From the NCBI GenBank assembly GCA_027019175.1, contig JALUXB010000087.1, positions 1-62,477 on the forward strand: DNA of 62,477 nt, written 5' to 3'. The position numbers were made by a program, and so were the translations under genes. This DNA comes from Sulfurovum sp. (lineage in GTDB: Bacteria; Campylobacterota; Campylobacteria; Campylobacterales; Sulfurovaceae). This document shows, piece after piece, positions 1 to 62,477 of this stretch. The notes under the pieces are model-generated. The model had not been told where the DNA came from. It was given only the letters and a program-made list of their open reading frames with translations, and searched no databases. Within the stretch, counting starts at the first letter, position 1; each line of letters opens with the position of its first letter.

Positions 1-560
1 TGTGCCAAAAAGGCTTCAAGCCCGTGCTTTTTGTAAATTTTTTCCGATTCATCCGAGAAGAGGACGGCATCTCCGTCAAAGGCAATGCGTACGTCCTGCC
101 GTTTACCTCTTTTTTTGTACTTTTTGGGAATAATACGCGCTGCGGCAATGCCCTCGTTAATGTCTGCCTGAACATCCTCTTCATGGGCAGAAAGAAAAAG
201 GTCAACCTCAAATGCTTTAAGGTAGTTAGCAATAGGCGCACCCGCTGTCCATCCTGCCCTCTCAATATCAAGCCCGTAACGGTCAATGGCGTGTTTGATA
301 CGAAGTCCGGTTGCCGCATTGTTTCTGGACAGTACGATCACCTCTATGAGCTTGTCGTCAAATGCTTTATTGATACGCAGAATATTTTTCACAAATCCGA
401 ATGCCGCACCCGGCTTGAGCTGCTTCTCTTCATTCCGTATCTGGTAACGGTAGTAACGCTCCAATCCTCTCTTTTCAAAAAGACGGTTCTCCTCTTCAAG
501 GTCGAACAGTGCGCGCGACGAGATTGCAATCACAAGTTTCTTTTTCAGATCGTATGCCAT
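1..560 (-). CDS. Cytosolic 5'-nucleotidase family protein (3' end cut off)
   Basis: The reading frame runs leftward from ATG at 558-560 and is still open at the window edge, so the C-terminus is missing. The protein begins MAYDLKKKLVIAISSRALFD and includes LEEENRLFEKRG, then SRNNAATGLRIKHAIDRYGLD and, near the edge, RIAFDGDAVLFSDESE. These segments match the 5'-nucleotidase family related to eukaryotic cN-I (PF06189), which dephosphorylates nucleoside monophosphates; FDGDAVLFSD would carry the HAD-type aspartates. It is divergent from lemA, with about 70 bases between the starts. The family call is from memory of the pattern. Confidence 0.7.
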   Translation of the reverse strand, partial: MAYDLKKKLVIAISSRALFDLEEENRLFEKRGLERYYRYQIRNEEKQLKPGAAFGFVKNILRINKAFDDKLIEVIVLSRNNAATGLRIKHAIDRYGLDIERAGWTAGAPIANYLKAFEVDLFLSAHEEDVQADINEGIAAARIIPKKYKKRGKRQDVRIAFDGDAVLFSDESEKIYKKHGLEAFLA

Positions 561-593
561 GGGTACTCTTTTTTTAAGGTAAGTATAACGCGC

Positions 594-599
594 TATAAT
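594..599 (+). promoter_or_regulatory. Likely -10 box (TATAAT) for lemA
   Basis: A perfect TATAAT lies 31 bases before the lemA ATG, with an AAGGAA ribosome binding site at about 620 between them. No clear -35 is seen, which is usual for Campylobacterota sigma-70 promoters. Confidence 0.6.
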
Positions 600-630
600 A
601 AATTATGCAAACCTAATACAAGGAAATCTT

Positions 631-1194
631 ATGAGTTTTGGAAATATCGTACTACTGATCATTGTGGGCATAGGTGCCTACCTCATTGCCATTTACAATA
701 AACTGGTCTCGCTGCGTGCGGGCATCGATGCTGCCTGGTCGGACATTGACGTACAGCTCAAGCGGCGTTACGACCTCATTCCCGCTCTTGTAGAAACGGT
801 CAAAGGCTACAAAGAGTATGAGGGTGAAACACTCGAAAAGGTCATTGCCGCACGCCAGAAAGGTTTGAGTGCGAACAGTGTCGAAGAGAAAGCGGAAGCT
901 GCTAACATGCTCTCGGGAGCACTTGGCAAACTGTTTGCCCTTGCCGAAGCCTACCCCGACCTTAAAGCCAATACCAATTTTCTTAAACTCCAGGAGGAAC
1001 TGAGCAATATCGAAGAAGCCATCCAAAATGCCAGACGCTACTACAACGCCATTGTCCGCGACTACAATGCCAAAATAGAATCCTTCCCCGATCTCTTCGT
1101 AGCACAAAAATTCAACTTTACCAAACGGGACTACTTCGAACTGGATGAACATGAAGCCGAGGCAGTCAAGCAGATGCCCAAGATCAGTTTTTAA
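631..1194 (+). CDS. lemA: LemA family protein
   Basis: A 187-residue protein with one N-terminal membrane helix (about residues 4-23), then the characteristic LemA segment with DIDVQLKRRYDLIPALVETVKGY and long helices ending in FARRYYNAIVRDYNAK-like sequence (here NARRYYNAIVRDYN). LemA proteins are inner-membrane anchored helical proteins of unclear role, often paired with a second membrane protein. Here the partner is the DUF2207 protein that starts only a few bases downstream, so the two are probably co-transcribed. The ATG is supported by AAGGAA at about 620. Confidence 0.9.
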   Translation: MSFGNIVLLIIVGIGAYLIAIYNKLVSLRAGIDAAWSDIDVQLKRRYDLIPALVETVKGYKEYEGETLEKVIAARQKGLSANSVEEKAEAANMLSGALGKLFALAEAYPDLKANTNFLKLQEELSNIEEAIQNARRYYNAIVRDYNAKIESFPDLFVAQKFNFTKRDYFELDEHEAEAVKQMPKISF

Positions 1195-1200
1195 ACCGTG

Positions 1201-3057
1201 ATGTTACGTTCCCTTTTTCTGCTGCTTCTGCTAAGCATCACGCTTTTTGCCGAAAAAATAGACCGATTCACTGTCGATGTCACCATTGAACAAAGCGGTG
1301 AACTTGCCATTCAAGAGCGTATCGACTACAATTTCGGAACCCAGAACCGTCACGGTATCTACCGTGATATACCCTGCCAGATCAAATATGACGGCGTGCG
1401 CAAAGATATTGGACTCTACGACTTCCGTGTAACAATGGATGGCATGCCTGCAATATGGGAAAAAAGCAGACAGCATTCATCTTTGGCCGGGGAACTGCTG
1501 CGTATCAAAATCGGCAGCGTCTCCTCCTACCTGAGCGGCAAACACCGTTTTACTATTGCCTACCGTGTCAAGCGAGGTGTTCTTCCTGCTTCGCAAAACC
1601 CAAACATGGATGCTGTCCGCTGGAACATTGTAGGGACTGGATGGCCCATTCCTATTGAAAATGTTACTGCCCATTTTTACCTGCCGGACACTCTGGACAA
1701 GGCAGACATTGCACTTTCAACCTATACCGGTCGTTACGGTACCACCTCTTCCTCTGCCCATACCAAGTGGCTGAATAAAAAGCAACTGCTTGTCACCGTA
1801 CCCCGTCTTGCCCCCCATGAGGGTGCTACGGTAGAACTCGCATTTGCACCGGGGCTGCTTGCGCAAAGCGGTATTGACAACGTAACCCCTACACTTTCCG
1901 ACTGGTTTGCACAGTACTGGTACTGGGCAGCACTGGTTGCCTACCTGCTCTATTTTTTCAACACATTCAAAACCTATATCGGTTTCGAGGACAAGCGTTC
2001 TGTTGCGGTCAGATATTTGCCGCCAAAAGGGCTGAGCGTGCTGCAGTCAGGACTGCTGCTGGATAAACATGCCGATGATGAAGATTTTGCCGCAGCTGTC
2101 ATGGAACTGGCACAACATGGCTACATTGAGATAGAACAGCCCGGCGCGCACAGTGACCCTGTACTGATTCGTACAGACAAACCCGAAGAAGAGCTGACTG
2201 AAAACCAGCGTTATCTGCTCAATGTCATTCTTTTTCCAAAATTGAAAGTCTTTACATTACAGCGCGGCAGCGAAACACTGGCACAACGCCTTAAAAACGG
2301 CTTTACACACATCAACAACAACCTCTACAGCTGGGCTGTCAAAGAGGGCTATATGAGCGAAAACCCAAACCAAACGCGCAAGCGTTTTTTAATGAAAAAT
2401 CTTCTCTTGCTCTCCCCTATGATACTTTATACACTTTATACACTCTTTCAGGTAATGGGTGAAAATATCATCATTCTTATTTTTCCTGTCGTTTTCGGTG
2501 CGGTAGGCATCCATCTCTTTTTACGCCAGTCATCATGGGGAGCAAAACTGCAGGGGCTAATTTTTCTTGGAGCAGGTCTTATGCCTGTTGTGCTGTCACA
2601 GATAAACGGTCTTGATTTTGTTGGTCTGCTCACCGGCCCTTTCGGTGTCATGCTGTTTCTGCTTGGTGTTCTTTTCTACCTTTATGGCAAGGTAGGACGA
2701 CTTACCCAAAAAGGTGCCTATGCCCAAAAACAGCTGCTCGGACTGCAAGAGTTCGTCAAACGCGTCAAGGCTGACGAAATTAAACGAAGACTTGCACTCG
2801 ATCCGCTTTACCTCGAAAAGATGCTCCCCTATGCCATGCTCTTTGGCTACACCGACCACTGGCTGAAGTTCTATTCCCTGATGCAGGTTGACACGCCGGT
2901 GTGGTATCACGGAGACATCAATGATATTGGACGTTTCGGCAGCACGATGCACAGTGCCGCCACACCGCCTGCACAAAACAGCGGTGGAGGCGGATTTTCA
3001 GGCGGAGGCGGTTTCTCCGGAGGCGGTGGCGGCGGTGGCGGCGGCGGAAGCTGGTAG
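1201..3057 (+). CDS. DUF2207 membrane protein with glycine-rich tail
   Basis: About 618 residues. A signal peptide (LRSLFLLLLLSITLFA) is followed by an extracytoplasmic beta-rich domain starting FTVDVTIEQSGELAIQER, then a membrane helix near residue 240, a cytoplasmic part, a second membrane cluster around residues 400-500, and a tail of GGGGFSGGGG-type repeats ending in a pure glycine run and SW. This layout is typical of DUF2207 proteins, whose function is unknown. GTG at 1198 is also possible; ATG at 1201 is preferred. It follows lemA by 6 bases. The Gly/Ser tail resembles flexible C-termini seen in LemA/TPM-associated proteins. Confidence 0.85.
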   Translation: MLRSLFLLLLLSITLFAEKIDRFTVDVTIEQSGELAIQERIDYNFGTQNRHGIYRDIPCQIKYDGVRKDIGLYDFRVTMDGMPAIWEKSRQHSSLAGELLRIKIGSVSSYLSGKHRFTIAYRVKRGVLPASQNPNMDAVRWNIVGTGWPIPIENVTAHFYLPDTLDKADIALSTYTGRYGTTSSSAHTKWLNKKQLLVTVPRLAPHEGATVELAFAPGLLAQSGIDNVTPTLSDWFAQYWYWAALVAYLLYFFNTFKTYIGFEDKRSVAVRYLPPKGLSVLQSGLLLDKHADDEDFAAAVMELAQHGYIEIEQPGAHSDPVLIRTDKPEEELTENQRYLLNVILFPKLKVFTLQRGSETLAQRLKNGFTHINNNLYSWAVKEGYMSENPNQTRKRFLMKNLLLLSPMILYTLYTLFQVMGENIIILIFPVVFGAVGIHLFLRQSSWGAKLQGLIFLGAGLMPVVLSQINGLDFVGLLTGPFGVMLFLLGVLFYLYGKVGRLTQKGAYAQKQLLGLQEFVKRVKADEIKRRLALDPLYLEKMLPYAMLFGYTDHWLKFYSLMQVDTPVWYHGDINDIGRFGSTMHSAATPPAQNSGGGGFSGGGGFSGGGGGGGGGGSW

Positions 3058-3107
3058 TACCTAAGAGAGTTTCGATACAATCGCATCCAAAAAAACGGAG
3101 CATTGTC

Positions 3108-3455
3108 ATGGAAACCCTCTTTGTCTACGGCACACTGATGCCCGGCTGTCCAAACGGACACGTTCTGGAAAACATTATCGGAAAGTTCGTACCGGCCACC
3201 GTACGGGGTCATCTCATAGGCGCAGGCTGGTCTGCTTCCATGGGCTATCCGGGTATCAAACTCGATCCCGAAGGTGACACGGTACACGGCTACCTCTTCT
3301 ACTCGCACAACCTTTGTGACCACTGGGAATTTCTCGATACCTTTGAAGGCGAAGAGTTCGTACGTATGCCGGTAACGGTAGAACGCTACGATGAACTCGA
3401 TGTCGATACTTACATCTATGTTCTTAAAGAAGAGAAAGAGCATCTGGAAGAGTAA
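3108..3455 (+). CDS. Gamma-glutamylcyclotransferase-like (AIG2/GGCT fold) protein
   Basis: A 115-residue single-domain protein opening with LFVYGTLMPGCPN, the signature loop of the GGCT/AIG2 fold, and with EGDTVHGYLFY and FLDTFEGEEFVR, where the glutamate is in the expected catalytic region. Members cyclise gamma-glutamyl groups or release gamma-glutamylamines; the exact substrate cannot be told. GGAG lies before the ATG and a TACAAT box about 30 bases upstream. Confidence 0.85.
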   Translation: METLFVYGTLMPGCPNGHVLENIIGKFVPATVRGHLIGAGWSASMGYPGIKLDPEGDTVHGYLFYSHNLCDHWEFLDTFEGEEFVRMPVTVERYDELDVDTYIYVLKEEKEHLEE

Positions 3456-3500
3456 ATATGTCTATTTGACATTTTTTGCATACCTCTTTTCCCAAGCTGT

Positions 3501-3506
3501 TACAAT
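3501..3506 (+). promoter_or_regulatory. -10-like box (TACAAT) six bases before an ATG
   Basis: TACAAT is followed by six bases and then the ATG at 3513, with no ribosome binding site between them. Transcription from this box would start at or next to the start codon. Confidence 0.4.
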
Positions 3507-3512
3507 GTCAGT

Positions 3513-3854
3513 ATGTATCAGAAGAAAAAAGAAAAACTTTACATTGCCGATCTTGTCGACGACCCGGCTTTTGCCTATCCTGCCTACTACATTCTCTCCG
3601 CGTCAATGGCTAAAAACGAAATGCTCCATGCCGCACTAACTGCCCTGCACAGTTACGACTTCACTTTTTATGCAACCCCAAAAAGCTTCGATGCACTCTT
3701 CAAAACCTTCGATGCCGGTGCCTTTGCACTCTACAAAGAAAAGTATGTCGTAGGGTTTTTCGGAGGGAAAATGATGTATCTTGAAAGTCACGGATGGAAA
3801 TCCATGCCCGCTACACGTGATATTTTCGATCTCAGTCAATGGCTGGTGTGTTGA
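3513..3854 (+). CDS. Hypothetical protein, 113 residues
   Basis: Not recognised. A small soluble protein with no signal peptide or membrane segment, rich in aromatic residues (for example AFAYPAYYILSASMAKNE and FALYKEKYVVGFFGGKMMYL). It lies between the GGCT-like gene and tRNA-Ser. The ATG has no ribosome binding site but sits six bases after a TACAAT box, so it may be leaderless. An ATG start and a clean frame support a real gene. Confidence 0.6.
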   Translation: MYQKKKEKLYIADLVDDPAFAYPAYYILSASMAKNEMLHAALTALHSYDFTFYATPKSFDALFKTFDAGAFALYKEKYVVGFFGGKMMYLESHGWKSMPATRDIFDLSQWLVC

Positions 3855-3935
3855 GAAGTTACATAAAAACACGTCAGATCGATATATTGGTCAAAATTTC
3901 AAGTAAAAAAGAAGTTGGTGTTTGGAAGATTGTGA

Positions 3936-4026
3936 TGGCGGAGACGGAGGGATTCGAACCCTCGGTGCCCGTTAGGACACGCACCCTTAGCAGGGGTGTG
4001 GTTTCAGCCAACTCACCCACGTCTCC
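3936..4026 (-). tRNA. tRNA-Ser (anticodon GCT)
   Basis: On the minus strand a 91-base tRNA starts GGAGACG and ends CGTCTCC, then G and an encoded CCA. The anticodon stem-loop reads CCCCTGCTAAGGG, giving anticodon GCT for AGC/AGU serine codons. A long variable arm (about GTGCGTGTCCTAACGGGCAC) and the GGTTCGAATCC T-arm fit a class II serine tRNA. Confidence 0.97.
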
Positions 4027-4169
4027 AAGGTTGTTTCGTGGGGAGAATTATGCCTTTTGAAAACTTAAAAAAGGTTTAATATCGCACCATAATAAGAGAA
4101 AGAGCAGCAACATCAAGATGAATTTTTAAAATTTTTTGAAAAGACCTATCTTTTTGCCCAAAAAGCTGC

Positions 4170-4384
4170 TATAATGCGGCACTTTTCTGCAAGAGTGTAC
4201 TAAACTCCTTATAATTCGGGATATATCTATCTCCTCTATTTTCCACGCATAACAAAACGTGTGACACAAGTTTGGTATCGGTTGCATAAAACAGGGTTTT
4301 ACGCCTCTTAATACCGTTAGAACTTTTTCTGCGCGAAACAAGACAACTTCAACACCGACCATTTCAACATAAAGACAACATATA
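4170..4384 (+). promoter_or_regulatory. Promoter and about 200-base leader of the DEAD-box helicase gene
   Basis: TATAAT occurs at 4170-4175 and again at 4210-4215, giving a leader of roughly 165-210 bases before the ATG at 4385. The leader has no open reading frame of note. Long untranslated leaders are known for cold-shock helicase genes such as csdA/deaD; whether this one has that role is inference. No named riboswitch was recognised. This explains most of the gene-free stretch from 3855 to 4384 together with the tRNA. Confidence 0.45.
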
Positions 4385-5848
4385 ATGACATTTACAGATT
4401 TCAACCTCAAAGACAGCATCCTTCAAGCCGTAACAGAAGCAGGGTTCAAAGAGCCAAGCCCCGTACAGAAAGAAGCCATTCCTCTCGTACTCGAAGGGCA
4501 TGACATCATTGCACAGGCACAGACAGGCACAGGAAAAACCGCAGCATTCGGACTCCCTATCATGAGCAAAATGAAAGCAGACGGCTCCGTAGAAGGGCTG
4601 GTTATTGTACCAACCCGCGAACTTGCCATGCAGGTCAGTGACGAGCTTTACCGTTTTGGTAAATTTGCAGGTCTCAAAACCGCAACCGTATACGGAGGCA
4701 CCGCATACGGCAAACAAATCGAGCGTATCAAGCAGGCTTCCATTGTCGTTGCGACTCCGGGCCGGCTCCAGGATCTTCTGATGAGCGGAAAAATCAAACT
4801 CAACCCGCAATTTGTCGTCCTCGATGAAGCGGATGAGATGCTCGACATGGGTTTTCTTGATGAAATCAAGAACATCTTCACATTCCTGCCAAAAGAGCGC
4901 CAGACTCTGATGTTCTCTGCAACCATGCCCAAAGGCATTCGAAAACTCGCTGAAGAGATCCTCAACGATCCCAAAACGGTTTCCATCACAAAAAGTGAAA
5001 GTACCAACTCCAAAATTACCCAGTACTACTATGTGGTACAGGAACGTGAACGTGACGATGCCCTGGTAAGACTCATTGATTACAAAAGTCCGGACAAGTG
5101 TATTGTCTTCTGCCGTACCAAAAAAGAAGTGGACAGACTTGTTGCCCACCTGACTGCACAGGGCTTTAAAGTCAGCGGTCTGCATGGCGACATGGAGCAA
5201 AAGCAGCGCGAAGTGACCATTCGTGCATTCAAAAGCGGCGGCATCGACATTTTTATCGCTACCGACGTAGCGGCACGTGGACTTGACGTAAACGATGTGA
5301 CACATGTTTTCAACTACCACATTCCTTTTGACTCCGAGAGCTATGTTCACCGTATCGGTCGTACCGGACGTGGCGGGAAAAGCGGCGAAGCCATCACCCT
5401 TGTCAGTCCAAATGAGTTACGTACCATTAAACGGATTGAAAAAGATGTCGGCGCAAAACTTGTCACACAGGTCATTCCTACCCGTATTGAAGTCCAGAAC
5501 AACCGACAGGACGAACTCATTTCCAAGATTGCACAAACACAGATCACTGACAAAGCAATCGAACTTGTAAAAACCCTTCAGCATGACCTTGACATCGTCA
5601 CCATTGCACACCTGCTCGCTTCCATGATACAGAATGAAAATGCTGTTAAAGGCAAAGATATTATCGGTCTTGGTCTTGAAGAAGTTGAACTGCTTATTGA
5701 GCGTGCCATGCAGCAACGCGGCAATGACAGAGGCCGCGGCAGAGGAAACTACCGTAGCAACAACAGACGCAGACAGGGTGGCGGTGGAGGAAACCGTCAC
5801 AACCGTAACGGACGCAGCAGTAGAAACGGCGGCGGAAACAGAGGATAG
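4385..5848 (+). CDS. DEAD-box ATP-dependent RNA helicase
   Basis: 487 residues with the full motif set: Q motif with SPVQ near residue 25-28, Walker A AQTGTGKT at 45-52, PTREL at 76-80, TPGR at 124-127, DEAD at 147-150, SAT at 178-180, then ARGLD and HRIGRTGRGG in the second RecA domain. The C-terminus is a basic RG/NR/GG-rich tail, as in CsdA/DeaD or RhlE-type helicases that unwind RNA in ribosome assembly and at low temperature. It stands alone with a long leader. The subfamily is not assigned. Confidence 0.95.
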   Translation: MTFTDFNLKDSILQAVTEAGFKEPSPVQKEAIPLVLEGHDIIAQAQTGTGKTAAFGLPIMSKMKADGSVEGLVIVPTRELAMQVSDELYRFGKFAGLKTATVYGGTAYGKQIERIKQASIVVATPGRLQDLLMSGKIKLNPQFVVLDEADEMLDMGFLDEIKNIFTFLPKERQTLMFSATMPKGIRKLAEEILNDPKTVSITKSESTNSKITQYYYVVQERERDDALVRLIDYKSPDKCIVFCRTKKEVDRLVAHLTAQGFKVSGLHGDMEQKQREVTIRAFKSGGIDIFIATDVAARGLDVNDVTHVFNYHIPFDSESYVHRIGRTGRGGKSGEAITLVSPNELRTIKRIEKDVGAKLVTQVIPTRIEVQNNRQDELISKIAQTQITDKAIELVKTLQHDLDIVTIAHLLASMIQNENAVKGKDIIGLGLEEVELLIERAMQQRGNDRGRGRGNYRSNNRRRQGGGGGNRHNRNGRSSRNGGGNRG

Positions 5849-5887
5849 TTTTAAACAATATTAATTTTCCTTTAATACTTTTTATTG

Positions 5888-5893
5888 TACAAT
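5888..5893 (+). promoter_or_regulatory. -10-like box (TACAAT) for cytochrome c peroxidase
   Basis: TACAAT lies 30 bases before the chosen ATG, with AAGGAG at 5911-5916 in between. Confidence 0.45.
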
Positions 5894-5923
5894 TCTCCTA
5901 ACAAAAATTCAAGGAGAATAGAG

Positions 5924-6946
5924 ATGAAACTATCTTATATTGTAGCTGCATCATTACTGGCTTCAAGCATGCTGCTTGGAGCATCCGATCTGGCACAAAA
6001 AGCAAAAGGTGCCGGACTGGTCGCAATTCCTGCCGACAAAGCTGAACTGAAAAAACTGATCGACCCCAAAAAAATTGTAACACCGGAACGTGTTGAACTT
6101 GGTAAAAAACTCTATTTTGATCCACGCCTTTCCAAAAGTGAGATCATCTCCTGTAATACATGTCATAACCTTTCTACCGGTGGGGTAGACGGTATACCTG
6201 CAGCACATGGACATAAGTGGAGAGCCAACCCTCACCACCTGAATTCACCTACAGTTTACAATGCTGTTTTTGCAAAAAGGCAGTTTTGGGACGGACGCAG
6301 CCCGGATCTTGAAGATCAGGCAAAAGGGCCTATGCAGGCAACACCGGAAATGGCAGCCAAACCTTCATTGGTAGAAGCACGTGTCAACTCTATGCCAGAA
6401 TATGTAGCAGCATTCAAGAAAGCATACGGCAAAGATACCAAAGTCGATTTTGATACAATTACCAAAACCATTGGTATTTTTGAAAGAACGCTGGTAACAC
6501 CTTCCCGCTTCGATGATTTCCTCAATGGAAAAACCGACGCACTCACAAAAGCAGAGAAAGAAGGGTTAAAAATCTTCATTGACCAGGGATGTACAGCTTG
6601 TCATAGCGGTATTGCACTGGGTGGAAGTATGCAGAAATTCCCGCTTGTCAAACCGTACAAATATGCCAATATCGGTGATTTTAAAGGTGACAAGAACGGT
6701 ATGGTAAAAGTTCCGACACTCAGAAACATCACGGAAACTGCACCGTATTTCCATAATGGTGCAGTCTGGTCGCTGAAAGAAGCTGTACAGATCATGGGTG
6801 AAACACAACTTGGCAAAAAGATCTCTGATGCAGATGCTGAGAAGATCGTTACATTCTTCAAAGCACTCAAAGGACGTAAACCGGCCATCGAGTTTCCTCA
6901 GCTTCCGGCAGTAACTGCCACAACACCAAAGCCTGACTTGAACTGA
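5924..6946 (+). CDS. Di-heme cytochrome c peroxidase
   Basis: 340 residues from the ATG that follows AAGGAG; an in-frame start further upstream lacks a ribosome binding site and would hide the signal peptide. The signal peptide (MKLSYIVAASLLASSMLLGA) sends it to the periplasm. Two CxxCH heme sites are seen: CNTCH at about 77-81 followed by the usual LSTGG, and CTACH at about 223-227. The WDGRSPDLEDQAKGP and VPTLRNITETAPYFHNG segments are typical of MauG/CCP enzymes that reduce H2O2 using cytochrome c. It probably detoxifies peroxide during microaerobic growth. Confidence 0.95.
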   Translation: MKLSYIVAASLLASSMLLGASDLAQKAKGAGLVAIPADKAELKKLIDPKKIVTPERVELGKKLYFDPRLSKSEIISCNTCHNLSTGGVDGIPAAHGHKWRANPHHLNSPTVYNAVFAKRQFWDGRSPDLEDQAKGPMQATPEMAAKPSLVEARVNSMPEYVAAFKKAYGKDTKVDFDTITKTIGIFERTLVTPSRFDDFLNGKTDALTKAEKEGLKIFIDQGCTACHSGIALGGSMQKFPLVKPYKYANIGDFKGDKNGMVKVPTLRNITETAPYFHNGAVWSLKEAVQIMGETQLGKKISDADAEKIVTFFKALKGRKPAIEFPQLPAVTATTPKPDLN

Positions 6947-6952
6947 CAGGCT

Positions 6953-6972
6953 GACACTGCCTTTGCAGTGTC
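6953..6972 (+). terminator. Hairpin after cytochrome c peroxidase
   Basis: GACACTGC and GCAGTGTC form a perfect 8-bp stem around CTTT, 7 bases after the stop codon. No T-run follows, so it is either a weak terminator or an mRNA 3'-end stabiliser. Confidence 0.4.
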
Positions 6973-7088
6973 CGGAAACGTCTCTATGTATCTCCCGGTA
7001 CAGGGTAGCCAAAATTTCTTCTTCCTATTTATGAAATTTCTCCCTCCCCCTCGGCTGCCCTGTCCGGGAGTTACATGGAGACCTTCCG
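6973..7088. repeat. Long imperfect inverted repeat between ccp and nnrS
   Basis: The arm at 6973-7010 and the arm at 7053-7088 are near-perfect reverse complements over about 36 bases, with only a few mismatches or one-base gaps, around a pyrimidine-rich loop of about 42 bases. The whole unit is about 116 bases. It could be a miniature mobile element remnant or a very stable RNA hairpin. It occupies most of the gap between the two genes. Confidence 0.75.
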
Positions 7089-7166
7089 TATCTCTCTGCA
7101 TCTTCATTCCCTTTTATACACACTTTTGTTATGATATGGTTTTCATCATCACCCAAAGGTATCTCT

Positions 7167-8357
7167 ATGCACATGCAATTTAGTGAAGAAGCACAGAAAC
7201 ACTACTTCTTTTCACAGCCTCACCAGCCCTTTTTTCTATTGGCTTTCGTCAATGCCATCGTAACAATGCTCATTTTCATGCTCTCGTTTAAAGGGGTCAT
7301 GCATCTTGGCATCGCACCTTCTACATTCCATGCCTACAGCATGTTCTACCTTGTGTTTACCCCGGCATTTACTGCCTTTTTGTTTACAACTTTTCCCCGT
7401 TTCACAGCCACACCTGCCATACCCAAAACAACCTATATGCGGGTTTTCAGCCTCTTCTATCTCGGTGCGGTACTCTTCATACTTGGCAGCATTGTCTCTC
7501 CCCTGCTTTCGTATGCCGGAATGTTCCTGCTCTTTGCCGGGCACAGCATGGTGTTCCTGACACTGCGCAACATTTACAAAACGACTACAATGCCAGACAC
7601 GCATGACGTTTTCTGGATTCTCACTGCCATGGGATGGGGGCTTTTGTCACATTTCATCTTTATTGTCGCTTCACTCTTTTACATGCCTCTCCTGGGGCTT
7701 TCCACAGAAATCGCTGTCTATCTCTACCTTTTTCTACTTACTTTTTCCGTTGCACAGCGTATGGTACCCTTCTTTTCACATGTGATGCATGAAAAGAATA
7801 TGACACTCCTGCGCAATGTCTTTGTACTGCTTTTTCTGCATGTCATTCTTGAAGGTATCTACACCGACAGTTCCTTTATTGTCGACCTGCTCCTGGCCTA
7901 CATCATCGGCAAAGAGATACTCTCATGGAACCTACCCTTCCCCAATCCAAATCCATTGCTGTGGATCCTGCATCTGGCACTTTACTGGGTACCGGTTGCC
8001 TTTCTCTTCGGTGCCATGGCGAACTTCACAAAACTGCTTACCGGTACCAACTTCCTGCAGTTGGACATTCATGTACTGATGCTCGGCTTTGTCTTTACCA
8101 TACTCATCGGCTTCGGTACCCGTGTCACCATCGGGCATTCAGGCAATATGATGCACGCAGGCATGTGGGAAAAAGTACTTTTTAACTGGACACAGGTTGT
8201 CGTGGTCTTACGCCTCTTTGTCTCTGTAGCTGCCGCTTTCGGATGGAACTTTATGATTCTCTTTGACATCTCTGCAACCGCATGGATGCTCATGTTCATC
8301 CTCTGGGGTGTCCGCTTTTTTGCCGTCCTCATCAATGGAAAAAAATTACAGCTGTAG
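7167..8357 (+). CDS. nnrS: NnrS family heme-copper membrane protein
   Basis: 396 residues and about 12 hydrophobic helices. The N-terminal SQPHQPFFLLAF and later histidines in VPFFSHVMHEKNM, LDIHVLMLGFVFTILIGFGTR and IGHSGN match NnrS proteins, which are linked to protection from nitric oxide and nitrosative stress. ATG 7167 is chosen because AAAGGT precedes it at the right distance and the NnrS pattern starts directly after; an upstream in-frame ATG adds a non-family stretch. TATGAT near 7130 may be the -10 box. Its position after a peroxidase fits a respiratory-stress theme. Confidence 0.88.
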   Translation: MHMQFSEEAQKHYFFSQPHQPFFLLAFVNAIVTMLIFMLSFKGVMHLGIAPSTFHAYSMFYLVFTPAFTAFLFTTFPRFTATPAIPKTTYMRVFSLFYLGAVLFILGSIVSPLLSYAGMFLLFAGHSMVFLTLRNIYKTTTMPDTHDVFWILTAMGWGLLSHFIFIVASLFYMPLLGLSTEIAVYLYLFLLTFSVAQRMVPFFSHVMHEKNMTLLRNVFVLLFLHVILEGIYTDSSFIVDLLLAYIIGKEILSWNLPFPNPNPLLWILHLALYWVPVAFLFGAMANFTKLLTGTNFLQLDIHVLMLGFVFTILIGFGTRVTIGHSGNMMHAGMWEKVLFNWTQVVVVLRLFVSVAAAFGWNFMILFDISATAWMLMFILWGVRFFAVLINGKKLQL

Positions 8358-8396
8358 TCACACGGCTGTTATTAATGTTTTACACTCCTCCTATGG

Positions 8397-8402
8397 TATA
8401 AT
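8397..8402 (+). promoter_or_regulatory. TATAAT box exactly seven bases before an ATG
   Basis: A perfect -10 hexamer is separated from the ATG at 8410 by seven bases and no ribosome binding site lies between. The expected transcription start would be the A of the ATG, implying a leaderless mRNA. Confidence 0.55.
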
Positions 8403-8409
8403 CCCTACT

Positions 8410-9171
8410 ATGAAACGATTACTCTATACCCTCATATTTGGTGGCCTGCTCTTTGCCGCCACCCCCGAACAGGTAGACCGCTACCTCAGTGTCTCCAATG
8501 CGGATGAACAGCTGCTAGAACTCGAATCGCAGTTTAGTCAAATGCAGGAAAACATCAACCGTATCAGTACAGAAGATGACCCGGAAAGCTATGATATGCA
8601 GATGCTTCCCATCCGCTTCAAAGCATACCTGCAAAAGCATATCAGCGAAGATGAGATGGAGCAGATTTTAAAACTCTATAAAAATGTCATTCTGCTGCAG
8701 TTTGTCTCGGCAACTGCAGATGAAATGCCGGATGCAAAAACAGTAGAGGCCTATGTTAAAACCCTGAAATCGGATCCGGAGTCGGGTACGCGTATTGACC
8801 TTGTCAAAAAGATCACCTCGCAAATGTATGACAAATCCTCTATGGCACTGATGTTCGACAAGCTTATTAAACCGTTGATGCTCAACGCTCCCGGGGGAGA
8901 CAGACTTGACCCAAAAGTTTTGGAAAAGAGCCGCGATATCTATCTTAAACGTATGGTAAAAGAGACGCAGGATGAAGTGCTGTATGCCACAAGGGACTTT
9001 ACAATGGATGAGCTTGAGAAACTTGAAAAAATCTCACATGACCCTGCCGTTTCCATAGAGACCAAAGCCGTTTTCGGCGCGACTGCCTATGCGCTTGAAG
9101 CCTTTTTTCTTTCGCTTTCAAAACGCTATGACATTTCCAAACACCAGTCTAGCCAAAAGCCGGCACAGTGA
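8410..9171 (+). CDS. Hypothetical exported helical protein
   Basis: 253 residues, not recognised. A signal peptide (MKRLLYTLIFGGLLFA) precedes an almost entirely helical body, so it should be periplasmic or lipid-free outer-envelope. The start was set at the signal peptide; upstream in-frame starts fall inside nnrS. The first gene of a probable run with the HAD phosphatase (GTG start overlapping its stop) and a small membrane protein. The TATAAT box seven bases upstream suggests leaderless expression. Resemblance to DUF2059-type exported proteins is only general. Confidence 0.75.
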   Translation: MKRLLYTLIFGGLLFAATPEQVDRYLSVSNADEQLLELESQFSQMQENINRISTEDDPESYDMQMLPIRFKAYLQKHISEDEMEQILKLYKNVILLQFVSATADEMPDAKTVEAYVKTLKSDPESGTRIDLVKKITSQMYDKSSMALMFDKLIKPLMLNAPGGDRLDPKVLEKSRDIYLKRMVKETQDEVLYATRDFTMDELEKLEKISHDPAVSIETKAVFGATAYALEAFFLSLSKRYDISKHQSSQKPAQ

Positions 9172-9989
9172 AACCGCTCTACATCACAGACCTCGACCAC
9201 ACCTTCCTCCGCTCTGACCTGAGTTTGAGCCCATTCAGCATCGAAGCGTGGAACACAAAGGCACAAAGTGCGCTCATGGGAATTGCCACAGCGCGCAGTT
9301 TCACCAAGTCAAAAGAGATGCTTTCACAGCTGCACATCAATGCACCCATGATCCTGCTTGACGGGGCGATCATCGTTACCCCTGAGCAAGAACTCATTGA
9401 CCTTAAAACCCTTGACAAAGAGATAGGCGATGCCATTGTGCAGCTTGGACTCGAATATGACATAGACCCCTTCATTATTGGACTTAAGGGTGACAATCTC
9501 AATGAATCCTTCCTCTACCCGCGTAAACTCAACGACTATCAAAAAGAGGTACTCAAAGGATACAAAGATGACCCGCGGATGCAGTTCAATCCGAACAATC
9601 AGACAATGGAACAAAACCTCAAGATCGTCTATTTTGGCTATGAGGAGCAACTGCGTCCGCTCTATAAAGCGCTTGTCGCTGCTTTTGGTGACAGCATAGA
9701 AGCGAAACTCTCACCTGAAAAGTACGGTGGAGGATGGTTTTTGACCCTGCTGCACCCGGAAGGTGACAAAGCACATGCACTCAAAAAAGTAATGGAGTAT
9801 CTGGGAAGAGCACCTTCGGAAGTTACAGTATTTGGTGATTCAGTAAATGATGTGGGGATGTTCAAGCTTGCAGGCACTTCTGTTGCCGTGGCAAATGCGC
9901 TTGAAGAGGTAAAAGCCGTCGCCGATGTGGTACTGCCGCATACCAACGACGAGGATGCAGTGGCGCACTATCTTCGACAAAAGAGATGA
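9168..9989 (+). CDS. HAD-superfamily phosphatase (Cof / sucrose-phosphatase-like)
   Basis: 273 residues. Motif I is ITDLDHTFL (nucleophile and acid/base aspartates near residues 8 and 10) and motif IV is VFGDSVNDVGMF near residue 220. The C2-type cap sits between them, as in Cof-type sugar phosphatases and sucrose-6-phosphate phosphatase. The substrate is unknown. The GTG start overlaps the preceding stop codon by four bases, so translation is probably coupled. Confidence 0.85.
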   Translation: MKPLYITDLDHTFLRSDLSLSPFSIEAWNTKAQSALMGIATARSFTKSKEMLSQLHINAPMILLDGAIIVTPEQELIDLKTLDKEIGDAIVQLGLEYDIDPFIIGLKGDNLNESFLYPRKLNDYQKEVLKGYKDDPRMQFNPNNQTMEQNLKIVYFGYEEQLRPLYKALVAAFGDSIEAKLSPEKYGGGWFLTLLHPEGDKAHALKKVMEYLGRAPSEVTVFGDSVNDVGMFKLAGTSVAVANALEEVKAVADVVLPHTNDEDAVAHYLRQKR

Positions 9990-10327
9990 ATACACTTCTG
10001 GCAACCCATTATGAAATGACGCTGGACATCTTGGCATTTTTGCCACTGTTATTCATTATGCTGACCTATCTCTGTGTACAAAAACTTGGATGGATATATC
10101 GCTATATGGTGATGGTACTGCTTGGTTGGGGATTGCTCTTTGCGGACGTTTTGCTTATACAGCATCTTGCCGCAACATATGCGCCATCAGCCAGGCTGAG
10201 AGAACATGCGGCTTCCGAAGATGGTGCTTCTACTGTATTTTTCTATCTTTTTGGATGGGTCATCCCGCTTGCGATAACACTCACGCTGGATATGATCAGA
10301 CGGTTGTGGAGGTTTTTTAGAAAGTAG
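9986..10327 (+). CDS. Small membrane protein, unknown
   Basis: 113 residues with three hydrophobic stretches: LAFLPLLFIMLTYLCV, MVMVLLGWGLLFADVLLI and FFYLFGWVIPLAITLTL, ending in a basic RRLWRFFRK tail. It begins by ATGA overlap with the HAD phosphatase stop, so it belongs to that operon. No family recognised. Confidence 0.7.
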   Translation: MNTLLATHYEMTLDILAFLPLLFIMLTYLCVQKLGWIYRYMVMVLLGWGLLFADVLLIQHLAATYAPSARLREHAASEDGASTVFFYLFGWVIPLAITLTLDMIRRLWRFFRK

Positions 10328-10333
10328 CAATCG

Positions 10334-10672
10334 CTACTTTACAGGATGCGCACACCCAATAAGGCCTTTTTGCGCCAGCTCTTTATGAATGTTCGGGTTC
10401 CCCTCTTTGATCGCTTTGGCGATCTTAGCCTGGGCACCCTGAGCATCCCACAATACATCTCCCTGCCTACAGTCGCTTACACCGGACTTTTTGTAGAACT
10501 CAATCTCTTTTTTTGTCGCCAGATGCGGTGACGGTTTCGCTCCTTCAGGAATGTTGAACTTCTTTCCGTCGATCGTCTGTACCGATGTTACCGCCGGGTC
10601 GAACTTCGATTCTGCCTGTGCACACCCTGCCATTAAAAGTGCCGCTGCCGCGATTGCTGTAACTGTTTTCAT
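10334..10672 (-). CDS. Small lipoprotein, unknown
   Basis: 112 residues starting MKTVTAIAAAALLMAGC, a signal peptide with lipobox LMAGC. The remainder is short and polar with two cysteines (near SDCRQG and GLIGC). ATG at 10670-10672 is chosen because GAGGAG lies just before it. TATAAT on the minus strand at 10700-10705 is a likely -10 box. It converges with the preceding small membrane gene, ending six bases away. Function not recognised. Confidence 0.75.
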   Translation of the reverse strand: MKTVTAIAAAALLMAGCAQAESKFDPAVTSVQTIDGKKFNIPEGAKPSPHLATKKEIEFYKKSGVSDCRQGDVLWDAQGAQAKIAKAIKEGNPNIHKELAQKGLIGCAHPVK

Positions 10673-10734
10673 CTCTATTCTCCTCAATCTATTTTAGATA
10701 TTATAGTCTTTCCCGGTTAAACTTTGCCTTCAAT

Positions 10735-11406
10735 TCAATAGCGGTTAAAAAGCGCACTGTTGAGCGCTTCGAGTCTCTCCGGCGTACCAATGTCGTACCA
10801 TTCCCCATCATACAATTCTGCCGTAACCATGCCCTTTTTCATAGCTTCCCGAAGCAGCGGTGCCAGTGCGCTTTTACCGTAGGCAACCCCTTTAAAGAGT
10901 TTTGGCGAATAGTACCCTATCCCAGAAAAAGTATACGCTGGTCTGTCTACTGCTTTGCCGTTTTCTATTGCGAAGTCACCTTTAGGGTTGTGTTCCGGGT
11001 TTGCCACCAGAACAAGATGTGCCAAAATTCCCTCATTAAGTTTCAGTGATGCATCGAAGTCGTAGTCTGTCCAGACATCTCCGTTGACAACAAGAAAAGG
11101 GTCAGAGTCTTTCAAATGCGGTAAAGCTTTTACAATCCCGCCGGCACTTTCAAGTCCCCCTTCTTCCTGTTCGTCCGAATAGATAATCTTCAGCCCCCAC
11201 ACTGATCCGTCACCAAGCGCCTCGGGGATCATGTAGCCAAGGTGCGCAATGTTAATGACCACTTCTTTAAAACCATAGTACGCCAGCTTCTTTAGATGCC
11301 ACACGATCAGCGGTATGCCGCCTACTTTCAAAAGCGGTTTTGGCGTATAGTCGGTCAGAGGCCGCATCCTGCTACCAAGACCAGCGGCAAGGATCATCGC
11401 TTTCAT
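10735..11406 (-). CDS. murU: MurU-like nucleotidyltransferase (MurNAc-1-phosphate uridylyltransferase)
   Basis: 223 residues. It opens with the nucleotidyltransferase signature MILAAGLGSRMRPLTDYTPKPLL, including the PKPL lysine, and has the metal-binding VNGDVW. On its own it would be a generic sugar-1-phosphate nucleotidyltransferase. Its start overlaps the end of an AmgK-like kinase by four bases, and that kinase overlaps anmK, which is the arrangement of the Pseudomonas-type peptidoglycan salvage route. It is therefore expected to make UDP-MurNAc from MurNAc-1-phosphate and UTP in the cytoplasm. Confidence 0.85.
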   Translation of the reverse strand: MKAMILAAGLGSRMRPLTDYTPKPLLKVGGIPLIVWHLKKLAYYGFKEVVINIAHLGYMIPEALGDGSVWGLKIIYSDEQEEGGLESAGGIVKALPHLKDSDPFLVVNGDVWTDYDFDASLKLNEGILAHLVLVANPEHNPKGDFAIENGKAVDRPAYTFSGIGYYSPKLFKGVAYGKSALAPLLREAMKKGMVTAELYDGEWYDIGTPERLEALNSALFNRY

Positions 11407-12347
11407 TTCGTTGCCTTCTCAAGCCACTTGGCAAATACCTCTGTCTCTTCATACTTTTTAGCACTTTCAAGCACATACTTCAACGTCAACGGAATGTCGT
11501 TAAGATACCCTGCTTTTCCGTCACGCAGTGCAAGGCGGGCGAAGATACCAAGGATTTTGATGTGCCGCTGTAGTCCCATAAAATCGAACCACTTTATAAA
11601 GGTTGTATCATCCACATTGACACCGCTGATATCTCTGAAATAGAGAGCCAGACGTGTTACTTCCTCTTGTGGCAGCTCCACATAGGCATCTTTGAGCAAA
11701 GAAACAAGATCATAGGTAAGCGCTCCTGCCCTTGCGTCCTGAAAATCGATGACGACAATGTCATCCTTACAGTCAAACATCAGGTTACGCGAATGGTAGT
11801 CACGATGCACAAAGAGACCCTGGGGCTGTTCCAGTACCACATCCGCTATGCTTTCAAGTGTCCTTTCAATAAGTGCTTTGTCATCTTTTGAGAGTGTCAT
11901 GCCAAGATGCTTCTGAAGATACCACTCCTCCATCAATCCCATCTCAAAGAGCAGGAATTCTCTGTCGTAGAGCGGCAGGCCGGAAGTATCAGCCTGCTGC
12001 ATCTTTACGATCGTCTCTATCGCTTTGGGGTAGTAGTGTGTCCCTTCTGTCTGTATGATATCGTAAAAATGCCGACTGCCAAGATCTTCCATAAAGACAA
12101 ACCCCTGTTTCAGATCGAAAGCATTGATCTTCGGGGTACGTACCCCCGTTTCGTAGAGGCGGTGGGCAATATCGACAAAAGGTTTGACCGACTCCGGCTG
12201 GGCGGAAGCATCCATCACAATACCGCTGTGGAGAGGATCTTCAATGCGGTAGTACTTACGTAAACTCGCATCACCGGCAAGCGGCTTCAACTCAGCGTCG
12301 ATACCATACCCCTCCAGCCACGCTTTAAGCGCTCCATTCTCATTCAT
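11403..12347 (-). CDS. amgK: AmgK-like anomeric MurNAc/GlcNAc kinase
   Basis: 314 residues of the aminoglycoside-phosphotransferase fold. Visible are LKPLAGDASLRKYYRI near the nucleotide loop, the catalytic FVHRDYHSRNLMFD (HxDxxxxN) and the metal-binding IDFQDARAGALTYDL. In this context, between anmK and murU with four-base overlaps on both sides, it should phosphorylate the anomeric hydroxyl of MurNAc (and perhaps GlcNAc). The family includes other small-molecule kinases, so the role rests mainly on gene order. Confidence 0.87.
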   Translation of the reverse strand: MNENGALKAWLEGYGIDAELKPLAGDASLRKYYRIEDPLHSGIVMDASAQPESVKPFVDIAHRLYETGVRTPKINAFDLKQGFVFMEDLGSRHFYDIIQTEGTHYYPKAIETIVKMQQADTSGLPLYDREFLLFEMGLMEEWYLQKHLGMTLSKDDKALIERTLESIADVVLEQPQGLFVHRDYHSRNLMFDCKDDIVVIDFQDARAGALTYDLVSLLKDAYVELPQEEVTRLALYFRDISGVNVDDTTFIKWFDFMGLQRHIKILGIFARLALRDGKAGYLNDIPLTLKYVLESAKKYEETEVFAKWLEKATK

Positions 12348-13501
12348 CTGTAGACTCCTCCGAGTATCGTATTATCCTGGGCTCCCGTCACATCTTTAAG
12401 TCCGACGGGCTCATTGTGTATCCGCTTGTAAGCCAGCCATGCCATCATCATCGCTTCAAGGTTATCCGCCTGTTCCATCACCCCTGCCTGCACATTGGGC
12501 ATCAGCATGGTGATACGTTCAACCAGAAATCTGTTTCGCGCTCCACCGCCGCACAGCAGAAGCATATCAGGATTGAATTTGAGCACTTCGTTGGAGATGG
12601 TAAGCGCTGTCAGCTCCAGCAGGGTACGCTGAACGTCAACAGGTTTGAATGAGGAATGAGGAATGAGGAATGAGGAATTATTGTTTGCATTGCTGTGCAA
12701 TGCTTCTGTTTTTGATTTTTTCTTCTGAGCACTAAGCGCTAAACGCTGAACACTCTCTAACCATGCTTCGTTGAACTTCTCACGACCCGTACTTTTGGGG
12801 TATGGCTTGGCAAAATACGCATCTGCCATCATCGCTTCAAGCAGAGTGTAATCAACACTTCCCTCTCTTGCCCAGTTGCCATCTTCATCGTACGGAAAGC
12901 CTTTGTGTTTCGCTATCCAAAGATCCATCAGCATATTGCCAGGTCCCGTATCGTAACCAATAAGCCTTTCACCCAGTACAGTGATGTTGGCAATACCCCC
13001 GATATTCACAACACATACACCTTTTGTCTGTTCTCCAAGCAAAAACTTGTGAAAGGCGGGTGCAAACGGGGCTCCGCTGCCACCGAAGGCCATATCTTTG
13101 CGTCTGAAGTCAGCTACAACAGGTATGCCTGTCTGCGCGGCAATGATATTCGGGTCTCCAAACTGCATAGAAAAGGGAGTCTCTCCAGCAGGTTCATGCC
13201 AGAGTGTCTGTCCGTGTGAGCCTATGGCTTCAATATTCTCTGCATCCATACCGCTCTTTTCAAGAAGTGCCTTGACCGCATCGGCAAAAAGTATGCCAAG
13301 CAGATGGTCGAGCGTGCCTATTTCCTGCAATGTCGTTTGTGCGTCAATGGCTGTAAGCACACGCGCTTTAAGTGTTTCAGGAAAAGAATGCGTATGGCTT
13401 TGCAGCACTTCGCAGTGCTCTGCATCGACACGACACAGCACGGCATCGACACCGTCCAGCGACGTTCCAGACATAAGACCAATATAGTATTGTTTTTTCA
13501 T
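12344..13501 (-). CDS. anmK: Anhydro-N-acetylmuramic acid kinase with an in-frame repeat insertion
   Basis: About 385 residues. The N-terminal GLMSGTSLDGVDAVL, GSHGQTLWH, NIGGIANIT, GYDTGPGN and CGGGARN segments are diagnostic of AnmK, which opens and phosphorylates 1,6-anhydro-MurNAc released in wall turnover. ATG at 13501 is chosen because a perfect minus-strand TATAAT lies seven bases upstream, implying a leaderless mRNA; an ATG nine bases upstream overlaps that box. About 27-30 residues between WLESVQR and VDVQRTLLELTA are extra compared with typical AnmK and come from simple repeats (12645-12756). It is first in the anmK-amgK-murU operon. Confidence 0.93.
   Translation of the reverse strand: MKKQYYIGLMSGTSLDGVDAVLCRVDAEHCEVLQSHTHSFPETLKARVLTAIDAQTTLQEIGTLDHLLGILFADAVKALLEKSGMDAENIEAIGSHGQTLWHEPAGETPFSMQFGDPNIIAAQTGIPVVADFRRKDMAFGGSGAPFAPAFHKFLLGEQTKGVCVVNIGGIANITVLGERLIGYDTGPGNMLMDLWIAKHKGFPYDEDGNWAREGSVDYTLLEAMMADAYFAKPYPKSTGREKFNEAWLESVQRLALSAQKKKSKTEALHSNANNNSSFLIPHSSFKPVDVQRTLLELTALTISNEVLKFNPDMLLLCGGGARNRFLVERITMLMPNVQAGVMEQADNLEAMMMAWLAYKRIHNEPVGLKDVTGAQDNTILGGVYR
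12645..12756. repeat. Simple-repeat insertion inside anmK
   Basis: Three repeat types abut: four head-to-tail AATGAGG heptamers (from about 12647), a GCATTG-CTGTG-CAATGC hairpin at 12687-12703, and a GAGCACTAAGCGCTAAACGCTGAACACT tract (12726-12753, given here only as a landmark of alternating AGCGCT/AAACGCT units). On the coding strand it reads through without a stop as a lysine/serine-rich linker containing SSFLIPHSSF. Confidence 0.7.
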
Positions 13502-13508
13502 AAGAGCC

Positions 13509-13514
13509 ATTATA
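13509..13514 (-). promoter_or_regulatory. TATAAT box seven bases before the anmK ATG
   Basis: The minus strand reads TATAATGGCTCTTATG. The spacing puts the expected transcription start on the A of the second ATG, and no ribosome binding site is present. Confidence 0.55.
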
Positions 13515-13589
13515 GCCTAAAGCCCCTTGCCGCTGTTTGGAATGATATGCTATGATACGCAATATTTTTAAACCATCAGGGGCAAACAG

Positions 13590-14213
13590 ATGATAAACAT
13601 GATGATCGGCTTTTTCAAGGACTATTTCAAATACAAAGAGGCAGCCAAAAAACAGCAGAAGTGGATGGAAAAATTCTGTGAACAAAAGGGTTATGCTATC
13701 AATCCGAGCTGGATGATGGCAACCAACCTCAAAAGCAACCTTTGTGAAATGGAAGCGACTTTCGGAAAGCGTTACTGCCCCTGTTTCGAACCCTCAGGGG
13801 ACAAAGCACTTGACAGGAAAATGATGTGTCCGTGCGAATACATTGAAGATGAGATTGCAGAGTACGGCACCTGCCACTGTGCGCTCTTTGGCCCGGCAGA
13901 CCTGAGCAAAGAGCAATGGAAAGCCTCTTCAAAACGTCTAATGGAAGAGTATCAGGTTCCCAAAAACCTTAAAAACGGTGTACTTGACACACGCGGTATG
14001 CCCCTTGACCCGCGCCGAGGCCTTCCGGTTCCGGATATGATGCACCAGGTCAAAGCGGTACTTAACGGCTACAAAGGCGACACGCTTACTGTCATTGTAG
14101 AGCGCGAACAGGAAGCCTTGAACCTTGAAAAGATCGCTGCATACCGCGGCCATGATTGCACATGGGAACAAAAGGATGATCACATCGAAGCGCAGCTTGT
14201 TCTGAAGCCTTAG
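13590..14213 (+). CDS. Ferredoxin-thioredoxin reductase catalytic-like domain fused to a TusA-like domain
   Basis: 207 residues. The N-terminal half has cysteines at 30 and 52, then three CxC motifs: CPC at 63-65, CPC at 80-82 and CHC at 95-97. This is the iron-sulfur and redox-cysteine layout of the FTR catalytic subunit, with spacings of 14 and 12 residues instead of the plant/cyanobacterial 16 and 8. Residues about 130-207 (PLDPRRGLPVPDMMHQVKAV and onward) resemble TusA/SirA, but the usual CPxP cysteine is replaced by valine. It may pass electrons to a thioredoxin or a sulfur carrier. It stands alone with AGGGG before the ATG and TATGAT upstream. Confidence 0.8.
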   Translation: MINMMIGFFKDYFKYKEAAKKQQKWMEKFCEQKGYAINPSWMMATNLKSNLCEMEATFGKRYCPCFEPSGDKALDRKMMCPCEYIEDEIAEYGTCHCALFGPADLSKEQWKASSKRLMEEYQVPKNLKNGVLDTRGMPLDPRRGLPVPDMMHQVKAVLNGYKGDTLTVIVEREQEALNLEKIAAYRGHDCTWEQKDDHIEAQLVLKP

Positions 14214-14344
14214 CGCTTTCAGACCATGCATCGGCACTCTTTTATGTAGTATAGCTGTACAACGCCACAATTACCCCACAGTTTCCCCACAAATCTTCCA
14301 CAAAAACTTTTTACAATAGCCCTATCATATATAAAGGATTGATG

Positions 14345-14926
14345 ATGAAACTGACATACAAATATCTATTGGCCGTACTGGTACTGCTTTTCTCTTTTCA
14401 GACCCTTCAGGCACAAAGCAATCATGAAACAATTGAAAAGGTTGACATCAGCAAACTTGACCGCTACTACACTTCACACCATGCACAAAAACGTACATTT
14501 AAAACAAAGCAGGCATTTAAACGCATACAGACACATCATACGAAAGTGCCACAAAAACGGCATATGGCATCTGCACCGGTTCAGGTTCATCCTAACCGCT
14601 ACCGTCCTCAGAGCCGATGGTACAATGCGCGCTATTATAATGGTGAAAATTACCATGGCAACTACATTCCAAAACGTCAGTTCGAAAGAGCCCATCGCTA
14701 TAGCAGACGGGGCTGGATACTCGCCTACCGCTATGACAGAGCAGGTTTTTTTGACCGTGACGGGTTTTACTACGGTTATTTCAACCGTTACGGCTACTTT
14801 TTTGAAGGCGTGTTTTACCGCTATGACTACAGCTATACTTACCGAGACCGTATACGCGGCAGAGGACTTTTTGACCGCTACTACTACCGCCCTGCCGCAT
14901 GGCGGGAGTATGGGTTTTGCAGGTAA
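14345..14926 (+). CDS. Secreted Tyr/Arg-rich protein, unknown
   Basis: About 193 residues beginning MKLTYKYLLAVLVLLFSFQTLQAQ, a clear signal peptide. The C-terminal two thirds are packed with tyrosine, arginine, aspartate and phenylalanine (for example RYDYSYTYRDRIRGRGLFD), a composition seen in some surface or matrix-like proteins. No domain recognised. ATG 14345 is chosen over 14342 because AAGGA at 14333 is then seven bases away. It ends four bases from the convergent symporter gene. Confidence 0.7.
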   Translation: MKLTYKYLLAVLVLLFSFQTLQAQSNHETIEKVDISKLDRYYTSHHAQKRTFKTKQAFKRIQTHHTKVPQKRHMASAPVQVHPNRYRPQSRWYNARYYNGENYHGNYIPKRQFERAHRYSRRGWILAYRYDRAGFFDRDGFYYGYFNRYGYFFEGVFYRYDYSYTYRDRIRGRGLFDRYYYRPAAWREYGFCR

Positions 14927-14930
14927 TGCG

Positions 14931-16478
14931 TTAGTTACGCCTTGACCTTTCTGTCTGGTGCGTATTTACGTACCCTACATCTTTTCCCGCCAGCATCACA
15001 CCAAACGCCACCGCTGTACCCGCCACGATCTGCCACGCGAACCCCAGTTTGAAATTAAACACGGCACCAAGCATATAGGGTTGCAGCAGCAACACAGTCA
15101 GGAAACCGCCAAGGAGAGCAAGGGGTACGGTCATACGGTTTCCGCGGTTGGTAAAGAGTGCGGCACCGTAAACACCAAGCAGTCCGGTATAGGCAAAAGC
15201 CATGACACCAAGCGCGAAGCTCAGAAGCGGCAGGTCGGTATAACGCTGCCAGTAGTAACTGAGCATCGCCATTACACTTAATGCTACAGCAAAAAGAAGC
15301 ACTGCCAAACGCCCCGCTTTGACATAGTGTGCTTCCGATGCTTTCACATATTTTTCTCTCCATGGACGGTAGAGGTCTTCTACAGCCACCGAAGCCATGG
15401 CACCCAGTACCGAGTTGGAGCTGCTGAGTGCTGCAGCTACAGCGCCAACCGTTACCAGTCCGCGCATACCTTCGGGCATTTCATGGAGGATGTAATACAT
15501 AAAGATGGTAATTTTCTCCCCGTCAAACTTCTGTACCACACCTTTACCCATACCCGAAAACTCAGGATGGTGGTAAAAAAGGTAAAGTAATAAACCAATA
15601 CATAGAAAAAGCATCGCAACCGGTATGGTCATGTAAATACTCAGCATCAGCGACTTTTGCGCCTCTTTGGTATTTTTACAGGTAAGCGCACGCTGGGTCA
15701 TATCCTGGTCGAGTCCGTAGGCGGCAATGTTGAGCAGCAGCCAGCCACCAAGCAGCGCCCAAATGCTGAAACCCCCAGTCAGCGAAGTGTCTATCAGCCG
15801 CAGCTTGCCGTCCGCTTCAAGGGTACTGACCACAGTGGCAAAGTCAGTATTGAGCGAAATATACAGGTATATAAGGACTGCCACTCCGGCACCGATGTAG
15901 GTAACGGCCTGGATGATGTCAGAGAAGATAATCGACTTCACACCGCCAAAATAGGCATACGCCAGCGCACCGCCCATCAAAATGACAATCGAGAGCGCCA
16001 CATGCATGGCTGCAATATCCAGAAAGAGGATCATCGAGATGGCAAGTGCACCGATGTAAAGGCGTGCACCGCTGGCAAAAAGCCGTCCGACAAGAAACAT
16101 CACACCCGCCTGTTTTTTTGCGGCACTTCCATAGCGCTTTTCAAGAAGTTCATAGACCGTAACCGCATTGATGGCATAAAAACGGGGAATAAGCACTTTG
16201 GCGACAAACCATACGGCAAGAAATGCCGAAGCATAAAACCCAAGAAAGGTCAGGTCTTTTGAGTAGCTGTACTCCGGCCCGCCCAAAAAGGTGGCTGCCG
16301 ACTGCGAAGTTGCCAGTACCGACATCGCTGCAGCAAACATAGGGACACTGTTGCCCCCGACAAAGTAGTCACGCGAGTTTTCGATTTTGATGCGGGAAAA
16401 AATGACGCTTGTAAGTGCCAGTACCAAAAAATAGGCACCAAAGACCATCCAGTCGAGCACAGAAAAAGCCGAATGCAT
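14931..16478 (-). CDS. Sodium:solute symporter (SSF family)
   Basis: 515 residues with about 13 membrane helices. VGGNSVPMFAAAMSVLATSQSAATFLGGP and the later GLDQDMTQRALTCKN are SSF (PF00474) signatures. The substrate is not readable from sequence. It starts 18 bases after the glutaminase stop, with AAGGA before its ATG, so the pair is probably one transcript and the substrate may be glutamine, glutamate or another amino acid (inference from context). Confidence 0.9.
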   Translation of the reverse strand: MHSAFSVLDWMVFGAYFLVLALTSVIFSRIKIENSRDYFVGGNSVPMFAAAMSVLATSQSAATFLGGPEYSYSKDLTFLGFYASAFLAVWFVAKVLIPRFYAINAVTVYELLEKRYGSAAKKQAGVMFLVGRLFASGARLYIGALAISMILFLDIAAMHVALSIVILMGGALAYAYFGGVKSIIFSDIIQAVTYIGAGVAVLIYLYISLNTDFATVVSTLEADGKLRLIDTSLTGGFSIWALLGGWLLLNIAAYGLDQDMTQRALTCKNTKEAQKSLMLSIYMTIPVAMLFLCIGLLLYLFYHHPEFSGMGKGVVQKFDGEKITIFMYYILHEMPEGMRGLVTVGAVAAALSSSNSVLGAMASVAVEDLYRPWREKYVKASEAHYVKAGRLAVLLFAVALSVMAMLSYYWQRYTDLPLLSFALGVMAFAYTGLLGVYGAALFTNRGNRMTVPLALLGGFLTVLLLQPYMLGAVFNFKLGFAWQIVAGTAVAFGVMLAGKDVGYVNTHQTERSRRN

Positions 16479-16496
16479 ATTACTGTTCCTTCATTT

Positions 16497-17420
16497 TTAA
16501 AATATCGACACACCCGTCTTGGTCGTGAACTTCTCCAGTGCCAGTGTGCCTGCATGTGAGTTGCCGTATCTGTTGAGTGCCGGTGACCAGACAGCGATGG
16601 ACATCTTTCCTGGTACCACTGCCGCTATGCCGCCGCCTACGCCGCTTTTTGCCGGAAGCCCCACATGAAAGGCGAACTCGCCGCTGGCATCGTAATGTCC
16701 GCAGGTAAGCATCACCGCATTGATACGTTTGGTTTTTGAAGAAGTAATGAACTCTCTTCCGGTAATCGGGTCTTTCCCTGCAAACGCCAAAAAGAGAAAT
16801 GCCCGTGAAAGTTCTTCGGTACTCATGGTAATGGAGCAGTGCTTGAAGTAGGTCATGACCGTATTGGTCACATCGTTTTCGAAGTTTCCGAAACTCTTCA
16901 TCAAGTGCGCAAGTGACAGGTTTCGGTCACCGTGTTCCATTTCGGAGTTGGCTACTTCCTGGTCAAATGAAAGCGCAGCATTGCCGGAAAGCTCCCGCAC
17001 GAAGTGCATAATCACCTCAAGCGTTTTATACTGATCTTTGTAGTGGGTGACCAGCGAATCGGTTATGGCAATCGCACCGGCATTGATGAACGGATTTCTG
17101 GGGATGCCGTTTTCATACTCCAGCTGTACCAATGAGTTGAATGGGTTTCCGGAGGGCTCCACACCTACCCTTTTGTAGAGTTCGGTCGAGTAGATATCAA
17201 GTGCAAGGGTAAAAGTAAAAACTTTTGAAATGGACTGGATGGAGAACTGTTTTTTTGCATCACCAACTGAAAAGACCGAACCGTCTTCCAATGTAAGTGT
17301 CATGGCAAACTGTTCCTGCTCAACCTTTGCAAGTGCTGGAATATAGTCGGCTACCTTCCCGCGTTTTAGCTCTGGCTGTATCTCTTCGTAAATCTCTTCA
17401 AGTATTGCCTGGTAATCCAT
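16497..17420 (-). CDS. glsA: Glutaminase
   Basis: 307 residues. The serine-hydrolase type motif SISK (Ser63, Lys66) with KKQFSIQSISKVF, NPFINAGAIAI and GLPAKSGVGGGI are hallmarks of the GlsA/YbaS family, which hydrolyses glutamine to glutamate and ammonia in the cytoplasm. The ATG at 17420 is preferred over a GTG one codon upstream. A terminator-like hairpin with T-run lies only 14 bases upstream, leaving no room for a separate promoter between them. Confidence 0.95.
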   Translation of the reverse strand: MDYQAILEEIYEEIQPELKRGKVADYIPALAKVEQEQFAMTLTLEDGSVFSVGDAKKQFSIQSISKVFTFTLALDIYSTELYKRVGVEPSGNPFNSLVQLEYENGIPRNPFINAGAIAITDSLVTHYKDQYKTLEVIMHFVRELSGNAALSFDQEVANSEMEHGDRNLSLAHLMKSFGNFENDVTNTVMTYFKHCSITMSTEELSRAFLFLAFAGKDPITGREFITSSKTKRINAVMLTCGHYDASGEFAFHVGLPAKSGVGGGIAAVVPGKMSIAVWSPALNRYGNSHAGTLALEKFTTKTGVSIF

Positions 17421-17433
17421 CACCCTCTCCTAC

Positions 17434-17460
17434 AAAAATAAAGCTTTTCGCCAGAAAAGC
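17434..17460 (-). terminator. Intrinsic terminator between the amidase and glsA
   Basis: On the minus strand GCTTTTC-TGGC-GAAAAGC is followed by TTTATTTTT. It ends the amidase transcript, yet glsA starts right after it, so partial read-through may control glsA. Confidence 0.75.
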
Positions 17461-17476
17461 ATACCAAAACTATTCA

Positions 17477-18187
17477 CTATTTCGGCGGCTCTTTGAGCCC
17501 CAGCCACTTCACACCTGAACGTACCTCTTTCATGAATTTCACACCCGGATCGTACTTCTTCGTACGGTACCCTTTGTCTTTTTCCAGCCACAACGGTGTT
17601 TTCTCCATCCTTCTGTATTCGTGATGGCCAATGAGGTATTGGATGGTGGGGTATTTTCGTTTCAGGTACTTTACGAGTGCGATGTTCGCTTGTACCTGAG
17701 CAGGCGTAAGATCGTTGGCATTCTTAGCAACATTTTCGACACCGATAGCATTGTAGTTAAGCCCAATGACATGGCGTGCCATATGGTTGTCGGGCATCAG
17801 GCGGTACACTGTACCGTCTCTGTCTACAAGATAGTGTGCCGAGACATTGAGAGCAGATGCTTTGGCAATGTCTTTGCGGCCTCTGAGCATCTGCGGCTTG
17901 AGGGCATTAAAGGAATCTTTGAGTGACCCGATCGCAGTGTAGTGCAGCACGATCACTTTTGGGGTTATGGTAATGTCATGAACATCTTTGCCATAGTGCT
18001 GTTTAATGTAGGCTTTTGTCAAGGCTACACGTTTAGGGCCAAAGTCGATAGGTTTATCAACAATTTTTAGTTTTTTAGAAGCCGGAGGCGGTGCAATGGG
18101 TTGTGTTTGACACCGGGTTGGCTCAGTTTGTGTTGCACAGGCAGTCAGTGTCAAAGCAAAGGAGGCAAGCAGAAGCAGTCGTTTCAT
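17477..18187 (-). CDS. N-acetylmuramoyl-L-alanine amidase, lipoprotein (AmiD-like)
   Basis: 236 residues. The signal peptide ends in lipobox LTLTAC. The Amidase_2 domain shows VIVLHYTAIGS (zinc histidine), SAHYLVDRDGTVYRL, NYNAIGVENVA and QYLIGHHEYR. Such enzymes cut the amide between MurNAc and the stem peptide, here anchored to a membrane in the periplasm. The product feeds muropeptide recycling, matching the AnmK-AmgK-MurU genes 5 kb away. Its ATG overlaps the upstream gene's stop (ATGA). Confidence 0.9.
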   Translation of the reverse strand: MKRLLLLASFALTLTACATQTEPTRCQTQPIAPPPASKKLKIVDKPIDFGPKRVALTKAYIKQHYGKDVHDITITPKVIVLHYTAIGSLKDSFNALKPQMLRGRKDIAKASALNVSAHYLVDRDGTVYRLMPDNHMARHVIGLNYNAIGVENVAKNANDLTPAQVQANIALVKYLKRKYPTIQYLIGHHEYRRMEKTPLWLEKDKGYRTKKYDPGVKFMKEVRSGVKWLGLKEPPK

Positions 18188-18747
18188 CTATTTTCCTTGG
18201 TATGTGTCGGTGTAGACTCTGAGGCTCTGGCGCTGACCAGCATAAAGGCTACGATCAGCGGAGGCAGTCCGATGGAGAGCAGATAGGACGGCAGGTGCAG
18301 CAGTCCATGGCGGTTGAGGTAGAGAAAGCCCAAAATAAGCAACACATAGGCACCGATCCGATAGAGTGAAAGTGCGCCTTTTGTATCACGCAATACTTCA
18401 AAGAGAGTACGGCGGTTTGCCTTGAGGCGTTTTTTCTCCTCTTTGATGGCAGTTCTCATATCTTCAACTGGTTCTTCGATATTCTCATCAGAATAGAGAT
18501 CGTGTGGGTCTTCGAGTTTGTCAATGACATCTCTGTCGATGTCAGTTGTGATGACTTCATGTTCCACCCGTGCATCGACCATACGTTTGTAACTCTTCAT
18601 AGAGCCGAGCATCACCATCGAAGCGGAGAGGAAACCTATCTGTGTATTGAGCAACACTTTCTCATCAAAAAAAAGCGCACTTGCAAGCAGTAAAAGTCCG
18701 TCAACACCGATGAGTGCGCCGACAATCTTTCTGTCAGTAACGTTCAT
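18184..18747 (-). CDS. Membrane protein, unknown, downstream of AtpZ-like gene
   Basis: About 187 residues from the ATG in GATGAACGTTACTGAC. Two N-terminal helices (IVGALIGVDGLLLLASALFF; TQIGFLSASMVMLGS), a charged coiled middle (KLEDPHDLYSDENIEEPVED and EEKKRLKANRR), then two C-terminal helices. The start overlaps the AtpZ-like stop by about 13 bases, and an ATGA overlap links its stop to the amidase start. Longer upstream starts would overlap more of the neighbour and are not preferred. Family not recognised. Confidence 0.75.
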   Translation of the reverse strand: MNVTDRKIVGALIGVDGLLLLASALFFDEKVLLNTQIGFLSASMVMLGSMKSYKRMVDARVEHEVITTDIDRDVIDKLEDPHDLYSDENIEEPVEDMRTAIKEEKKRLKANRRTLFEVLRDTKGALSLYRIGAYVLLILGFLYLNRHGLLHLPSYLLSIGLPPLIVAFMLVSARASESTPTHTKENR

Positions 18748-19042
18748 CGTCATCCTCTTCATCGGCATCGATCTCTCTTTGGTGACGGTAGCGCGGATCA
18801 CGTGCAAGCTCATCGAGAGAGGCTTTCTGTTTACGGTAGGCGATATAGACATTGTTTACTGCTGCTCCAATGCCTATGACGACACCAAGCCAGAGTGTCC
18901 AACCGACACCTGTCAGTTTTTTTAGCCCCAGACCGACACCCACACCGATCAATACTGCCACAACCATTGAAATGCCAAGGCTCAATCCGTCAGCGGCATC
19001 GACAATTTTTTTGAATTTGGGTTCTTCTTTTTTTTTCGGCAA
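18734..19042 (-). CDS. AtpZ/AtpI-like protein
   Basis: 102 residues with two helices (LSLGISMVVAVLIGVGVGLGL and WTLWLGVVIGIGAAVNNVYIAY) and an acidic C-terminal tail (IDADEEDDDERY). The pattern of a DGLSLGI helix plus a glycine-rich hairpin fits the AtpZ/AtpI family, small membrane proteins linked to F-type ATPase assembly and, in some bacteria, divalent cation uptake. No ATP synthase genes lie in this window, which is common in Campylobacterota. Confidence 0.75.
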   Translation of the reverse strand: MPKKKEEPKFKKIVDAADGLSLGISMVVAVLIGVGVGLGLKKLTGVGWTLWLGVVIGIGAAVNNVYIAYRKQKASLDELARDPRYRHQREIDADEEDDDERY

Positions 19043-19154
19043 AGTTATTCCTTCTTCATGCTTTCAATTACAAGTATATAAGTATATCCAAAAGAGTTGA
19101 ACTCCAAAGAAGCCAAACAATATATGTATATGGGAAAAAAGTGAGGGAATATCG

Positions 19155-19616
19155 CTATTTCAATAGCATCCCGCAACAGCGTTTGTATTTCTTGCCGCTG
19201 CCGCAAATACATACCTCATTACGCGGAAAGTTCACTTTGTCTTCGTAAATTTCTCCGTCAACATACTTCCACATATCGTTAATCTTTTTGAACACTGACT
19301 TTTCGTGATGGACGTGCTGCACGCCGTTGTAAATGTAGTAAGCTTTGAATTCGACAGTATCATCTGTATGGTCAATAATCTCCAGATGCTGCCAGTGGCT
19401 GTTGTCGGCCCAGTCCTGGATGAACTTGAGCTCTTCATCGCTCCAGGTATGGTCATGTGTGGTTGCCTGAAGGTAGTTGACATCTCCCAGGCAGTAAGCG
19501 CTGTAGCGGGAACGCATCAGTGCCAGGGCAGTTGGGACAACATCAATCACGCGCAGTATCGGCTCACAGCACTCTGAAAAGGGTTTGCCGCTTTTGCAGT
19601 AACAGGGCTGTTCCAT
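19155..19616 (-). CDS. ychJ: YchJ family SEC-C metal-binding protein
   Basis: 153 residues, close to the 152 of E. coli YchJ. It has two SEC-C type zinc motifs: CYCKSGKPFSECC at the N-terminus and CICGSGKKYKRCCG at the C-terminus, around a DUF-type domain with ALMRSRYSAYCLGDVNYLQATT. Its role is unknown. Its ATG follows the hemL stop immediately with no own ribosome binding site, so it probably relies on coupling to hemL. The 19043-19154 gap before the next gene holds nothing I can name. Confidence 0.9.
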   Translation of the reverse strand: MEQPCYCKSGKPFSECCEPILRVIDVVPTALALMRSRYSAYCLGDVNYLQATTHDHTWSDEELKFIQDWADNSHWQHLEIIDHTDDTVEFKAYYIYNGVQHVHHEKSVFKKINDMWKYVDGEIYEDKVNFPRNEVCICGSGKKYKRCCGMLLK

Positions 19617-19617
19617 C

Positions 19618-20910
19618 TTAAGCGGTAATCTCTTTGAGTGTTTCGTAGGCAGCCTTGATGCTCTCTTCTATCATTACGTCGGTTGTGGCTGTCGAAATGA
19701 ATCCGGTCTCAAACGATGAACAGGCAAGGTAGACACCACGGTCGAGCATCCCTTTATGGAATTTGGCAAAGAGCTTTTGGTCATTCTCCAGCGCATCAGC
19801 AAAGTTTTTTACCGGCTTGTCAGAAAAAAAGAAACCGAACATACTGCCCCGTACATCGGTCACCATCGGTACTTTCACCGCTTCGGCAGCTTTTTTAAAG
19901 CCCTCCATAAGTGTTTTGGCTCTGTTTGCAAGTTCAACATAGAGTGAGGGATTGCTTTTGAGTTTTCGCAGGCTCGTGAGTCCGGCTGCCATGGCTACCG
20001 GGTTTCCGCTGAGTGTTCCCGCCTGATAGACCGGCCCTTCAGGAGAGAGGTGCGCCATGATCTCCTTGGCACCCCCAAATGCACCCACAGGCATACCCCC
20101 GCCGATCACCTTCCCAAGTGTGACCATGTCAGGCATAACCTTCGTAATCCCCTGCGCGCCTTTGAGTGATGCTCTAAATCCGCTCATGACCTCATCGAAG
20201 ATAAGCAGTGTGCCATGCTCGTTACAAACGGCGCGAAGTTCTTGTAAAAATTGCTCTTCGGCAGGTACAAGCCCCATATTTCCTGCAATCGGCTCTATGA
20301 TGACACAGGCAATCCCCTCTTTGGAATCTGCAAAACACTGCTTGACACTCTCGATGTCATTGTAAGTTGCCAGCAGTGTGTGTTTTGTCAAGTCTGCCGG
20401 TACACCGGGGCTGCTTGGGTTTCCGAATGTCGCCGCTCCTGAACCTGCCTGTACCAGCAGGGAGTCACTGTGCCCGTGGTAGCAGCCGGTAAATTTGACA
20501 ATGTCATCACGTCCGGTAAAACCGCGTGCCAGTCTAATGGCACTCATCACCGCTTCAGTTCCCGAACTGACAAAACGCACTTTGTCAATGCTTTCAAAGA
20601 GGTCAACGATCTCTTCGGCAAGCTCTGTTTCGACTGTTGTAGGCGCACCGAAACTCAAGCCTTTTTTCACTGCATCGATCACTGCCGTTTCAATATCGCT
20701 GTCACAGTGTCCGAAGATTAGCGGTCCCCAGCTCTGTACATAGTCAATATAACGATTCCCGTCAATATCGTAAAGGTATCCGCCCTCGCCTCTTTCAATG
20801 AAGGGAGGTGTTCCTTCTACGCCGCTGAATGCTCTTACCGGAGAGTCCACGCCTCCGGGAATAACTTTATATGCCTCTTCAAATGCTGCGATGCTTTTGT
20901 CGTATGCCAT
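19618..20910 (-). CDS. hemL: Glutamate-1-semialdehyde 2,1-aminomutase
   Basis: 430 residues, the usual length. PLP-binding features include [49 protein letters not shown] and the lysine segment [18 protein letters not shown]. It makes 5-aminolevulinate in the C5 heme pathway, supplying the c-type cytochromes and NnrS seen here. AAGGA precedes the ATG, and a minus-strand TATAAT at 20942-20947 is a good -10 box. Confidence 0.97.
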
Positions 20911-20928
20911 GCATTAATCCTTGTTAAG

Positions 20929-20947
20929 TATAATATCGCAGATTATA
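20929..20947. promoter_or_regulatory. Divergent -10 boxes between hemL and tonB-like gene
   Basis: TATAAT at 20929-20934 on the plus strand and TATAAT at 20942-20947 on the minus strand lie 7 bases apart, so the two promoters overlap face to face and may interfere with each other. Confidence 0.5.
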
Positions 20948-20965
20948 CAACAGAGGGACTAAAAG

Positions 20966-21898
20966 GTGAGGGATAAACGAACGCTCAAAGGTTTTATACT
21001 CTCGTTCCTCCTTCATCTGCTCATTTTTGCACTCTTTTTCTTCTCTTTTGAAAAGATGAAGTTCACCCCTCCCCCGCCGCAGAGTGAGAAAAAGATCACC
21101 CTCAACCTTTCCCAGTTCACACCGCCCGCCCCCAAACCGACACCAAAACCCAAACAGAAACCACCTGTCGTACCGCCAAAACCGAAAGTACAGCCAAAGC
21201 CGGAGCCAAAACCTGAAAAACCGGTTATCGAAACGAAACCGCCTGTGCCTGTGGCCAAAAAGAAGCATGTTGAAAAGAAAAAGGGCTTTGAAGTTGCCAA
21301 GATATCAAAAGAAGAGAACAATGCTACGAAGGTTGTAAAGCAGGAGAGTAAAAAAGTAAAACCGAAAAAGAAGATAGCTAAAAAGAAAAAGCCTGTAAAG
21401 AAAAAGGTGGCCAGGAGGAAACCTCTTCCAACAACCTTCCATCTTCCCAAAAAACATACCAAAGACAAACTTGCCAATGCACTCCTTGGCGGAAAACGAA
21501 GCGCACACCGTCGCCCTGCCCGAAGAGCTTCGGCACCAAGCGGCCGTACCAGCAGGATGATCAACCAGCTCTACGGCCGGGAATTCTACAGCTTTACCAA
21601 GACCCAGCAGAAGTTCATCAAAAACCATCTTGACGAGATTTACCGCATTACGCAAAACACGCTTGTCATCAACGGATACCCCGATGTTGCGGTACGCACA
21701 GGCCAACAGGGCACCAATGTGGTCTCGTTCTACCTGCACCCCAACGGCGCCATCACCAACCTGCACCTGGTACGCCCCATAGGCTATGAAGCACTCGACA
21801 AAAATACCATTTCAGTCATTCAGATCGCATACAAAGACTATCCGCGTCCAAAGACCAAGACGAAAATTGTGTTTTATGTGAATTATCGGCTTTATTGA
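20966..21898 (+). CDS. TonB-like energy-transduction protein
   Basis: 310 residues from a GTG start. One N-terminal helix (FILSFLLHLLIFALFFFSF), a long Pro/Lys-rich periplasm-spanning region (for example PAPKPTPKPKQKPP) and lysine-rich stretch, then a C-terminal TonB-type domain with NVVSFYLHPNGAITNLHLVRPIGYEALD and YPRP..KIVFYVNYRLY. TonB proteins carry proton-motive energy from ExbBD to outer-membrane transporters. No exbB, exbD or receptor genes are nearby. It ends over the stump of a response regulator on the other strand. Confidence 0.85.
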   Translation: MRDKRTLKGFILSFLLHLLIFALFFFSFEKMKFTPPPPQSEKKITLNLSQFTPPAPKPTPKPKQKPPVVPPKPKVQPKPEPKPEKPVIETKPPVPVAKKKHVEKKKGFEVAKISKEENNATKVVKQESKKVKPKKKIAKKKKPVKKKVARRKPLPTTFHLPKKHTKDKLANALLGGKRSAHRRPARRASAPSGRTSRMINQLYGREFYSFTKTQQKFIKNHLDEIYRITQNTLVINGYPDVAVRTGQQGTNVVSFYLHPNGAITNLHLVRPIGYEALDKNTISVIQIAYKDYPRPKTKTKIVFYVNYRLY

Positions 21899-22035
21899 TT
21901 GTATTTCAAAATAATTTCTTGAAGTACTTCATTTTTAATAGGCTTCAACAAAATATCTGTAGCCCCTGCTTTTTTAATCTTGTTGACCGCTTCCTCTTCA
22001 GATACACCTGTCAAACTGTAGATATAGCACAGTTT
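21892..22035 (-). pseudogene. C-terminal stump of a response-regulator receiver domain
   Basis: On the minus strand a frame ending in TAA at 21892-21894 reads YIYSLTGVSEEEAVNKIKKAGATDILLKPIKNEVLQEIIL. This matches beta-4 to alpha-5 of a REC domain, including the conserved Thr (LTG) and the Lys-Pro (LKP). The phosphoacceptor aspartate half is absent; upstream of about 22035 the frame loses resemblance and hits a stop near 22078. It overlaps the last few bases of the tonB-like gene. The break marks the left edge of the accessory island. Confidence 0.7.
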
Positions 22036-22046
22036 TGATAAAATAG

Positions 22047-22052
22047 TATACT
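22047..22052 (+). promoter_or_regulatory. -10-like box (TATACT) for the Sel1 gene
   Basis: TATACT lies 44 bases before the ATG at 22091; AAGGA at 22080 precedes the start. Confidence 0.4.
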
Positions 22053-22090
22053 TTAAATCATACAAACCAATCGTGCTTCAAGGATGGCAA

Positions 22091-23356
22091 ATGACAAAAC
22101 TATTAAAAAAAGTCTTTCTTGCCGTTTTTACAGGTGTTTTCATTATCGGGGGCGGATATCTCTATTTACAAACAGATCCAACGCTAAGCAACTACCAACT
22201 ATGTGAACTTTTGCACGGTTATTTAAAACTGGCATGGCAACTGGGATTGGTCATTGTGGGAATGTTTAGTATTTATGCGAAAGTACGACCTTTTGCACTG
22301 ACCGTAGCACTGCTTTACGGTGCTTATGTGTGGTGTGACCGTCCTCTTGACAAAACGGTCTGGATCAAAAACTTCTCTGATCAAAACCGCGGTATCACAA
22401 TTAACGATAAAAATTACACTTTTTCACCCGGTATGGAAAAACCGTTTAGGTTTTTGACCGGTACAGTATCAATCGACAAAAAAGAGATCAAAGAACGAGG
22501 CACCTATGTTGTCAACCTTGCTTATCCCGAGAAATACCTCCAATACGGACCGATTCACAATATTGCACGACAAGGTACACTCTATGAAGCATCGCCACTC
22601 AAGCTTTCAAAACAAAAAGTAACAAAAATCGATCCCGAACCCGATGCTACGATTAGCAATATCGCATCTGTACCTGTCAGTCCACGGTGCTATTATATTG
22701 AAGCGGTAGATGCATTTAATGCAAAGTATAGTGAAGTAGCACAAATTTATAAAAAAGGATGCGACCAAAACGATAGTGCCTTCTGTTTCAGCCTTGCTCT
22801 TAGCTATGAAACGGGAAAGGGTGTACCGCAAAGCTACACCAAAGCCAATGCCCTTTACAAAACCGCATGCGAAAGAGGGTATGCCGAGGCGTGCCACAAC
22901 TTGGCTGTCAATTATGACCATGGCACAGGGGTATCACAAGATCGCAGACGAGCCATTGCACTTTATAAACAGGCTTGCCAAAACGGTATTGCCGTTGCCT
23001 GTTTCAACATAGGCAACGCCTATGGCTACGGTTTGGGAATGGATGTAAACATGACGGCGGCGGCAGTCTATTATCAGCAAGCCTGTGAACTCGGTGATGG
23101 AGACGGATGTTACAAAGCCGGCAATTTCTATACATACGGTAACGGTGTCGATGAGAATTCAACTTTGGCAAAACGCTACTTTAAAAAAGCGTGTATCTCA
23201 GGAAATCTCAAAGCATGTTCACTCGAGAAAAATCTTGCAAAGAGCGATGCTCCTGTAACGGAAGAGCTTAAAGATGAGATATTGAAACAGATCCGTCATA
23301 GCAAAGACCCGGGTACTTCATTTTGGCAGCGGGCGCATTACTATATGGACGAGTAG
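22091..23356 (+). CDS. Membrane-anchored Hcp-type Sel1-repeat protein
   Basis: About 421 residues. Two to three hydrophobic segments lie in the first 90 residues (VFLAVFTGVFIIGGGYLYL; QLGLVIVGMFSIY; LTVALLYGAYVW), then a domain of about 100 residues of unknown fold, then four to five Sel1 repeats. Each repeat carries a pair of cysteines a fixed distance apart (GCDQNDSAFCFSL, ACERGYAEACHNL, ACQNGIAVACFNI, ACELGDGDGCYKA, ACISGNLKACS), the disulfide pattern of Helicobacter cysteine-rich proteins (Hcp). Only plus-strand gene of the island. GTG 22073 is possible but AAGGA favours ATG 22091. Confidence 0.85.
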   Translation: MTKLLKKVFLAVFTGVFIIGGGYLYLQTDPTLSNYQLCELLHGYLKLAWQLGLVIVGMFSIYAKVRPFALTVALLYGAYVWCDRPLDKTVWIKNFSDQNRGITINDKNYTFSPGMEKPFRFLTGTVSIDKKEIKERGTYVVNLAYPEKYLQYGPIHNIARQGTLYEASPLKLSKQKVTKIDPEPDATISNIASVPVSPRCYYIEAVDAFNAKYSEVAQIYKKGCDQNDSAFCFSLALSYETGKGVPQSYTKANALYKTACERGYAEACHNLAVNYDHGTGVSQDRRRAIALYKQACQNGIAVACFNIGNAYGYGLGMDVNMTAAAVYYQQACELGDGDGCYKAGNFYTYGNGVDENSTLAKRYFKKACISGNLKACSLEKNLAKSDAPVTEELKDEILKQIRHSKDPGTSFWQRAHYYMDE

Positions 23357-23408
23357 AAAACGACCGCAGGCAGGGGTCAGATTAAGTGCCGGTTAATACA
23401 GATAAAAA

Positions 23409-24197
23409 TTACGACGTTTCGCACCCTCGTTGCGCTATCGACTCTGTCAACAATCGATAAGTCTCGTTGAACCGGACATCACATTTATCATGATCAATCT
23501 CCAGTTTCTCTACACTACTTTGAATGTAAAGCAGTTTTGCCGCTCGCTTCATATTGCGATCCAGAATGAAACGTTTTTTAACCGTTTTACCCTCTACGGT
23601 TTGAAATGTTACATCCGCAACACTGCTTCTGACATAACCCGAATATCGTGTTTTTGTTTCGAAAGATGCGATCTCCTCATACAAAAACTCTTCCCCCTCT
23701 ATGGCAAAGCCCTCTTCGCACACATATAAATCGAAAAGATTCGTTTTGTGCGGAATGAGACGTCTGAGTTTCTTGTAAGGCAGAACGACAGATATGAACG
23801 CTTTATATTCCGCATCGTCGAATATCACGTTTTCAAAAATATTTCGAATATTTTTGTTGTCACTTAGATACAAGGAAACTCTTTTAAGATCTCCACACAC
23901 AAACAGTTTGAAAAAGAGTGTATTGTTTTTCAGAGGAAGTCTTTTTGTATCGAAAAGCAGCGTATCCGCTTCGATAGTAAATTCATAAACACGGGATTGT
24001 CGGCATAAATAAGCTCTGTGAGCGTAGAAAACCGCTGCAGCAAATAAAAAAAACGACGCAAAAAGAGTGATATAAGCTACAAAAAATCCAAAGTCATTGC
24101 TAAATCTGTATGCAACATATCCGGTGGTGATAGAACCGATGGCAAATACTACACTCTTTGCAACGTTTCGTCCGTTTGACTTTTGTGTGATTTTCAT
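23409..24197 (-). CDS. Two-helix membrane protein, paralog A of an island family
   Basis: 262 residues, family not recognised. Two N-terminal helices (VVFAIGSITTGYVAYRF and FFVAYITLFASFFLFAAAVFY), then a soluble domain of about 190 residues with VYEFTIEADTLLFDTKRLPLK, SLYLSDNKNIRNIFENVIFDDAEYKAFISVVLPY and LYVCEEGFAIEGEEFLYEEI. The same ordered blocks occur in the proteins at 26335-27111 and 27108-28022, so these are paralogs. The beta-rich blocks with 'EGFAIEG..LYEEI' suggest a PH-like or YcxB-like fold (inference). It starts by ATGA overlap with the preceding 714-residue gene and is last in the run. Confidence 0.75.
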   Translation of the reverse strand: MKITQKSNGRNVAKSVVFAIGSITTGYVAYRFSNDFGFFVAYITLFASFFLFAAAVFYAHRAYLCRQSRVYEFTIEADTLLFDTKRLPLKNNTLFFKLFVCGDLKRVSLYLSDNKNIRNIFENVIFDDAEYKAFISVVLPYKKLRRLIPHKTNLFDLYVCEEGFAIEGEEFLYEEIASFETKTRYSGYVRSSVADVTFQTVEGKTVKKRFILDRNMKRAAKLLYIQSSVEKLEIDHDKCDVRFNETYRLLTESIAQRGCETS

Positions 24198-26338
24198 TGC
24201 AAAATATCCATTTGGATTTTTTTAGTGTTCAAATCGATCACAATACGATACATATCGCTCATGACAAAGACCAAGCTATCCTTGTCAACATAGGTTTGTG
24301 TCATTTTCCCCTGCCACTTTCTCGGATCGAAATCCAAAAGCTTGTTATGCTTTTTGGTAGCAGTATCGTAAAGATAAATAGCGTCTTTGTTAAGGTAGAC
24401 AATCCCGTCTTTCCACCATCCAACAAGTGCTCCTTTCCATCGTGACACAATTTTGGGTTCGGATGCATATGCAACAAGGGCAATGTCTTTACCGTCTCCC
24501 AAAGCAATAGCACTTCCCTTAGTCTCGGCACGTGTGGCAAAAAAATCAAGCGTAAGCTCTTTTCTGGATTTGTCGAGAATCACAAGCAGGTTTTGTCTCT
24601 TTCTGGATACAACATAAAAGGGACTCTTTTTTACAAAACCTACCGCCATACAATCGTCTGGAAACCGCGACAAATCTTCGACTACCTTGGTTTTCTTTTT
24701 GAGGTCAGATGTTATCTCGACGGCGCTGTCGGTAGCGATGATGACAGCTTGATTGGAGCATGCGATATCTTTGACGGAGTTTTCGGGATATTTGACAAGA
24801 ATGCGGTGAAGATTGTTATCTAACAACTCCAGACCGTACCCCTTCCCCGTTCCGTATATTGCCGTCATATTTTGGCATTTTTTCAGACCCCACGGATGCG
24901 TCATGCCGATAGAGGCTTTTTTGACAATTTTATGATTTTGAAGTTTGGCAATGTAGCGTTTTGTAAGAAGATAGGCGTCGGTATCGACTCGGACATAACC
25001 TATCGCCTTATCACGGGGCGCAATAAGAGAGGCTTCGTATTGTACCGAAAGATGTCCGTTTCGAAGCGAGAAGTCGATCAGTCCTAAATCCGGGTTATCT
25101 TCATCACCTTTTTGCACATAGACGGCAAGATGTCGGTCGTTTTGTTCGTAAAACCCCAGTGGTGTAATGTCTTTGTATGCGATATAGCCTTTAGGTGTGC
25201 TAAAGATCAGGCGAGGGTCGTAAACAACTGGCCAAAACCCTTTGGAAGTATAAAAGAGTGCGATCGGTGTCCCCTTGTTATTTTGTAGCGTTCCGACAAA
25301 TTTCGGGGAGGTTTTCTTGACGAAATCTTGTTCGATCTTCTCTTTTTGGGGATCATAGGTATAAATGACGATATTGGATTCGAACGACTCTTTTTCTTGC
25401 GGCCATTGCCACATAATCAGGCGGTTGCCTTGCAAAATGTTCGCATAATATTTCGAACCCACGCTCACTAGCCAGAAATCGTCAGTCGATGTAAAAAATC
25501 CGTATCGGCGGTTGTTTCGGAAATAATCGTTCCAGGAGTGATAGGTGTGCCATGTTCGGTTTTCATCTAACCCCAACGGCAAAAAATTAACAGCGGTGTG
25601 CAGTACCTCTTTGGTATCGACATGAAGCAGCAAAGAGAAATATCGCGAGACAGCCAGTATGGCATTGTCGCTTTTTCGCATACGGACACCGGCATTTTCG
25701 CACATTTTTTTTGAACTATTCATTCTAACCTGCAAAGGAAAGCGTGCATAGGGATAGCGTAAGGTATCGATAATTGTCAAATTGCTATCAAACCACGTAA
25801 AGCGCGGACCCGGTTGGGCGGTGATCAATTGATCGCCGTGCCAGAGCAGATCGCTCACATCGTTTGCAAGATGGATACTTCGGCTGTGATAGGTCTTGAG
25901 ATCTAAGAGATACAAATTTTGCTTGTGGTGGCAATAAAGAGCAAGATGCCGGCCGTTGAGAGCAGGTTTTGTACAGGTGCTGTCTTCGATAAAAAAACTT
26001 TTTTCAAGCCTCAAACCTTTGGATGTTTGCAAATATTCGTAGATGCGGTGTTGTCCGTAATCGTCGAAAGAGAGAAAAAGTCGGTTGCCTTCACGTACGA
26101 TGTTTTCAATTTTTTCATCGGGCAGAAGGGAGCGTACCTTTTTTTGAACGAAAACGGGATTGACGGTAATTTTGGGCTGAACGATTTTTTTCTTTTGTGC
26201 CGATTCGGGATGAAAATAGCGATACGCCGTCTCTTGGGCGATTTGTTCCATCTCTTCTTGGCTAAGCGGCATAAAATCATCGAAAGAAGAACATAAAAGT
26301 TTTCCGACTATGAGAAGAAAAAGCGGCAATATATTCAT
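24194..26338 (-). CDS. Large exported protein, possibly beta-propeller, unknown
   Basis: 714 residues from the ATG that overlaps the upstream stop (ATGA). A signal sequence or anchor (MNILPLFLLIVGKLLCSS) leads to a 690-residue body made of many short beta-strand segments with recurring 'LYLLDLKT', 'WFDSNLTIIDTL', 'VIYDPR', 'IVIDLNTKK' phrases, as in propeller-like proteins. There is no enzyme motif I recognise. It sits between paralogs A and B in an overlapping operon, so it probably works with them in the envelope. Confidence 0.7.
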   Translation of the reverse strand: MNILPLFLLIVGKLLCSSFDDFMPLSQEEMEQIAQETAYRYFHPESAQKKKIVQPKITVNPVFVQKKVRSLLPDEKIENIVREGNRLFLSFDDYGQHRIYEYLQTSKGLRLEKSFFIEDSTCTKPALNGRHLALYCHHKQNLYLLDLKTYHSRSIHLANDVSDLLWHGDQLITAQPGPRFTWFDSNLTIIDTLRYPYARFPLQVRMNSSKKMCENAGVRMRKSDNAILAVSRYFSLLLHVDTKEVLHTAVNFLPLGLDENRTWHTYHSWNDYFRNNRRYGFFTSTDDFWLVSVGSKYYANILQGNRLIMWQWPQEKESFESNIVIYTYDPQKEKIEQDFVKKTSPKFVGTLQNNKGTPIALFYTSKGFWPVVYDPRLIFSTPKGYIAYKDITPLGFYEQNDRHLAVYVQKGDEDNPDLGLIDFSLRNGHLSVQYEASLIAPRDKAIGYVRVDTDAYLLTKRYIAKLQNHKIVKKASIGMTHPWGLKKCQNMTAIYGTGKGYGLELLDNNLHRILVKYPENSVKDIACSNQAVIIATDSAVEITSDLKKKTKVVEDLSRFPDDCMAVGFVKKSPFYVVSRKRQNLLVILDKSRKELTLDFFATRAETKGSAIALGDGKDIALVAYASEPKIVSRWKGALVGWWKDGIVYLNKDAIYLYDTATKKHNKLLDFDPRKWQGKMTQTYVDKDSLVFVMSDMYRIVIDLNTKKIQMDILQ

Positions 26339-27111
26339 ATCGATGCACACTCCTTGGTTTGTATCTCTTTTAAAATCGTATCGAAGGCTTTGGCAAATTT
26401 TTTATTGCCCGTTACCTTCTCTATCTTTTCGCTGTTTACTCTCATGGAAACATAGATGAGTTTGGCATATAACGCTTCATTTGTATGTATAATATATGCT
26501 TTAACAACTGTACCGTTTTTTAAACCGACATAAAGGCGAACAATTTCCGTTTTTGCCGTCATATGGTGAAATACTTCTGTTTTCCAGTTTATACGTTTTA
26601 CTTCATTGTAAAAAAGCGATCTTCCTTCAACCATAAACCCTCTTTTACATACAAAAAGCGTACCGCTTGTATCGGTTTCCCATAAAAATGTGTTAAATTT
26701 ACTGTAAGGGACGATAAGACTCAAAAATGTTTTAAACTCCGAAGGATTGAAAATCATATCTTGAAATATCGTCTCTACGTCTTGGCTCTTTTCCATAAAG
26801 AGCGAAACGGCGCTATTTTCACCACAATCTTTCAATCTGAAAAAAAAATAAGCGTCTTGCAGAGGAAAGGTTTTGTCGTCGATACGGAAGTTGTCGTCGA
26901 CGACGCTTATTTTATGGGTTGTTGCTTGTTTGCAGCTTTTTAGATCCAAAGCCAAAAACAAAATACGAACCGTCAAAAATCCGATAACTGCAATGGTAAT
27001 CAGATTGAGACCGTATAGTGCATAAACCGTTACAATGACGGCAATATAAAGAGTGATTTTATAAAAAATCTTTTTCGTATCTTTTTTATCGATTGTGATA
27101 GAACGACTCAT
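26335..27111 (-). CDS. Two-helix membrane protein, paralog B of an island family
   Basis: 258 residues. Two helices (YKITLYIAVIVTVYALYGL; ITIAVIGFLTVRILFLAL), then FRIDDKTFPLQDAYFFFRL, SLFMEKSQDVETIFQDMIFNPSEFKTFLSLIVPYSKF and LFVCKRGFMVEGRSLFYNEVKRI, matching paralogs A and C block by block though clearly diverged. It overlaps its neighbours by four bases on both sides. No known family assigned. Confidence 0.75.
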   Translation of the reverse strand: MSRSITIDKKDTKKIFYKITLYIAVIVTVYALYGLNLITIAVIGFLTVRILFLALDLKSCKQATTHKISVVDDNFRIDDKTFPLQDAYFFFRLKDCGENSAVSLFMEKSQDVETIFQDMIFNPSEFKTFLSLIVPYSKFNTFLWETDTSGTLFVCKRGFMVEGRSLFYNEVKRINWKTEVFHHMTAKTEIVRLYVGLKNGTVVKAYIIHTNEALYAKLIYVSMRVNSEKIEKVTGNKKFAKAFDTILKEIQTKECASI

Positions 27112-28022
27112 GCGCTTTTGCCCGTTTGTTCATTATGGATTTTTTCAATCTCTTTGCACAACATCCGTTCGTCGTTGGCATTGAAAGAGACGTAAAGGGT
27201 GGTGACAAACAACATCACGGCACCAAGCGGAAGAAACTTTTCATTGTATACGATCAGTCCTACCGTAATAAGATCCGATATCAATACGATATATCCTAAG
27301 TAGCTCTTTGGAGGACAAAGCAAACTAAAGTTTAAAGGTTCATCGCGATTAAAAAGCATTGAGGCGTAAAGGGCTTTGGCGTACTCCTGTGTACCGTCGA
27401 CAAGCCTTTTGTCAATTTGCTCACTGTTTTTTAAAACAATATGTATATCCAAAAAATTTTGTCCGCTCATTTTGACCCATTGGGTATCGAACTTCTCGAC
27501 CTCGTTATAGAAAATTTCTCGATTTTCAAAAGCGAAACCGCCTTCAAACAGTCTGATTTTGCCTACCTCCTCTTTTGACAAACACAGATCGCTTTTTCGG
27601 TAAGGCTTAATGAGTGTCAAAAAATTTGCCATCTCTTCAAGGTTCAATACTGCATGTTTGAAAATCTCTACAGTTGTACCATCTTTTTCCAACCATAAAG
27701 AGGTGCGAAACAGCTCATCGCTTTTTGTGTAGCTGACAGTAAGGTAGGCATTCTCAAGTGCATATGTCATATCATTTAAAAAGAGTTTCCCCTCTCTGAT
27801 ATCAAACAATAGATCTACAGCCTGTTTGTAGCGGTCATATTTGACAAGATATACGACCCCGAAAACAACAAGCACAATGGAAAGAATCTTGCCAAAGACC
27901 GTTAGGAAGTCTCCTGCTGCACCGTGGTATGTCATAAGATAGTAAAGTAAAAATACCCCGCTTACAACAGCGGCTATGCCACCGTAAAAATAGAGAGGTT
28001 TTTCTTTCGCTTCTATAAGCAT
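27108..28022 (-). CDS. Membrane protein, paralog C of an island family, with extra C-terminal helices
   Basis: 304 residues. Two N-terminal helices (IAAVVSGVFLLYYLMTYH; ILSIVLVVFGVVYLV), then LFDIREGKLFLNDMTYALENAYLTV, SLWLEKDGTTVEIFKHAVLNLEEMANFLTLIKPYRK and LFEGGFAFENREIFYNEVEKF, which align with paralogs A and B. Unlike them it has a second helix pair near residues 245-285 (YIVLISDLITVGLIVY; LPLGAVMLFVTTLYVSF). AGAGGA lies six bases before the ATG. Confidence 0.75.
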   Translation of the reverse strand: MLIEAKEKPLYFYGGIAAVVSGVFLLYYLMTYHGAAGDFLTVFGKILSIVLVVFGVVYLVKYDRYKQAVDLLFDIREGKLFLNDMTYALENAYLTVSYTKSDELFRTSLWLEKDGTTVEIFKHAVLNLEEMANFLTLIKPYRKSDLCLSKEEVGKIRLFEGGFAFENREIFYNEVEKFDTQWVKMSGQNFLDIHIVLKNSEQIDKRLVDGTQEYAKALYASMLFNRDEPLNFSLLCPPKSYLGYIVLISDLITVGLIVYNEKFLPLGAVMLFVTTLYVSFNANDERMLCKEIEKIHNEQTGKSA

Positions 28023-28059
28023 TTTGCATCCTCTCTATATAAAACAACGCAATACATCA

Positions 28060-29190
28060 TTACAACACTTTGTATCTGCTTTTATAGCTACAATTGACCG
28101 CTTTTTTGATAGCATTGTCTATATTGTCGGCATGTGTATGTCCGCATTGCGGCGTATAGAGTCTGCCGTCGGCAAAGTTGCCGTTAACCGATTGCCCATG
28201 TTTTACCCCGACTGTCATTATCGTATATCCGCCATTGTTCGGATAATAGAATATCTGACCGTCATAACTGCCGTTGTATTTTAGATTGTAAACATAGTTT
28301 CCGTTGCTTTTGTTATAGCCTTGATATTTGATTTGGATGCCTCCGGTATCATTACCGTTTGATTTAAATGCACCCGCAATCATCTTACGAAATTTTTGTG
28401 ATGCTTTTGCCATATCGGTATTATATCTCTCTTGTAACTCTAATGCTTTTTTGTATTTACTGGCAGAAACATATGGTTTATAATATTTCAGTGCACCAAT
28501 ATGTTTTGCAACATCATTAGATAGACTCCAATTATGTTCAATATCTTCAATTTCGACATCGAATGCTTCACGGATACAGGATGGGCAAACTTTATAATAG
28601 GCTTTCATAGCATTTTTGTATCCACGAAGAGCAAGAGATCTTGAGAGATTTATCCTTCCATTCTTACCTTGATATTTCCGGGTGTTTAAGAGCTTTTTCA
28701 TAATATGATTCGCCCAATGGATATAGCCGTATTTTTCCGTGAGTTCTAATGATTCCAACGGCGCAGGCCCCCACAAAGAAGCAAGCGTATTAATCAATTC
28801 TTTTCGATGGGATAGCAGATAGCTTTTATAATGTTTTAGTGTATAATCCGCCAGGACATAGGCACATTCTTTGTCTTTTGAAAAATAGGCAAATTCTATC
28901 GGCTCAAATTTTGTGCCTTTGGTTGGGGAGACGGTTTTGGCAAAAGGATTCGCTCCCTTACTCAATAGTTTTTTAACCTGGCTACATTCATGCTTTACCA
29001 CAGCAAGATGTAAAGGGGTGATTCCATCCCATCTTCTAAAATCTTTCTCGTTACTTACGGGGTAATAATTCATATCGCTTGTAACATGTCCTCGCTCATT
29101 TACCTGTTTAACATTCACCCTAATACAGCCGGAAAATATAAATACAAACAGTATTAAAACCGGTAAAATTTTAGTATGTATTAAAATCAT
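28060..29190 (-). CDS. Lipoprotein with ankyrin repeat, unknown
   Basis: About 376 residues from the ATG preceded by AAGGAGAAGAGG. The signal peptide ends in lipobox IFSGC. A partial ankyrin region follows at about residues 50-110 (WDGITPLHLAVVKHECSQVKKLLSKGANPFAK). The middle is helical and the last 100 residues are glycine, tyrosine and asparagine rich (YQGYNKSNGNYVYNLKYNGS) and end with two cysteines in TPQCGHTHAD and VNCSYKS. An upstream in-frame start would overlap the neighbour and hide the signal peptide. Probably a surface or periplasmic partner of the island proteins. Confidence 0.75.
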   Translation of the reverse strand: MILIHTKILPVLILFVFIFSGCIRVNVKQVNERGHVTSDMNYYPVSNEKDFRRWDGITPLHLAVVKHECSQVKKLLSKGANPFAKTVSPTKGTKFEPIEFAYFSKDKECAYVLADYTLKHYKSYLLSHRKELINTLASLWGPAPLESLELTEKYGYIHWANHIMKKLLNTRKYQGKNGRINLSRSLALRGYKNAMKAYYKVCPSCIREAFDVEIEDIEHNWSLSNDVAKHIGALKYYKPYVSASKYKKALELQERYNTDMAKASQKFRKMIAGAFKSNGNDTGGIQIKYQGYNKSNGNYVYNLKYNGSYDGQIFYYPNNGGYTIMTVGVKHGQSVNGNFADGRLYTPQCGHTHADNIDNAIKKAVNCSYKSRYKVL

Positions 29191-29206
29191 CCTCTTCTCC
29201 TTTGCA

Positions 29207-30481
29207 TTAATCGCGATATTTGAAATAACAATTGTTCGTACAAGTATCAAAATCACTCGTACCGAATATCACGGCACCGTTTGTCTTTTTCAATCCTTCG
29301 CACATCGCACTGCAAAATCTTGACAATGCCGTCGATTTTTCAACCCGACTACAACTGCTGTATGCATATTGGCATCCCATGCGGCAGCTTTGTTTTGCCG
29401 AATTGCTAAAGAAACCGCTTGCATCGCTTTTGCCTTCGCAATGTTCCAGACAGATACGATTCATCTTGCTGCAATCGAGTGTAGTTCCCTGTGAACGTGT
29501 TCGATTTTTCTTTGCATAATATGTATTTTCCGCTGAACTAATAAGATTTTTCAACTGAGATATACTATTGAACTGTGTATTTGAAAAATAGTGTGACAGA
29601 CCTTCGGAAATAGTTGCAGTACCCCTGTTAAAGTTACCGTGATGCATTGTTGTCTTTATCTTAACATACAATTTATCTGCCATTAAAAAAGTACTTCCTA
29701 CCGTTTCGGAACAAGACAATGTACCATCTCCGTCGGGATATCCGTTTTCATCAATATTACCGTCCCAGCTGTTACATGGCATTCCTATAAGCGTGTTATA
29801 TTTTCCCATTCGTTTTTGTAGTTTTTTCTTCAGCTTTTCTTGTTTTAATTGTTGTTTTTCGTTAAGAGTCAAATAGTCGTTTAAATTAAAATGCATGCCG
29901 TATCTTCCGTTGATTTCACGAATCAAAATTTTCATATTATGCAAATGGAAATGTTGTCGTGCCAATTGCAAAAAACGATCCACTTTCTGTTTGTCGTTAA
30001 CGGTTTTTAGTATGGCAAATTCTACTTCTCCTTTTTCTATTTCATGTCCTGATATCACAGTAGGTTTCCATACAAAAAAGAATAACGGCAGTCGGTCTAC
30101 CGAAGCCATAATGACATTATTTTGGCTTTTCATACCAAAATACCCACGCTTTAGAATAGCATGTTCTCCTACATCGATAGCAACTGGTTGTATACCAAAA
30201 ATTAAATGATATTTTCCAGACTCTTCATATAAGGTAAACCCCATGTTGTTTCCTATTGTGTCTTTGTATAAAGAGACGAACAATGTACCAGGATTTTCTC
30301 TTGAATACATCAATTCCAATTCTTTGTAAGAAAGGTTTCCTGAATTGATCGTGACCTCTTGATGAAATATTACAAAGTCTGATTGAACAGATATATTGGC
30401 CACTTCATCATATTTAATACTACATCCAGGTAGATATAGTAAACCCATCATCAAAAAAATATAAATCTTGAATTTTTTCAT
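29207..30481 (-). CDS. Cysteine-rich lipoprotein with MORN-like motif
   Basis: 424 residues. The signal peptide has lipobox LYLPGC (residues 16-21). Residues about 245-295 include GNIDENGYPDGDGTLSC and HHGNFNRGTATI, which look like MORN-type strands. The last 95 residues hold at least ten cysteines in CxxxC-like pairs (CSKMNRICLEHCEG, CRMGCQYAYSSC, CSAMCEGL, CTNNC), suggesting a disulfide-knotted C-terminal domain outside the cytoplasm. ATG 30481 is chosen because AAAGGA is seven bases away. Not recognised as a named family. Confidence 0.75.
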   Translation of the reverse strand: MKKFKIYIFLMMGLLYLPGCSIKYDEVANISVQSDFVIFHQEVTINSGNLSYKELELMYSRENPGTLFVSLYKDTIGNNMGFTLYEESGKYHLIFGIQPVAIDVGEHAILKRGYFGMKSQNNVIMASVDRLPLFFFVWKPTVISGHEIEKGEVEFAILKTVNDKQKVDRFLQLARQHFHLHNMKILIREINGRYGMHFNLNDYLTLNEKQQLKQEKLKKKLQKRMGKYNTLIGMPCNSWDGNIDENGYPDGDGTLSCSETVGSTFLMADKLYVKIKTTMHHGNFNRGTATISEGLSHYFSNTQFNSISQLKNLISSAENTYYAKKNRTRSQGTTLDCSKMNRICLEHCEGKSDASGFFSNSAKQSCRMGCQYAYSSCSRVEKSTALSRFCSAMCEGLKKTNGAVIFGTSDFDTCTNNCYFKYRD

Positions 30482-30514
30482 CGACACATCCTTTCGCGTG
30501 TAATTAAACTCACT

Positions 30515-33500
30515 CTAATATAGCTTTGCACCTATATGCAAATCTTTTTTTCTTGCGAATATACTTTGCTCCGACCCTATGCTGATTTGACAAAACAGTG
30601 TGCCACCAGCAGTAAAACATTTTTTAATTACCCCAATATAATCTTGATTAAGTTTAAGCCCATCTATGAGATTAACTCCTTTCCAGGTTTTTTCGTTACC
30701 ACCATTCATCTGTGTTGCCATGAGAGCCACCTCCATTTCATCTTTCTTTTTTCTAATGTAGGTTCCTCGTGGGATTATACATTTTCTATCAATTAGGTCT
30801 TTTTTATCTTGTGATACATCTATTTTATGTAGAACGTGAATCTGATCATTTTCATTAGGATTTTTAATAGATAAATACGCACTAAATGACCATCCACTTA
30901 ATTCGCCATCCACTCTTTTTATTTTATACCATTTCCCTCTTTTTTCTAAAATCTCAACTTTTTCATGGCTATATAGTTTGCCGATTTGTTTACCGCGAGG
31001 CTTATTGCGCACCGCTAAAAAATTATCCCCCTTCGGATCCAACCCTACCACTGTAGCAATTTCCTTATTTTGGAACAGTGCCGGGTTTAAATGTTTATCT
31101 ATATCCTTCTCTATATGTTTTAAATCGGAAATAACTTCGCTTACAGCTACCAGCTTTATAGAATCACATGCTTTTTTATTACCAAGAGAACATCCCTTCT
31201 TAAATAATTTTCGTGCTTCAATATCATTAGCATTTCGAATAAGCTTTTTAAGATGCAACCCTCCAAGATTTGCACATCCCATTGCATTTTTCAAATCGCA
31301 TGCTTTCGTGTAATACTTTGCAGCATTCTCATATTCTTTTCTTTTTTCCAATATAAAACCTATACTGTTGCAAGCGGGGGCAATACCTCCATCACATGCT
31401 GTTGTGAAATACGTCAATGTTTTTTCAATATCTTTTGGCACGCCATCACCATGACGATAGTTAATACCTATACTATAGCACCCTAATACATATCCTGATT
31501 CACATGATTTTTTAAAGTATGTATTGGCTTTTTCATATTCACCTGCACGGTCATAAATTCTACCCAGCTCAAATAGTGTTCGGGCATTCTTCGGATTTTT
31601 GACAAGTTCCTTTTTGCAGACATCAAGAGCTTTGAATACTTTGATTTTATCGTATTCAATGCCTTTGAAATGTGGATCCATCGGTGAACCAGCTAATAGG
31701 TCGCATTGAGTTGTTTTTGTTTTGGAGGAAGGGCTTGTTTTTTGTTTTTTTACGTTATTGTCAGTATGTATATTTTTCTTTTCTTCTTTCAAGGTTTTCC
31801 ATATCTCTTTTCCTTTAGAAATCAAATCTTTTTTACTATGATATATTTTATTTAATATTTCGAAATCTTCATCTAAATCATAATCTCTTTCAAGATAGAA
31901 TTTATAATATTTTTTTGCATTTTTCAAATCTCCAAGAAGCATATAACTGTGTGCTATGTTACTGACATTTTCACTTATCGGTATATGATTTTTAATATCT
32001 GAAATGTTATAACGATAATTCCCACCAAGCAAATAGAACCAAGAAGCATAATCATATTTTTCTTTATTTTCATAGTATTTACCAGCTTCTGTACATACCT
32101 TTTTGAGGTTTTCAATATTAATATTATCTTTTTGTATCTCTTTTTGACATTTGTCAGCACTCTTTTTTGAAGGTGTTTTGTTTTTATTATCCATCATCCC
32201 TTCAATCATTTTAACAATAAGTACTGGCTTCTTTGTCATAAGAAGTTTTATTTTTTTTTCTGCTTTTTCTTTTCCATATTTTTCTATGAGCTTTTCTGCA
32301 AGCTTTTTGCTTGCTTCTCTGTATTTTTCCGTATCGAGATCATTTAATTTAAGAAAGGAGAGAATAAGTTCAAAAAGTTTTTGTTCATTACCATAAGTAC
32401 CGTCTATAAGCTTTTGAACAATATTCTTAAGTTTTTTTGGTATATCCATTGCTAAAAATGAACCTATATAAGTTCCGTTTTGATCAAATAACATCTCATA
32501 TGGTGTACTACCGGTCCATCTTGATCTTATTAGCATACTATATATGAATGCAAGTGCATCCTCGTAAGCAACTACAGGATACGAAACTTTATTTTTTGAA
32601 ACCCATTTCGATACATCTTGTACTTTATTACTATTCCAGCTATTAATACCAATTATCTGCACATTTCCTTTAAACTTTTTTTCAATCTGTTTAAGATTAT
32701 CTATTGCGAATTTAAACAAAGGGGAGTCATCGGAATAAACATTAAAGTCTATTATTATGATTTTTTTGGGATATTGTTTTACATATAATCCTTTTTGAGT
32801 ATTTACAATCGTTATCTCTTTCCCATAAACATTTTTCATTTTATAAGATTTTTTAGCTATAAGAGGTATCGCTTTTCTTACAAAGTCGTTATCTTCCATT
32901 AGTGATTCATCCATATATTTAAAAGCGATATTATTATTTTGAATAGCAGCAAGAACGACATCTATGTCTTTTTTTAAAGAAGCATCAGCATATTCTAATA
33001 CGTGACTATTTTCTTTAACAGCTGCCAGTACAAATTTTTTATCTTTTTTTAAAGAAGCATCAGCATATTCTAATGCAAAAGGATTACTTTTAATAGCCGT
33101 GAGAACAACATCTTTGTCTTTTTTTAAAGAAGCATCAGCATATTGTAACATATTACCTTTTTCTTTAACAGCAGTAAGAACAACATCTTTGTCTTTTTTT
33201 AAAGAAGCATCAGCATATTCTAATACGTGACTATTTTCTTTAACAGCTGCCAGTACAAATTTTTTATCTTTTTTTAAAGAAGCATTGGCATATTCTAGAT
33301 TATGGCCACTTATAGACACGGCTGCTAATACAAAATTTTTATTTTTTTTATGTGCATCATCTATAATAGATAATAGAGGATGATGACCACTAGCAATCAT
33401 TAGAACATCTTTGTCTTGTTTTAAAGTATCGTCAACATATTTAATAGCATGGTTATCTTTCTCTACAGCTAACATTACAATATTTTTATTTTTTTTAAGA

Positions 33501-34378
33501 GTATCATCAGCATACTGCAATGCATAAGGATTATGTTTAATAGCCGTGAGAACAACATCTTTGTCTTTTTTGAGGGTATCATCGGCATACTGTAATGCAA
33601 ATCCATCTTGCCTAACAGCAGCAAGAACAACATCTTTGTCTTTTTTTAAAGAAGCATCAGCATATTCTAATGCAAAAGGATTACTTTTAACAGCAGCAAG
33701 AACAACATCTTTATCTTTTTTTAAAATTGCATCAACATATTCCAAATCTTCACCACATCTTTTTACTATTTCTTGTACAAAAAATTTCTTTTTTGTTAGA
33801 AAATCATCAAACTGTAACCATTTCAGTCCACATCCATTTATCTGATTGGCCGCAGCGAGGAGAACATCTTTGTCTTTTTTGAGGGTATCATCGGCATACT
33901 GTAATGCGAATCCATCTTGCTTAACAGCAACAAGAACAACATCTTTGTCTTTTTTGAGAGTATCATCCGCTCCCTCTAAGGCTCGACCATTATTTTTCAC
34001 AATATCAAGGATGATTTTTTTATCTTTCCTGAGTGAATCATCAGCAAAATATAGTGCTTTATAATTTTCTTCAATAATAGATAAAACAAATTTTTTATCC
34101 TTTTTAAGTGAATCGTCAGCAGATTCAAAAGCATAAGTATCTTTTTTAACCATATCTAAAAAAAACTTTTTATCTTTTTTTAGTTTATCGCACACTTGAA
34201 TTCCACTAGTATTCATCATATAATTTAAAAATCCCATATCATCTAATGCTTTTTTAAATTCTTGTTTGTTACATACTACTTTTTTATGTAATACTCCACC
34301 TTCATATAACACATAAACAGATATCGCAGTAATGGCCAAAATCACAACATAAAAAATATATTTAAGTAATTTTTTCAC
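30515..34378 (-). CDS. 1287-residue mosaic envelope protein: DUF4116 repeats, thioredoxin-like, Sel1/Hcp repeats, SH3
   Basis: GTG start after GGAGGAG. Domains in order: membrane anchor (residues 8-26); 17 full repeats of about 25 residues (87-513) with a partial first one at 63-86, of the type ADASLKKDKDVVLAAVKSNP, matching DUF4116; a thioredoxin/TlpA-like domain (about 537-660: KIIIIDF, GNVQIIGINSW, GSTPYEMLFDQNGTYIG) lacking the CxxC pair; helical TPR-like stretch; Hcp-type Sel1 repeats with paired cysteines (about 930-1080); a bacterial SH3 domain (about 1110-1170: FLAVRNKPRGKQIGKLYSHEKV); and a short C-terminus. The gene is much richer in A+T than its neighbours. Function unknown; the parts suggest a scaffold on the periplasmic face. 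Confidence 0.88.
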   Translation of the reverse strand: MKKLLKYIFYVVILAITAISVYVLYEGGVLHKKVVCNKQEFKKALDDMGFLNYMMNTSGIQVCDKLKKDKKFFLDMVKKDTYAFESADDSLKKDKKFVLSIIEENYKALYFADDSLRKDKKIILDIVKNNGRALEGADDTLKKDKDVVLVAVKQDGFALQYADDTLKKDKDVLLAAANQINGCGLKWLQFDDFLTKKKFFVQEIVKRCGEDLEYVDAILKKDKDVVLAAVKSNPFALEYADASLKKDKDVVLAAVRQDGFALQYADDTLKKDKDVVLTAIKHNPYALQYADDTLKKNKNIVMLAVEKDNHAIKYVDDTLKQDKDVLMIASGHHPLLSIIDDAHKKNKNFVLAAVSISGHNLEYANASLKKDKKFVLAAVKENSHVLEYADASLKKDKDVVLTAVKEKGNMLQYADASLKKDKDVVLTAIKSNPFALEYADASLKKDKKFVLAAVKENSHVLEYADASLKKDIDVVLAAIQNNNIAFKYMDESLMEDNDFVRKAIPLIAKKSYKMKNVYGKEITIVNTQKGLYVKQYPKKIIIIDFNVYSDDSPLFKFAIDNLKQIEKKFKGNVQIIGINSWNSNKVQDVSKWVSKNKVSYPVVAYEDALAFIYSMLIRSRWTGSTPYEMLFDQNGTYIGSFLAMDIPKKLKNIVQKLIDGTYGNEQKLFELILSFLKLNDLDTEKYREASKKLAEKLIEKYGKEKAEKKIKLLMTKKPVLIVKMIEGMMDNKNKTPSKKSADKCQKEIQKDNINIENLKKVCTEAGKYYENKEKYDYASWFYLLGGNYRYNISDIKNHIPISENVSNIAHSYMLLGDLKNAKKYYKFYLERDYDLDEDFEILNKIYHSKKDLISKGKEIWKTLKEEKKNIHTDNNVKKQKTSPSSKTKTTQCDLLAGSPMDPHFKGIEYDKIKVFKALDVCKKELVKNPKNARTLFELGRIYDRAGEYEKANTYFKKSCESGYVLGCYSIGINYRHGDGVPKDIEKTLTYFTTACDGGIAPACNSIGFILEKRKEYENAAKYYTKACDLKNAMGCANLGGLHLKKLIRNANDIEARKLFKKGCSLGNKKACDSIKLVAVSEVISDLKHIEKDIDKHLNPALFQNKEIATVVGLDPKGDNFLAVRNKPRGKQIGKLYSHEKVEILEKRGKWYKIKRVDGELSGWSFSAYLSIKNPNENDQIHVLHKIDVSQDKKDLIDRKCIIPRGTYIRKKKDEMEVALMATQMNGGNEKTWKGVNLIDGLKLNQDYIGVIKKCFTAGGTLFCQISIGSEQSIFARKKDLHIGAKLY
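32990..33289 (-). repeat. Near-identical 75-bp coding repeats in the mosaic gene
   Basis: Repeat units at 32990-33064 and 33215-33289 encode the same 25 residues, and their DNA is identical apart from about one base. Adjacent units also share long exact runs. The DNA repeats form part of a 75-bp periodic array across about 32.8-34.1 kb. Confidence 0.85.
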
Positions 34379-34434
34379 AACTTCTCCTCCTCTAATTATT
34401 ATTAATCTATTCCACTAAAGATAAAAGTTATACA

Positions 34435-34941
34435 TTACACTACATCTTTCATATACACAAGCCTATACCGCCCGTCTTTCTCATTGAAAACAAACAATGC
34501 AACCAATGTTGTTCTTTTGCCTTTTTTGGTCACAATATCTGCTGTTACAAAGCATCCGACACTCTTCTCATTTATAAATGGGCGTATATATAGCGGAGTA
34601 TATTCACTATCTTGCTTTTTAGTTACCGGATAACGTTTGCCTAGTTGCGTAAATTGCTCCGTAAAGGTATTTCGATCAAAAAAGATGATTTCATGCAAGG
34701 TAATATGCCCCATACCTTCTGCCTGCCTGATCTGCTTTATCGCAGACCCTTTTTTCTGTTTACGAAATACTGCATCTTTTGATACATAGGCAAGCGATTT
34801 CTTCACATCTTTTTGCACCAAAAATGCATTAACAAAATTTAGAGCTACACGATACCCCTCTGTTTTGTCCATATCTGATGCATACAGCATCCCCTGCATT
34901 AGAAATAAGATTGAAACAAATAATTTAATGTTTATCTTCAT
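34435..34941 (-). CDS. Small exported protein, NTF2-like in appearance
   Basis: 168 residues with a signal peptide (INIKLFVSILFLMQGMLYA). The mature part begins GYRVALNFVNAFLVQKDVKKSLAYVSKDAVF and ends in VALFVFNEKDGRYRLVYMKDVV, a helix-then-curved-sheet pattern that recalls NTF2-like/lumazine-binding domains (inference). AAAAGGAGA before the ATG. First gene of the minus-strand island run, 56 bases upstream of the mosaic gene. Not recognised as a named protein. Confidence 0.7.
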   Translation of the reverse strand: MKINIKLFVSILFLMQGMLYASDMDKTEGYRVALNFVNAFLVQKDVKKSLAYVSKDAVFRKQKKGSAIKQIRQAEGMGHITLHEIIFFDRNTFTEQFTQLGKRYPVTKKQDSEYTPLYIRPFINEKSVGCFVTADIVTKKGKRTTLVALFVFNEKDGRYRLVYMKDVV

Positions 34942-35184
34942 GATGTATCTCCTTTTTATGCATCATAATTTACCCCATATGTCAAGCTATCATTCTTGAA
35001 AATTATCTTTTCTCAGCCTACTCGTCATTGTCAATATGCTATTCTAAATTATGGAATAACAAAAATGAACTGTATATTAGTTATTATACAAACTGTATAA
35101 TAAAAAATCTCACATCTTGTGCCATAATACTTTAATGTTCAAGTGAGATAGGGAAAACCGTATTCAGTTTGAAGAGAAAAATGT
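34942..35184. other. Gene-free boundary at the right side of the island
   Basis: 243 A+T-rich bases with no convincing reading frame. On the minus strand two TTGACA-like hexamers occur upstream of the small exported gene, but no well-spaced -10 box was found. No att-like direct repeat or tRNA was seen here. Confidence 0.4.
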
Positions 35185-35898
35185 CTACTCCAAACTCAAG
35201 GAGAAGTAACGCTTCGCCATTTTTGCCGCTTCCTCGTTGGGCCCCTGCAATAAAAACGGATGTTTTTTTGCATCCAGCCAGCGAATAAGCTCTTTTATTT
35301 CACTCTCTTTCATGACAGTACACCCGGCTGTCGGTACTGTTTTAATGTGTAAAAAAATGCATGAACCCGCTCCCGGAACTGCCCCTTTTTCGTCAATGTG
35401 ATTGTGATTGACCACTACACCGTATTTGTAATAATTTTTAGGGAACTTCATGTGTTCTTTGCTGTTGTAGTCGGGTACGATTTTGGTCGAATCAACGATC
35501 TTGTTGTAGTATTTGGAGTGCACATCATCGACACAATGGTCGGTCTCTTTGTAGACTTTGTAAGGATAGTGCACATGAAAAGGTGCATATCCAAAGGCTT
35601 GTTTGAGTGTAAAAATACCTGCAGGGGAACGCCCGTCACCCTCTTTTTTGATATATTGTGCTCCTTTGGGTGTCGTATGCAGCCCTATGCCCCATCCCAG
35701 ACCGTTTCTTCCCAATCTAATGTGAATTGTACTGCCTACTTTGTGCCATCCTGAGGCATCTTTTTCATATCGTTGCAACACACCGCTGTTATCGTTCCAT
35801 CCTGCTGTCGTAACAACAACAAGCTGCCTGCTTATCAATAAATCGTTGCCTAAAAGTATGCCGCCAAAAAACAGGACAGCAAGTAAAATTCGCTTCAT
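35185..35898 (-). CDS. L,D-transpeptidase family (YkuD domain) protein
   Basis: 237 residues with a signal peptide (MKRILLAVLFFGGILLG). The catalytic region shows GSCIFLHIKTVPTAGCTVM, with His184 and Cys193 as expected for the HxnG-C active site; DGRSPAGIFTLKQAFGY is the usual substrate-side loop. Such enzymes act on peptidoglycan stem peptides in the periplasm, forming L,D crosslinks or trimming; some members in this family have cell-shape roles. It is divergent from the antiporter gene. Confidence 0.85.
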   Translation of the reverse strand: MKRILLAVLFFGGILLGNDLLISRQLVVVTTAGWNDNSGVLQRYEKDASGWHKVGSTIHIRLGRNGLGWGIGLHTTPKGAQYIKKEGDGRSPAGIFTLKQAFGYAPFHVHYPYKVYKETDHCVDDVHSKYYNKIVDSTKIVPDYNSKEHMKFPKNYYKYGVVVNHNHIDEKGAVPGAGSCIFLHIKTVPTAGCTVMKESEIKELIRWLDAKKHPFLLQGPNEEAAKMAKRYFSLSLE

Positions 35899-35903
35899 TG
35901 TGT

Positions 35904-35909
35904 TATAAT
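35904..35909 (+). promoter_or_regulatory. -10 box (TATAAT) for the antiporter gene
   Basis: TATAAT lies 27 bases before the ATG at 35937, with TGGGAG between. Confidence 0.5.
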
Positions 35910-35936
35910 CCTTCTAAATTATTTCTGGGAGACTTC

Positions 35937-37334
35937 ATGGAGTTTGGCATACTCAGCATCGCCATCCCGCTGCTTACGATTGTTCTGGCTATTATAACAA
36001 AAGATGTTATCGTATCGTTGATGGGCGGTATCTTTGCCGGACTGCTGGTACTCAACGGCTACAACCCTTTTACAGCATTTACCGCTCTTTTCAACGGCAC
36101 CATCGAGCAGTTCGCGCAGGGGTGGATTACCAAAACTATTCTCTTTACCCTTTTTGTCGGTGCTATCATCACGCTGCTGGAGCAAAGCGGTGCGGTCAAG
36201 AGCTTTGTTGCGTTTCTCGACAAATACTCCCAAAAAATAGACTCTCCCATCGGGGCACAGATGCTGGCGTATGTTACCGGAGTAATCATCTTCATCGAAT
36301 CCTCCATCACGTCACTGGTGGCAGGTACTGTCGCCAAACCCCTGTGTGACCGAAACGGCATCAGCCGTGAAAAGCTCGCCTACATCTGTGACTCCACCTC
36401 CGCACCTATCTGTTCGCTCATTCCCCTCAATGCCTGGGGTGCATTGTTGCTGGGGCTCATTGTCACAGCAGTAGACGGAAAAGTCATACAGGGTGAAGGC
36501 ATCAGCCTGCTTATTGCCTCCATTCCCTATAACTTCTATGCCATTTTCACACTCATCATTGTCCTGGTGGTTATCTATAAAGAGTGGGAGATAGGCCCTA
36601 TGAAACACGCAGTGGCCGTTAGCGTACAAAATGAAGACCTCTCTAAAGGCAAAAATACTTTAGATGCATCTCCTGCACTGTTGCCCATGCTGCTTCCTAT
36701 TCTTGTTATGGTCTTTTCCGTACCAGCCGTGCTTTACATTACCGGTAACGGTGACATTTTCAAAGGCTCTGGCTCTACGTCGGTCTATTATGCCACCATC
36801 ATCACGCTGACAGTGATGTATTTCTACTATGTCATAAGCAAACGGCTGACCCACCGGGACTTTTTTGATGCACTCTTTCAAGGCATGGGAGAGATGCTTT
36901 CCATCGCGGCCATACTCCTTTTTGCCATCTTCATCGGAAAGGTCATCGGTGATCTTGGTACGGCAAAGTATCTCGCCTCCATTCTTCACGGCAATATCTC
37001 GCCGGTGCTGATGCCTATGCTCATTTTTCTTGTCTCTGGACTCACCGCCTTTTCTACAGGTACAAGCTGGGGAACATTCTCAATTATGATGCCCATAGCA
37101 CTGGCACTGGGAGCAAGTATGGGACTGGATATTCCTCTCGTCATCGCCGCAGTGATCAGCGGCGGCATTTTCGGTGACCACGCTTCACCTATCAGCGATA
37201 CCACCATCATCTCCTCCATGGCTGCGGGCTGCGACCATGTCGAGCATGTCAGAACACAGCTGCCGTATGCACTGCTTGGAGGATTCCTGGCTGCAGCAGC
37301 CTTTCTCATCGCCGGTTTTCTTACGATAGGTTAA
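35937..37334 (+). CDS. NhaC-family Na+/H+ antiporter
   Basis: 465 residues with about 11-12 helices. SIAIPLLTIVLAIITKDVIVSLMGGIFAG, SAPICSLIPLNAWGALLLG, TGTSWGTFSIMMPIA and GGIFGDHASPISDTTIISSMAAGCDHVEHVRTQLPYAL are characteristic of NhaC-type exchangers. ATG 35937 follows TGGGAG and starts the first helix; a longer in-frame start overlaps the divergent gene's start. Likely sodium or pH homeostasis in the inner membrane, though organic-ion exchange cannot be excluded for this family. Confidence 0.9.
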   Translation: MEFGILSIAIPLLTIVLAIITKDVIVSLMGGIFAGLLVLNGYNPFTAFTALFNGTIEQFAQGWITKTILFTLFVGAIITLLEQSGAVKSFVAFLDKYSQKIDSPIGAQMLAYVTGVIIFIESSITSLVAGTVAKPLCDRNGISREKLAYICDSTSAPICSLIPLNAWGALLLGLIVTAVDGKVIQGEGISLLIASIPYNFYAIFTLIIVLVVIYKEWEIGPMKHAVAVSVQNEDLSKGKNTLDASPALLPMLLPILVMVFSVPAVLYITGNGDIFKGSGSTSVYYATIITLTVMYFYYVISKRLTHRDFFDALFQGMGEMLSIAAILLFAIFIGKVIGDLGTAKYLASILHGNISPVLMPMLIFLVSGLTAFSTGTSWGTFSIMMPIALALGASMGLDIPLVIAAVISGGIFGDHASPISDTTIISSMAAGCDHVEHVRTQLPYALLGGFLAAAAFLIAGFLTIG

Positions 37335-37388
37335 AGTGATTGATACAGATTAACTTTATCTTAAGAGTTTATTCTCTATAGTTACCGC

Positions 37389-37823
37389 ATGAAAAAATTA
37401 CTTATAGCCATCATCATTCTCTTTGTGGGTATTCAGTTCATTCCATATGATGTACCTGCAAATATTCCGGACAAACAAGGTGAGCCGCTTCAGGCTCCAA
37501 AAGAGGTAGAAGCAATACTCAAACGCTCTTGTTACGACTGTCACTCCAACCACACCAACTTCCCTTGGTACAGTTCTGTAGCACCGGTATCGTTCTTTAC
37601 CAAAATGCATGTCAAAGAGGGACGTAAACATCTGAACTTCTCCAAGTGGAACAGTTACAGTGACGAGAAGAAAGCAAAATACCTTGAGAAGATCCCCAAA
37701 GCTATCAAGAGTAAAATGCCGTTACCAAGTTATCTGCTTATCCACAAAGATGCAAAACTCAGTGAAGCAGATAAGAAGACACTGAGTGACTGGGCAAGCG
37801 AAGCAGCCTTCGATCTGGAGTAA
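37389..37823 (+). CDS. Heme-binding (Haem_bd) c-type protein
   Basis: 144 residues: an N-terminal helix (LLIAIIILFVGIQFI) and a single CYDCHSNHTNFPWYSSVAPVS segment, the signature of the haem-binding domain family PF14376, with covalent heme through CxxCH. Sits in or on the periplasmic side of the inner membrane. Its redox partner is unknown. Confidence 0.9.
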   Translation: MKKLLIAIIILFVGIQFIPYDVPANIPDKQGEPLQAPKEVEAILKRSCYDCHSNHTNFPWYSSVAPVSFFTKMHVKEGRKHLNFSKWNSYSDEKKAKYLEKIPKAIKSKMPLPSYLLIHKDAKLSEADKKTLSDWASEAAFDLE

Positions 37824-37880
37824 TGCTTCATAAGAGGAATGCAGTACGCTTTCCTCGATTTCCTGCTTTGTCGCAATCGC

Positions 37881-37918
37881 AGGGTGTTGTCCCCCGACAA
37901 CATCAATGTTTCAAACAT
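37881..37918. repeat. Paired hairpins after the heme-binding gene
   Basis: AGGGTGTTGT-CCCCCG-ACAACATC forms one hairpin with a G-T pair and is followed by a perfect ATGTTT-C-AAACAT palindrome at 37906-37918. The first left arm, AGGGTGTTGT, is identical to that of the hairpin at 44265. Confidence 0.55.
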
Positions 37919-38018
37919 GCTATGCATTTGATTTCTTCGTTGTTACATCCGATTGTTAACCCTTCATAAATCTTCCTTTTCTATAATAATTTTTTAAAAA
38001 ACACAGGGAGGAAAACAG

Positions 38019-38312
38019 ATGAAAAAGAAAAACCGCGCACTGCACCTTGACATTAGTGCCATTATTCTAAAGTATGATCCTATGCAAATCGGTGCTGCTG
38101 TTGAATCAGATGAATACGATCTGGAAGCGGCAACGATCCTCTCTCGTATCAAAGAGGTTCACTCCAAAGAGGAACTTGCCGATATTGTCTATGAAGAGTT
38201 TCAGAGCTGGTACGGTAAAGATGCGGCAGGAGAAAGGGAGCAGTATGAAAAAATGGCTGATGAAATCTGGGAAACGTGGCATCGGCACAATAGAAAGAGC
38301 AACGCAGCATAA
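38019..38312 (+). CDS. Small protein resembling DUF1871
   Basis: 97 residues, soluble. The pattern LDISAIILKYDPMQIGAAVESDEYDLEAATIL...EFQSWYG resembles the DUF1871 family of small helical proteins with no known role. GGGAGG precedes the ATG. Confidence 0.65.
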   Translation: MKKKNRALHLDISAIILKYDPMQIGAAVESDEYDLEAATILSRIKEVHSKEELADIVYEEFQSWYGKDAAGEREQYEKMADEIWETWHRHNRKSNAA

Positions 38313-38313
38313 A

Positions 38314-38433
38314 ATGCTTTATCAGGTGCGTTATGCCAAATCGGGCTTGAAAGATGCAATGCCCGATGATTTTGATGTCCTTGAAGGACACCAGAGATTC
38401 CATATTTATCCAAAGCAGTATATAGCCTGTTAA
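38314..38433 (+). CDS. Possible 39-residue small protein
   Basis: MLYQVRYAKSGLKDAMPDDF and onward, ending in QYIAC, starts one base after the previous stop. There is no ribosome binding site of its own, so it would need coupling. It may be real, or a random frame. Confidence 0.3.
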   Translation: MLYQVRYAKSGLKDAMPDDFDVLEGHQRFHIYPKQYIAC

Positions 38434-38436
38434 AGA

Positions 38437-38844
38437 TTATGCCTGTCCACCTATTTTATTCATTAACGCAAAACTCTTGATGAAGGGACCTGCCATCGAA
38501 GGATTCTTGATCATCGCCTTAAAATCTCCCGTTTTAAACTTCAATTTTCCTGTAGAAAATGCAATACCCATACCGGCCATCCCCAGTGGCTTACGTACCC
38601 ATTTCATCCAGTCATCGACATCTGCACGCATATCCCAGTCAGGGTTCTCCCCGTTATAGAGTCCTGCCCGTACTGCTTCCCCCTTTTCAACGACAAAAAC
38701 ACATCGCGGTTCCTCTTCATCTTTAAAACCGCAGGTGATCACAGAATCAAAGTCTATCTCAGCCAGTTTGTCTTTTACTTCCGGGTCATTATTCCATGCA
38801 TCTTTGAGTTGATTAATCCACTCATCCGAAAACAGTGTTGCCAT
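38437..38844 (-). CDS. SCP2 sterol-carrier-like protein
   Basis: 135 residues. MATLFSDEWINQLKDAWNND and FSTGKLKFKTGDFKAMIKN fit the SCP2 fold, which in bacteria forms a hydrophobic pocket for lipids. Ligand unknown. An 11-bp perfect inverted repeat lies just upstream (38873-38901), overlapping the likely promoter. Confidence 0.75.
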   Translation of the reverse strand: MATLFSDEWINQLKDAWNNDPEVKDKLAEIDFDSVITCGFKDEEEPRCVFVVEKGEAVRAGLYNGENPDWDMRADVDDWMKWVRKPLGMAGMGIAFSTGKLKFKTGDFKAMIKNPSMAGPFIKSFALMNKIGGQA

Positions 38845-38872
38845 TCATTCTTCCTTGTAGTGTGTTTATTAT

Positions 38873-38901
38873 GAATAAAACTTCATAACTAAGTTTTATT
38901 C
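38873..38901. promoter_or_regulatory. Operator-like perfect inverted repeat between the SCP2-like gene and polX
   Basis: GAATAAAACTT and AAGTTTTATTC are exact reverse complements around seven bases. It lies 29 bases upstream of the SCP2-like ATG, beside a minus-strand CATAAT at about 38867-38872 that could be its -10 box. The position fits a repressor or activator site; a hairpin at an RNA 5' end is the alternative. Confidence 0.55.
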
Positions 38902-39007
38902 AAAGTAAAAATCTAACAAAATACTACTTAATCTACCTTTAATATCAACATTAACTCCTTTTACAATGAAATGCTACAATATTGTATGAGAGTTGAAAGG
39001 AGAGACA

Positions 39008-40738
39008 ATGCCCCAAGTAGATAACCGGAAAATTGCCAAAATGTTCAACGAAATTGCTGACCTGCTTGACATAGACGGCGATAACCCTTTCAAAGTCAGA
39101 GCCTATAGAAATGCTGCCCGTACCATACTGGGATACCCACGCCAGATGGCTGACCTTGTCGAAGAGGGGTTTGACCTGACTTCACTCAGGGGTATTGGCA
39201 AAGAACTTGCAAAAAAGATTACTGAAATTGTCCAGACAGGAAAACTGGCATATCTTGAAAAGCTCAAAAAAACCCACCCTTCCCAACTTGAAGAATTACT
39301 CAAAATTCCAGGACTGGGACCCAAACGTGTAAGACTGCTGCATGAACTGCTGCATATCAACTCACTTGCAGACCTTGAAAAAGCGCTCAAAGCAGGCAAA
39401 CTCGAAAAAGTACCAGGTTTTGGGAAAAAACTTATTGCCAAAATAGAAAACGGTATTCAAACAAGGCGCTACGAAGCACACCGGTTCAAACTCTCCGAAG
39501 CCCTGCCTGTTGCAGAGTGGATCGTCAAAATCCTGAAAAAGACCAAAGGTGCCGTACATGTAGCAATTGCCGGAAGTCTACGGCGCAAAAAAGAGACCGT
39601 GCATGACATTGATCTGGTCGCAGCCTGTGAAGAGACAAGCGATACAATGGTCTACTTTCTTAACCTGCCAAAAATCCAGAAAATTGTGATGAAAGGCACC
39701 ACCCGCTCCACCATACTGCTTGAAAACGGCATGAGTGTCGATCTGCGTGTGGTTGGCATTGAGAATTTCGGTGCCACACTGCACCACTTTACCGGCTCCA
39801 AAGCACACAACATCACCCTGCGAAAAATGGCCGTAGAAAAAGGGATGAAGATCAACGAATACGGTATCTGGCAGGGTAACAAACGCATTGGAGGCGAAAG
39901 GGAGCAGGATATTTACGATGCCTTCGGGATGCAGTACATTGAACCTGAAATGCGGGAGAATCGCGGCGAGATTGCCTTGGCGCAAAAGCATTCCCTGCCC
40001 AACCTCATAGTTCAAACAGATATAAAAGGCGATCTGCATATGCACACCACCTACAGTGACGGTTTGGCATCCATTGAGGAAATGGCGCAGCAGGCAAAGA
40101 GACTCGGCTACGAATATATTGCCATCACCGACCACACTGAACATTTAAAAGTCGCACACGGCATGGATGAAAAACGGATTAAAACGCAGCTTGAAGAGAT
40201 CGATACACTCAACGAAAAACTTGACGGTATCACCATTTTAAAATCTGCCGAAGTAGACATTCTTGAAGATGGTTCGCTCGATATGCCCCAGTCCATGCTA
40301 AAGGCACTTGACCTTGCTGTCTGCTCTGTGCATACCAAGTTCAACCTTTCCCGAGAAAAGCAGACAAAACGTATTCTCAAAGCGATGGAAAATCCGCATT
40401 TTAGCATCCTTGCCCACCCTACCGGCAGGCTCATAGGACTGCGCGAACCCTACGCCATCGACATGGAAGCGGTGATGCAAAATGCAAAAGAGAGAGGATG
40501 CATTCTCGAACTCAATGCACAGCCGGACAGACTCGACCTTAATGACATACACTGCAAAATGGCAAAAGAGATGGGGGTTCGCATCGCTGTTTCAACCGAT
40601 GCCCATTCACTCAAAGATCTCGAATTGATGCGCTATGGGATCTGGCAGGCAAGACGGGGCTGGCTGGAGAAGGAGGATGTTGTCAACACCCTCTCCCTTT
40701 CAGCACTTCAAACACTGCTCGGGGCTATAAAAAGTTGA
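39008..40738 (+). CDS. polX: Family X DNA polymerase with PHP domain
   Basis: 576 residues; AAAGGAGA precedes ATG 39008, which is preferred over an upstream in-frame ATG. N-terminal helix-hairpin-helix lyase-like region (residues 1-150, with IPGLGPKRV and VPGFGKKL), then the nucleotidyltransferase palm with GS (189-190), Asp200, Asp202 and Asp245, then a PHP domain beginning DLHMHTTYSDG (His344, His346) and containing AITDHTEH, AHPTGR and STDAHS. This is the standard bacterial PolX layout for gap-filling DNA repair with 3'-5' exonuclease and AP-site activity. Confidence 0.95.
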   Translation: MPQVDNRKIAKMFNEIADLLDIDGDNPFKVRAYRNAARTILGYPRQMADLVEEGFDLTSLRGIGKELAKKITEIVQTGKLAYLEKLKKTHPSQLEELLKIPGLGPKRVRLLHELLHINSLADLEKALKAGKLEKVPGFGKKLIAKIENGIQTRRYEAHRFKLSEALPVAEWIVKILKKTKGAVHVAIAGSLRRKKETVHDIDLVAACEETSDTMVYFLNLPKIQKIVMKGTTRSTILLENGMSVDLRVVGIENFGATLHHFTGSKAHNITLRKMAVEKGMKINEYGIWQGNKRIGGEREQDIYDAFGMQYIEPEMRENRGEIALAQKHSLPNLIVQTDIKGDLHMHTTYSDGLASIEEMAQQAKRLGYEYIAITDHTEHLKVAHGMDEKRIKTQLEEIDTLNEKLDGITILKSAEVDILEDGSLDMPQSMLKALDLAVCSVHTKFNLSREKQTKRILKAMENPHFSILAHPTGRLIGLREPYAIDMEAVMQNAKERGCILELNAQPDRLDLNDIHCKMAKEMGVRIAVSTDAHSLKDLELMRYGIWQARRGWLEKEDVVNTLSLSALQTLLGAIKS

Positions 40739-40743
40739 CTTCA

Positions 40744-41301
40744 CTACTCATGATACTCTTCCACCTGATAGACATAGACATCCGGATGTTGTACAAGGCA
40801 GTCTGATGGCATGCCCGCTTTCTGGCATAGATGTGCCATGAAGCTCTCAAATGTCGGCAACTGTTCCCAAACTTGCGGCAAATAAGTTGCCTGATAGTTC
40901 CCTTTTTTCAGAATGACACCATCAATCCCGGGTCTGAGTTTGGACTTCAGATCTTCCGGTGAACTGTACGGCAGCGGTTTCGGGTCGGTCAACAGTGAGA
41001 CTTCAACAGTAATGTCATTAAATTCCTGCGGACTAAGCGCCACAAAGCGCGGATCATGAAACGCTGCACTCTTGGCATTTTCGATAATGTCATCATAGAG
41101 TGTGCGATGTGCGATAATCGAACCGATACAGCCTCGCAGCGCACCATCACCTTTTTTGTTCAATGTTACAAACGCCGCCCCCTTTTCGTTCAGCCAGGGA
41201 TTTTCCTTTCGCAAAGACTCCTTATCAACCCCGTAATCGATACCGAATTCTTCTGCAATGGCTGCACGTGCCAGCTTCAGTAAGACTTCTCTTTTATCCA
41301 T
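40744..41301 (-). CDS. amrA: AMMECR1 domain protein (AmmeMemoRadiSam system protein A)
   Basis: 185 residues. The LRGCIGSI motif (GALRGCIGSIIAHRTLYDD) and FLPQVWEQLPTFESFMAHLCQKAG-like C-terminus (here TYLPQVWEQ) define AMMECR1. It follows the MEMO-like gene by a single base, with AGGAGG before its ATG. AMMECR1, MEMO and a radical-SAM enzyme recur together in many prokaryotes; the shared function is not established. Confidence 0.9.
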   Translation of the reverse strand: MDKREVLLKLARAAIAEEFGIDYGVDKESLRKENPWLNEKGAAFVTLNKKGDGALRGCIGSIIAHRTLYDDIIENAKSAAFHDPRFVALSPQEFNDITVEVSLLTDPKPLPYSSPEDLKSKLRPGIDGVILKKGNYQATYLPQVWEQLPTFESFMAHLCQKAGMPSDCLVQHPDVYVYQVEEYHE

Positions 41302-41302
41302 T

Positions 41303-42109
41303 TCAATCCTCCTTGGTAAATGCTATGCTTGTATATCCGACTACCTGCGATGTATCACCGCTGGCATCTGCGCTCGTCCTGTAGTCAAGAATATGCGGTT
41401 TGAGCCCTTTATGCCGTGCCGCGATCAGCATCGCTTCCACACCGATCTTGCCGCACGCTTCGCACCCCTGATGGAGCTCGGACGGATCGAGCTTCATCAC
41501 AGCATCCAGGCAGATACTGTCAAGCTGTTTGGCTTTTTCAATGTCATAATAGTGGCTCAGATCGGTACTGATGACCACAGCTGTCTCTTCATCGTCCAGC
41601 AGAAAGTCGATCATCTTTGCGATCTTTTCCGGTGACGCATCACCGTAGACAAGTTCCACAACACTCACATCGGGCATATAGTACTTGATAAAAGGCATCT
41701 GCACCTCTGTACTGTGCTCATGGTGTGCTTCGGGTACGAAACCAATACCAAATTCTTTCTCCAGTGTTTTTACCAGCGCTTTGTCTACCGGTAATACACC
41801 AAACGGTGTTTCATAACTGTCATAATCTGCAACGGAAACCCCCTTCAGATAAACACGGTGGCTCGGGCCTATGACCACAACACGTTTGAGCTTCTGTTGC
41901 GCCAGAATGCGCAGTACGACATTGGCGGTAAACCCGCTGTAGACATACCCTGCATGCGGCACAATGACCGCACGCGTTTTAAGCGCCAGAAGCTGCGCCA
42001 TATCTGCATGCCGATCCAGCAATGCATTGTAATGTTCTATCATTTTTTCAATTTCTGTACCGCTTGCCGGGTAAAACTGTCCGGCAACGGCTGTTTCTCT
42101 TATACTCAT
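41303..42109 (-). CDS. amrB: MEMO-like protein (AmmeMemoRadiSam system protein B)
   Basis: 268 residues from the ATG with AAGGAG seven bases upstream; the start overlaps the radical-SAM stop (ATGA). VIVPHAGYVYSGFTANVVL, VVIGPSHRVYLKGVSVADY and ISTDLSHYYDIEKAKQLD carry the histidines and aspartate of the MEMO1 fold, related to class III dioxygenases. The exact role is unknown; it lies between the other two genes of the trio. Confidence 0.92.
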   Translation of the reverse strand: MSIRETAVAGQFYPASGTEIEKMIEHYNALLDRHADMAQLLALKTRAVIVPHAGYVYSGFTANVVLRILAQQKLKRVVVIGPSHRVYLKGVSVADYDSYETPFGVLPVDKALVKTLEKEFGIGFVPEAHHEHSTEVQMPFIKYYMPDVSVVELVYGDASPEKIAKMIDFLLDDEETAVVISTDLSHYYDIEKAKQLDSICLDAVMKLDPSELHQGCEACGKIGVEAMLIAARHKGLKPHILDYRTSADASGDTSQVVGYTSIAFTKED

Positions 42110-43116
42110 TTCCATACTCCTTCTATGATGCTGCTGCATACCGGGCAGCTGCCGTCTTCGTTGACCCTGTTGTCTATCTGCCCGTAGCCGCTTCGTGCAA
42201 TAAGAATCGTATTGCAGTGGTGACAGCGTGTCGGCGAATCTTGCCCCACATTGCCAAGGTAGATATATTTAAGTCCAGCTTTTTCGCCAATTGCCTGTGC
42301 ACGCTTCAGTGTCGCCAATGCTGTTGCCTGATGATCTTTCATTTTGTAGTTGGGGTAGAACGCACTCAAATGCCACGGTACATGCTTGCCAAGATCATTG
42401 GCAATGAACGATGCCATCTCTTCGAGGTCTTTGTCACTGTCGTTCTCTCCTTCGATAAGCAGTGTGGTCACCTCCACCCATACGCCGTTTTCCACAAGGC
42501 GTCTGAGGGTATCTTTTACCTCTTCAAGCCCGCCTTTAAGTACCTTTTTGTAGTACTTTTCATCCCAGCTTTTAAGATCAATATTGGCTGCATCGACCCA
42601 TGTTGCCATATCGTCAACCATCTCTTTGCTCTCAAAGCCGTTGCTGACAAAAATGTTCTTGATACCCTTCTCCTTGGCGATCATTCCTATATCTTTGGCA
42701 TAGGGGTAAAAGATGGTCGGCTCATTGTAAGTATAGGCGATAGACTTCGCCCCATGCTCGATGGCAAGCTCTACCATCTGTTCAGGTGAAACTTCGATAT
42801 TTTCATTCACTTCTTTACTCTGAGAAATATCCCAGTTCTGGCAGAAAGGGCACTTGAAGTTGCACCCCACCGTCCCGAACGAGAGTACCTTGGAATTAGG
42901 CAGCAGATGATAAAGCGGTTTCTTCTCGACCGGATCGACATGAACCGCAATGGGATGCCCATACACCAGTGTCTTGAGTGTTCCCTCGACATTCTGGTTC
43001 ACCCCGCATATGCCAACCTGTCCTTCTTTAAGCTGACAGCGGTGTTGACAGAGGTTACAGACAATCTTTCCGTTCTCTTTTGGGGTATAGTATTCAAATC
43101 TTGGATGGTGTGTCAT
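42106..43116 (-). CDS. amrS: AmmeMemoRadiSam radical SAM enzyme
   Basis: 336 residues. The radical-SAM cluster motif is C85-x3-C89-x2-C92 in GTVGCNFKCPFCQNWDIS. An N-terminal pair (CNLCQHRC) and a C-terminal CHHCN plus CPVCSS look like further metal sites. It belongs to the pyruvate-formate-lyase-activase-like group that accompanies AMMECR1 and MEMO. First in the three-gene run; AAAGG precedes the ATG. Confidence 0.93.
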   Translation of the reverse strand: MTHHPRFEYYTPKENGKIVCNLCQHRCQLKEGQVGICGVNQNVEGTLKTLVYGHPIAVHVDPVEKKPLYHLLPNSKVLSFGTVGCNFKCPFCQNWDISQSKEVNENIEVSPEQMVELAIEHGAKSIAYTYNEPTIFYPYAKDIGMIAKEKGIKNIFVSNGFESKEMVDDMATWVDAANIDLKSWDEKYYKKVLKGGLEEVKDTLRRLVENGVWVEVTTLLIEGENDSDKDLEEMASFIANDLGKHVPWHLSAFYPNYKMKDHQATALATLKRAQAIGEKAGLKYIYLGNVGQDSPTRCHHCNTILIARSGYGQIDNRVNEDGSCPVCSSIIEGVWK

Positions 43117-43225
43117 TATTAAACCTTTATACTTATTGACTAAAGTTTATTTCATTATATCACTAAGCTTTGCAAATGTCAAATTTTTTTGTATACTCGC
43201 ACAATATTGCATTGAGGACAACAGC

Positions 43226-44266
43226 ATGAAACTTCTCGTCTCGGCACTCGAACCCTCCTCCAACCTCCACCTGCGCGAAGTACTCAAACATCTTGATAAT
43301 GTCGAACTGACAGGTATGTTTGATGAAACCATCTCTGAGGGAAAACCGCTGCATGACATCAGTCAGATGGCCATTATGGGGGTGGTTGATGCGGTGAAAA
43401 AACTGCCGTGGTTCTTCAGCGTTGCTGATGAAATGGTCACACTTGCAAAAGATGCAGACAAGGTGCTGCTGATGGATGGTTCCGGTTTCAACCTGCCATT
43501 GGCAAAAAAGATCAAAACCGCCTATCCGGAAAAAGAGATCATCTACTACATTCTTCCGCAAATTTGGGCAAGCCGGCCCGGCCGTGCAGCCAAGCTGGAG
43601 CGTTATTGTGACAGACTCCTGGGTATACTGCCGTTTGAAACCGGCTACTACCCCCATAAAAAAGCAGAATATATCGGCCACCCGCTCCTCGATGAGATCA
43701 CAACCTTTTACGGGGAAAAAGAGGGAACCCTCACCTTTCTTCCCGGCAGCCGAAGCGGTGAGATCAAACGGCTGCTGCCACATTTCAGGGCAGTAAGAGA
43801 ACAGCTTTCTGACAAAGAGGCACTGCTGGTCATCCCGCCAAGCTTCTCGGATGAGAAGATTGCAGAGCTTTATGGCGACATCTCCATGTTCACGGTCAGT
43901 AGAAATACCCATGAAGCACTGGCTACTTCCGAATTTGCTTTTATCTGTTCAGGAACGGCCACACTCGAAGCAGCACTCATCGGTACTCCCTTTACCCTTG
44001 CCTACATTGCCAAAAAGCTTGATTTTTTCATCGGCACAAAGATTTTGGGCATCAAGCAGGTAGGTCTTGCCAATATCATCCTCTCCCGAAGCGGTGAGAG
44101 TCCCCTTCACAACGAACTGCTTCAGGAAAACGTCACGGTTGACAATCTGCTTGCAGAATACTACAATACCGACCGAAAAAAATTCGCCGACAAAGCCCAA
44201 GCCCTCAAAACCTATCTGGGGCATGGAAGCAGCGAAAATGTTGCAAAGATCATTATACAACCGTAG
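43226..44266 (+). CDS. lpxB: Lipid-A-disaccharide synthase
   Basis: 346 residues from ATG 43226 after GAGGA; a longer frame upstream is non-coding in character. KLLVSALEPSSNLHLREVL, ILPQIWASRPGRAAKLERY, LLGILPFETGYY, FLPGSRSGEI and FICSGTATLEAALIGTPF are the LpxB landmarks. It condenses UDP-2,3-diacylglucosamine with lipid X at the inner membrane. fabZ and lpxA of the same pathway lie two genes downstream. Confidence 0.95.
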   Translation: MKLLVSALEPSSNLHLREVLKHLDNVELTGMFDETISEGKPLHDISQMAIMGVVDAVKKLPWFFSVADEMVTLAKDADKVLLMDGSGFNLPLAKKIKTAYPEKEIIYYILPQIWASRPGRAAKLERYCDRLLGILPFETGYYPHKKAEYIGHPLLDEITTFYGEKEGTLTFLPGSRSGEIKRLLPHFRAVREQLSDKEALLVIPPSFSDEKIAELYGDISMFTVSRNTHEALATSEFAFICSGTATLEAALIGTPFTLAYIAKKLDFFIGTKILGIKQVGLANIILSRSGESPLHNELLQENVTVDNLLAEYYNTDRKKFADKAQALKTYLGHGSSENVAKIIIQP

Positions 44267-44290
44267 GGTGTTGTGAGGGCACAACACCCT
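44265..44290 (+). terminator. Strong hairpin after lpxB (no T-run)
   Basis: AGGGTGTTGTG and CACAACACCCT form a perfect 11-bp stem around a four-base AGGG loop, starting inside the lpxB stop codon. No T-run follows, so it is an atypical terminator, a dispersed repeat, or an mRNA-processing hairpin. Confidence 0.55.
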
Positions 44291-44311
44291 GCAGTTTGAA
44301 AAAGGAAAAAT

Positions 44312-45397
44312 TTGTTAGTTCACATTTGCTGCGCTGTCGACAGCCACTACTTCCTCCAGAAGCTCCAGAAAGACTATCCTGACGAGAAACTGGTGGGCTT
44401 TTTCTACGACCCCAATATTCACCCCTACTCCGAATATTACCTGAGACTGCTCGATGTCAAACGAAGCTGTAAAATGCTTGGCATCGAACTGATCGAGGGA
44501 GAGTATGACACCGAAGCGTGGCTTGAGGCAGTACGGGGCTTGGAACATGAACCTGAAAAAGGAGCACGCTGTGCAGTCTGCTTCGACCGGCGTTTTGAAG
44601 TGAGTGCGAAAAAGGCAGCCGAGCTTGGCGAAAAAACCTTTACCTCCACCCTGCTGACCTCCCCGAAAAAGTCTCTTAAACAGCTCAAAACAGCCGGAGA
44701 TGCCCTGGCAGAAAGGGAAGGTATTTCCTTTGTAGCACCCGACTACCGCAAGGCTTCCGGCACCCAGGAACAGAACATCCTCGCCAAAGAAGACCAGCTT
44801 TACAGACAGGACTACTGCGGCTGCCTTTTTGGATTGACCATGCAGCGTGAGCAGCAGCAGAAACTTGCCGATGAACTCTTCGTTCCCATCTCCGGGCAGG
44901 TTCAGCCGGAATCGATCGAGGCGCGTATTGCCCTCTATGAAAAACGGTGGGAACTTGAAGAGCAAAGCATTGCCTACCGTATTGTCAAGCAGCGTTTTCT
45001 CAACTGGCGGCTGAAATTTGCGACCCTGAAAGTACGCAAAGTACCCGTAGCTGCACACATACTTCCCTACTCTACCCTCCGAGGCACCTATACCCGGGGC
45101 AAAGTCGAATATGCCACAGGCGTATTACACCATATGAGCCGTGATGAGGTCAAGTTTGTCACACTTAATGACTACAACAATCTGCTTGGAACAGACTACA
45201 CAGATATGATGCAGCTTATCTTTGCACCGCCTCCCTTTGAACAGGAGGCAGCACTGCGCAGCATACTGGGACTTGATCCCTATGACCTTTCAAGTATCAT
45301 TATTGTCGAAACAGTACCTGAAAACAAAATCGAACTGATGCTCGATGCCGAAACCTACAGTGATGTCAAAGAGGTACTTCTCCCCACCACTTCGTAA
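44312..45397 (+). CDS. queH: Epoxyqueuosine reductase QueH with C-terminal extension
   Basis: 361 residues, starting at TTG with AAAGGAAAA upstream and the family pattern LVHICCAVDS starting at once. Conserved cysteines are C6-C7, C87-x2-C90 and C169-x-C171 (QDYCGCLFG), as in the DUF208/QueH metal-dependent epoxyqueuosine reductases of queuosine tRNA modification. The QueH core ends near residue 200; about 150 further residues (for example LNWRLKFATLKVRKVPVAAHI) are an extension I do not recognise. Queuosine uptake or other que genes are not in the window. Confidence 0.88.
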   Translation: MLVHICCAVDSHYFLQKLQKDYPDEKLVGFFYDPNIHPYSEYYLRLLDVKRSCKMLGIELIEGEYDTEAWLEAVRGLEHEPEKGARCAVCFDRRFEVSAKKAAELGEKTFTSTLLTSPKKSLKQLKTAGDALAEREGISFVAPDYRKASGTQEQNILAKEDQLYRQDYCGCLFGLTMQREQQQKLADELFVPISGQVQPESIEARIALYEKRWELEEQSIAYRIVKQRFLNWRLKFATLKVRKVPVAAHILPYSTLRGTYTRGKVEYATGVLHHMSRDEVKFVTLNDYNNLLGTDYTDMMQLIFAPPPFEQEAALRSILGLDPYDLSSIIIVETVPENKIELMLDAETYSDVKEVLLPTTS

Positions 45398-45469
45398 GCC
45401 GGCCGCCTAATCGTATTTTTACCGTTCTTACGATAAAATAAGCGAATTTTATACGATAAAGGTTTGACC

Positions 45470-45919
45470 GTGCTATATAATGTTGTTGATATTCAAAATA
45501 TTCTTCCACACCGCTACCCGTTTCTGCTTGTTGACCGTATTACGGAACTAACAGCGGGCGAATACATCGAAGGGTACAAAAACGTTTCCATTTCCGAACC
45601 TGTGTTTCAGGGGCACTTCCCAGGACATCCCATCTACCCCGGCGTAATGATCATCGAGGGTATGGCACAGGCTGGCGGTGTACTGGCATTCAAAAGTATG
45701 GACAACGCTTCCCAGGAAGAGATAGAGAATAAAGTCGTTTATTTCATGAGCATCGACAAGGCAAAGTTCCGCTCACCTGTCACTCCGGGTGACCAGCTTG
45801 TTTACAAGATCAATGTCATCAAAAACAAGGGTGCCATCTGGCAACTGGATGCCAAAGCCTATGTAGATGACAAGCTTGTTGCCCAGGCTGAGCTCAAAGC
45901 GATGATCGTGGACAAGTAG
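45470..45919 (+). CDS. fabZ: 3-hydroxyacyl-ACP dehydratase
   Basis: 149 residues from GTG 45470, seven bases after AAAGG; a TTG further upstream is too close to that site. [18 protein letters not shown] and the catalytic [25 protein letters not shown] (His and Glu) are diagnostic. It dehydrates beta-hydroxyacyl-ACP in fatty-acid synthesis and supplies acyl chains for lipid A. lpxA follows by 7 bases. Confidence 0.97.
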
Positions 45920-45926
45920 GCTGTTG

Positions 45927-46706
45927 ATGTCACATATTCATCCAACCGCCATCATCGAAGAAGGTGCCACACTCGGTGAGAATGTCACCGTAGGTCCCTA
46001 TGTCACCATCGGTGCCAATGTCACCATCGGCGACGGTACAACCATTGCTGCACATGCCCATATCGAAGGCTTTACCACCATCGGCAAACGCAACCGTATC
46101 TTCTCCTATGCTGCGGTAGGTACCATCCCCCAGGATCTCAAATTTGACGGAGAAGAGAGCGAACTGATCATTGGCGATGACAATACCATCCGTGAATTTA
46201 CGCTGCTCAACCCCGGCACGAAAGGCGGCGGCATGGTTACCAAGATCGGCAACCATAACCTGCTCATGGGATATGTACACCTTGGACACGATGTCATTCT
46301 CGGAGACCACTGTATTCTTGCAAACGGTGCAACGCTGGCAGGGCATGTAGAACTCGGCAATCACGTCGTTATCGGCGGACTCACGCCTATCCATCAGTTT
46401 GTCCACATTGGAGACTATGCCATGATAGGCGGCGCCAGTGCTGTAGCGCAGGACATTCCTCCGTTCTGTCTCGCCGAAGGCAACCGTGCCGTACTCCGAG
46501 GGTTGAACCTGACCGGTCTGAGACGCAAAATAGAACGAGAAGAGATCAATGCACTCAAGAGTGCCTACCGTGAACTTTTCGAACAGGGAAAACCGTTGCA
46601 GGAAGTAGCACAGGAACTTTTTGAAACCACTGAATCCCCTTATGTCAAATCACTGTGCATGTTCATTAAAACATCCAAACGCGGCATCCCGTTTACCAGA
46701 AAATAG
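45927..46706 (+). CDS. lpxA: UDP-N-acetylglucosamine acyltransferase
   Basis: 259 residues from ATG 45927. A left-handed beta-helix of hexapeptide repeats (for example GATLGENVTVGPYVTIGANV) is followed by NHLLMGYVHLGHDVILGDHC-type sequence with the catalytic histidine region and a helical C-terminus. First committed step of lipid A synthesis. Directly after fabZ, the usual pairing. Confidence 0.97.
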   Translation: MSHIHPTAIIEEGATLGENVTVGPYVTIGANVTIGDGTTIAAHAHIEGFTTIGKRNRIFSYAAVGTIPQDLKFDGEESELIIGDDNTIREFTLLNPGTKGGGMVTKIGNHNLLMGYVHLGHDVILGDHCILANGATLAGHVELGNHVVIGGLTPIHQFVHIGDYAMIGGASAVAQDIPPFCLAEGNRAVLRGLNLTGLRRKIEREEINALKSAYRELFEQGKPLQEVAQELFETTESPYVKSLCMFIKTSKRGIPFTRK

Positions 46707-46740
46707 TATAATAGATAATTAAATAAAAGAGGAAATATAT

Positions 46741-47961
46741 ATGTCACATAAAGCTTGCAGTTTCTGTTCTGCCCCCGAAAGCGAAGAGAATCCACTGATT
46801 GCCGGAGAGAATGCATACATTTGCTCCAACTGTGTAATCTCTGCCTACAAGATCCTTTTCGGAGAAGAAGAGGAGCAGGAAAAAGCATACGACGACACTG
46901 CACAGATTCTCTATACACCCAAAGAGATTTACGCTATGCTCGATGAATACGTCATCGGTCAGGACAATGCAAAAAAGACACTTGCTGTCGCCGTCTACAA
47001 CCATTACAAACGTATTTTCAGAAATATCGAAGAAGACGATACACAACTTGCCAAATCAAATGTTCTGCTCATTGGCCCTACCGGGTCGGGAAAAACGCTG
47101 CTGGCACAAACCATTGCACGTTTTCTCAACGTACCCATCGCTATTGCCGATGCTACCAACCTGACAGAAGCAGGATATGTGGGTGAAGATGTCGAGAACA
47201 TCCTTACCAAACTGCTTATGGCAGCCGACGGTGACCCAAAGCGTGCAGAACAGGGTATTGTCTTCATTGACGAAATCGATAAAATCGCACGTATGGGTGA
47301 AAACCGTTCCATTACCCGTGATGTCTCCGGCGAAGGTGTACAGCAGGCTCTGCTGAAACTGATCGAAGGCTCTGTGGTCAATATTCCGCCCAAAGGCGGC
47401 AGAAAGCACCCCAATCAGGATTTCATCCAAATAGATACGTCCAACATCCTCTTTATCTGCGGCGGGGCATTCGACGGGCTCAATGACATCCTCAAACGCA
47501 GACTGGGTGCCAATGTACTTGGCTTTGGACAGAAGAAGCGTTCCAAAAAAGAAGAGGAAAATCTGCTGCCGATGGTAGAAGCCGACGATCTGGTGACCTA
47601 CGGACTTATCCCTGAGTTGATCGGACGGCTGCACGTTATCGCCACACTCAATGAGATCACGCTTGAGGATATGGTACGTATTCTCGTTGAACCGAAAAAC
47701 TCACTGGTCAAACAATATCAGAAACTCTTCGAGATCGACAATGTAAAACTGACCTTTGAACCCGAAGCACTCGAAAAGATCGCCCAAAAAGCGTTGGACA
47801 GAAAAACAGGTGCCAGAGGTCTGCGCTCCATCATGGAAGAGATACTGCTTGACATCATGTACGAACTGCCCGAACTTTCCGGTTACGAGGTAGTCATTAC
47901 TCCTGATGTTGTTGAAAACGGCGCAAAACCGCTCTACATCAAAGATAAAAAGTCAGCATAG
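46741..47961 (+). CDS. clpX: ATP-dependent Clp protease ATP-binding subunit ClpX
   Basis: 406 residues. N-terminal zinc domain with C6-x2-C9 and C28-x2-C31, Walker A GPTGSGKT at 112-119, Walker [12 protein letters not shown], and the pore and arginine-finger regions of a single AAA+ module ([31 protein letters not shown]). Unfolds tagged proteins for ClpP, which is not in this window. GAGGAAA precedes the ATG. Confidence 0.98.
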
Positions 47962-47976
47962 AAAAAGGAAGATATG

Positions 47977-49011
47977 ATGTTCAAAAAATTCTTGGGAATG
48001 TTCTCCAACGATCTTGCCATTGACCTGGGAACAGCGAACACGCTTGTACTGGTTAAAGGCCAGGGGATCAGTATCAACGAACCTTCCGTTGTGGCCATTC
48101 AGTACGACAAACACGGACAGCAGCGTATTCTGGCAGTCGGCCAGGAAGCCAAAGATATGGTCGGTAAGACACCAGGTAACATCCGTGCGATCCGTCCCAT
48201 GAAAGACGGTGTCATTGCCGATTTTGAAGTCACAGAAATGATGATCCGCTATTTTATTGAAAAAGCACACAAACGTAAAGGGTTTTTCTCACCGCGTATT
48301 ATTATCTGCGTACCCTACGGATTGACACAGGTCGAACGCCGTGCAGTAAAAGACTCTGCCGAAAATGCCGGTGCACGCTATGTCTATCTTATTGAAGAGC
48401 CTATGGCAGCTGCGATTGGTGCCGGTATCCCGGTCAAAGACCCCAACGGAAACCTCGTGGTCGACATTGGGGGTGGGACCACAGAGATAGGTGTTACCTC
48501 GCTTGGCGGTCTGGTACAGAGTAAATCTATCCGTATTGCCGGAGATCACATAGACCAGGCTATCGTTGATTATGTCAAGAAAAACTTCAACCTGCTTATC
48601 GGTGAACGTGTCGCCGAAGAGCTCAAGATCAAGATCGGTACAGCGATCCCCCTTGAAGAAGAACTGGTGACGACTGTTCGCGGTAGGGACCAGGTAGAAG
48701 GCAGCCTCACCTCCATTGAGATCACATCCGAGCATATCCGTTCTGCGATGAAAGATTCCATCGAAGAGATTGCCGAAGCACTCAAAGATGTACTCGAACA
48801 TACACCGCCGGAACTTGCCGGTGACATTGTCGAAAACGGCATTGTCCTCACCGGTGGGGGTGCACTGATCCGCGGTCTGGACAAATACCTTTCCGATATT
48901 GTCAAACTGCCTGTCTATATTGCTGAAGACCCCCTCCTCGCGGTAGCCAAAGGTACAGGAAAAGCGCTTGATGAGATAGATATACTACAGCAAATGGCAT
49001 ATGAAGACTAG
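47977..49011 (+). CDS. mreB: Rod-shape-determining protein MreB
   Basis: 344 residues from the ATG seven bases after AAGGA (an adjacent ATG at 47974 is possible). Actin-fold phosphate loops LAIDLGTANTLV and VVDIGGGTTEIGV, plus GIVLTGGGALIRGLD, are diagnostic. It polymerises on the inner membrane and guides lateral wall synthesis with MreC, whose start overlaps its stop by 11 bases. Confidence 0.98.
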   Translation: MFKKFLGMFSNDLAIDLGTANTLVLVKGQGISINEPSVVAIQYDKHGQQRILAVGQEAKDMVGKTPGNIRAIRPMKDGVIADFEVTEMMIRYFIEKAHKRKGFFSPRIIICVPYGLTQVERRAVKDSAENAGARYVYLIEEPMAAAIGAGIPVKDPNGNLVVDIGGGTTEIGVTSLGGLVQSKSIRIAGDHIDQAIVDYVKKNFNLLIGERVAEELKIKIGTAIPLEEELVTTVRGRDQVEGSLTSIEITSEHIRSAMKDSIEEIAEALKDVLEHTPPELAGDIVENGIVLTGGGALIRGLDKYLSDIVKLPVYIAEDPLLAVAKGTGKALDEIDILQQMAYED

Positions 49012-50074
49012 AATCTTCATTATTATTATACTCCTGCTCATTCTGGGAGTACTCCTGACGCGAAACGACGAGCGTATCACCGATACGCTCCTCAATGTCG
49101 TCAATCCTATCAAACAAAACTATAAAGCCTTGACACGGGATCTTGAAGATAAAGGCCACAGCTACCTTTTTCAAAAAGAATCAATTGAAAAATTAAGTAA
49201 AGAGAACCGTATACTGCGAAAAAGGCTTTTGGCACAGACCCATTACATTAGACAGGTCAAAGATATCTATAAAGTACTTCCAAGGCTCAGTAAACTGCCG
49301 TACCGAAATATTGCACTGACCTCGACGATATCCTACGTAAAACTTAACACTTTTTCCCAAATCATTCTCACAAAACCCAAGGGACTTAAAGAGAAAAAAC
49401 TCTATGGACTGATGCAAGACAGCGTAGTTGCCGGTATTGCAAAAATCAAGCATAATCAGCTGTATGGGTATCTTACATCCGATCCAATGTGCCGTTTTGC
49501 CGTTTTTGTCGGAGATGAACAGGCACCCGGAATTGCCATGGGGTTGAAAAGAAATTTGATGATCATTAAATTTATTCCAAAATGGCATAAGATCAAAGTA
49601 GGCGACCCGGTTGAAACTTCCGGACTGGACAATATCTTTTTCCAGGGGCTTCCCGTCGGTATTGTCACCAAAGTGGAAACGCAAAGTGCCTACAAGGTTG
49701 CCTATATCAAAACCTATGCTGACCTTTATCATCCCAATATCTTTTTCCTCATCACCGATCCCAGAACGACACTGACAGAAAACTTTGATGCAAATGCCAC
49801 TACTTTTGCAGATATCTGTCCCAAAATGCCTGTAAACGTCCAGGAGCAGAACCTATCGGCTATACCTGAGAAAAATCCGATACCCGATTACAATGAGACA
49901 GCACAAAAAGTCCCGGAAATTTCCAGTATTCCGAGCCGTATCGACCAAACGCAGGAAGAGGTTGTAGAACCCGAAATCCCTGCAGAAGCTCCTCCCGTTG
50001 AACCAAAACCGAAGCCTGTCACCAAAAGAATAAAGCGAAAAAAAGAGGTTTACCGCAGTCTGGATCTCTTCTGA
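49001..50074 (+). CDS. mreC: Rod-shape-determining protein MreC
   Basis: 357 residues. One N-terminal helix (IFIIIILLLILGVLL), a coiled coil (about 45-80), the beta-barrel periplasmic part (KPKGLKEKKLYGLMQDSVVAGI, PVETSGLDNIFFQGLPVGIV), and a Pro/Glu/Lys-rich tail. Links MreB filaments to the wall-synthesis machinery. It is longer than many MreC proteins because of the tail. An intrinsic terminator follows. Confidence 0.95.
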   Translation: MKTRIFIIIILLLILGVLLTRNDERITDTLLNVVNPIKQNYKALTRDLEDKGHSYLFQKESIEKLSKENRILRKRLLAQTHYIRQVKDIYKVLPRLSKLPYRNIALTSTISYVKLNTFSQIILTKPKGLKEKKLYGLMQDSVVAGIAKIKHNQLYGYLTSDPMCRFAVFVGDEQAPGIAMGLKRNLMIIKFIPKWHKIKVGDPVETSGLDNIFFQGLPVGIVTKVETQSAYKVAYIKTYADLYHPNIFFLITDPRTTLTENFDANATTFADICPKMPVNVQEQNLSAIPEKNPIPDYNETAQKVPEISSIPSRIDQTQEEVVEPEIPAEAPPVEPKPKPVTKRIKRKKEVYRSLDLF

Positions 50075-50091
50075 TTATCATACCCCCAAAT

Positions 50092-50115
50092 CGCCCTGTT
50101 TTAAGGGCGGTTTTT
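50092..50115 (+). terminator. Intrinsic terminator after mreC
   Basis: CGCCCT-GTTTTA-AGGGCG forms a 6-bp GC-rich stem followed by GTTTTT. It closes the fabZ-lpxA-clpX-mreB-mreC transcript before carB. Confidence 0.85.
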
Positions 50116-50162
50116 ACCCTTTTGTAGTATAATCTTAAACTAAAAATAAAGGGCCTTTCTCC

Positions 50163-53100
50163 ATGCCAAAACGCGAAGATATCAAAACCATTCTCCTTAT
50201 CGGATCAGGACCTATCGTCATCGGACAGGCCTGTGAATTCGACTATTCCGGAACACAGGCAGCCAAAACGCTCAAAGAGCTTGGTTACCGTGTTGTTCTC
50301 ATCAACTCCAACCCTGCTACCATTATGACCGACCCAGAGTTCGCACACAGAACCTACATTGAACCAATCAATGAAGAGGTCATTGCAAAGATCATAGAAA
50401 AAGAGAGTGTTGATGCCATTTTGCCGACCATGGGTGGTCAGACAGCGCTCAACGTTGCGATGAGCATGCATGAGAAGGGTATGCTCGAGGGTGTAGAATT
50501 CCTCGGTGCCAACCCTGCTGCCATCAAAAAAGGAGAGGACAGACAGGCGTTTAAAGAGGCAATGATCAAAATCGGGATGGATCTGCCTATTTCCCGCTAT
50601 GCCTACTCTATGGATGAAGCGCTTGAAGCAGCCAAGGAGATTGGATTCCCTATGATCATCCGTGCATCCTATACCCTGGCCGGCGGCGGTTCAGGCGTTG
50701 CCTACAATATGGATGAGTTTAAAGAGATTGTTCAAGGCGGACTGGAAGCTTCACCTATTTCGGAAATCCTTATAGAAGAGTCGCTGCTTGGCTGGAAAGA
50801 GTACGAGATGGAGGTCATCCGTGACCGTGAAGACAACTGTATCATTGTCTGTTCCATTGAAAACTTCGACCCCATGGGCGTTCATACAGGCGACTCCATC
50901 ACTATTGCACCTGCACTGACACTGACAGACAAAGAGTACCAGCGTATGCGTGACGCTTCCTTTGCCATACTCCGTGAAGTGGGTGTCGATACGGGCGGAT
51001 CGAATGTGCAATTCTCCATTAACCCCGATACAGGCCGCATGATCGTCATTGAGATGAACCCAAGGGTCAGCCGTTCTTCTGCACTTGCATCAAAAGCAAC
51101 CGGTTATCCTATTGCAAAGGTTGCAACCCTGCTTGCAGTGGGCTATACCCTTGATGAGATCACCAACGACATTACAGGTACTCCGGCATCTTTTGAACCT
51201 GTCATCGACTACATCGTTACCAAACTGCCACGCTTCACCTTCGAAAAGTTCCCGCTTGCAGACTCTACACTTACTACTGCCATGAAGTCCGTTGGAGAAG
51301 TCATGAGCATGGGAAGAACCTTTAAAGAATCTTTCCAAAAAGCACTCTGTTCCCTGGAAACAAGTCTTATCGGATTTAACCCTGTAAAGTGTGATGAGGA
51401 AACCCTGATCCGTGAAATCCGCCGCCCCAATGCAGAACGTATGCTATACGTGTATGAAGGACTGCGCCGCGGTATGAGCGTCGATGAAATTTTTGAACTC
51501 TGCAAAATAGACCGCTGGTTCCTCTACCAGCTTGAAGAGCTTGTGGAGAAAGAAAAAGCGATGGATGTTTCACTGCTGACCAATGCGAAACTGTTGAGAA
51601 GTGTCAAAGCCGACGGTTTCTCCGATGCCATGATCGCCGAAATCATCAATAAAAAAGACGGTCTCTCTCTGACAGAGAACGATATTTACAATGCCAGAGA
51701 GAAACTCGGTATCAAGCTTGAATACAACGAAGTCGATACCTGTGCGGCAGAGTTTAAAGCCCTTACGCCGTACCTGTATTCTACTACCAACATTACCGAA
51801 CTTCCACAAAACCGTGCAACATCCCAGTCCGATGAGAAAAAAGTGCTTGTCATCGGCGGCGGTCCGAACAGAATCGGTCAGGGAATCGAATTTGACTACT
51901 GCTGTGTTCATGCTGCGTTCGCCCTGGAAGATATGGGTATCAAGTCGATCATGTACAACTGTAACCCCGAAACTGTCTCGACCGACTATGACACCTCCGA
52001 CATCCTTTACTTCGAGCCTATCGATTTTGAGCATGTCAGAAATGTCATTGAAACAGAAAATCCTGACGGTGTTATTGTTCACTTCGGCGGACAGACACCA
52101 TTGAAGCTTGCCAAGAATCTCACAGCTATCGGTGCAAAGATCAGCGGTACCTCTGCAAAAGTTATTGACCTTGCCGAAGACCGTGAACTCTTCAGCAACT
52201 TCATCAAAGAGCTCGGACTCAAACAGCCTGACAACGGTACGGCATTTGCCAAAGATGAAGCAATGGCCATTGCCAACCGCATCGGCTACCCGGTACTCAT
52301 CCGTCCAAGCTTCGTACTTGGCGGGCGCGGTATGCGAACCGTCTACAACGATGCAGAACTGCGCGAATATCTTGAAGAGGCAGTCAGCGTTTCCAATGAA
52401 GCGCCTGTGCTCATTGACAAATTCCTCGACAACGCTATTGAGCTCGATGTCGATGCCATCTGTGACGGGAAAGATGTTTACATCGGCTCGGTTATGCAGC
52501 ATATCGAAGAAGCGGGAATCCACTCGGGGGACTCTGCCTGTTCCCTGCCACCGGTCAGCATTTCAGAAGCGTTGATAGAGGAAGTCAAAGAACAGACTGC
52601 TGCCATTGCTCTCGGACTTGGTGTTGTCGGACTCCTTAACATCCAATACGCCATCCATCGCGGTGAGATCTACCTGATCGAAGTCAACCCGAGAGCTTCA
52701 CGTACCGTTCCGTTCGTATCCAAGGCTACCGGTGTACCGCTTGCCAAAGTCGCAACACGTGTCATGGTTCAGGGCAACCTTAAAGAGGCACTGAAATTCT
52801 ATGACACCTTTAATGTCGTCAATTTCGACAAAAAGATCATGGAGCCAAACCTTAAAAACCACATTGCAGTCAAAGAGGCGGTCTTCCCGTTCAACAAACT
52901 TCCGGGCTCTGACCTCATTCTCGGGCCGGAGATGAAATCGACCGGAGAGGTTATGGGAATTTCCGAAAACTTCGGCATGAGTTTTGCCAAGTCACAGTTT
53001 GCTTCGAAGAACAACATTCCGCTTGAAGGAAAACTCTTCCTGTCACTGACAGAAATTGACAAGCCGTATGCCGGTGAGATCGGTAAAATGTTCGTTGAGC

Positions 53101-53426
53101 TCGGTTTTGAGATCGTTGCTACTTCCGGTACACATGCTGCACTCGAAGCAGCAGGCGTACCTTCTACAAAAGTACTCAAAATCAGTGAAGGACGCCCCAA
53201 CATTGACGATATGATCAGAAACGAAGAGATTGCTTTGGCCATCAATACCAGTGACAACAAGGCAAGCAAAGCAGATGCGAAGACCATCCGCCAGTCTGTG
53301 CTTTCCAACAATGTCGCCTACTTCACTACTATCGCTGCGGCACGTGCCACGGCACTGGCCATCAAAGAGCTCAAAGCACACGACGGCTGTGTAGAGCCCA
53401 AAGCCCTTCAGGACTACCTTGCCTAA
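50163..53426 (+). CDS. carB: Carbamoyl-phosphate synthase large subunit
   Basis: 1087 residues, the expected length. Two homologous ATP-grasp halves begin [21 protein letters not shown] and [20 protein letters not shown], with [11 protein letters not shown] and [11 protein letters not shown] segments and a C-terminal MGS-like regulatory domain ([10 protein letters not shown]...[14 protein letters not shown]). It makes carbamoyl phosphate for pyrimidine and arginine synthesis. carA is not in the window. A short Sua5-like gene starts one base after its stop. Confidence 0.98.
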
Positions 53427-53427
53427 A

Positions 53428-53880
53428 ATGCAAAGAGAGAGCTTTGCCACAGGCAACCTTGTCTTTCTCACCTCTACCGACACCACTGTCGGTTTTATCT
53501 CACAAAATGCCAGCCGCCTGACTGCTATTAAACAGCGTCCACCCCATAAACACTACATCAAAGCGGTAGACTCACTCTGTACCCTCAAAAGTCAGACACG
53601 TATTCCTCTTCAGCATAGAAACCGTGTAAGACGCAGCCGGAGAACAACTTTCATCATGCCCAATGGCCACTCTTACCGTGTAATTCATACACCCAGCCAT
53701 CTGCTTCTGCTTTCACGAATGCAGTGGGCGTACACCACATCTGCCAATTTAAGCGGTAAGGCATACAATGAAGATTTTGCAAAAGAGGCAGCCGATATCA
53801 CCATCTATCCACTGAAAAGAGAAGCTACCCCTTCTGCTATTTTAAAGCTTGGCACCTATACCCTCAAAAGGATACGCTAA
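53428..53880 (+). CDS. Short Sua5/YrdC-like protein
   Basis: 150 residues. VFLTSTDTTVGFISQNASRLTAIKQRPPHK has the start and KxR motif of the YrdC fold, and YTTSANLSGKAYNEDF matches the conserved SAN.SG segment. Full-length TsaC/YrdC is about 190 residues, so this is a shortened member, as I recall is usual in Campylobacterota. It may take part in threonylcarbamoyl-AMP formation for t6A in tRNA, but this is not certain. ATG lies one base after carB; the HIT gene overlaps its stop. Confidence 0.7.
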   Translation: MQRESFATGNLVFLTSTDTTVGFISQNASRLTAIKQRPPHKHYIKAVDSLCTLKSQTRIPLQHRNRVRRSRRTTFIMPNGHSYRVIHTPSHLLLLSRMQWAYTTSANLSGKAYNEDFAKEAADITIYPLKREATPSAILKLGTYTLKRIR

Positions 53881-54257
53881 TGGCCATCATCTATGAAAAC
53901 CCACAACTCAGAATTGAAACAGAAGAGAGTGAAGTCCCATGGTTAAAACTCTTCACACAACATCCCTACAGAGAGATGAGCGAGGTACCCGCTGAAATAA
54001 GGTTTGAAATTTACGACTTGCTCGATATTATTGAAAAAGCGATGATCACCTACTACACCCCTGACAAGATCAACATCGCCTCTTTTGGCAACTATGTACC
54101 GCATGTACACTGGCATATCATGGCACGCTTCAAAGAGGACAGCTACTTCCCGGAACCGATGTGGGGCAAAAAGCAGCGTGAAAGTACACTTACACTCCCC
54201 TCCTTTGAAACCTTCTGCCGGCAGCTGCAGAGTACACTGAAAGGAAGAGAATTATGA
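53880..54257 (+). CDS. HIT family nucleotide-binding protein
   Basis: 125 residues with the histidine triad HVHWHIM (His75, 77, 79). HIT proteins hydrolyse or transfer nucleotidyl groups; the exact substrate is unknown. The ATG overlaps the previous stop, and the next gene overlaps its stop by ATGA. Confidence 0.88.
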   Translation: MAIIYENPQLRIETEESEVPWLKLFTQHPYREMSEVPAEIRFEIYDLLDIIEKAMITYYTPDKINIASFGNYVPHVHWHIMARFKEDSYFPEPMWGKKQRESTLTLPSFETFCRQLQSTLKGREL

Positions 54258-54829
54258 GCGTACAAGACAAAGAGAAGTGGAACCGAAAATACACAGAAAA
54301 ACCGACACTGCTGGAGAGAAGACCGCCAAGTCCGATGCTTGTATCACACCTGCATCTCATCGACGGCAACTGCGCTTTGGATATTGCCTGCGGCAGCGGT
54401 AGACACACACGGTTTCTTGCTGAGAACGGGTTTTGTGTCGATGCAGTCGATATCTCTTCCGTTGCACTTGAACAACTTTCAAAAACACTCAATAACAATT
54501 CCGTAACACTCATTGAAGCGGATCTTGACAACTATACACCCCATGAAGGACGTTACGACCTCGCTGTGATGACCAATTATCTTGACCGTCCGCTTATCGG
54601 TCGAACAGCGCAAAGTCTTAAATCCGGTGCACACTTTTTCATTGAAACCTATATGGCACATCCACAAAACGAAAAAAAAGACTCCAATCCCGATTTTCTG
54701 CTCAACGCAGGCGAACTCAAAACTTTTTTTGGCCAAAATTTTACTGTCATTGCCTATGAAGAGTTCTGGAATGAAGCGTATGAACTCTACAAAATGCGAA
54801 AGCAGTCCATAATGATTAAGAAAAAATGA
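54254..54829 (+). CDS. SAM-dependent methyltransferase (TehB-like)
   Basis: 191 residues. The SAM-binding motif is ALDIACGSGRHTRFLAENG, followed by VDAVDISSVALEQL and DLDNYTPHEGRYDLAVMTNYL. The small size and layout resemble TehB/UbiE-type class I methyltransferases. Substrate unknown. Last of the carB run. Confidence 0.8.
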   Translation: MSVQDKEKWNRKYTEKPTLLERRPPSPMLVSHLHLIDGNCALDIACGSGRHTRFLAENGFCVDAVDISSVALEQLSKTLNNNSVTLIEADLDNYTPHEGRYDLAVMTNYLDRPLIGRTAQSLKSGAHFFIETYMAHPQNEKKDSNPDFLLNAGELKTFFGQNFTVIAYEEFWNEAYELYKMRKQSIMIKKK

Positions 54830-54943
54830 TTTAATCAATATTTTTTTACTTATTTTAAAAAGAATTCAGTTACATTTATGAATTTTTATCTGAAATTGGC
54901 TGTAAAAACCTCTATTTTCAGTCTTCATTAAGCATTGTCACCG

Positions 54944-54949
54944 CATAAT
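54944..54949 (+). promoter_or_regulatory. -10-like box (CATAAT) for sorA
   Basis: CATAAT lies 52 bases before the sorA ATG; the expected transcription start is about 54956. Confidence 0.4.
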
Positions 54950-54960
54950 CGTACCTATCT

Positions 54961-54978
54961 TCATGACATTAGTCATGA
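54961..54978. promoter_or_regulatory. Operator-like perfect inverted repeat before sorA
   Basis: TCATGAC-ATTA-GTCATGA is an exact 7-bp inverted repeat with a four-base spacer. It lies just downstream of the predicted transcription start and before the ribosome binding site, a good place for a repressor or for a small RNA hairpin. Confidence 0.5.
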
Positions 54979-55001
54979 ATATCTCCAAAGAAGGTACTTT
55001 T

Positions 55002-56207
55002 ATGAAAAGAAGAGAATTTTTCAAAACTGCCGCTGTCACTGCCGGTGCAGCAGCATTGGGAACAACCGCTGCCGAAGCAGGTGTGACCCATCAACCCATT
55101 GACAATCGTAAAGTAGGGAATGTCGCGTTTCCGGAAAAACGCCCACTCATCACCTACTCGGACAGACCTCCTCTGCTTGAAACACCAAGAGAAGTCTTTA
55201 CCTGTGCCCTAACACCAAATGACCAGTTCTTTGTCCGTTGGCACATGCCCGATATTCCAACCTATATCGATATGGACAAGTTTACCATCAACATCAAAGG
55301 GCTGGTCAAAAAAGAGCTCAAAATCAGTCTCAAAGAGCTGAAAGAAGATTACGAACAGGTAGAGGTTGCTGCAGTGCTCCAGTGTGGCGGAAACAGCCGT
55401 TCTGCATTTACTCCGACTCCCGGCGGTATCCAATGGGGAAGCGGTGCCATGGGCTGTGCACAATGGAAAGGCGTTAGACTGAGAGATATTCTCGACAGAG
55501 CCGGCTTGAAAAAAGGGGCTGAATGGCTCGCCGTACAAGGTAAAGAGAAAGCTGCGTACTATGAAACGCCTAACTTCATCCGTGAACTTCACCTCGATGA
55601 ACTTGACGACCATGTCATCATCGCCTACCAGATGAACGGGGAAGACCTGCCATACCTAAACGGTTTCCCTGTAAGACTGATCGTACCGGGTGTCTACTCG
55701 GACAGCTGGATCAAGATGATCAGCGATATTACTGTAACAGACAAATACCAAAAGCTCTTCTTTATGGATCACGCCTATGTTGTACCAGACAATGAGTGCG
55801 AATGTGAAACACCTGAGAAGCTTTTCCCGAAAACCAAACCGATTTGGAGAATGAATGTCAAATCTATCATCGGTTACCCGGAAAACGGTGCAAAACTGAC
55901 ACTTAAATCCCAGGCAGTCGTCCGTGGTGTCGCCTTTGACGGCGGTGCAGGTATCCGTGAAGTACAGATCTCGCTCGATGGCGGGAAAACCTGGGACAAA
56001 GCAATCCTTGACAGCGGAAAACTGGGACGCTACGCCTACAGAACCTTCCGTTACGGCTTCAGACCTGACAATCTCGGCAAACTTGAAATCATGGCAAAAG
56101 CCATCAACAAGCTTGGTGAAGAGCAGCCGCTTGCCAAAGATATCAAGTGGAACCATGGCGGGTATAAATATAACGGTATCGATGTCGTAACCGTAGAAGT
56201 CGTATAA
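55002..56207 (+). CDS. sorA: SorA-type molybdopterin sulfite dehydrogenase
   Basis: 401 residues from ATG 55002. The twin-arginine signal RREFFKTAAVTAG exports the folded enzyme. The sulfite oxidase molybdopterin domain has the Mo-ligand cysteine in VAAVLQCGGNSRSAF (about residue 128) and GAMGCAQWKGVRLRDIL, followed by a dimerisation domain (GAKLTLKSQAVVRGVAFDGGAGIREVQISLDGGKTW). Paired with the cytochrome that follows, it should oxidise sulfite to sulfate in the periplasm. AAAGAAGG precedes the ATG. Confidence 0.92.
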   Translation: MKRREFFKTAAVTAGAAALGTTAAEAGVTHQPIDNRKVGNVAFPEKRPLITYSDRPPLLETPREVFTCALTPNDQFFVRWHMPDIPTYIDMDKFTINIKGLVKKELKISLKELKEDYEQVEVAAVLQCGGNSRSAFTPTPGGIQWGSGAMGCAQWKGVRLRDILDRAGLKKGAEWLAVQGKEKAAYYETPNFIRELHLDELDDHVIIAYQMNGEDLPYLNGFPVRLIVPGVYSDSWIKMISDITVTDKYQKLFFMDHAYVVPDNECECETPEKLFPKTKPIWRMNVKSIIGYPENGAKLTLKSQAVVRGVAFDGGAGIREVQISLDGGKTWDKAILDSGKLGRYAYRTFRYGFRPDNLGKLEIMAKAINKLGEEQPLAKDIKWNHGGYKYNGIDVVTVEVV

Positions 56208-56217
56208 GGAAGTAAAC

Positions 56218-56535
56218 ATGAAAGTTATGAAAAAAGCACTGTTAACAGCATTGATCGCCGCCACACCGATGATGGCACAGGTTAAAGAGAAAATAGAGGT
56301 TCCCTACATCGCTTTCCCTATCAAGATGGGTAAAGGTTTCGATGTCGTACAGGCAAATTGTCTGATGTGCCACTCTTTTGGGTATATCATTAATCAAGGG
56401 AGACAGTCGAAAAAGTTTTGGGAAGGTAAAGTCAACAAAATGATCGTCCACTTCAAAGCACCTATTACCGACAAAGACAAAAAAATCATTGTCAACTATC
56501 TCTTCAAACACTACGGGAACGGGAAAGAGCAGTAG
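56218..56535 (+). CDS. sorB: SorB-type monoheme cytochrome c
   Basis: 105 residues with a signal peptide (ALLTALIAATPMMAQ) and one CLMCHSFGYI heme site. It starts 10 bases after sorA, the standard SorAB arrangement, and should accept electrons from SorA and pass them to a respiratory cytochrome. Name based on position and size. Confidence 0.88.
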   Translation: MKVMKKALLTALIAATPMMAQVKEKIEVPYIAFPIKMGKGFDVVQANCLMCHSFGYIINQGRQSKKFWEGKVNKMIVHFKAPITDKDKKIIVNYLFKHYGNGKEQ

Positions 56536-56573
56536 CCTCTTCCCTCCCATCCTTTTTCCCTTTTTTATTTGGC

Positions 56574-56579
56574 TATAAT
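56574..56579 (+). promoter_or_regulatory. -10 box (TATAAT) for the next gene
   Basis: TATAAT lies 27 bases before ATG 56606; no -35 box is clear. Confidence 0.45.
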
Positions 56580-56605
56580 GTCACACCTAAACACGAAAGT
56601 AATTT

Positions 56606-57100
56606 ATGTGCGACTATAATACACTGACTGACGAAGAAAAATGTCACTACCATGAACTGCTGCTTGATGCTGCCGAGAAATTTGGCGGGAAAAACTTTTT
56701 CCTTCATCTGCTCGAAGCCATACGAGAGACCAAACCCCATCCGCTGACAGCTGCCAACCGCACCTTTACCATGGAACTGGGAGAGATCAAGTGGAACAAA
56801 ACCATTTTTAAAGACAAACTGCAATTGTTGCAGCAAGTACGCCTCGAAGAGAGCAAACGAAACAATCTGCTGCCGGAAATGTCAGACAAACGCTATAAGA
56901 AGGTACTCAATCTTGTGCGTACTCTCAAGCCCATTGTCTTTCATGTCAAACCGGCCGACAAGGAAAACGGGCCGGGCTTCTTTTTTCAGCCCTTTGATAT
57001 TATCGATGAACATACTACGCGGCTCAATCCGCTCTTTGACGCACTCTTTTTCTGTGCCATCGGTACCGTTAAAAAAATACTCAACTACGAACCCCGGTAG
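56606..57100 (+). CDS. Hypothetical protein, 164 residues
   Basis: Not recognised. A soluble, mainly helical protein (MCDYNTLTDEEKCHYHELLL; KNFFLHLLEAIRETKPHPL; LVRTLKPIVFHVKPADKENG) with no signal peptide. It has its own promoter and converges with xthA, ending 15 bases away. Confidence 0.65.
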   Translation: MCDYNTLTDEEKCHYHELLLDAAEKFGGKNFFLHLLEAIRETKPHPLTAANRTFTMELGEIKWNKTIFKDKLQLLQQVRLEESKRNNLLPEMSDKRYKKVLNLVRTLKPIVFHVKPADKENGPGFFFQPFDIIDEHTTRLNPLFDALFFCAIGTVKKILNYEPR

Positions 57101-57115
57101 AAGACGCTATCGATC

Positions 57116-57892
57116 CTATAGCGCCAAATCGATCGTCAGCGTGATCGGACAGTGGTCACTGCCCATGATCTGATCAAGAATATCCGCATCAACAATCTGC
57201 TCTTTGAGGTCATCCGAGACAAAGAAGTAATCGATACGCCAGCCGACATTGCGTCCGCGTGCCCCGGCACGGTAGCTCCACCAGGTGTAACGGTTGGGTT
57301 CATCACCATGGATGTACCTAAATGTATCGACATACCCGTTTGCTACCAGCTTGTCCATCCACGCCCGCTCGATAGGCAGGAAGCCTGACGTGCCTTCATT
57401 GGCCTTTGGACGGGCGATGTCGATCTCTTTATGTGCGGTGTTGACATCCCCGCAGAAGATGATGGACTTTCCTTCTCCCCTCAAACGGTTGATATAGTCC
57501 AAAAAGCGGTCGTAGAAGGCAAGCTTGTAGGCAAGCCGTTCCTCTCCGCGCTGTCCGTTGGGGAAGTAAACGTTGAAAAAGGCGATATTGCCGAAGTGAT
57601 ACTCGTTGATACGCCCCTCATGCAATATATCCACCTCTTCGCATGCCGAAGCCTCGCCGCGTATGTCAGTAAAAAGCGCTACTCCGGACTGCCCCTTGTT
57701 TGAAGAGGAGTTGATACTGTGAAACTTGAATTTACGCTCAAAAAGCGTGTCGGGGATCTGGTCTGCCTCTGCCTTGATCTCCTGCAGTCCCAGAAAGTCC
57801 ATCGGCATTTCATCCACCCATTTGAGTGCACCCTTTTTAGCTACTGCACGGATGCCATTGACATTCCATGAAACAAAGGTCAGTCGCTTCAT
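57116..57892 (-). CDS. xthA: Exodeoxyribonuclease III
   Basis: 258 residues of the endonuclease/exonuclease/phosphatase fold. SWNVNGIRA, LQEIKAE, NVYFPNGQRGEERL, CGDVNTAHKEIDIA and the final GSDHCPITL include the metal and catalytic Asn, Glu, Asp and His. It cleaves AP sites and trims 3' ends in base-excision repair. It is monocistronic. Confidence 0.95.
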   Translation of the reverse strand: MKRLTFVSWNVNGIRAVAKKGALKWVDEMPMDFLGLQEIKAEADQIPDTLFERKFKFHSINSSSNKGQSGVALFTDIRGEASACEEVDILHEGRINEYHFGNIAFFNVYFPNGQRGEERLAYKLAFYDRFLDYINRLRGEGKSIIFCGDVNTAHKEIDIARPKANEGTSGFLPIERAWMDKLVANGYVDTFRYIHGDEPNRYTWWSYRAGARGRNVGWRIDYFFVSDDLKEQIVDADILDQIMGSDHCPITLTIDLAL

Positions 57893-58066
57893 ACCCTGCT
57901 CCCTCTTTTTGGCGACATCATAACCAAAAGGTATTTAGGCATCCCTTTGATCACATTACTCACTCCCACGTTTTACATGCAATATATTTATCTTCTTTAT
58001 AAACATCCAAATCTGATCATATTTGTGTAATAATGTAACAAAATTATAAAATTTTTCACTAAAATT

Positions 58067-58075
58067 CCCCCCCCC
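58067..58075. repeat. Poly-C tract (C9) upstream of a lipoprotein gene
   Basis: Nine consecutive C residues lie 66 bases before the ATG at 58142, and 15 bases before a TTGACA hexamer at 58091-58096. Poly-G/C tracts of this length are classic slippage sites in Campylobacterota. The rest of 57893-58141 is A+T-rich with no gene. Confidence 0.6.
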
Positions 58076-58141
58076 ATTTGTAACACCCCTTTGACATACC
58101 TTTGATTGTATTATTTATTAAGATTATAACAAGGAGAGAAG

Positions 58142-59386
58142 ATGAAGACATGGCAATATATAACAACAAGTATCGTTACATCAATAGCACTTACAGGTTG
58201 TGGGGGTGGCAGTAGCAGCAGCGCTAATTCCAATAGTGGATCAACAGATACGACACAAACCGGAACATTTATAGATGCACCGGTAGCAGGGCTTACTTAT
58301 CAAACACCGAGTCTTAACGCTGCAACAGATGTGAACGGTCATTTTGAATATAAACCGGGTGAGAGTATAACGTTTAAGCTCGGAGGGCTTAAGATAGGTT
58401 CTGTGGGTGGTGCAGGTTATGCAACACCCAAAAGCTTTGGCAGCACTACAGAAGCTGCCAACTTGGCATACATTCTTCAAAATATCGATACTGATGGAAA
58501 TGCAACAAATGGAGTAATCATACTTCCATCATCAGATATCATAAAAACATACTTTTCACAATCCGGTGTAAATACGCTTGATTTGGAAAACAATACAACT
58601 ATTCAAACATTACTGCCTGGATTAAAAACCTATGTTGCATCGGAATTGGATGTGACTTTACCCGATGTCAATATAACTGAAGCAGTTACCAACATGGATA
58701 ATGCTATTGATACGTTTTTACTTAACAATGGCTTTTCAATAGATTTTTTATTAAACAAAAGTTTTTATCTTCCTCATCAGTGGGGTGATGATCCAACATA
58801 CATTGTTTTAGTTAAATTCTATGCTACAAAATCTTCTGTAACAATAGACAACATAACAGATGGTGCTACCAATACACCGGGGGGCGTCAGTGTTGCAGAC
58901 AACCGCCTTATCTGGACAGAAGATGGAGGTGAAGCTTTAGAAGTTGTAGATAAGACAGATAAAGGGCTGGTTGTTTTGGATGCTGGAAACAGATTACTCT
59001 TTTTTTATAATAGCGAAGATGATGCACAAGCAGCACTGAATTTTCAAAACAGTTTTACAAGTTCTATGATTGATGGTAAAACATTTTATCTTAATGTAAG
59101 AGATAATGGTATTTTTAAAAAATACAATATAAGTTTTGCATCAAACAAAATAACAATTACTTCAGAGGGCTTAACTGAAACTCATGACTATACTATACAA
59201 AACGGTATTATACAGTGGACTGATCAAGAAGGAGATCAGGAACTTAGACTTTTAGAACAAACCGATAAAGGTTTTGTCATTAGTGCTGAAACGGCAGTAA
59301 CTAACAGTATTACACCGGATTACGTGTTGTTATGCTACACAGATGAAGCGGAGAGAGATACAATTTATACAAAACTTCCCCACTAA
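58142..59386 (+). CDS. Lipoprotein with duplicated C-terminal module
   Basis: 414 residues. Signal peptide with lipobox IALTGC (Cys20) and a Gly/Ser/Asn linker. Residues 41-95 (GTFIDAPVAGLTYQTPSLNA, DVNGHFEYKPGESITFKLGG) match a recurrent proteobacterial surface-lipoprotein opening. Residues about 203-300 and 308-408 are two diverged copies of one module (KSFYL..RLIWTEDGGEALEVVDKTDKG and KTFYL..IIQWTDQEGDQELRLLEQTDKG). Function unknown. AAGGAGAG precedes the ATG, and a C9 tract lies upstream. Confidence 0.8.
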   Translation: MKTWQYITTSIVTSIALTGCGGGSSSSANSNSGSTDTTQTGTFIDAPVAGLTYQTPSLNAATDVNGHFEYKPGESITFKLGGLKIGSVGGAGYATPKSFGSTTEAANLAYILQNIDTDGNATNGVIILPSSDIIKTYFSQSGVNTLDLENNTTIQTLLPGLKTYVASELDVTLPDVNITEAVTNMDNAIDTFLLNNGFSIDFLLNKSFYLPHQWGDDPTYIVLVKFYATKSSVTIDNITDGATNTPGGVSVADNRLIWTEDGGEALEVVDKTDKGLVVLDAGNRLLFFYNSEDDAQAALNFQNSFTSSMIDGKTFYLNVRDNGIFKKYNISFASNKITITSEGLTETHDYTIQNGIIQWTDQEGDQELRLLEQTDKGFVISAETAVTNSITPDYVLLCYTDEAERDTIYTKLPH

Positions 59387-59393
59387 CTTCTTT

Positions 59394-59418
59394 TGTTCCC
59401 AAGATCTCGTTGGGAACA
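59394..59418. repeat. Short perfect hairpin after the lipoprotein gene
   Basis: TGTTCCCAA and TTGGGAACA form a 9-bp stem around a seven-base loop, eight bases after the stop codon. It looks like a dispersed GTTCCCAA hairpin or a terminator without a T-run. Confidence 0.5.
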
Positions 59419-59510
59419 GATATTCGTATTTAATTTACAAAAAATGTTGCTTTCTTTACACTTGTGTTTTATATGTAGATATATAGGGGTGGACATCCCT
59501 TTGATACCAA

Positions 59511-59999
59511 TCAATGCTTTGATTCTTCCTCAAACGGTGATTTACGCGGCTGCTTACGGCGGTCCATACCCTCATACGCTTTTCCGTTATCATAAAGGTT
59601 TCTGAAATCCTTTTCAAGCGAAACACCGGACATCTCCTCAAACTCTGCAAACTCATCCTTTGAGACAATAAAAGAGATCTCCGTAACATGTACCATATTG
59701 AGTTTCGGATCATACTCCTCTTTTTGGAACGCGACATAGGCAGCTTCAATATCTTCTTTCCTGGGTGGTTCTTCTGCCTCTTTTCCAAGACGGTAGCGCA
59801 AATAAACCGGCTTTAGTCCCAGCTCTTCTATCAGTCGAACCTTCTCTTTTTTGGCTCTGTGAACCGCTTCGGCATCGGCATCCGGATTGCGCAGGCCAAA
59901 ATAGTCTCCGGTCAGGATGCGTTTAAAGGTTCGCCCCGGCGCTTCCTTTTCGTTTTTATGCTTTTCTTTCTTCCCAAAAATACGTTTCAACAACCCCAT
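59511..59999 (-). CDS. Hypothetical basic protein, 162 residues
   Basis: Not recognised. Soluble, highly charged, starting MGLLKRIFGKKEKHKNEKEA. A middle segment ELGLKPVYLRYRLGKEAEEP and an acidic C-terminus are visible. GGGGAG lies five bases before this ATG; ATG 60002 and GTG 60005 are alternatives. It directly follows the methyltransferase gene, overlapping or abutting its stop, so they are probably co-expressed. Confidence 0.65.
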   Translation of the reverse strand: MGLLKRIFGKKEKHKNEKEAPGRTFKRILTGDYFGLRNPDADAEAVHRAKKEKVRLIEELGLKPVYLRYRLGKEAEEPPRKEDIEAAYVAFQKEEYDPKLNMVHVTEISFIVSKDEFAEFEEMSGVSLEKDFRNLYDNGKAYEGMDRRKQPRKSPFEEESKH

Positions 60000-60001
60000 C
60001 A

Positions 60002-60649
60002 TCACTCCCCGCTTTTCTTTAATAATACCATATTCCTGCCGTTATCTGCAACATAGGTACATCCGTACATTGCGGCAAGACGTTTAAAAGTTTTCGGGGT
60101 AAAAAAAACAATGTGTGTCGGATCCTTGTGGTAATACCAGTTTTTGAACAATTCAAGATTTCTGGGATGAAACTGTGTCTGAATTGCGAGATGTCCGCCT
60201 GGATGCAAACACTCTACAAGTGAATCGAAAACTATTTTAGGATCATGCAGATGCTCAAAGACTTCGGTAGAGACAATGAGATCATATTTTTTACTATTAT
60301 ACGCTGTATCCGGATGATAGATAGGGTCATAGGCATCTGTAACAATATTCATACTATTTAATATATTTGCGAGTAATGTGCTTCTTCCACATCCAAAATC
60401 AAGTGCCGTTTGCACATTCCCTACATGGGGAAGGAGAAAATCCAAAAAACGCTGAAAGTAGGCTCTGTACCCTTCGTCGTTTTCATCATTGTTGTGCAGA
60501 TCATAGCGTGCTTTCTGTTCGGTAATGCTCCGGTAGCACTCCGTAGATTTAAAGATCACCTCACAGCCGTCGCAGCAGTAGTATCGGATACCGTTTTTTT
60601 CGTCTTTGAAGCTTTCGGTACTGCTTCCGCATATATGACACGTCAACAC
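60002..60649 (-). CDS. SAM-dependent methyltransferase with N-terminal zinc ribbon
   Basis: 215 residues. An N-terminal CHICGSSTESF...YYCCDGCEVIF pair forms a likely zinc ribbon. The class I methyltransferase core shows TALDFGCGRSTLLANIL, VTDAYDPIYHPD and DLIVSTEVFEHLHDPKIVF. Similar layouts occur in sugar or polysaccharide methyltransferases. Substrate unknown. Confidence 0.82.
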   Translation of the reverse strand: MLTCHICGSSTESFKDEKNGIRYYCCDGCEVIFKSTECYRSITEQKARYDLHNNDENDEGYRAYFQRFLDFLLPHVGNVQTALDFGCGRSTLLANILNSMNIVTDAYDPIYHPDTAYNSKKYDLIVSTEVFEHLHDPKIVFDSLVECLHPGGHLAIQTQFHPRNLELFKNWYYHKDPTHIVFFTPKTFKRLAAMYGCTYVADNGRNMVLLKKSGE

Positions 60650-60733
60650 TTCTCCTTTGTGAACGACTTCTAATGAGTGTTATGTTACTATTTATCCAGT
60701 TAAACTTGACCCAAACTTTTTAGCAGGAAACCC

Positions 60734-61831
60734 ATGAAACGACGCGAATTTCTAACCACCACAGCCATCGGTGCCACGGCATTGGCCGTAAGCGGCTGCC
60801 ACAGAGCCGAAGAGAAGTCCAGTGGGGCTTCAGCAAACATTAACAGAGGCAAAAAAGTTACCCTTAAACTTGCCACCTCCTGGCCTGCACACTTTCCCAT
60901 CATGGGAACCGGTGTGGACCGCTTCGCCAAACGGTGCAGCGAACTCAGCGGTGGGACACTGGAAATCAAAGTTTTTGCAAAAAACATACTCGTACCTGCC
61001 ATGCAGGTTTTCGATGCCTGTTCGGCTGCCCAGATAGACGCTTTCCACTCCGGTGTCTACTACTGGAAAGGCAAAAATCCTGCCTTTTCCATCTTTGGCG
61101 GCATGCCGCTGGGGCTGACCAGTGAAGAGATGATCACCTGGTTCAAGTTTGGCGGCGGCTACGAGCTGTGGCGGGAACTCTACGGAAAGTTCAACCTCTA
61201 CCCCTTCATTGGCGGTACTACAGGGCCGCAGATGGGCGGCTGGTTCAAAAAGGAGATCAAATCCCTTGCCGACCTCAAGGGACTTAAAATGCGTATCCCC
61301 GGACTTGGCGGCGAAGTGATGAAGCGTCTTGGTGTCAACCCGGTGCTGCTGCCCGCAGGGGAAATTTACACAGCACTCGAACGCGGCACCATCGATGCGA
61401 CCGAATGGGTCGGGCCGGCACTGGACAGCATGATGGGCTTTGCCAAGGCAGCCCCCTACTACTACACCGGATGGCATGAGCCCGGCTCCATTCTCGAGCT
61501 GACCTTCAACAAGGCACGCTGGGAAAAACTCAGCCCGGAACATCAAGCGATCATTGCATCTGCCAGCAATGAGATGACACTCGACATGCTCTGCGAATTC
61601 CGTTACAAAAACGCCAAGGCATTGCAGGAACTGCCCAAAAACGTACAGATCAAAACCTTCCCCAAAGAGATGATGGATGCGGCCAAAAAAGCGCTCAAAG
61701 CGGTACTGGCCGAAGAGAGTGCGAAAAGTCCGGATTTCAAACGTGTACTGGCAAGCTATGAAGCCTTTGAGAAGCTCAATAAACCGTGGGATGACATCAG
61801 TACCAAAAACTTCCTCAATATCAGAGGGTAG
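60734..61831 (+). CDS. TRAP transporter solute-binding protein (DctP family)
   Basis: 365 residues. The N-terminus RREFLTTTAIGATALAVSGC is a twin-arginine signal that also ends in a lipobox-like SGC. The DctP body has TTGPQMGGWFKKEIKSLADLKGLKMRIPG, GLGGEVMKRLGVNPVLLPAGE and ALERGTIDATEWVGP, the last matching the ligand-binding arginine region of 2-oxoacid-type TRAP proteins. The DctQ and DctM membrane partners are not in the window. Confidence 0.92.
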   Translation: MKRREFLTTTAIGATALAVSGCHRAEEKSSGASANINRGKKVTLKLATSWPAHFPIMGTGVDRFAKRCSELSGGTLEIKVFAKNILVPAMQVFDACSAAQIDAFHSGVYYWKGKNPAFSIFGGMPLGLTSEEMITWFKFGGGYELWRELYGKFNLYPFIGGTTGPQMGGWFKKEIKSLADLKGLKMRIPGLGGEVMKRLGVNPVLLPAGEIYTALERGTIDATEWVGPALDSMMGFAKAAPYYYTGWHEPGSILELTFNKARWEKLSPEHQAIIASASNEMTLDMLCEFRYKNAKALQELPKNVQIKTFPKEMMDAAKKALKAVLAEESAKSPDFKRVLASYEAFEKLNKPWDDISTKNFLNIRG

Positions 61832-61837
61832 CTGCCT

Positions 61838-62477
61838 TTAACGCAAGCGTACATGCACCAGACGGTGCTCACTTTTAATGTCAAAACTGCGTGGCGCTCC
61901 CGGCATCGGTGTCACTCTCAAAGTATTATTGTCAATGAACGTGACATGAACATCTTCCGGAAACTCAATATGGCGTATGAGTTCGTGACCATTGAGCGGT
62001 ACAAAATAGAGCCAGTAGCTTTTGCCTCTCTTCAAACTGATTGTCTCTTTGCTTTTTCTAATGCGAATCATCGGCTCCAGCGGTTTTCTGGTATGAAACT
62101 GCCACTGATGTTCTATGCGTTTGCCCTTTTCACGGTAGACCAGTACTGCACGGTAGGTGGTATCGTACTCCAGCCGCTTGAGAGGGAAGAGTGCAAACTC
62201 GAAATGATTGAAGCGTGCGTTCGGATCACTCTCTTTACTTAGAAGCCGTGTCAGATTGACTGCTTTGCCACTCTTGGCATTGTAAAGCCTGAATGACTCT
62301 ATGGTTACCTTTTTAAAATAAAAATCATTGAAGAGTACACTGACAGGAAAACCTGAAACATCGTAATCGGGCAACGGGTCAGGAATCTCGGAATAGAATG
62401 CCGGCGGCACATCTTTCTGTCCGTCATAAGGGTAAAATACTACTTTTGGATTGTGTTCTTTAACATAATTTTGTGCT
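61838..62477 (-). CDS. C-terminal part of a CAP/SCP-domain-like exported protein (5' end cut off)
   Basis: The frame is open to the window edge, so the N-terminus is missing; an internal GTG near 62410 is unlikely to be the true start. The visible part reads VKEHNPKVVFYPYDGQKDVPPAFYSEIPDPLPD and continues into a beta-rich region. The 'VPPAFYSEIPDPLPD' phrase recurs after CAP domains in bacterial exported proteins, as I recall. Name tentative. Confidence 0.45.
   Translation of the reverse strand, partial: AQNYVKEHNPKVVFYPYDGQKDVPPAFYSEIPDPLPDYDVSGFPVSVLFNDFYFKKVTIESFRLYNAKSGKAVNLTRLLSKESDPNARFNHFEFALFPLKRLEYDTTYRAVLVYREKGKRIEHQWQFHTRKPLEPMIRIRKSKETISLKRGKSYWLYFVPLNGHELIRHIEFPEDVHVTFIDNNTLRVTPMPGAPRSFDIKSEHRLVHVRLR

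Follow-up and report, generated by a model that had tools for sequence, protein, structure and literature searches.

A low-GC island of Sulfurovum carrying three diverged membrane proteins with predicted tandem PH-like domains

Three paralogous genes in one operon raise the question of whether their products form a single complex or act separately. Such a triplet occurs in the window analysed here, a stretch of 62,477 nucleotides from Sulfurovum sp. (contig JALUXB010000087.1), in which an earlier note had described three diverged paralogs interleaved with a propeller-like protein. The open reading frames of the three, hereafter named P1, P2 and P3, were found at exactly the coordinates it gave, on the minus strand. 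The genes of the island are as follows (TM, transmembrane).

22073 to 23356, plus strand: convergent gene; membrane N-terminal domain followed by Sel1 repeats.
23409 to 24197, minus strand: P1, 262 aa; the most diverged copy, laid out as P2; ATGA overlap with PROP.
24194 to 26338, minus strand: PROP, about 714 aa from its ATG; hydrophobic N-terminus; ATGA overlap with P2.
26335 to 27111, minus strand: P2, 258 aa; TM hairpin (residues 13-33 and 37-58) and two predicted PH-like domains (about 66-136 and 152-226); ATGA overlap with P3.
27108 to 28022, minus strand: P3, 304 aa; a TM hairpin at each end, the soluble region between them being homologous to the tandem PH-like part of P2.
28060 to 29190, minus strand: ANKL, ankyrin lipoprotein with its start at an internal ATG; ankyrin segment at about aa 55-205.
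29207 to 30487, minus strand: LIPO, lipoprotein matching no family; 87% identical in a Sulfurimonas MAG contig.
30515 to 34378, minus strand: 1287-aa protein with 12 DUF4116 repeats, TPR/Sel1 and a bacterial SH3 domain; N-terminal signal or anchor.
34435 to 34941, minus strand: 168-aa protein opening the minus-strand run, its N-terminus signal-like; no family model reached its cut-off.

The paralogy of the triplet was borne out by sequence comparison. A pair without a significant score was looked for and not found, as BLASTP connected P1 with P2 (E 5e-31, 257 aa), P2 with P3 (1e-16, 217 aa) and P1 with P3 (8e-10, 213 aa). With the TM helices removed, Smith-Waterman alignment of the soluble parts gave z values of 38.6 (P1-P2), 23.8 (P2-P3) and 15.6 (P1-P3) against 500 shuffles, ruling out hydrophobic-helix similarity as the source of the match. 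The shared sequence blocks quoted in the note are likewise real, with L104, E125, P135, Y136, G158 and Y168 (P2 numbering) invariant in 11 family members. The C-terminal TM hairpin is confined to P3 and is missing from P1 and P2. No Pfam, NCBIfam, PADLOC, PHROG or PDB sequence family was matched by the P family. The three are best explained as a new inner-membrane family, in which a TM hairpin is predicted to precede two tandem PH-like domains; P3 adds a second hairpin.

The fold was approached through an AF2 model of P2, built on an alignment of four rows only and of moderate confidence (mean pLDDT 68.6, pTM 0.46). In this model, a short strand (residues 3-7) and the two helices of the TM hairpin (13-33 and 37-58) are followed by two domains of six strands and a helix (beta6-alpha). 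The structural matches returned by VIA-align were almost all PH folds, led by the Sin1 PH domain (Z 8.2) and Rtt106 (Z 8.0), and the tandem-PH proteins Spt16 and SSRP1 aligned with Z of 5-6 across 154-165 residues. The tool itself rates these values as middling, and the informative part is the uniformity of the list. Foldseek returned no match to the model at E<0.001, the bPH family models found no sequence match among the P proteins, and no convincing profile alignment between the first and second PH-like domains pointed to an internal duplication. Each P protein is predicted to carry two PH-like folds in tandem, a kind of fold that binds lipids or proteins. In most members the loop is poorer in lysine and arginine than the N-terminus ahead of TM1 and the stretch behind TM2, a bias that points to PH domains on the cytoplasmic side of the inner membrane.

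The guess of a PH-like or YcxB-like fold therefore looks largely right at the level of the fold, has weak profile backing for YcxB, and failed against the curated YcxB model. Alignment of the P family with 18 Campylobacterales YcxB proteins by hhalign was marginal (E 3e-4, probability 40%), with the first domain in register through its closing helix, and the two families appear to share an N-terminal segment, a TM hairpin and a PH-like domain closed by a helix. PF14317 (cut-off 23.3 bits), however, matched neither the window proteins (E up to 1) nor the 11 members (E up to 0.1), and the P proteins differ from YcxB in having two PH-like domains and conserved PY and GF...Y.E motifs. YdbS and YdbT (PHb; bPH) also combine TM hairpins with bacterial PH domains, and membrane proteins of this type come in pairs within one locus (PMC8657885); unlike them, the P proteins show no sequence match, place two tandem PH domains after one hairpin and travel with a large partner gene. 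Bacterial PHb domains of PF08000 form rings, and one PF08000 form adds a C-terminal helical hairpin; these have the bacterial PH fold that is predicted for the P proteins, but are described as single-PH proteins and show no sequence match to P (PMC2817789). The STM3941 family (NF041635), short membrane proteins with a TM hairpin, gave one weak HMM match (E 0.038), yet no profile-profile match, and membership of P in it was rejected.

The genes are transcribed in the order P3, P2, PROP and P1, and all three junctions are ATGA stop/start overlaps. That between P2 and PROP depends on choosing the ATG at 26338 as the start of PROP; this codon has AAGGAG upstream and is more likely the start than the listed GTG at 26350. 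The description of PROP as propeller-like gained no support from the window's own protein, which matched no family, showed no significant internal periodicity and gave an uninformative single-sequence AF2 model (pLDDT 37), and for which no relatives were detectable in 399 genomes of the order. It fits the neighbour of the P genes in genome G077, a 991-aa protein (L032, 1683-4655) that reaches the WD40 propeller model PF00400 at 29.8 bits against a cut-off of 27; other propeller models gave values down to 1e-14 but stayed under their respective cut-offs. PROP would be located in the periplasm; its N-terminus lacks a basic n-region, which makes its export uncertain.

Differing large proteins adjoin P-family genes in four other genomes (G094, G077, G244 and G145). 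G094 repeats the layout of the window, with a 525-aa protein between a P3-type gene and a P gene and overlaps of 8 and 4 bases. In G077 the WD40 protein is followed by P3-type and P2-type genes, and G145 has, 3' of a P3-type gene, one for a 540-aa protein whose N-terminus is signal-like. On contig C75 of G244 the P gene overlaps an upstream propeller-type reading frame by ATGA, bringing the start/stop overlaps at P/neighbour junctions across G094 and G244 to three. This propeller-type gene (L031, 1806-3797) is interrupted by stops and is possibly a decaying copy or an assembly error. Except for G077 and G244, the large neighbours have no detectable relation to one another or to PROP, indicating that the position is conserved while its occupant changes; it is this position that suggests an interchangeable partner. 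The P-family members of G289 and G141 and the P2-type members of G194 and G244:C114 stand without a large neighbour, so that PROP may be dispensable.

Three P-family loci have MoxR, DUF58 or vWA (Bat-type) genes no more than about 5 kb away (L029, 1172-6882; L030, 2-3001; L037, 6708-7406), with MoxR/DUF58/vWA genes near the locus in G194, MoxR in G279 and vWA/DUF58 in G244. Proximity within a few kilobases recalls the MoxR-vWA beta-propeller ternary systems (PMC7159879), but no fusion of a propeller to a vWA protein was noticed and the window island has neither MoxR nor vWA. A functional link to Bat/MoxR was not upheld, the two Bat-type clusters of the host being on other contigs.

A profile built from P1, P2 and P3 was scanned against 399 genomes of the order, rows at E 0.002-0.01 not being counted. 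Clear matches were obtained in eight genomes besides the window's own (G077, G094, G141, G145, G194, G244, G279 and G289), that of G279 being a fragment with an internal stop, and the window's genome is the sole carrier among 78 of its genus. A named relative is the Sulfurimonas MAG contig WFQD01000090. The queries tried against viral contigs, phages and plasmids found no relatives, and the PADLOC models of known defence systems gave nothing notable. The distribution is very sporadic, with fast turnover.

In a tree of 14 rows, the P2-type members (P1, P2, G194, G244_b, G077_k5 and S012_93) were split from all others at 96/91 support; P1 forms a long branch, and its placement is less sure. P3 shares 42% identity over 304 aa with G094_d, which comes from a different family of the order; for P2, identity is 71% to the S012_93 fragment and 32-33% to the proteins of G194 and G244. 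Because other genomes hold closer relatives of P3 and of P2, a recent triplication in situ was rejected and the triplet gathers old lineages. A second genome with both types is G077, where the P3-type and P2-type genes adjoin each other.

The surrounding genes are probably part of the same module as the P operon. In G194, each of four consecutive genes (L029, 9492-12468) has a segment in common with one of the island's genes in the window, and this resemblance is the basis for the grouping: one protein shares a 64-aa segment with the DUF4116 protein (2e-10), another shares the C-terminus of the ankyrin lipoprotein (a weak match, 4e-6 as a single comparison) and a third matches the convergent Sel1 protein in its N-terminal domain (3e-17), with a P2-type gene in the same row. 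The membrane N-terminal domain of that convergent protein also adjoins P2-type genes in both G194 and G244, and it recurs at L030, 7373-8554.

The genes from 22073 to 34941 have a GC content of 31-43% and GC3 of 21-47, against GC3 of about 49-56 in most flanking genes; GC3 is only 21% in the DUF4116-repeat gene (30515-34378). The island sits at a variable site between tonB and ykuD. Between the tonB-like and ykuD genes of G036 and G014 there is just a single short gene, of about 145 aa and by eye hemerythrin-like. The corresponding gap of the closest relative, G009 (HemL 95% identical; L095, 7394-12146), holds an unrelated low-GC cargo of three genes and a gene resembling an IS200-type transposase. 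In the Sulfurimonas MAG, ANKL and P2 have no P3 between them, and a segment of roughly 100 aa distinguishes its DUF4116 protein from that of the window. Most of the flanks of ANKL are about 75-95% identical to the MAG protein (L005, 2737-3864), with the ankyrin segment mostly at 30-60%, as if swapped or hyperdiverged; blastn found no match across about 440 bp of this segment. Such turnover resembles what is seen at loci of recognition or conflict. Together with its lipoproteins and repeat proteins, the operon is best explained as an accessory envelope module gained by horizontal transfer.

These results lead to a reading that is given an even chance of being correct, namely a horizontally moved, hetero-oligomeric inner-membrane assembly whose cytoplasmic tandem PH domains are coupled to an interchangeable partner. 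P1, P2, P3 and PROP would be made in coupled translation and join one membrane complex, in which P3-type and P2-type proteins would be non-equivalent subunits, the PH domains would offer an oligomerising or ligand surface and PROP would serve as the recognition part. A hetero-oligomer of P1, P2 and P3 is plausible in view of the ATGA coupling, the coexisting subfamilies and the tendency of bacterial PH domains to form rings. From the mobility and turnover of the locus, competition or immunity appears the likeliest role, the assembly recognising or resisting competitors, or sensing at the cell envelope.

The main rival, which is possible though on the unlikely side, is a polyimmunity locus, where P1-P3, the lipoprotein and the ankyrin and Sel1 proteins would be separate antitoxins against different effectors injected by rivals and the paralogs would not form one complex. 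Polyimmunity loci likewise hold distant tandem paralogs without recognised toxin genes and vary between close relatives, and some of their immunity proteins consist of two TM helices (PMC3482391). The low-GC variable island, the presence or absence of P3 and the divergence of the ankyrin segment suit this explanation, which needs no complex and accounts for the turnover equally well. However, none of the island proteins tested matched an Imm family model, the recognised domains being Ank, Sel1, DUF4116, TPR and SH3, and two island proteins, at about 714 and 1287 aa, are large for an immunity role. It also leaves the coupling unexplained, as the recurrent pairing of P genes with a neighbour through start/stop overlaps suggests a functional unit.

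An envelope maintenance or export device like YdbS-YdbT or DdE-DdF, in which the PH membrane proteins would transport a membrane-active peptide or lipid, or give tolerance to it, with the large partner as adaptor, is improbable. The kind of layout shared with YdbS/YdbT (TM hairpin plus PHb domain, paired genes), the predicted PH folds and the MoxR/DUF58/vWA genes near the P loci of G194, G279 and G244 are in its favour, but no bacteriocin-like gene was noticed, no bPH family HMM matched, and so sporadic and quickly changing a distribution is ill-suited to housekeeping. Least probable is a contact or adhesion module, with PROP, the DUF4116, ankyrin and Sel1 proteins and the lipoproteins as an array that P1-P3 would anchor for binding at the surface or in the periplasm, for although one run of large repeat proteins bears signal-like N-termini or lipoboxes and the ankyrin segment is diversified, no known adhesin domain or outer-membrane anchor was found and PROP has no assigned fold.

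The hetero-oligomeric assembly can be extended to a bolder proposal, regarded as rather unlikely, of a new, horizontally moving and modular envelope system in Campylobacterales, in which P2-type and P3-type proteins, as non-equivalent membrane subunits, would supply a conserved base. To this base each genome would add its own unrelated, propeller-like recognition protein and exchangeable ankyrin segments, and the whole would serve to recognise other cells or their toxins or to defend against them. The P family adds TM-anchored tandem PH-like proteins in a Gram-negative setting to a poorly explained group that includes YcxB and YdbS/YdbT, and brings a recurrent genetic partner to bacterial PH membrane proteins. 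It thereby makes testable the question of whether bacterial PH membrane proteins may act as assembly bases for envelope recognition complexes.
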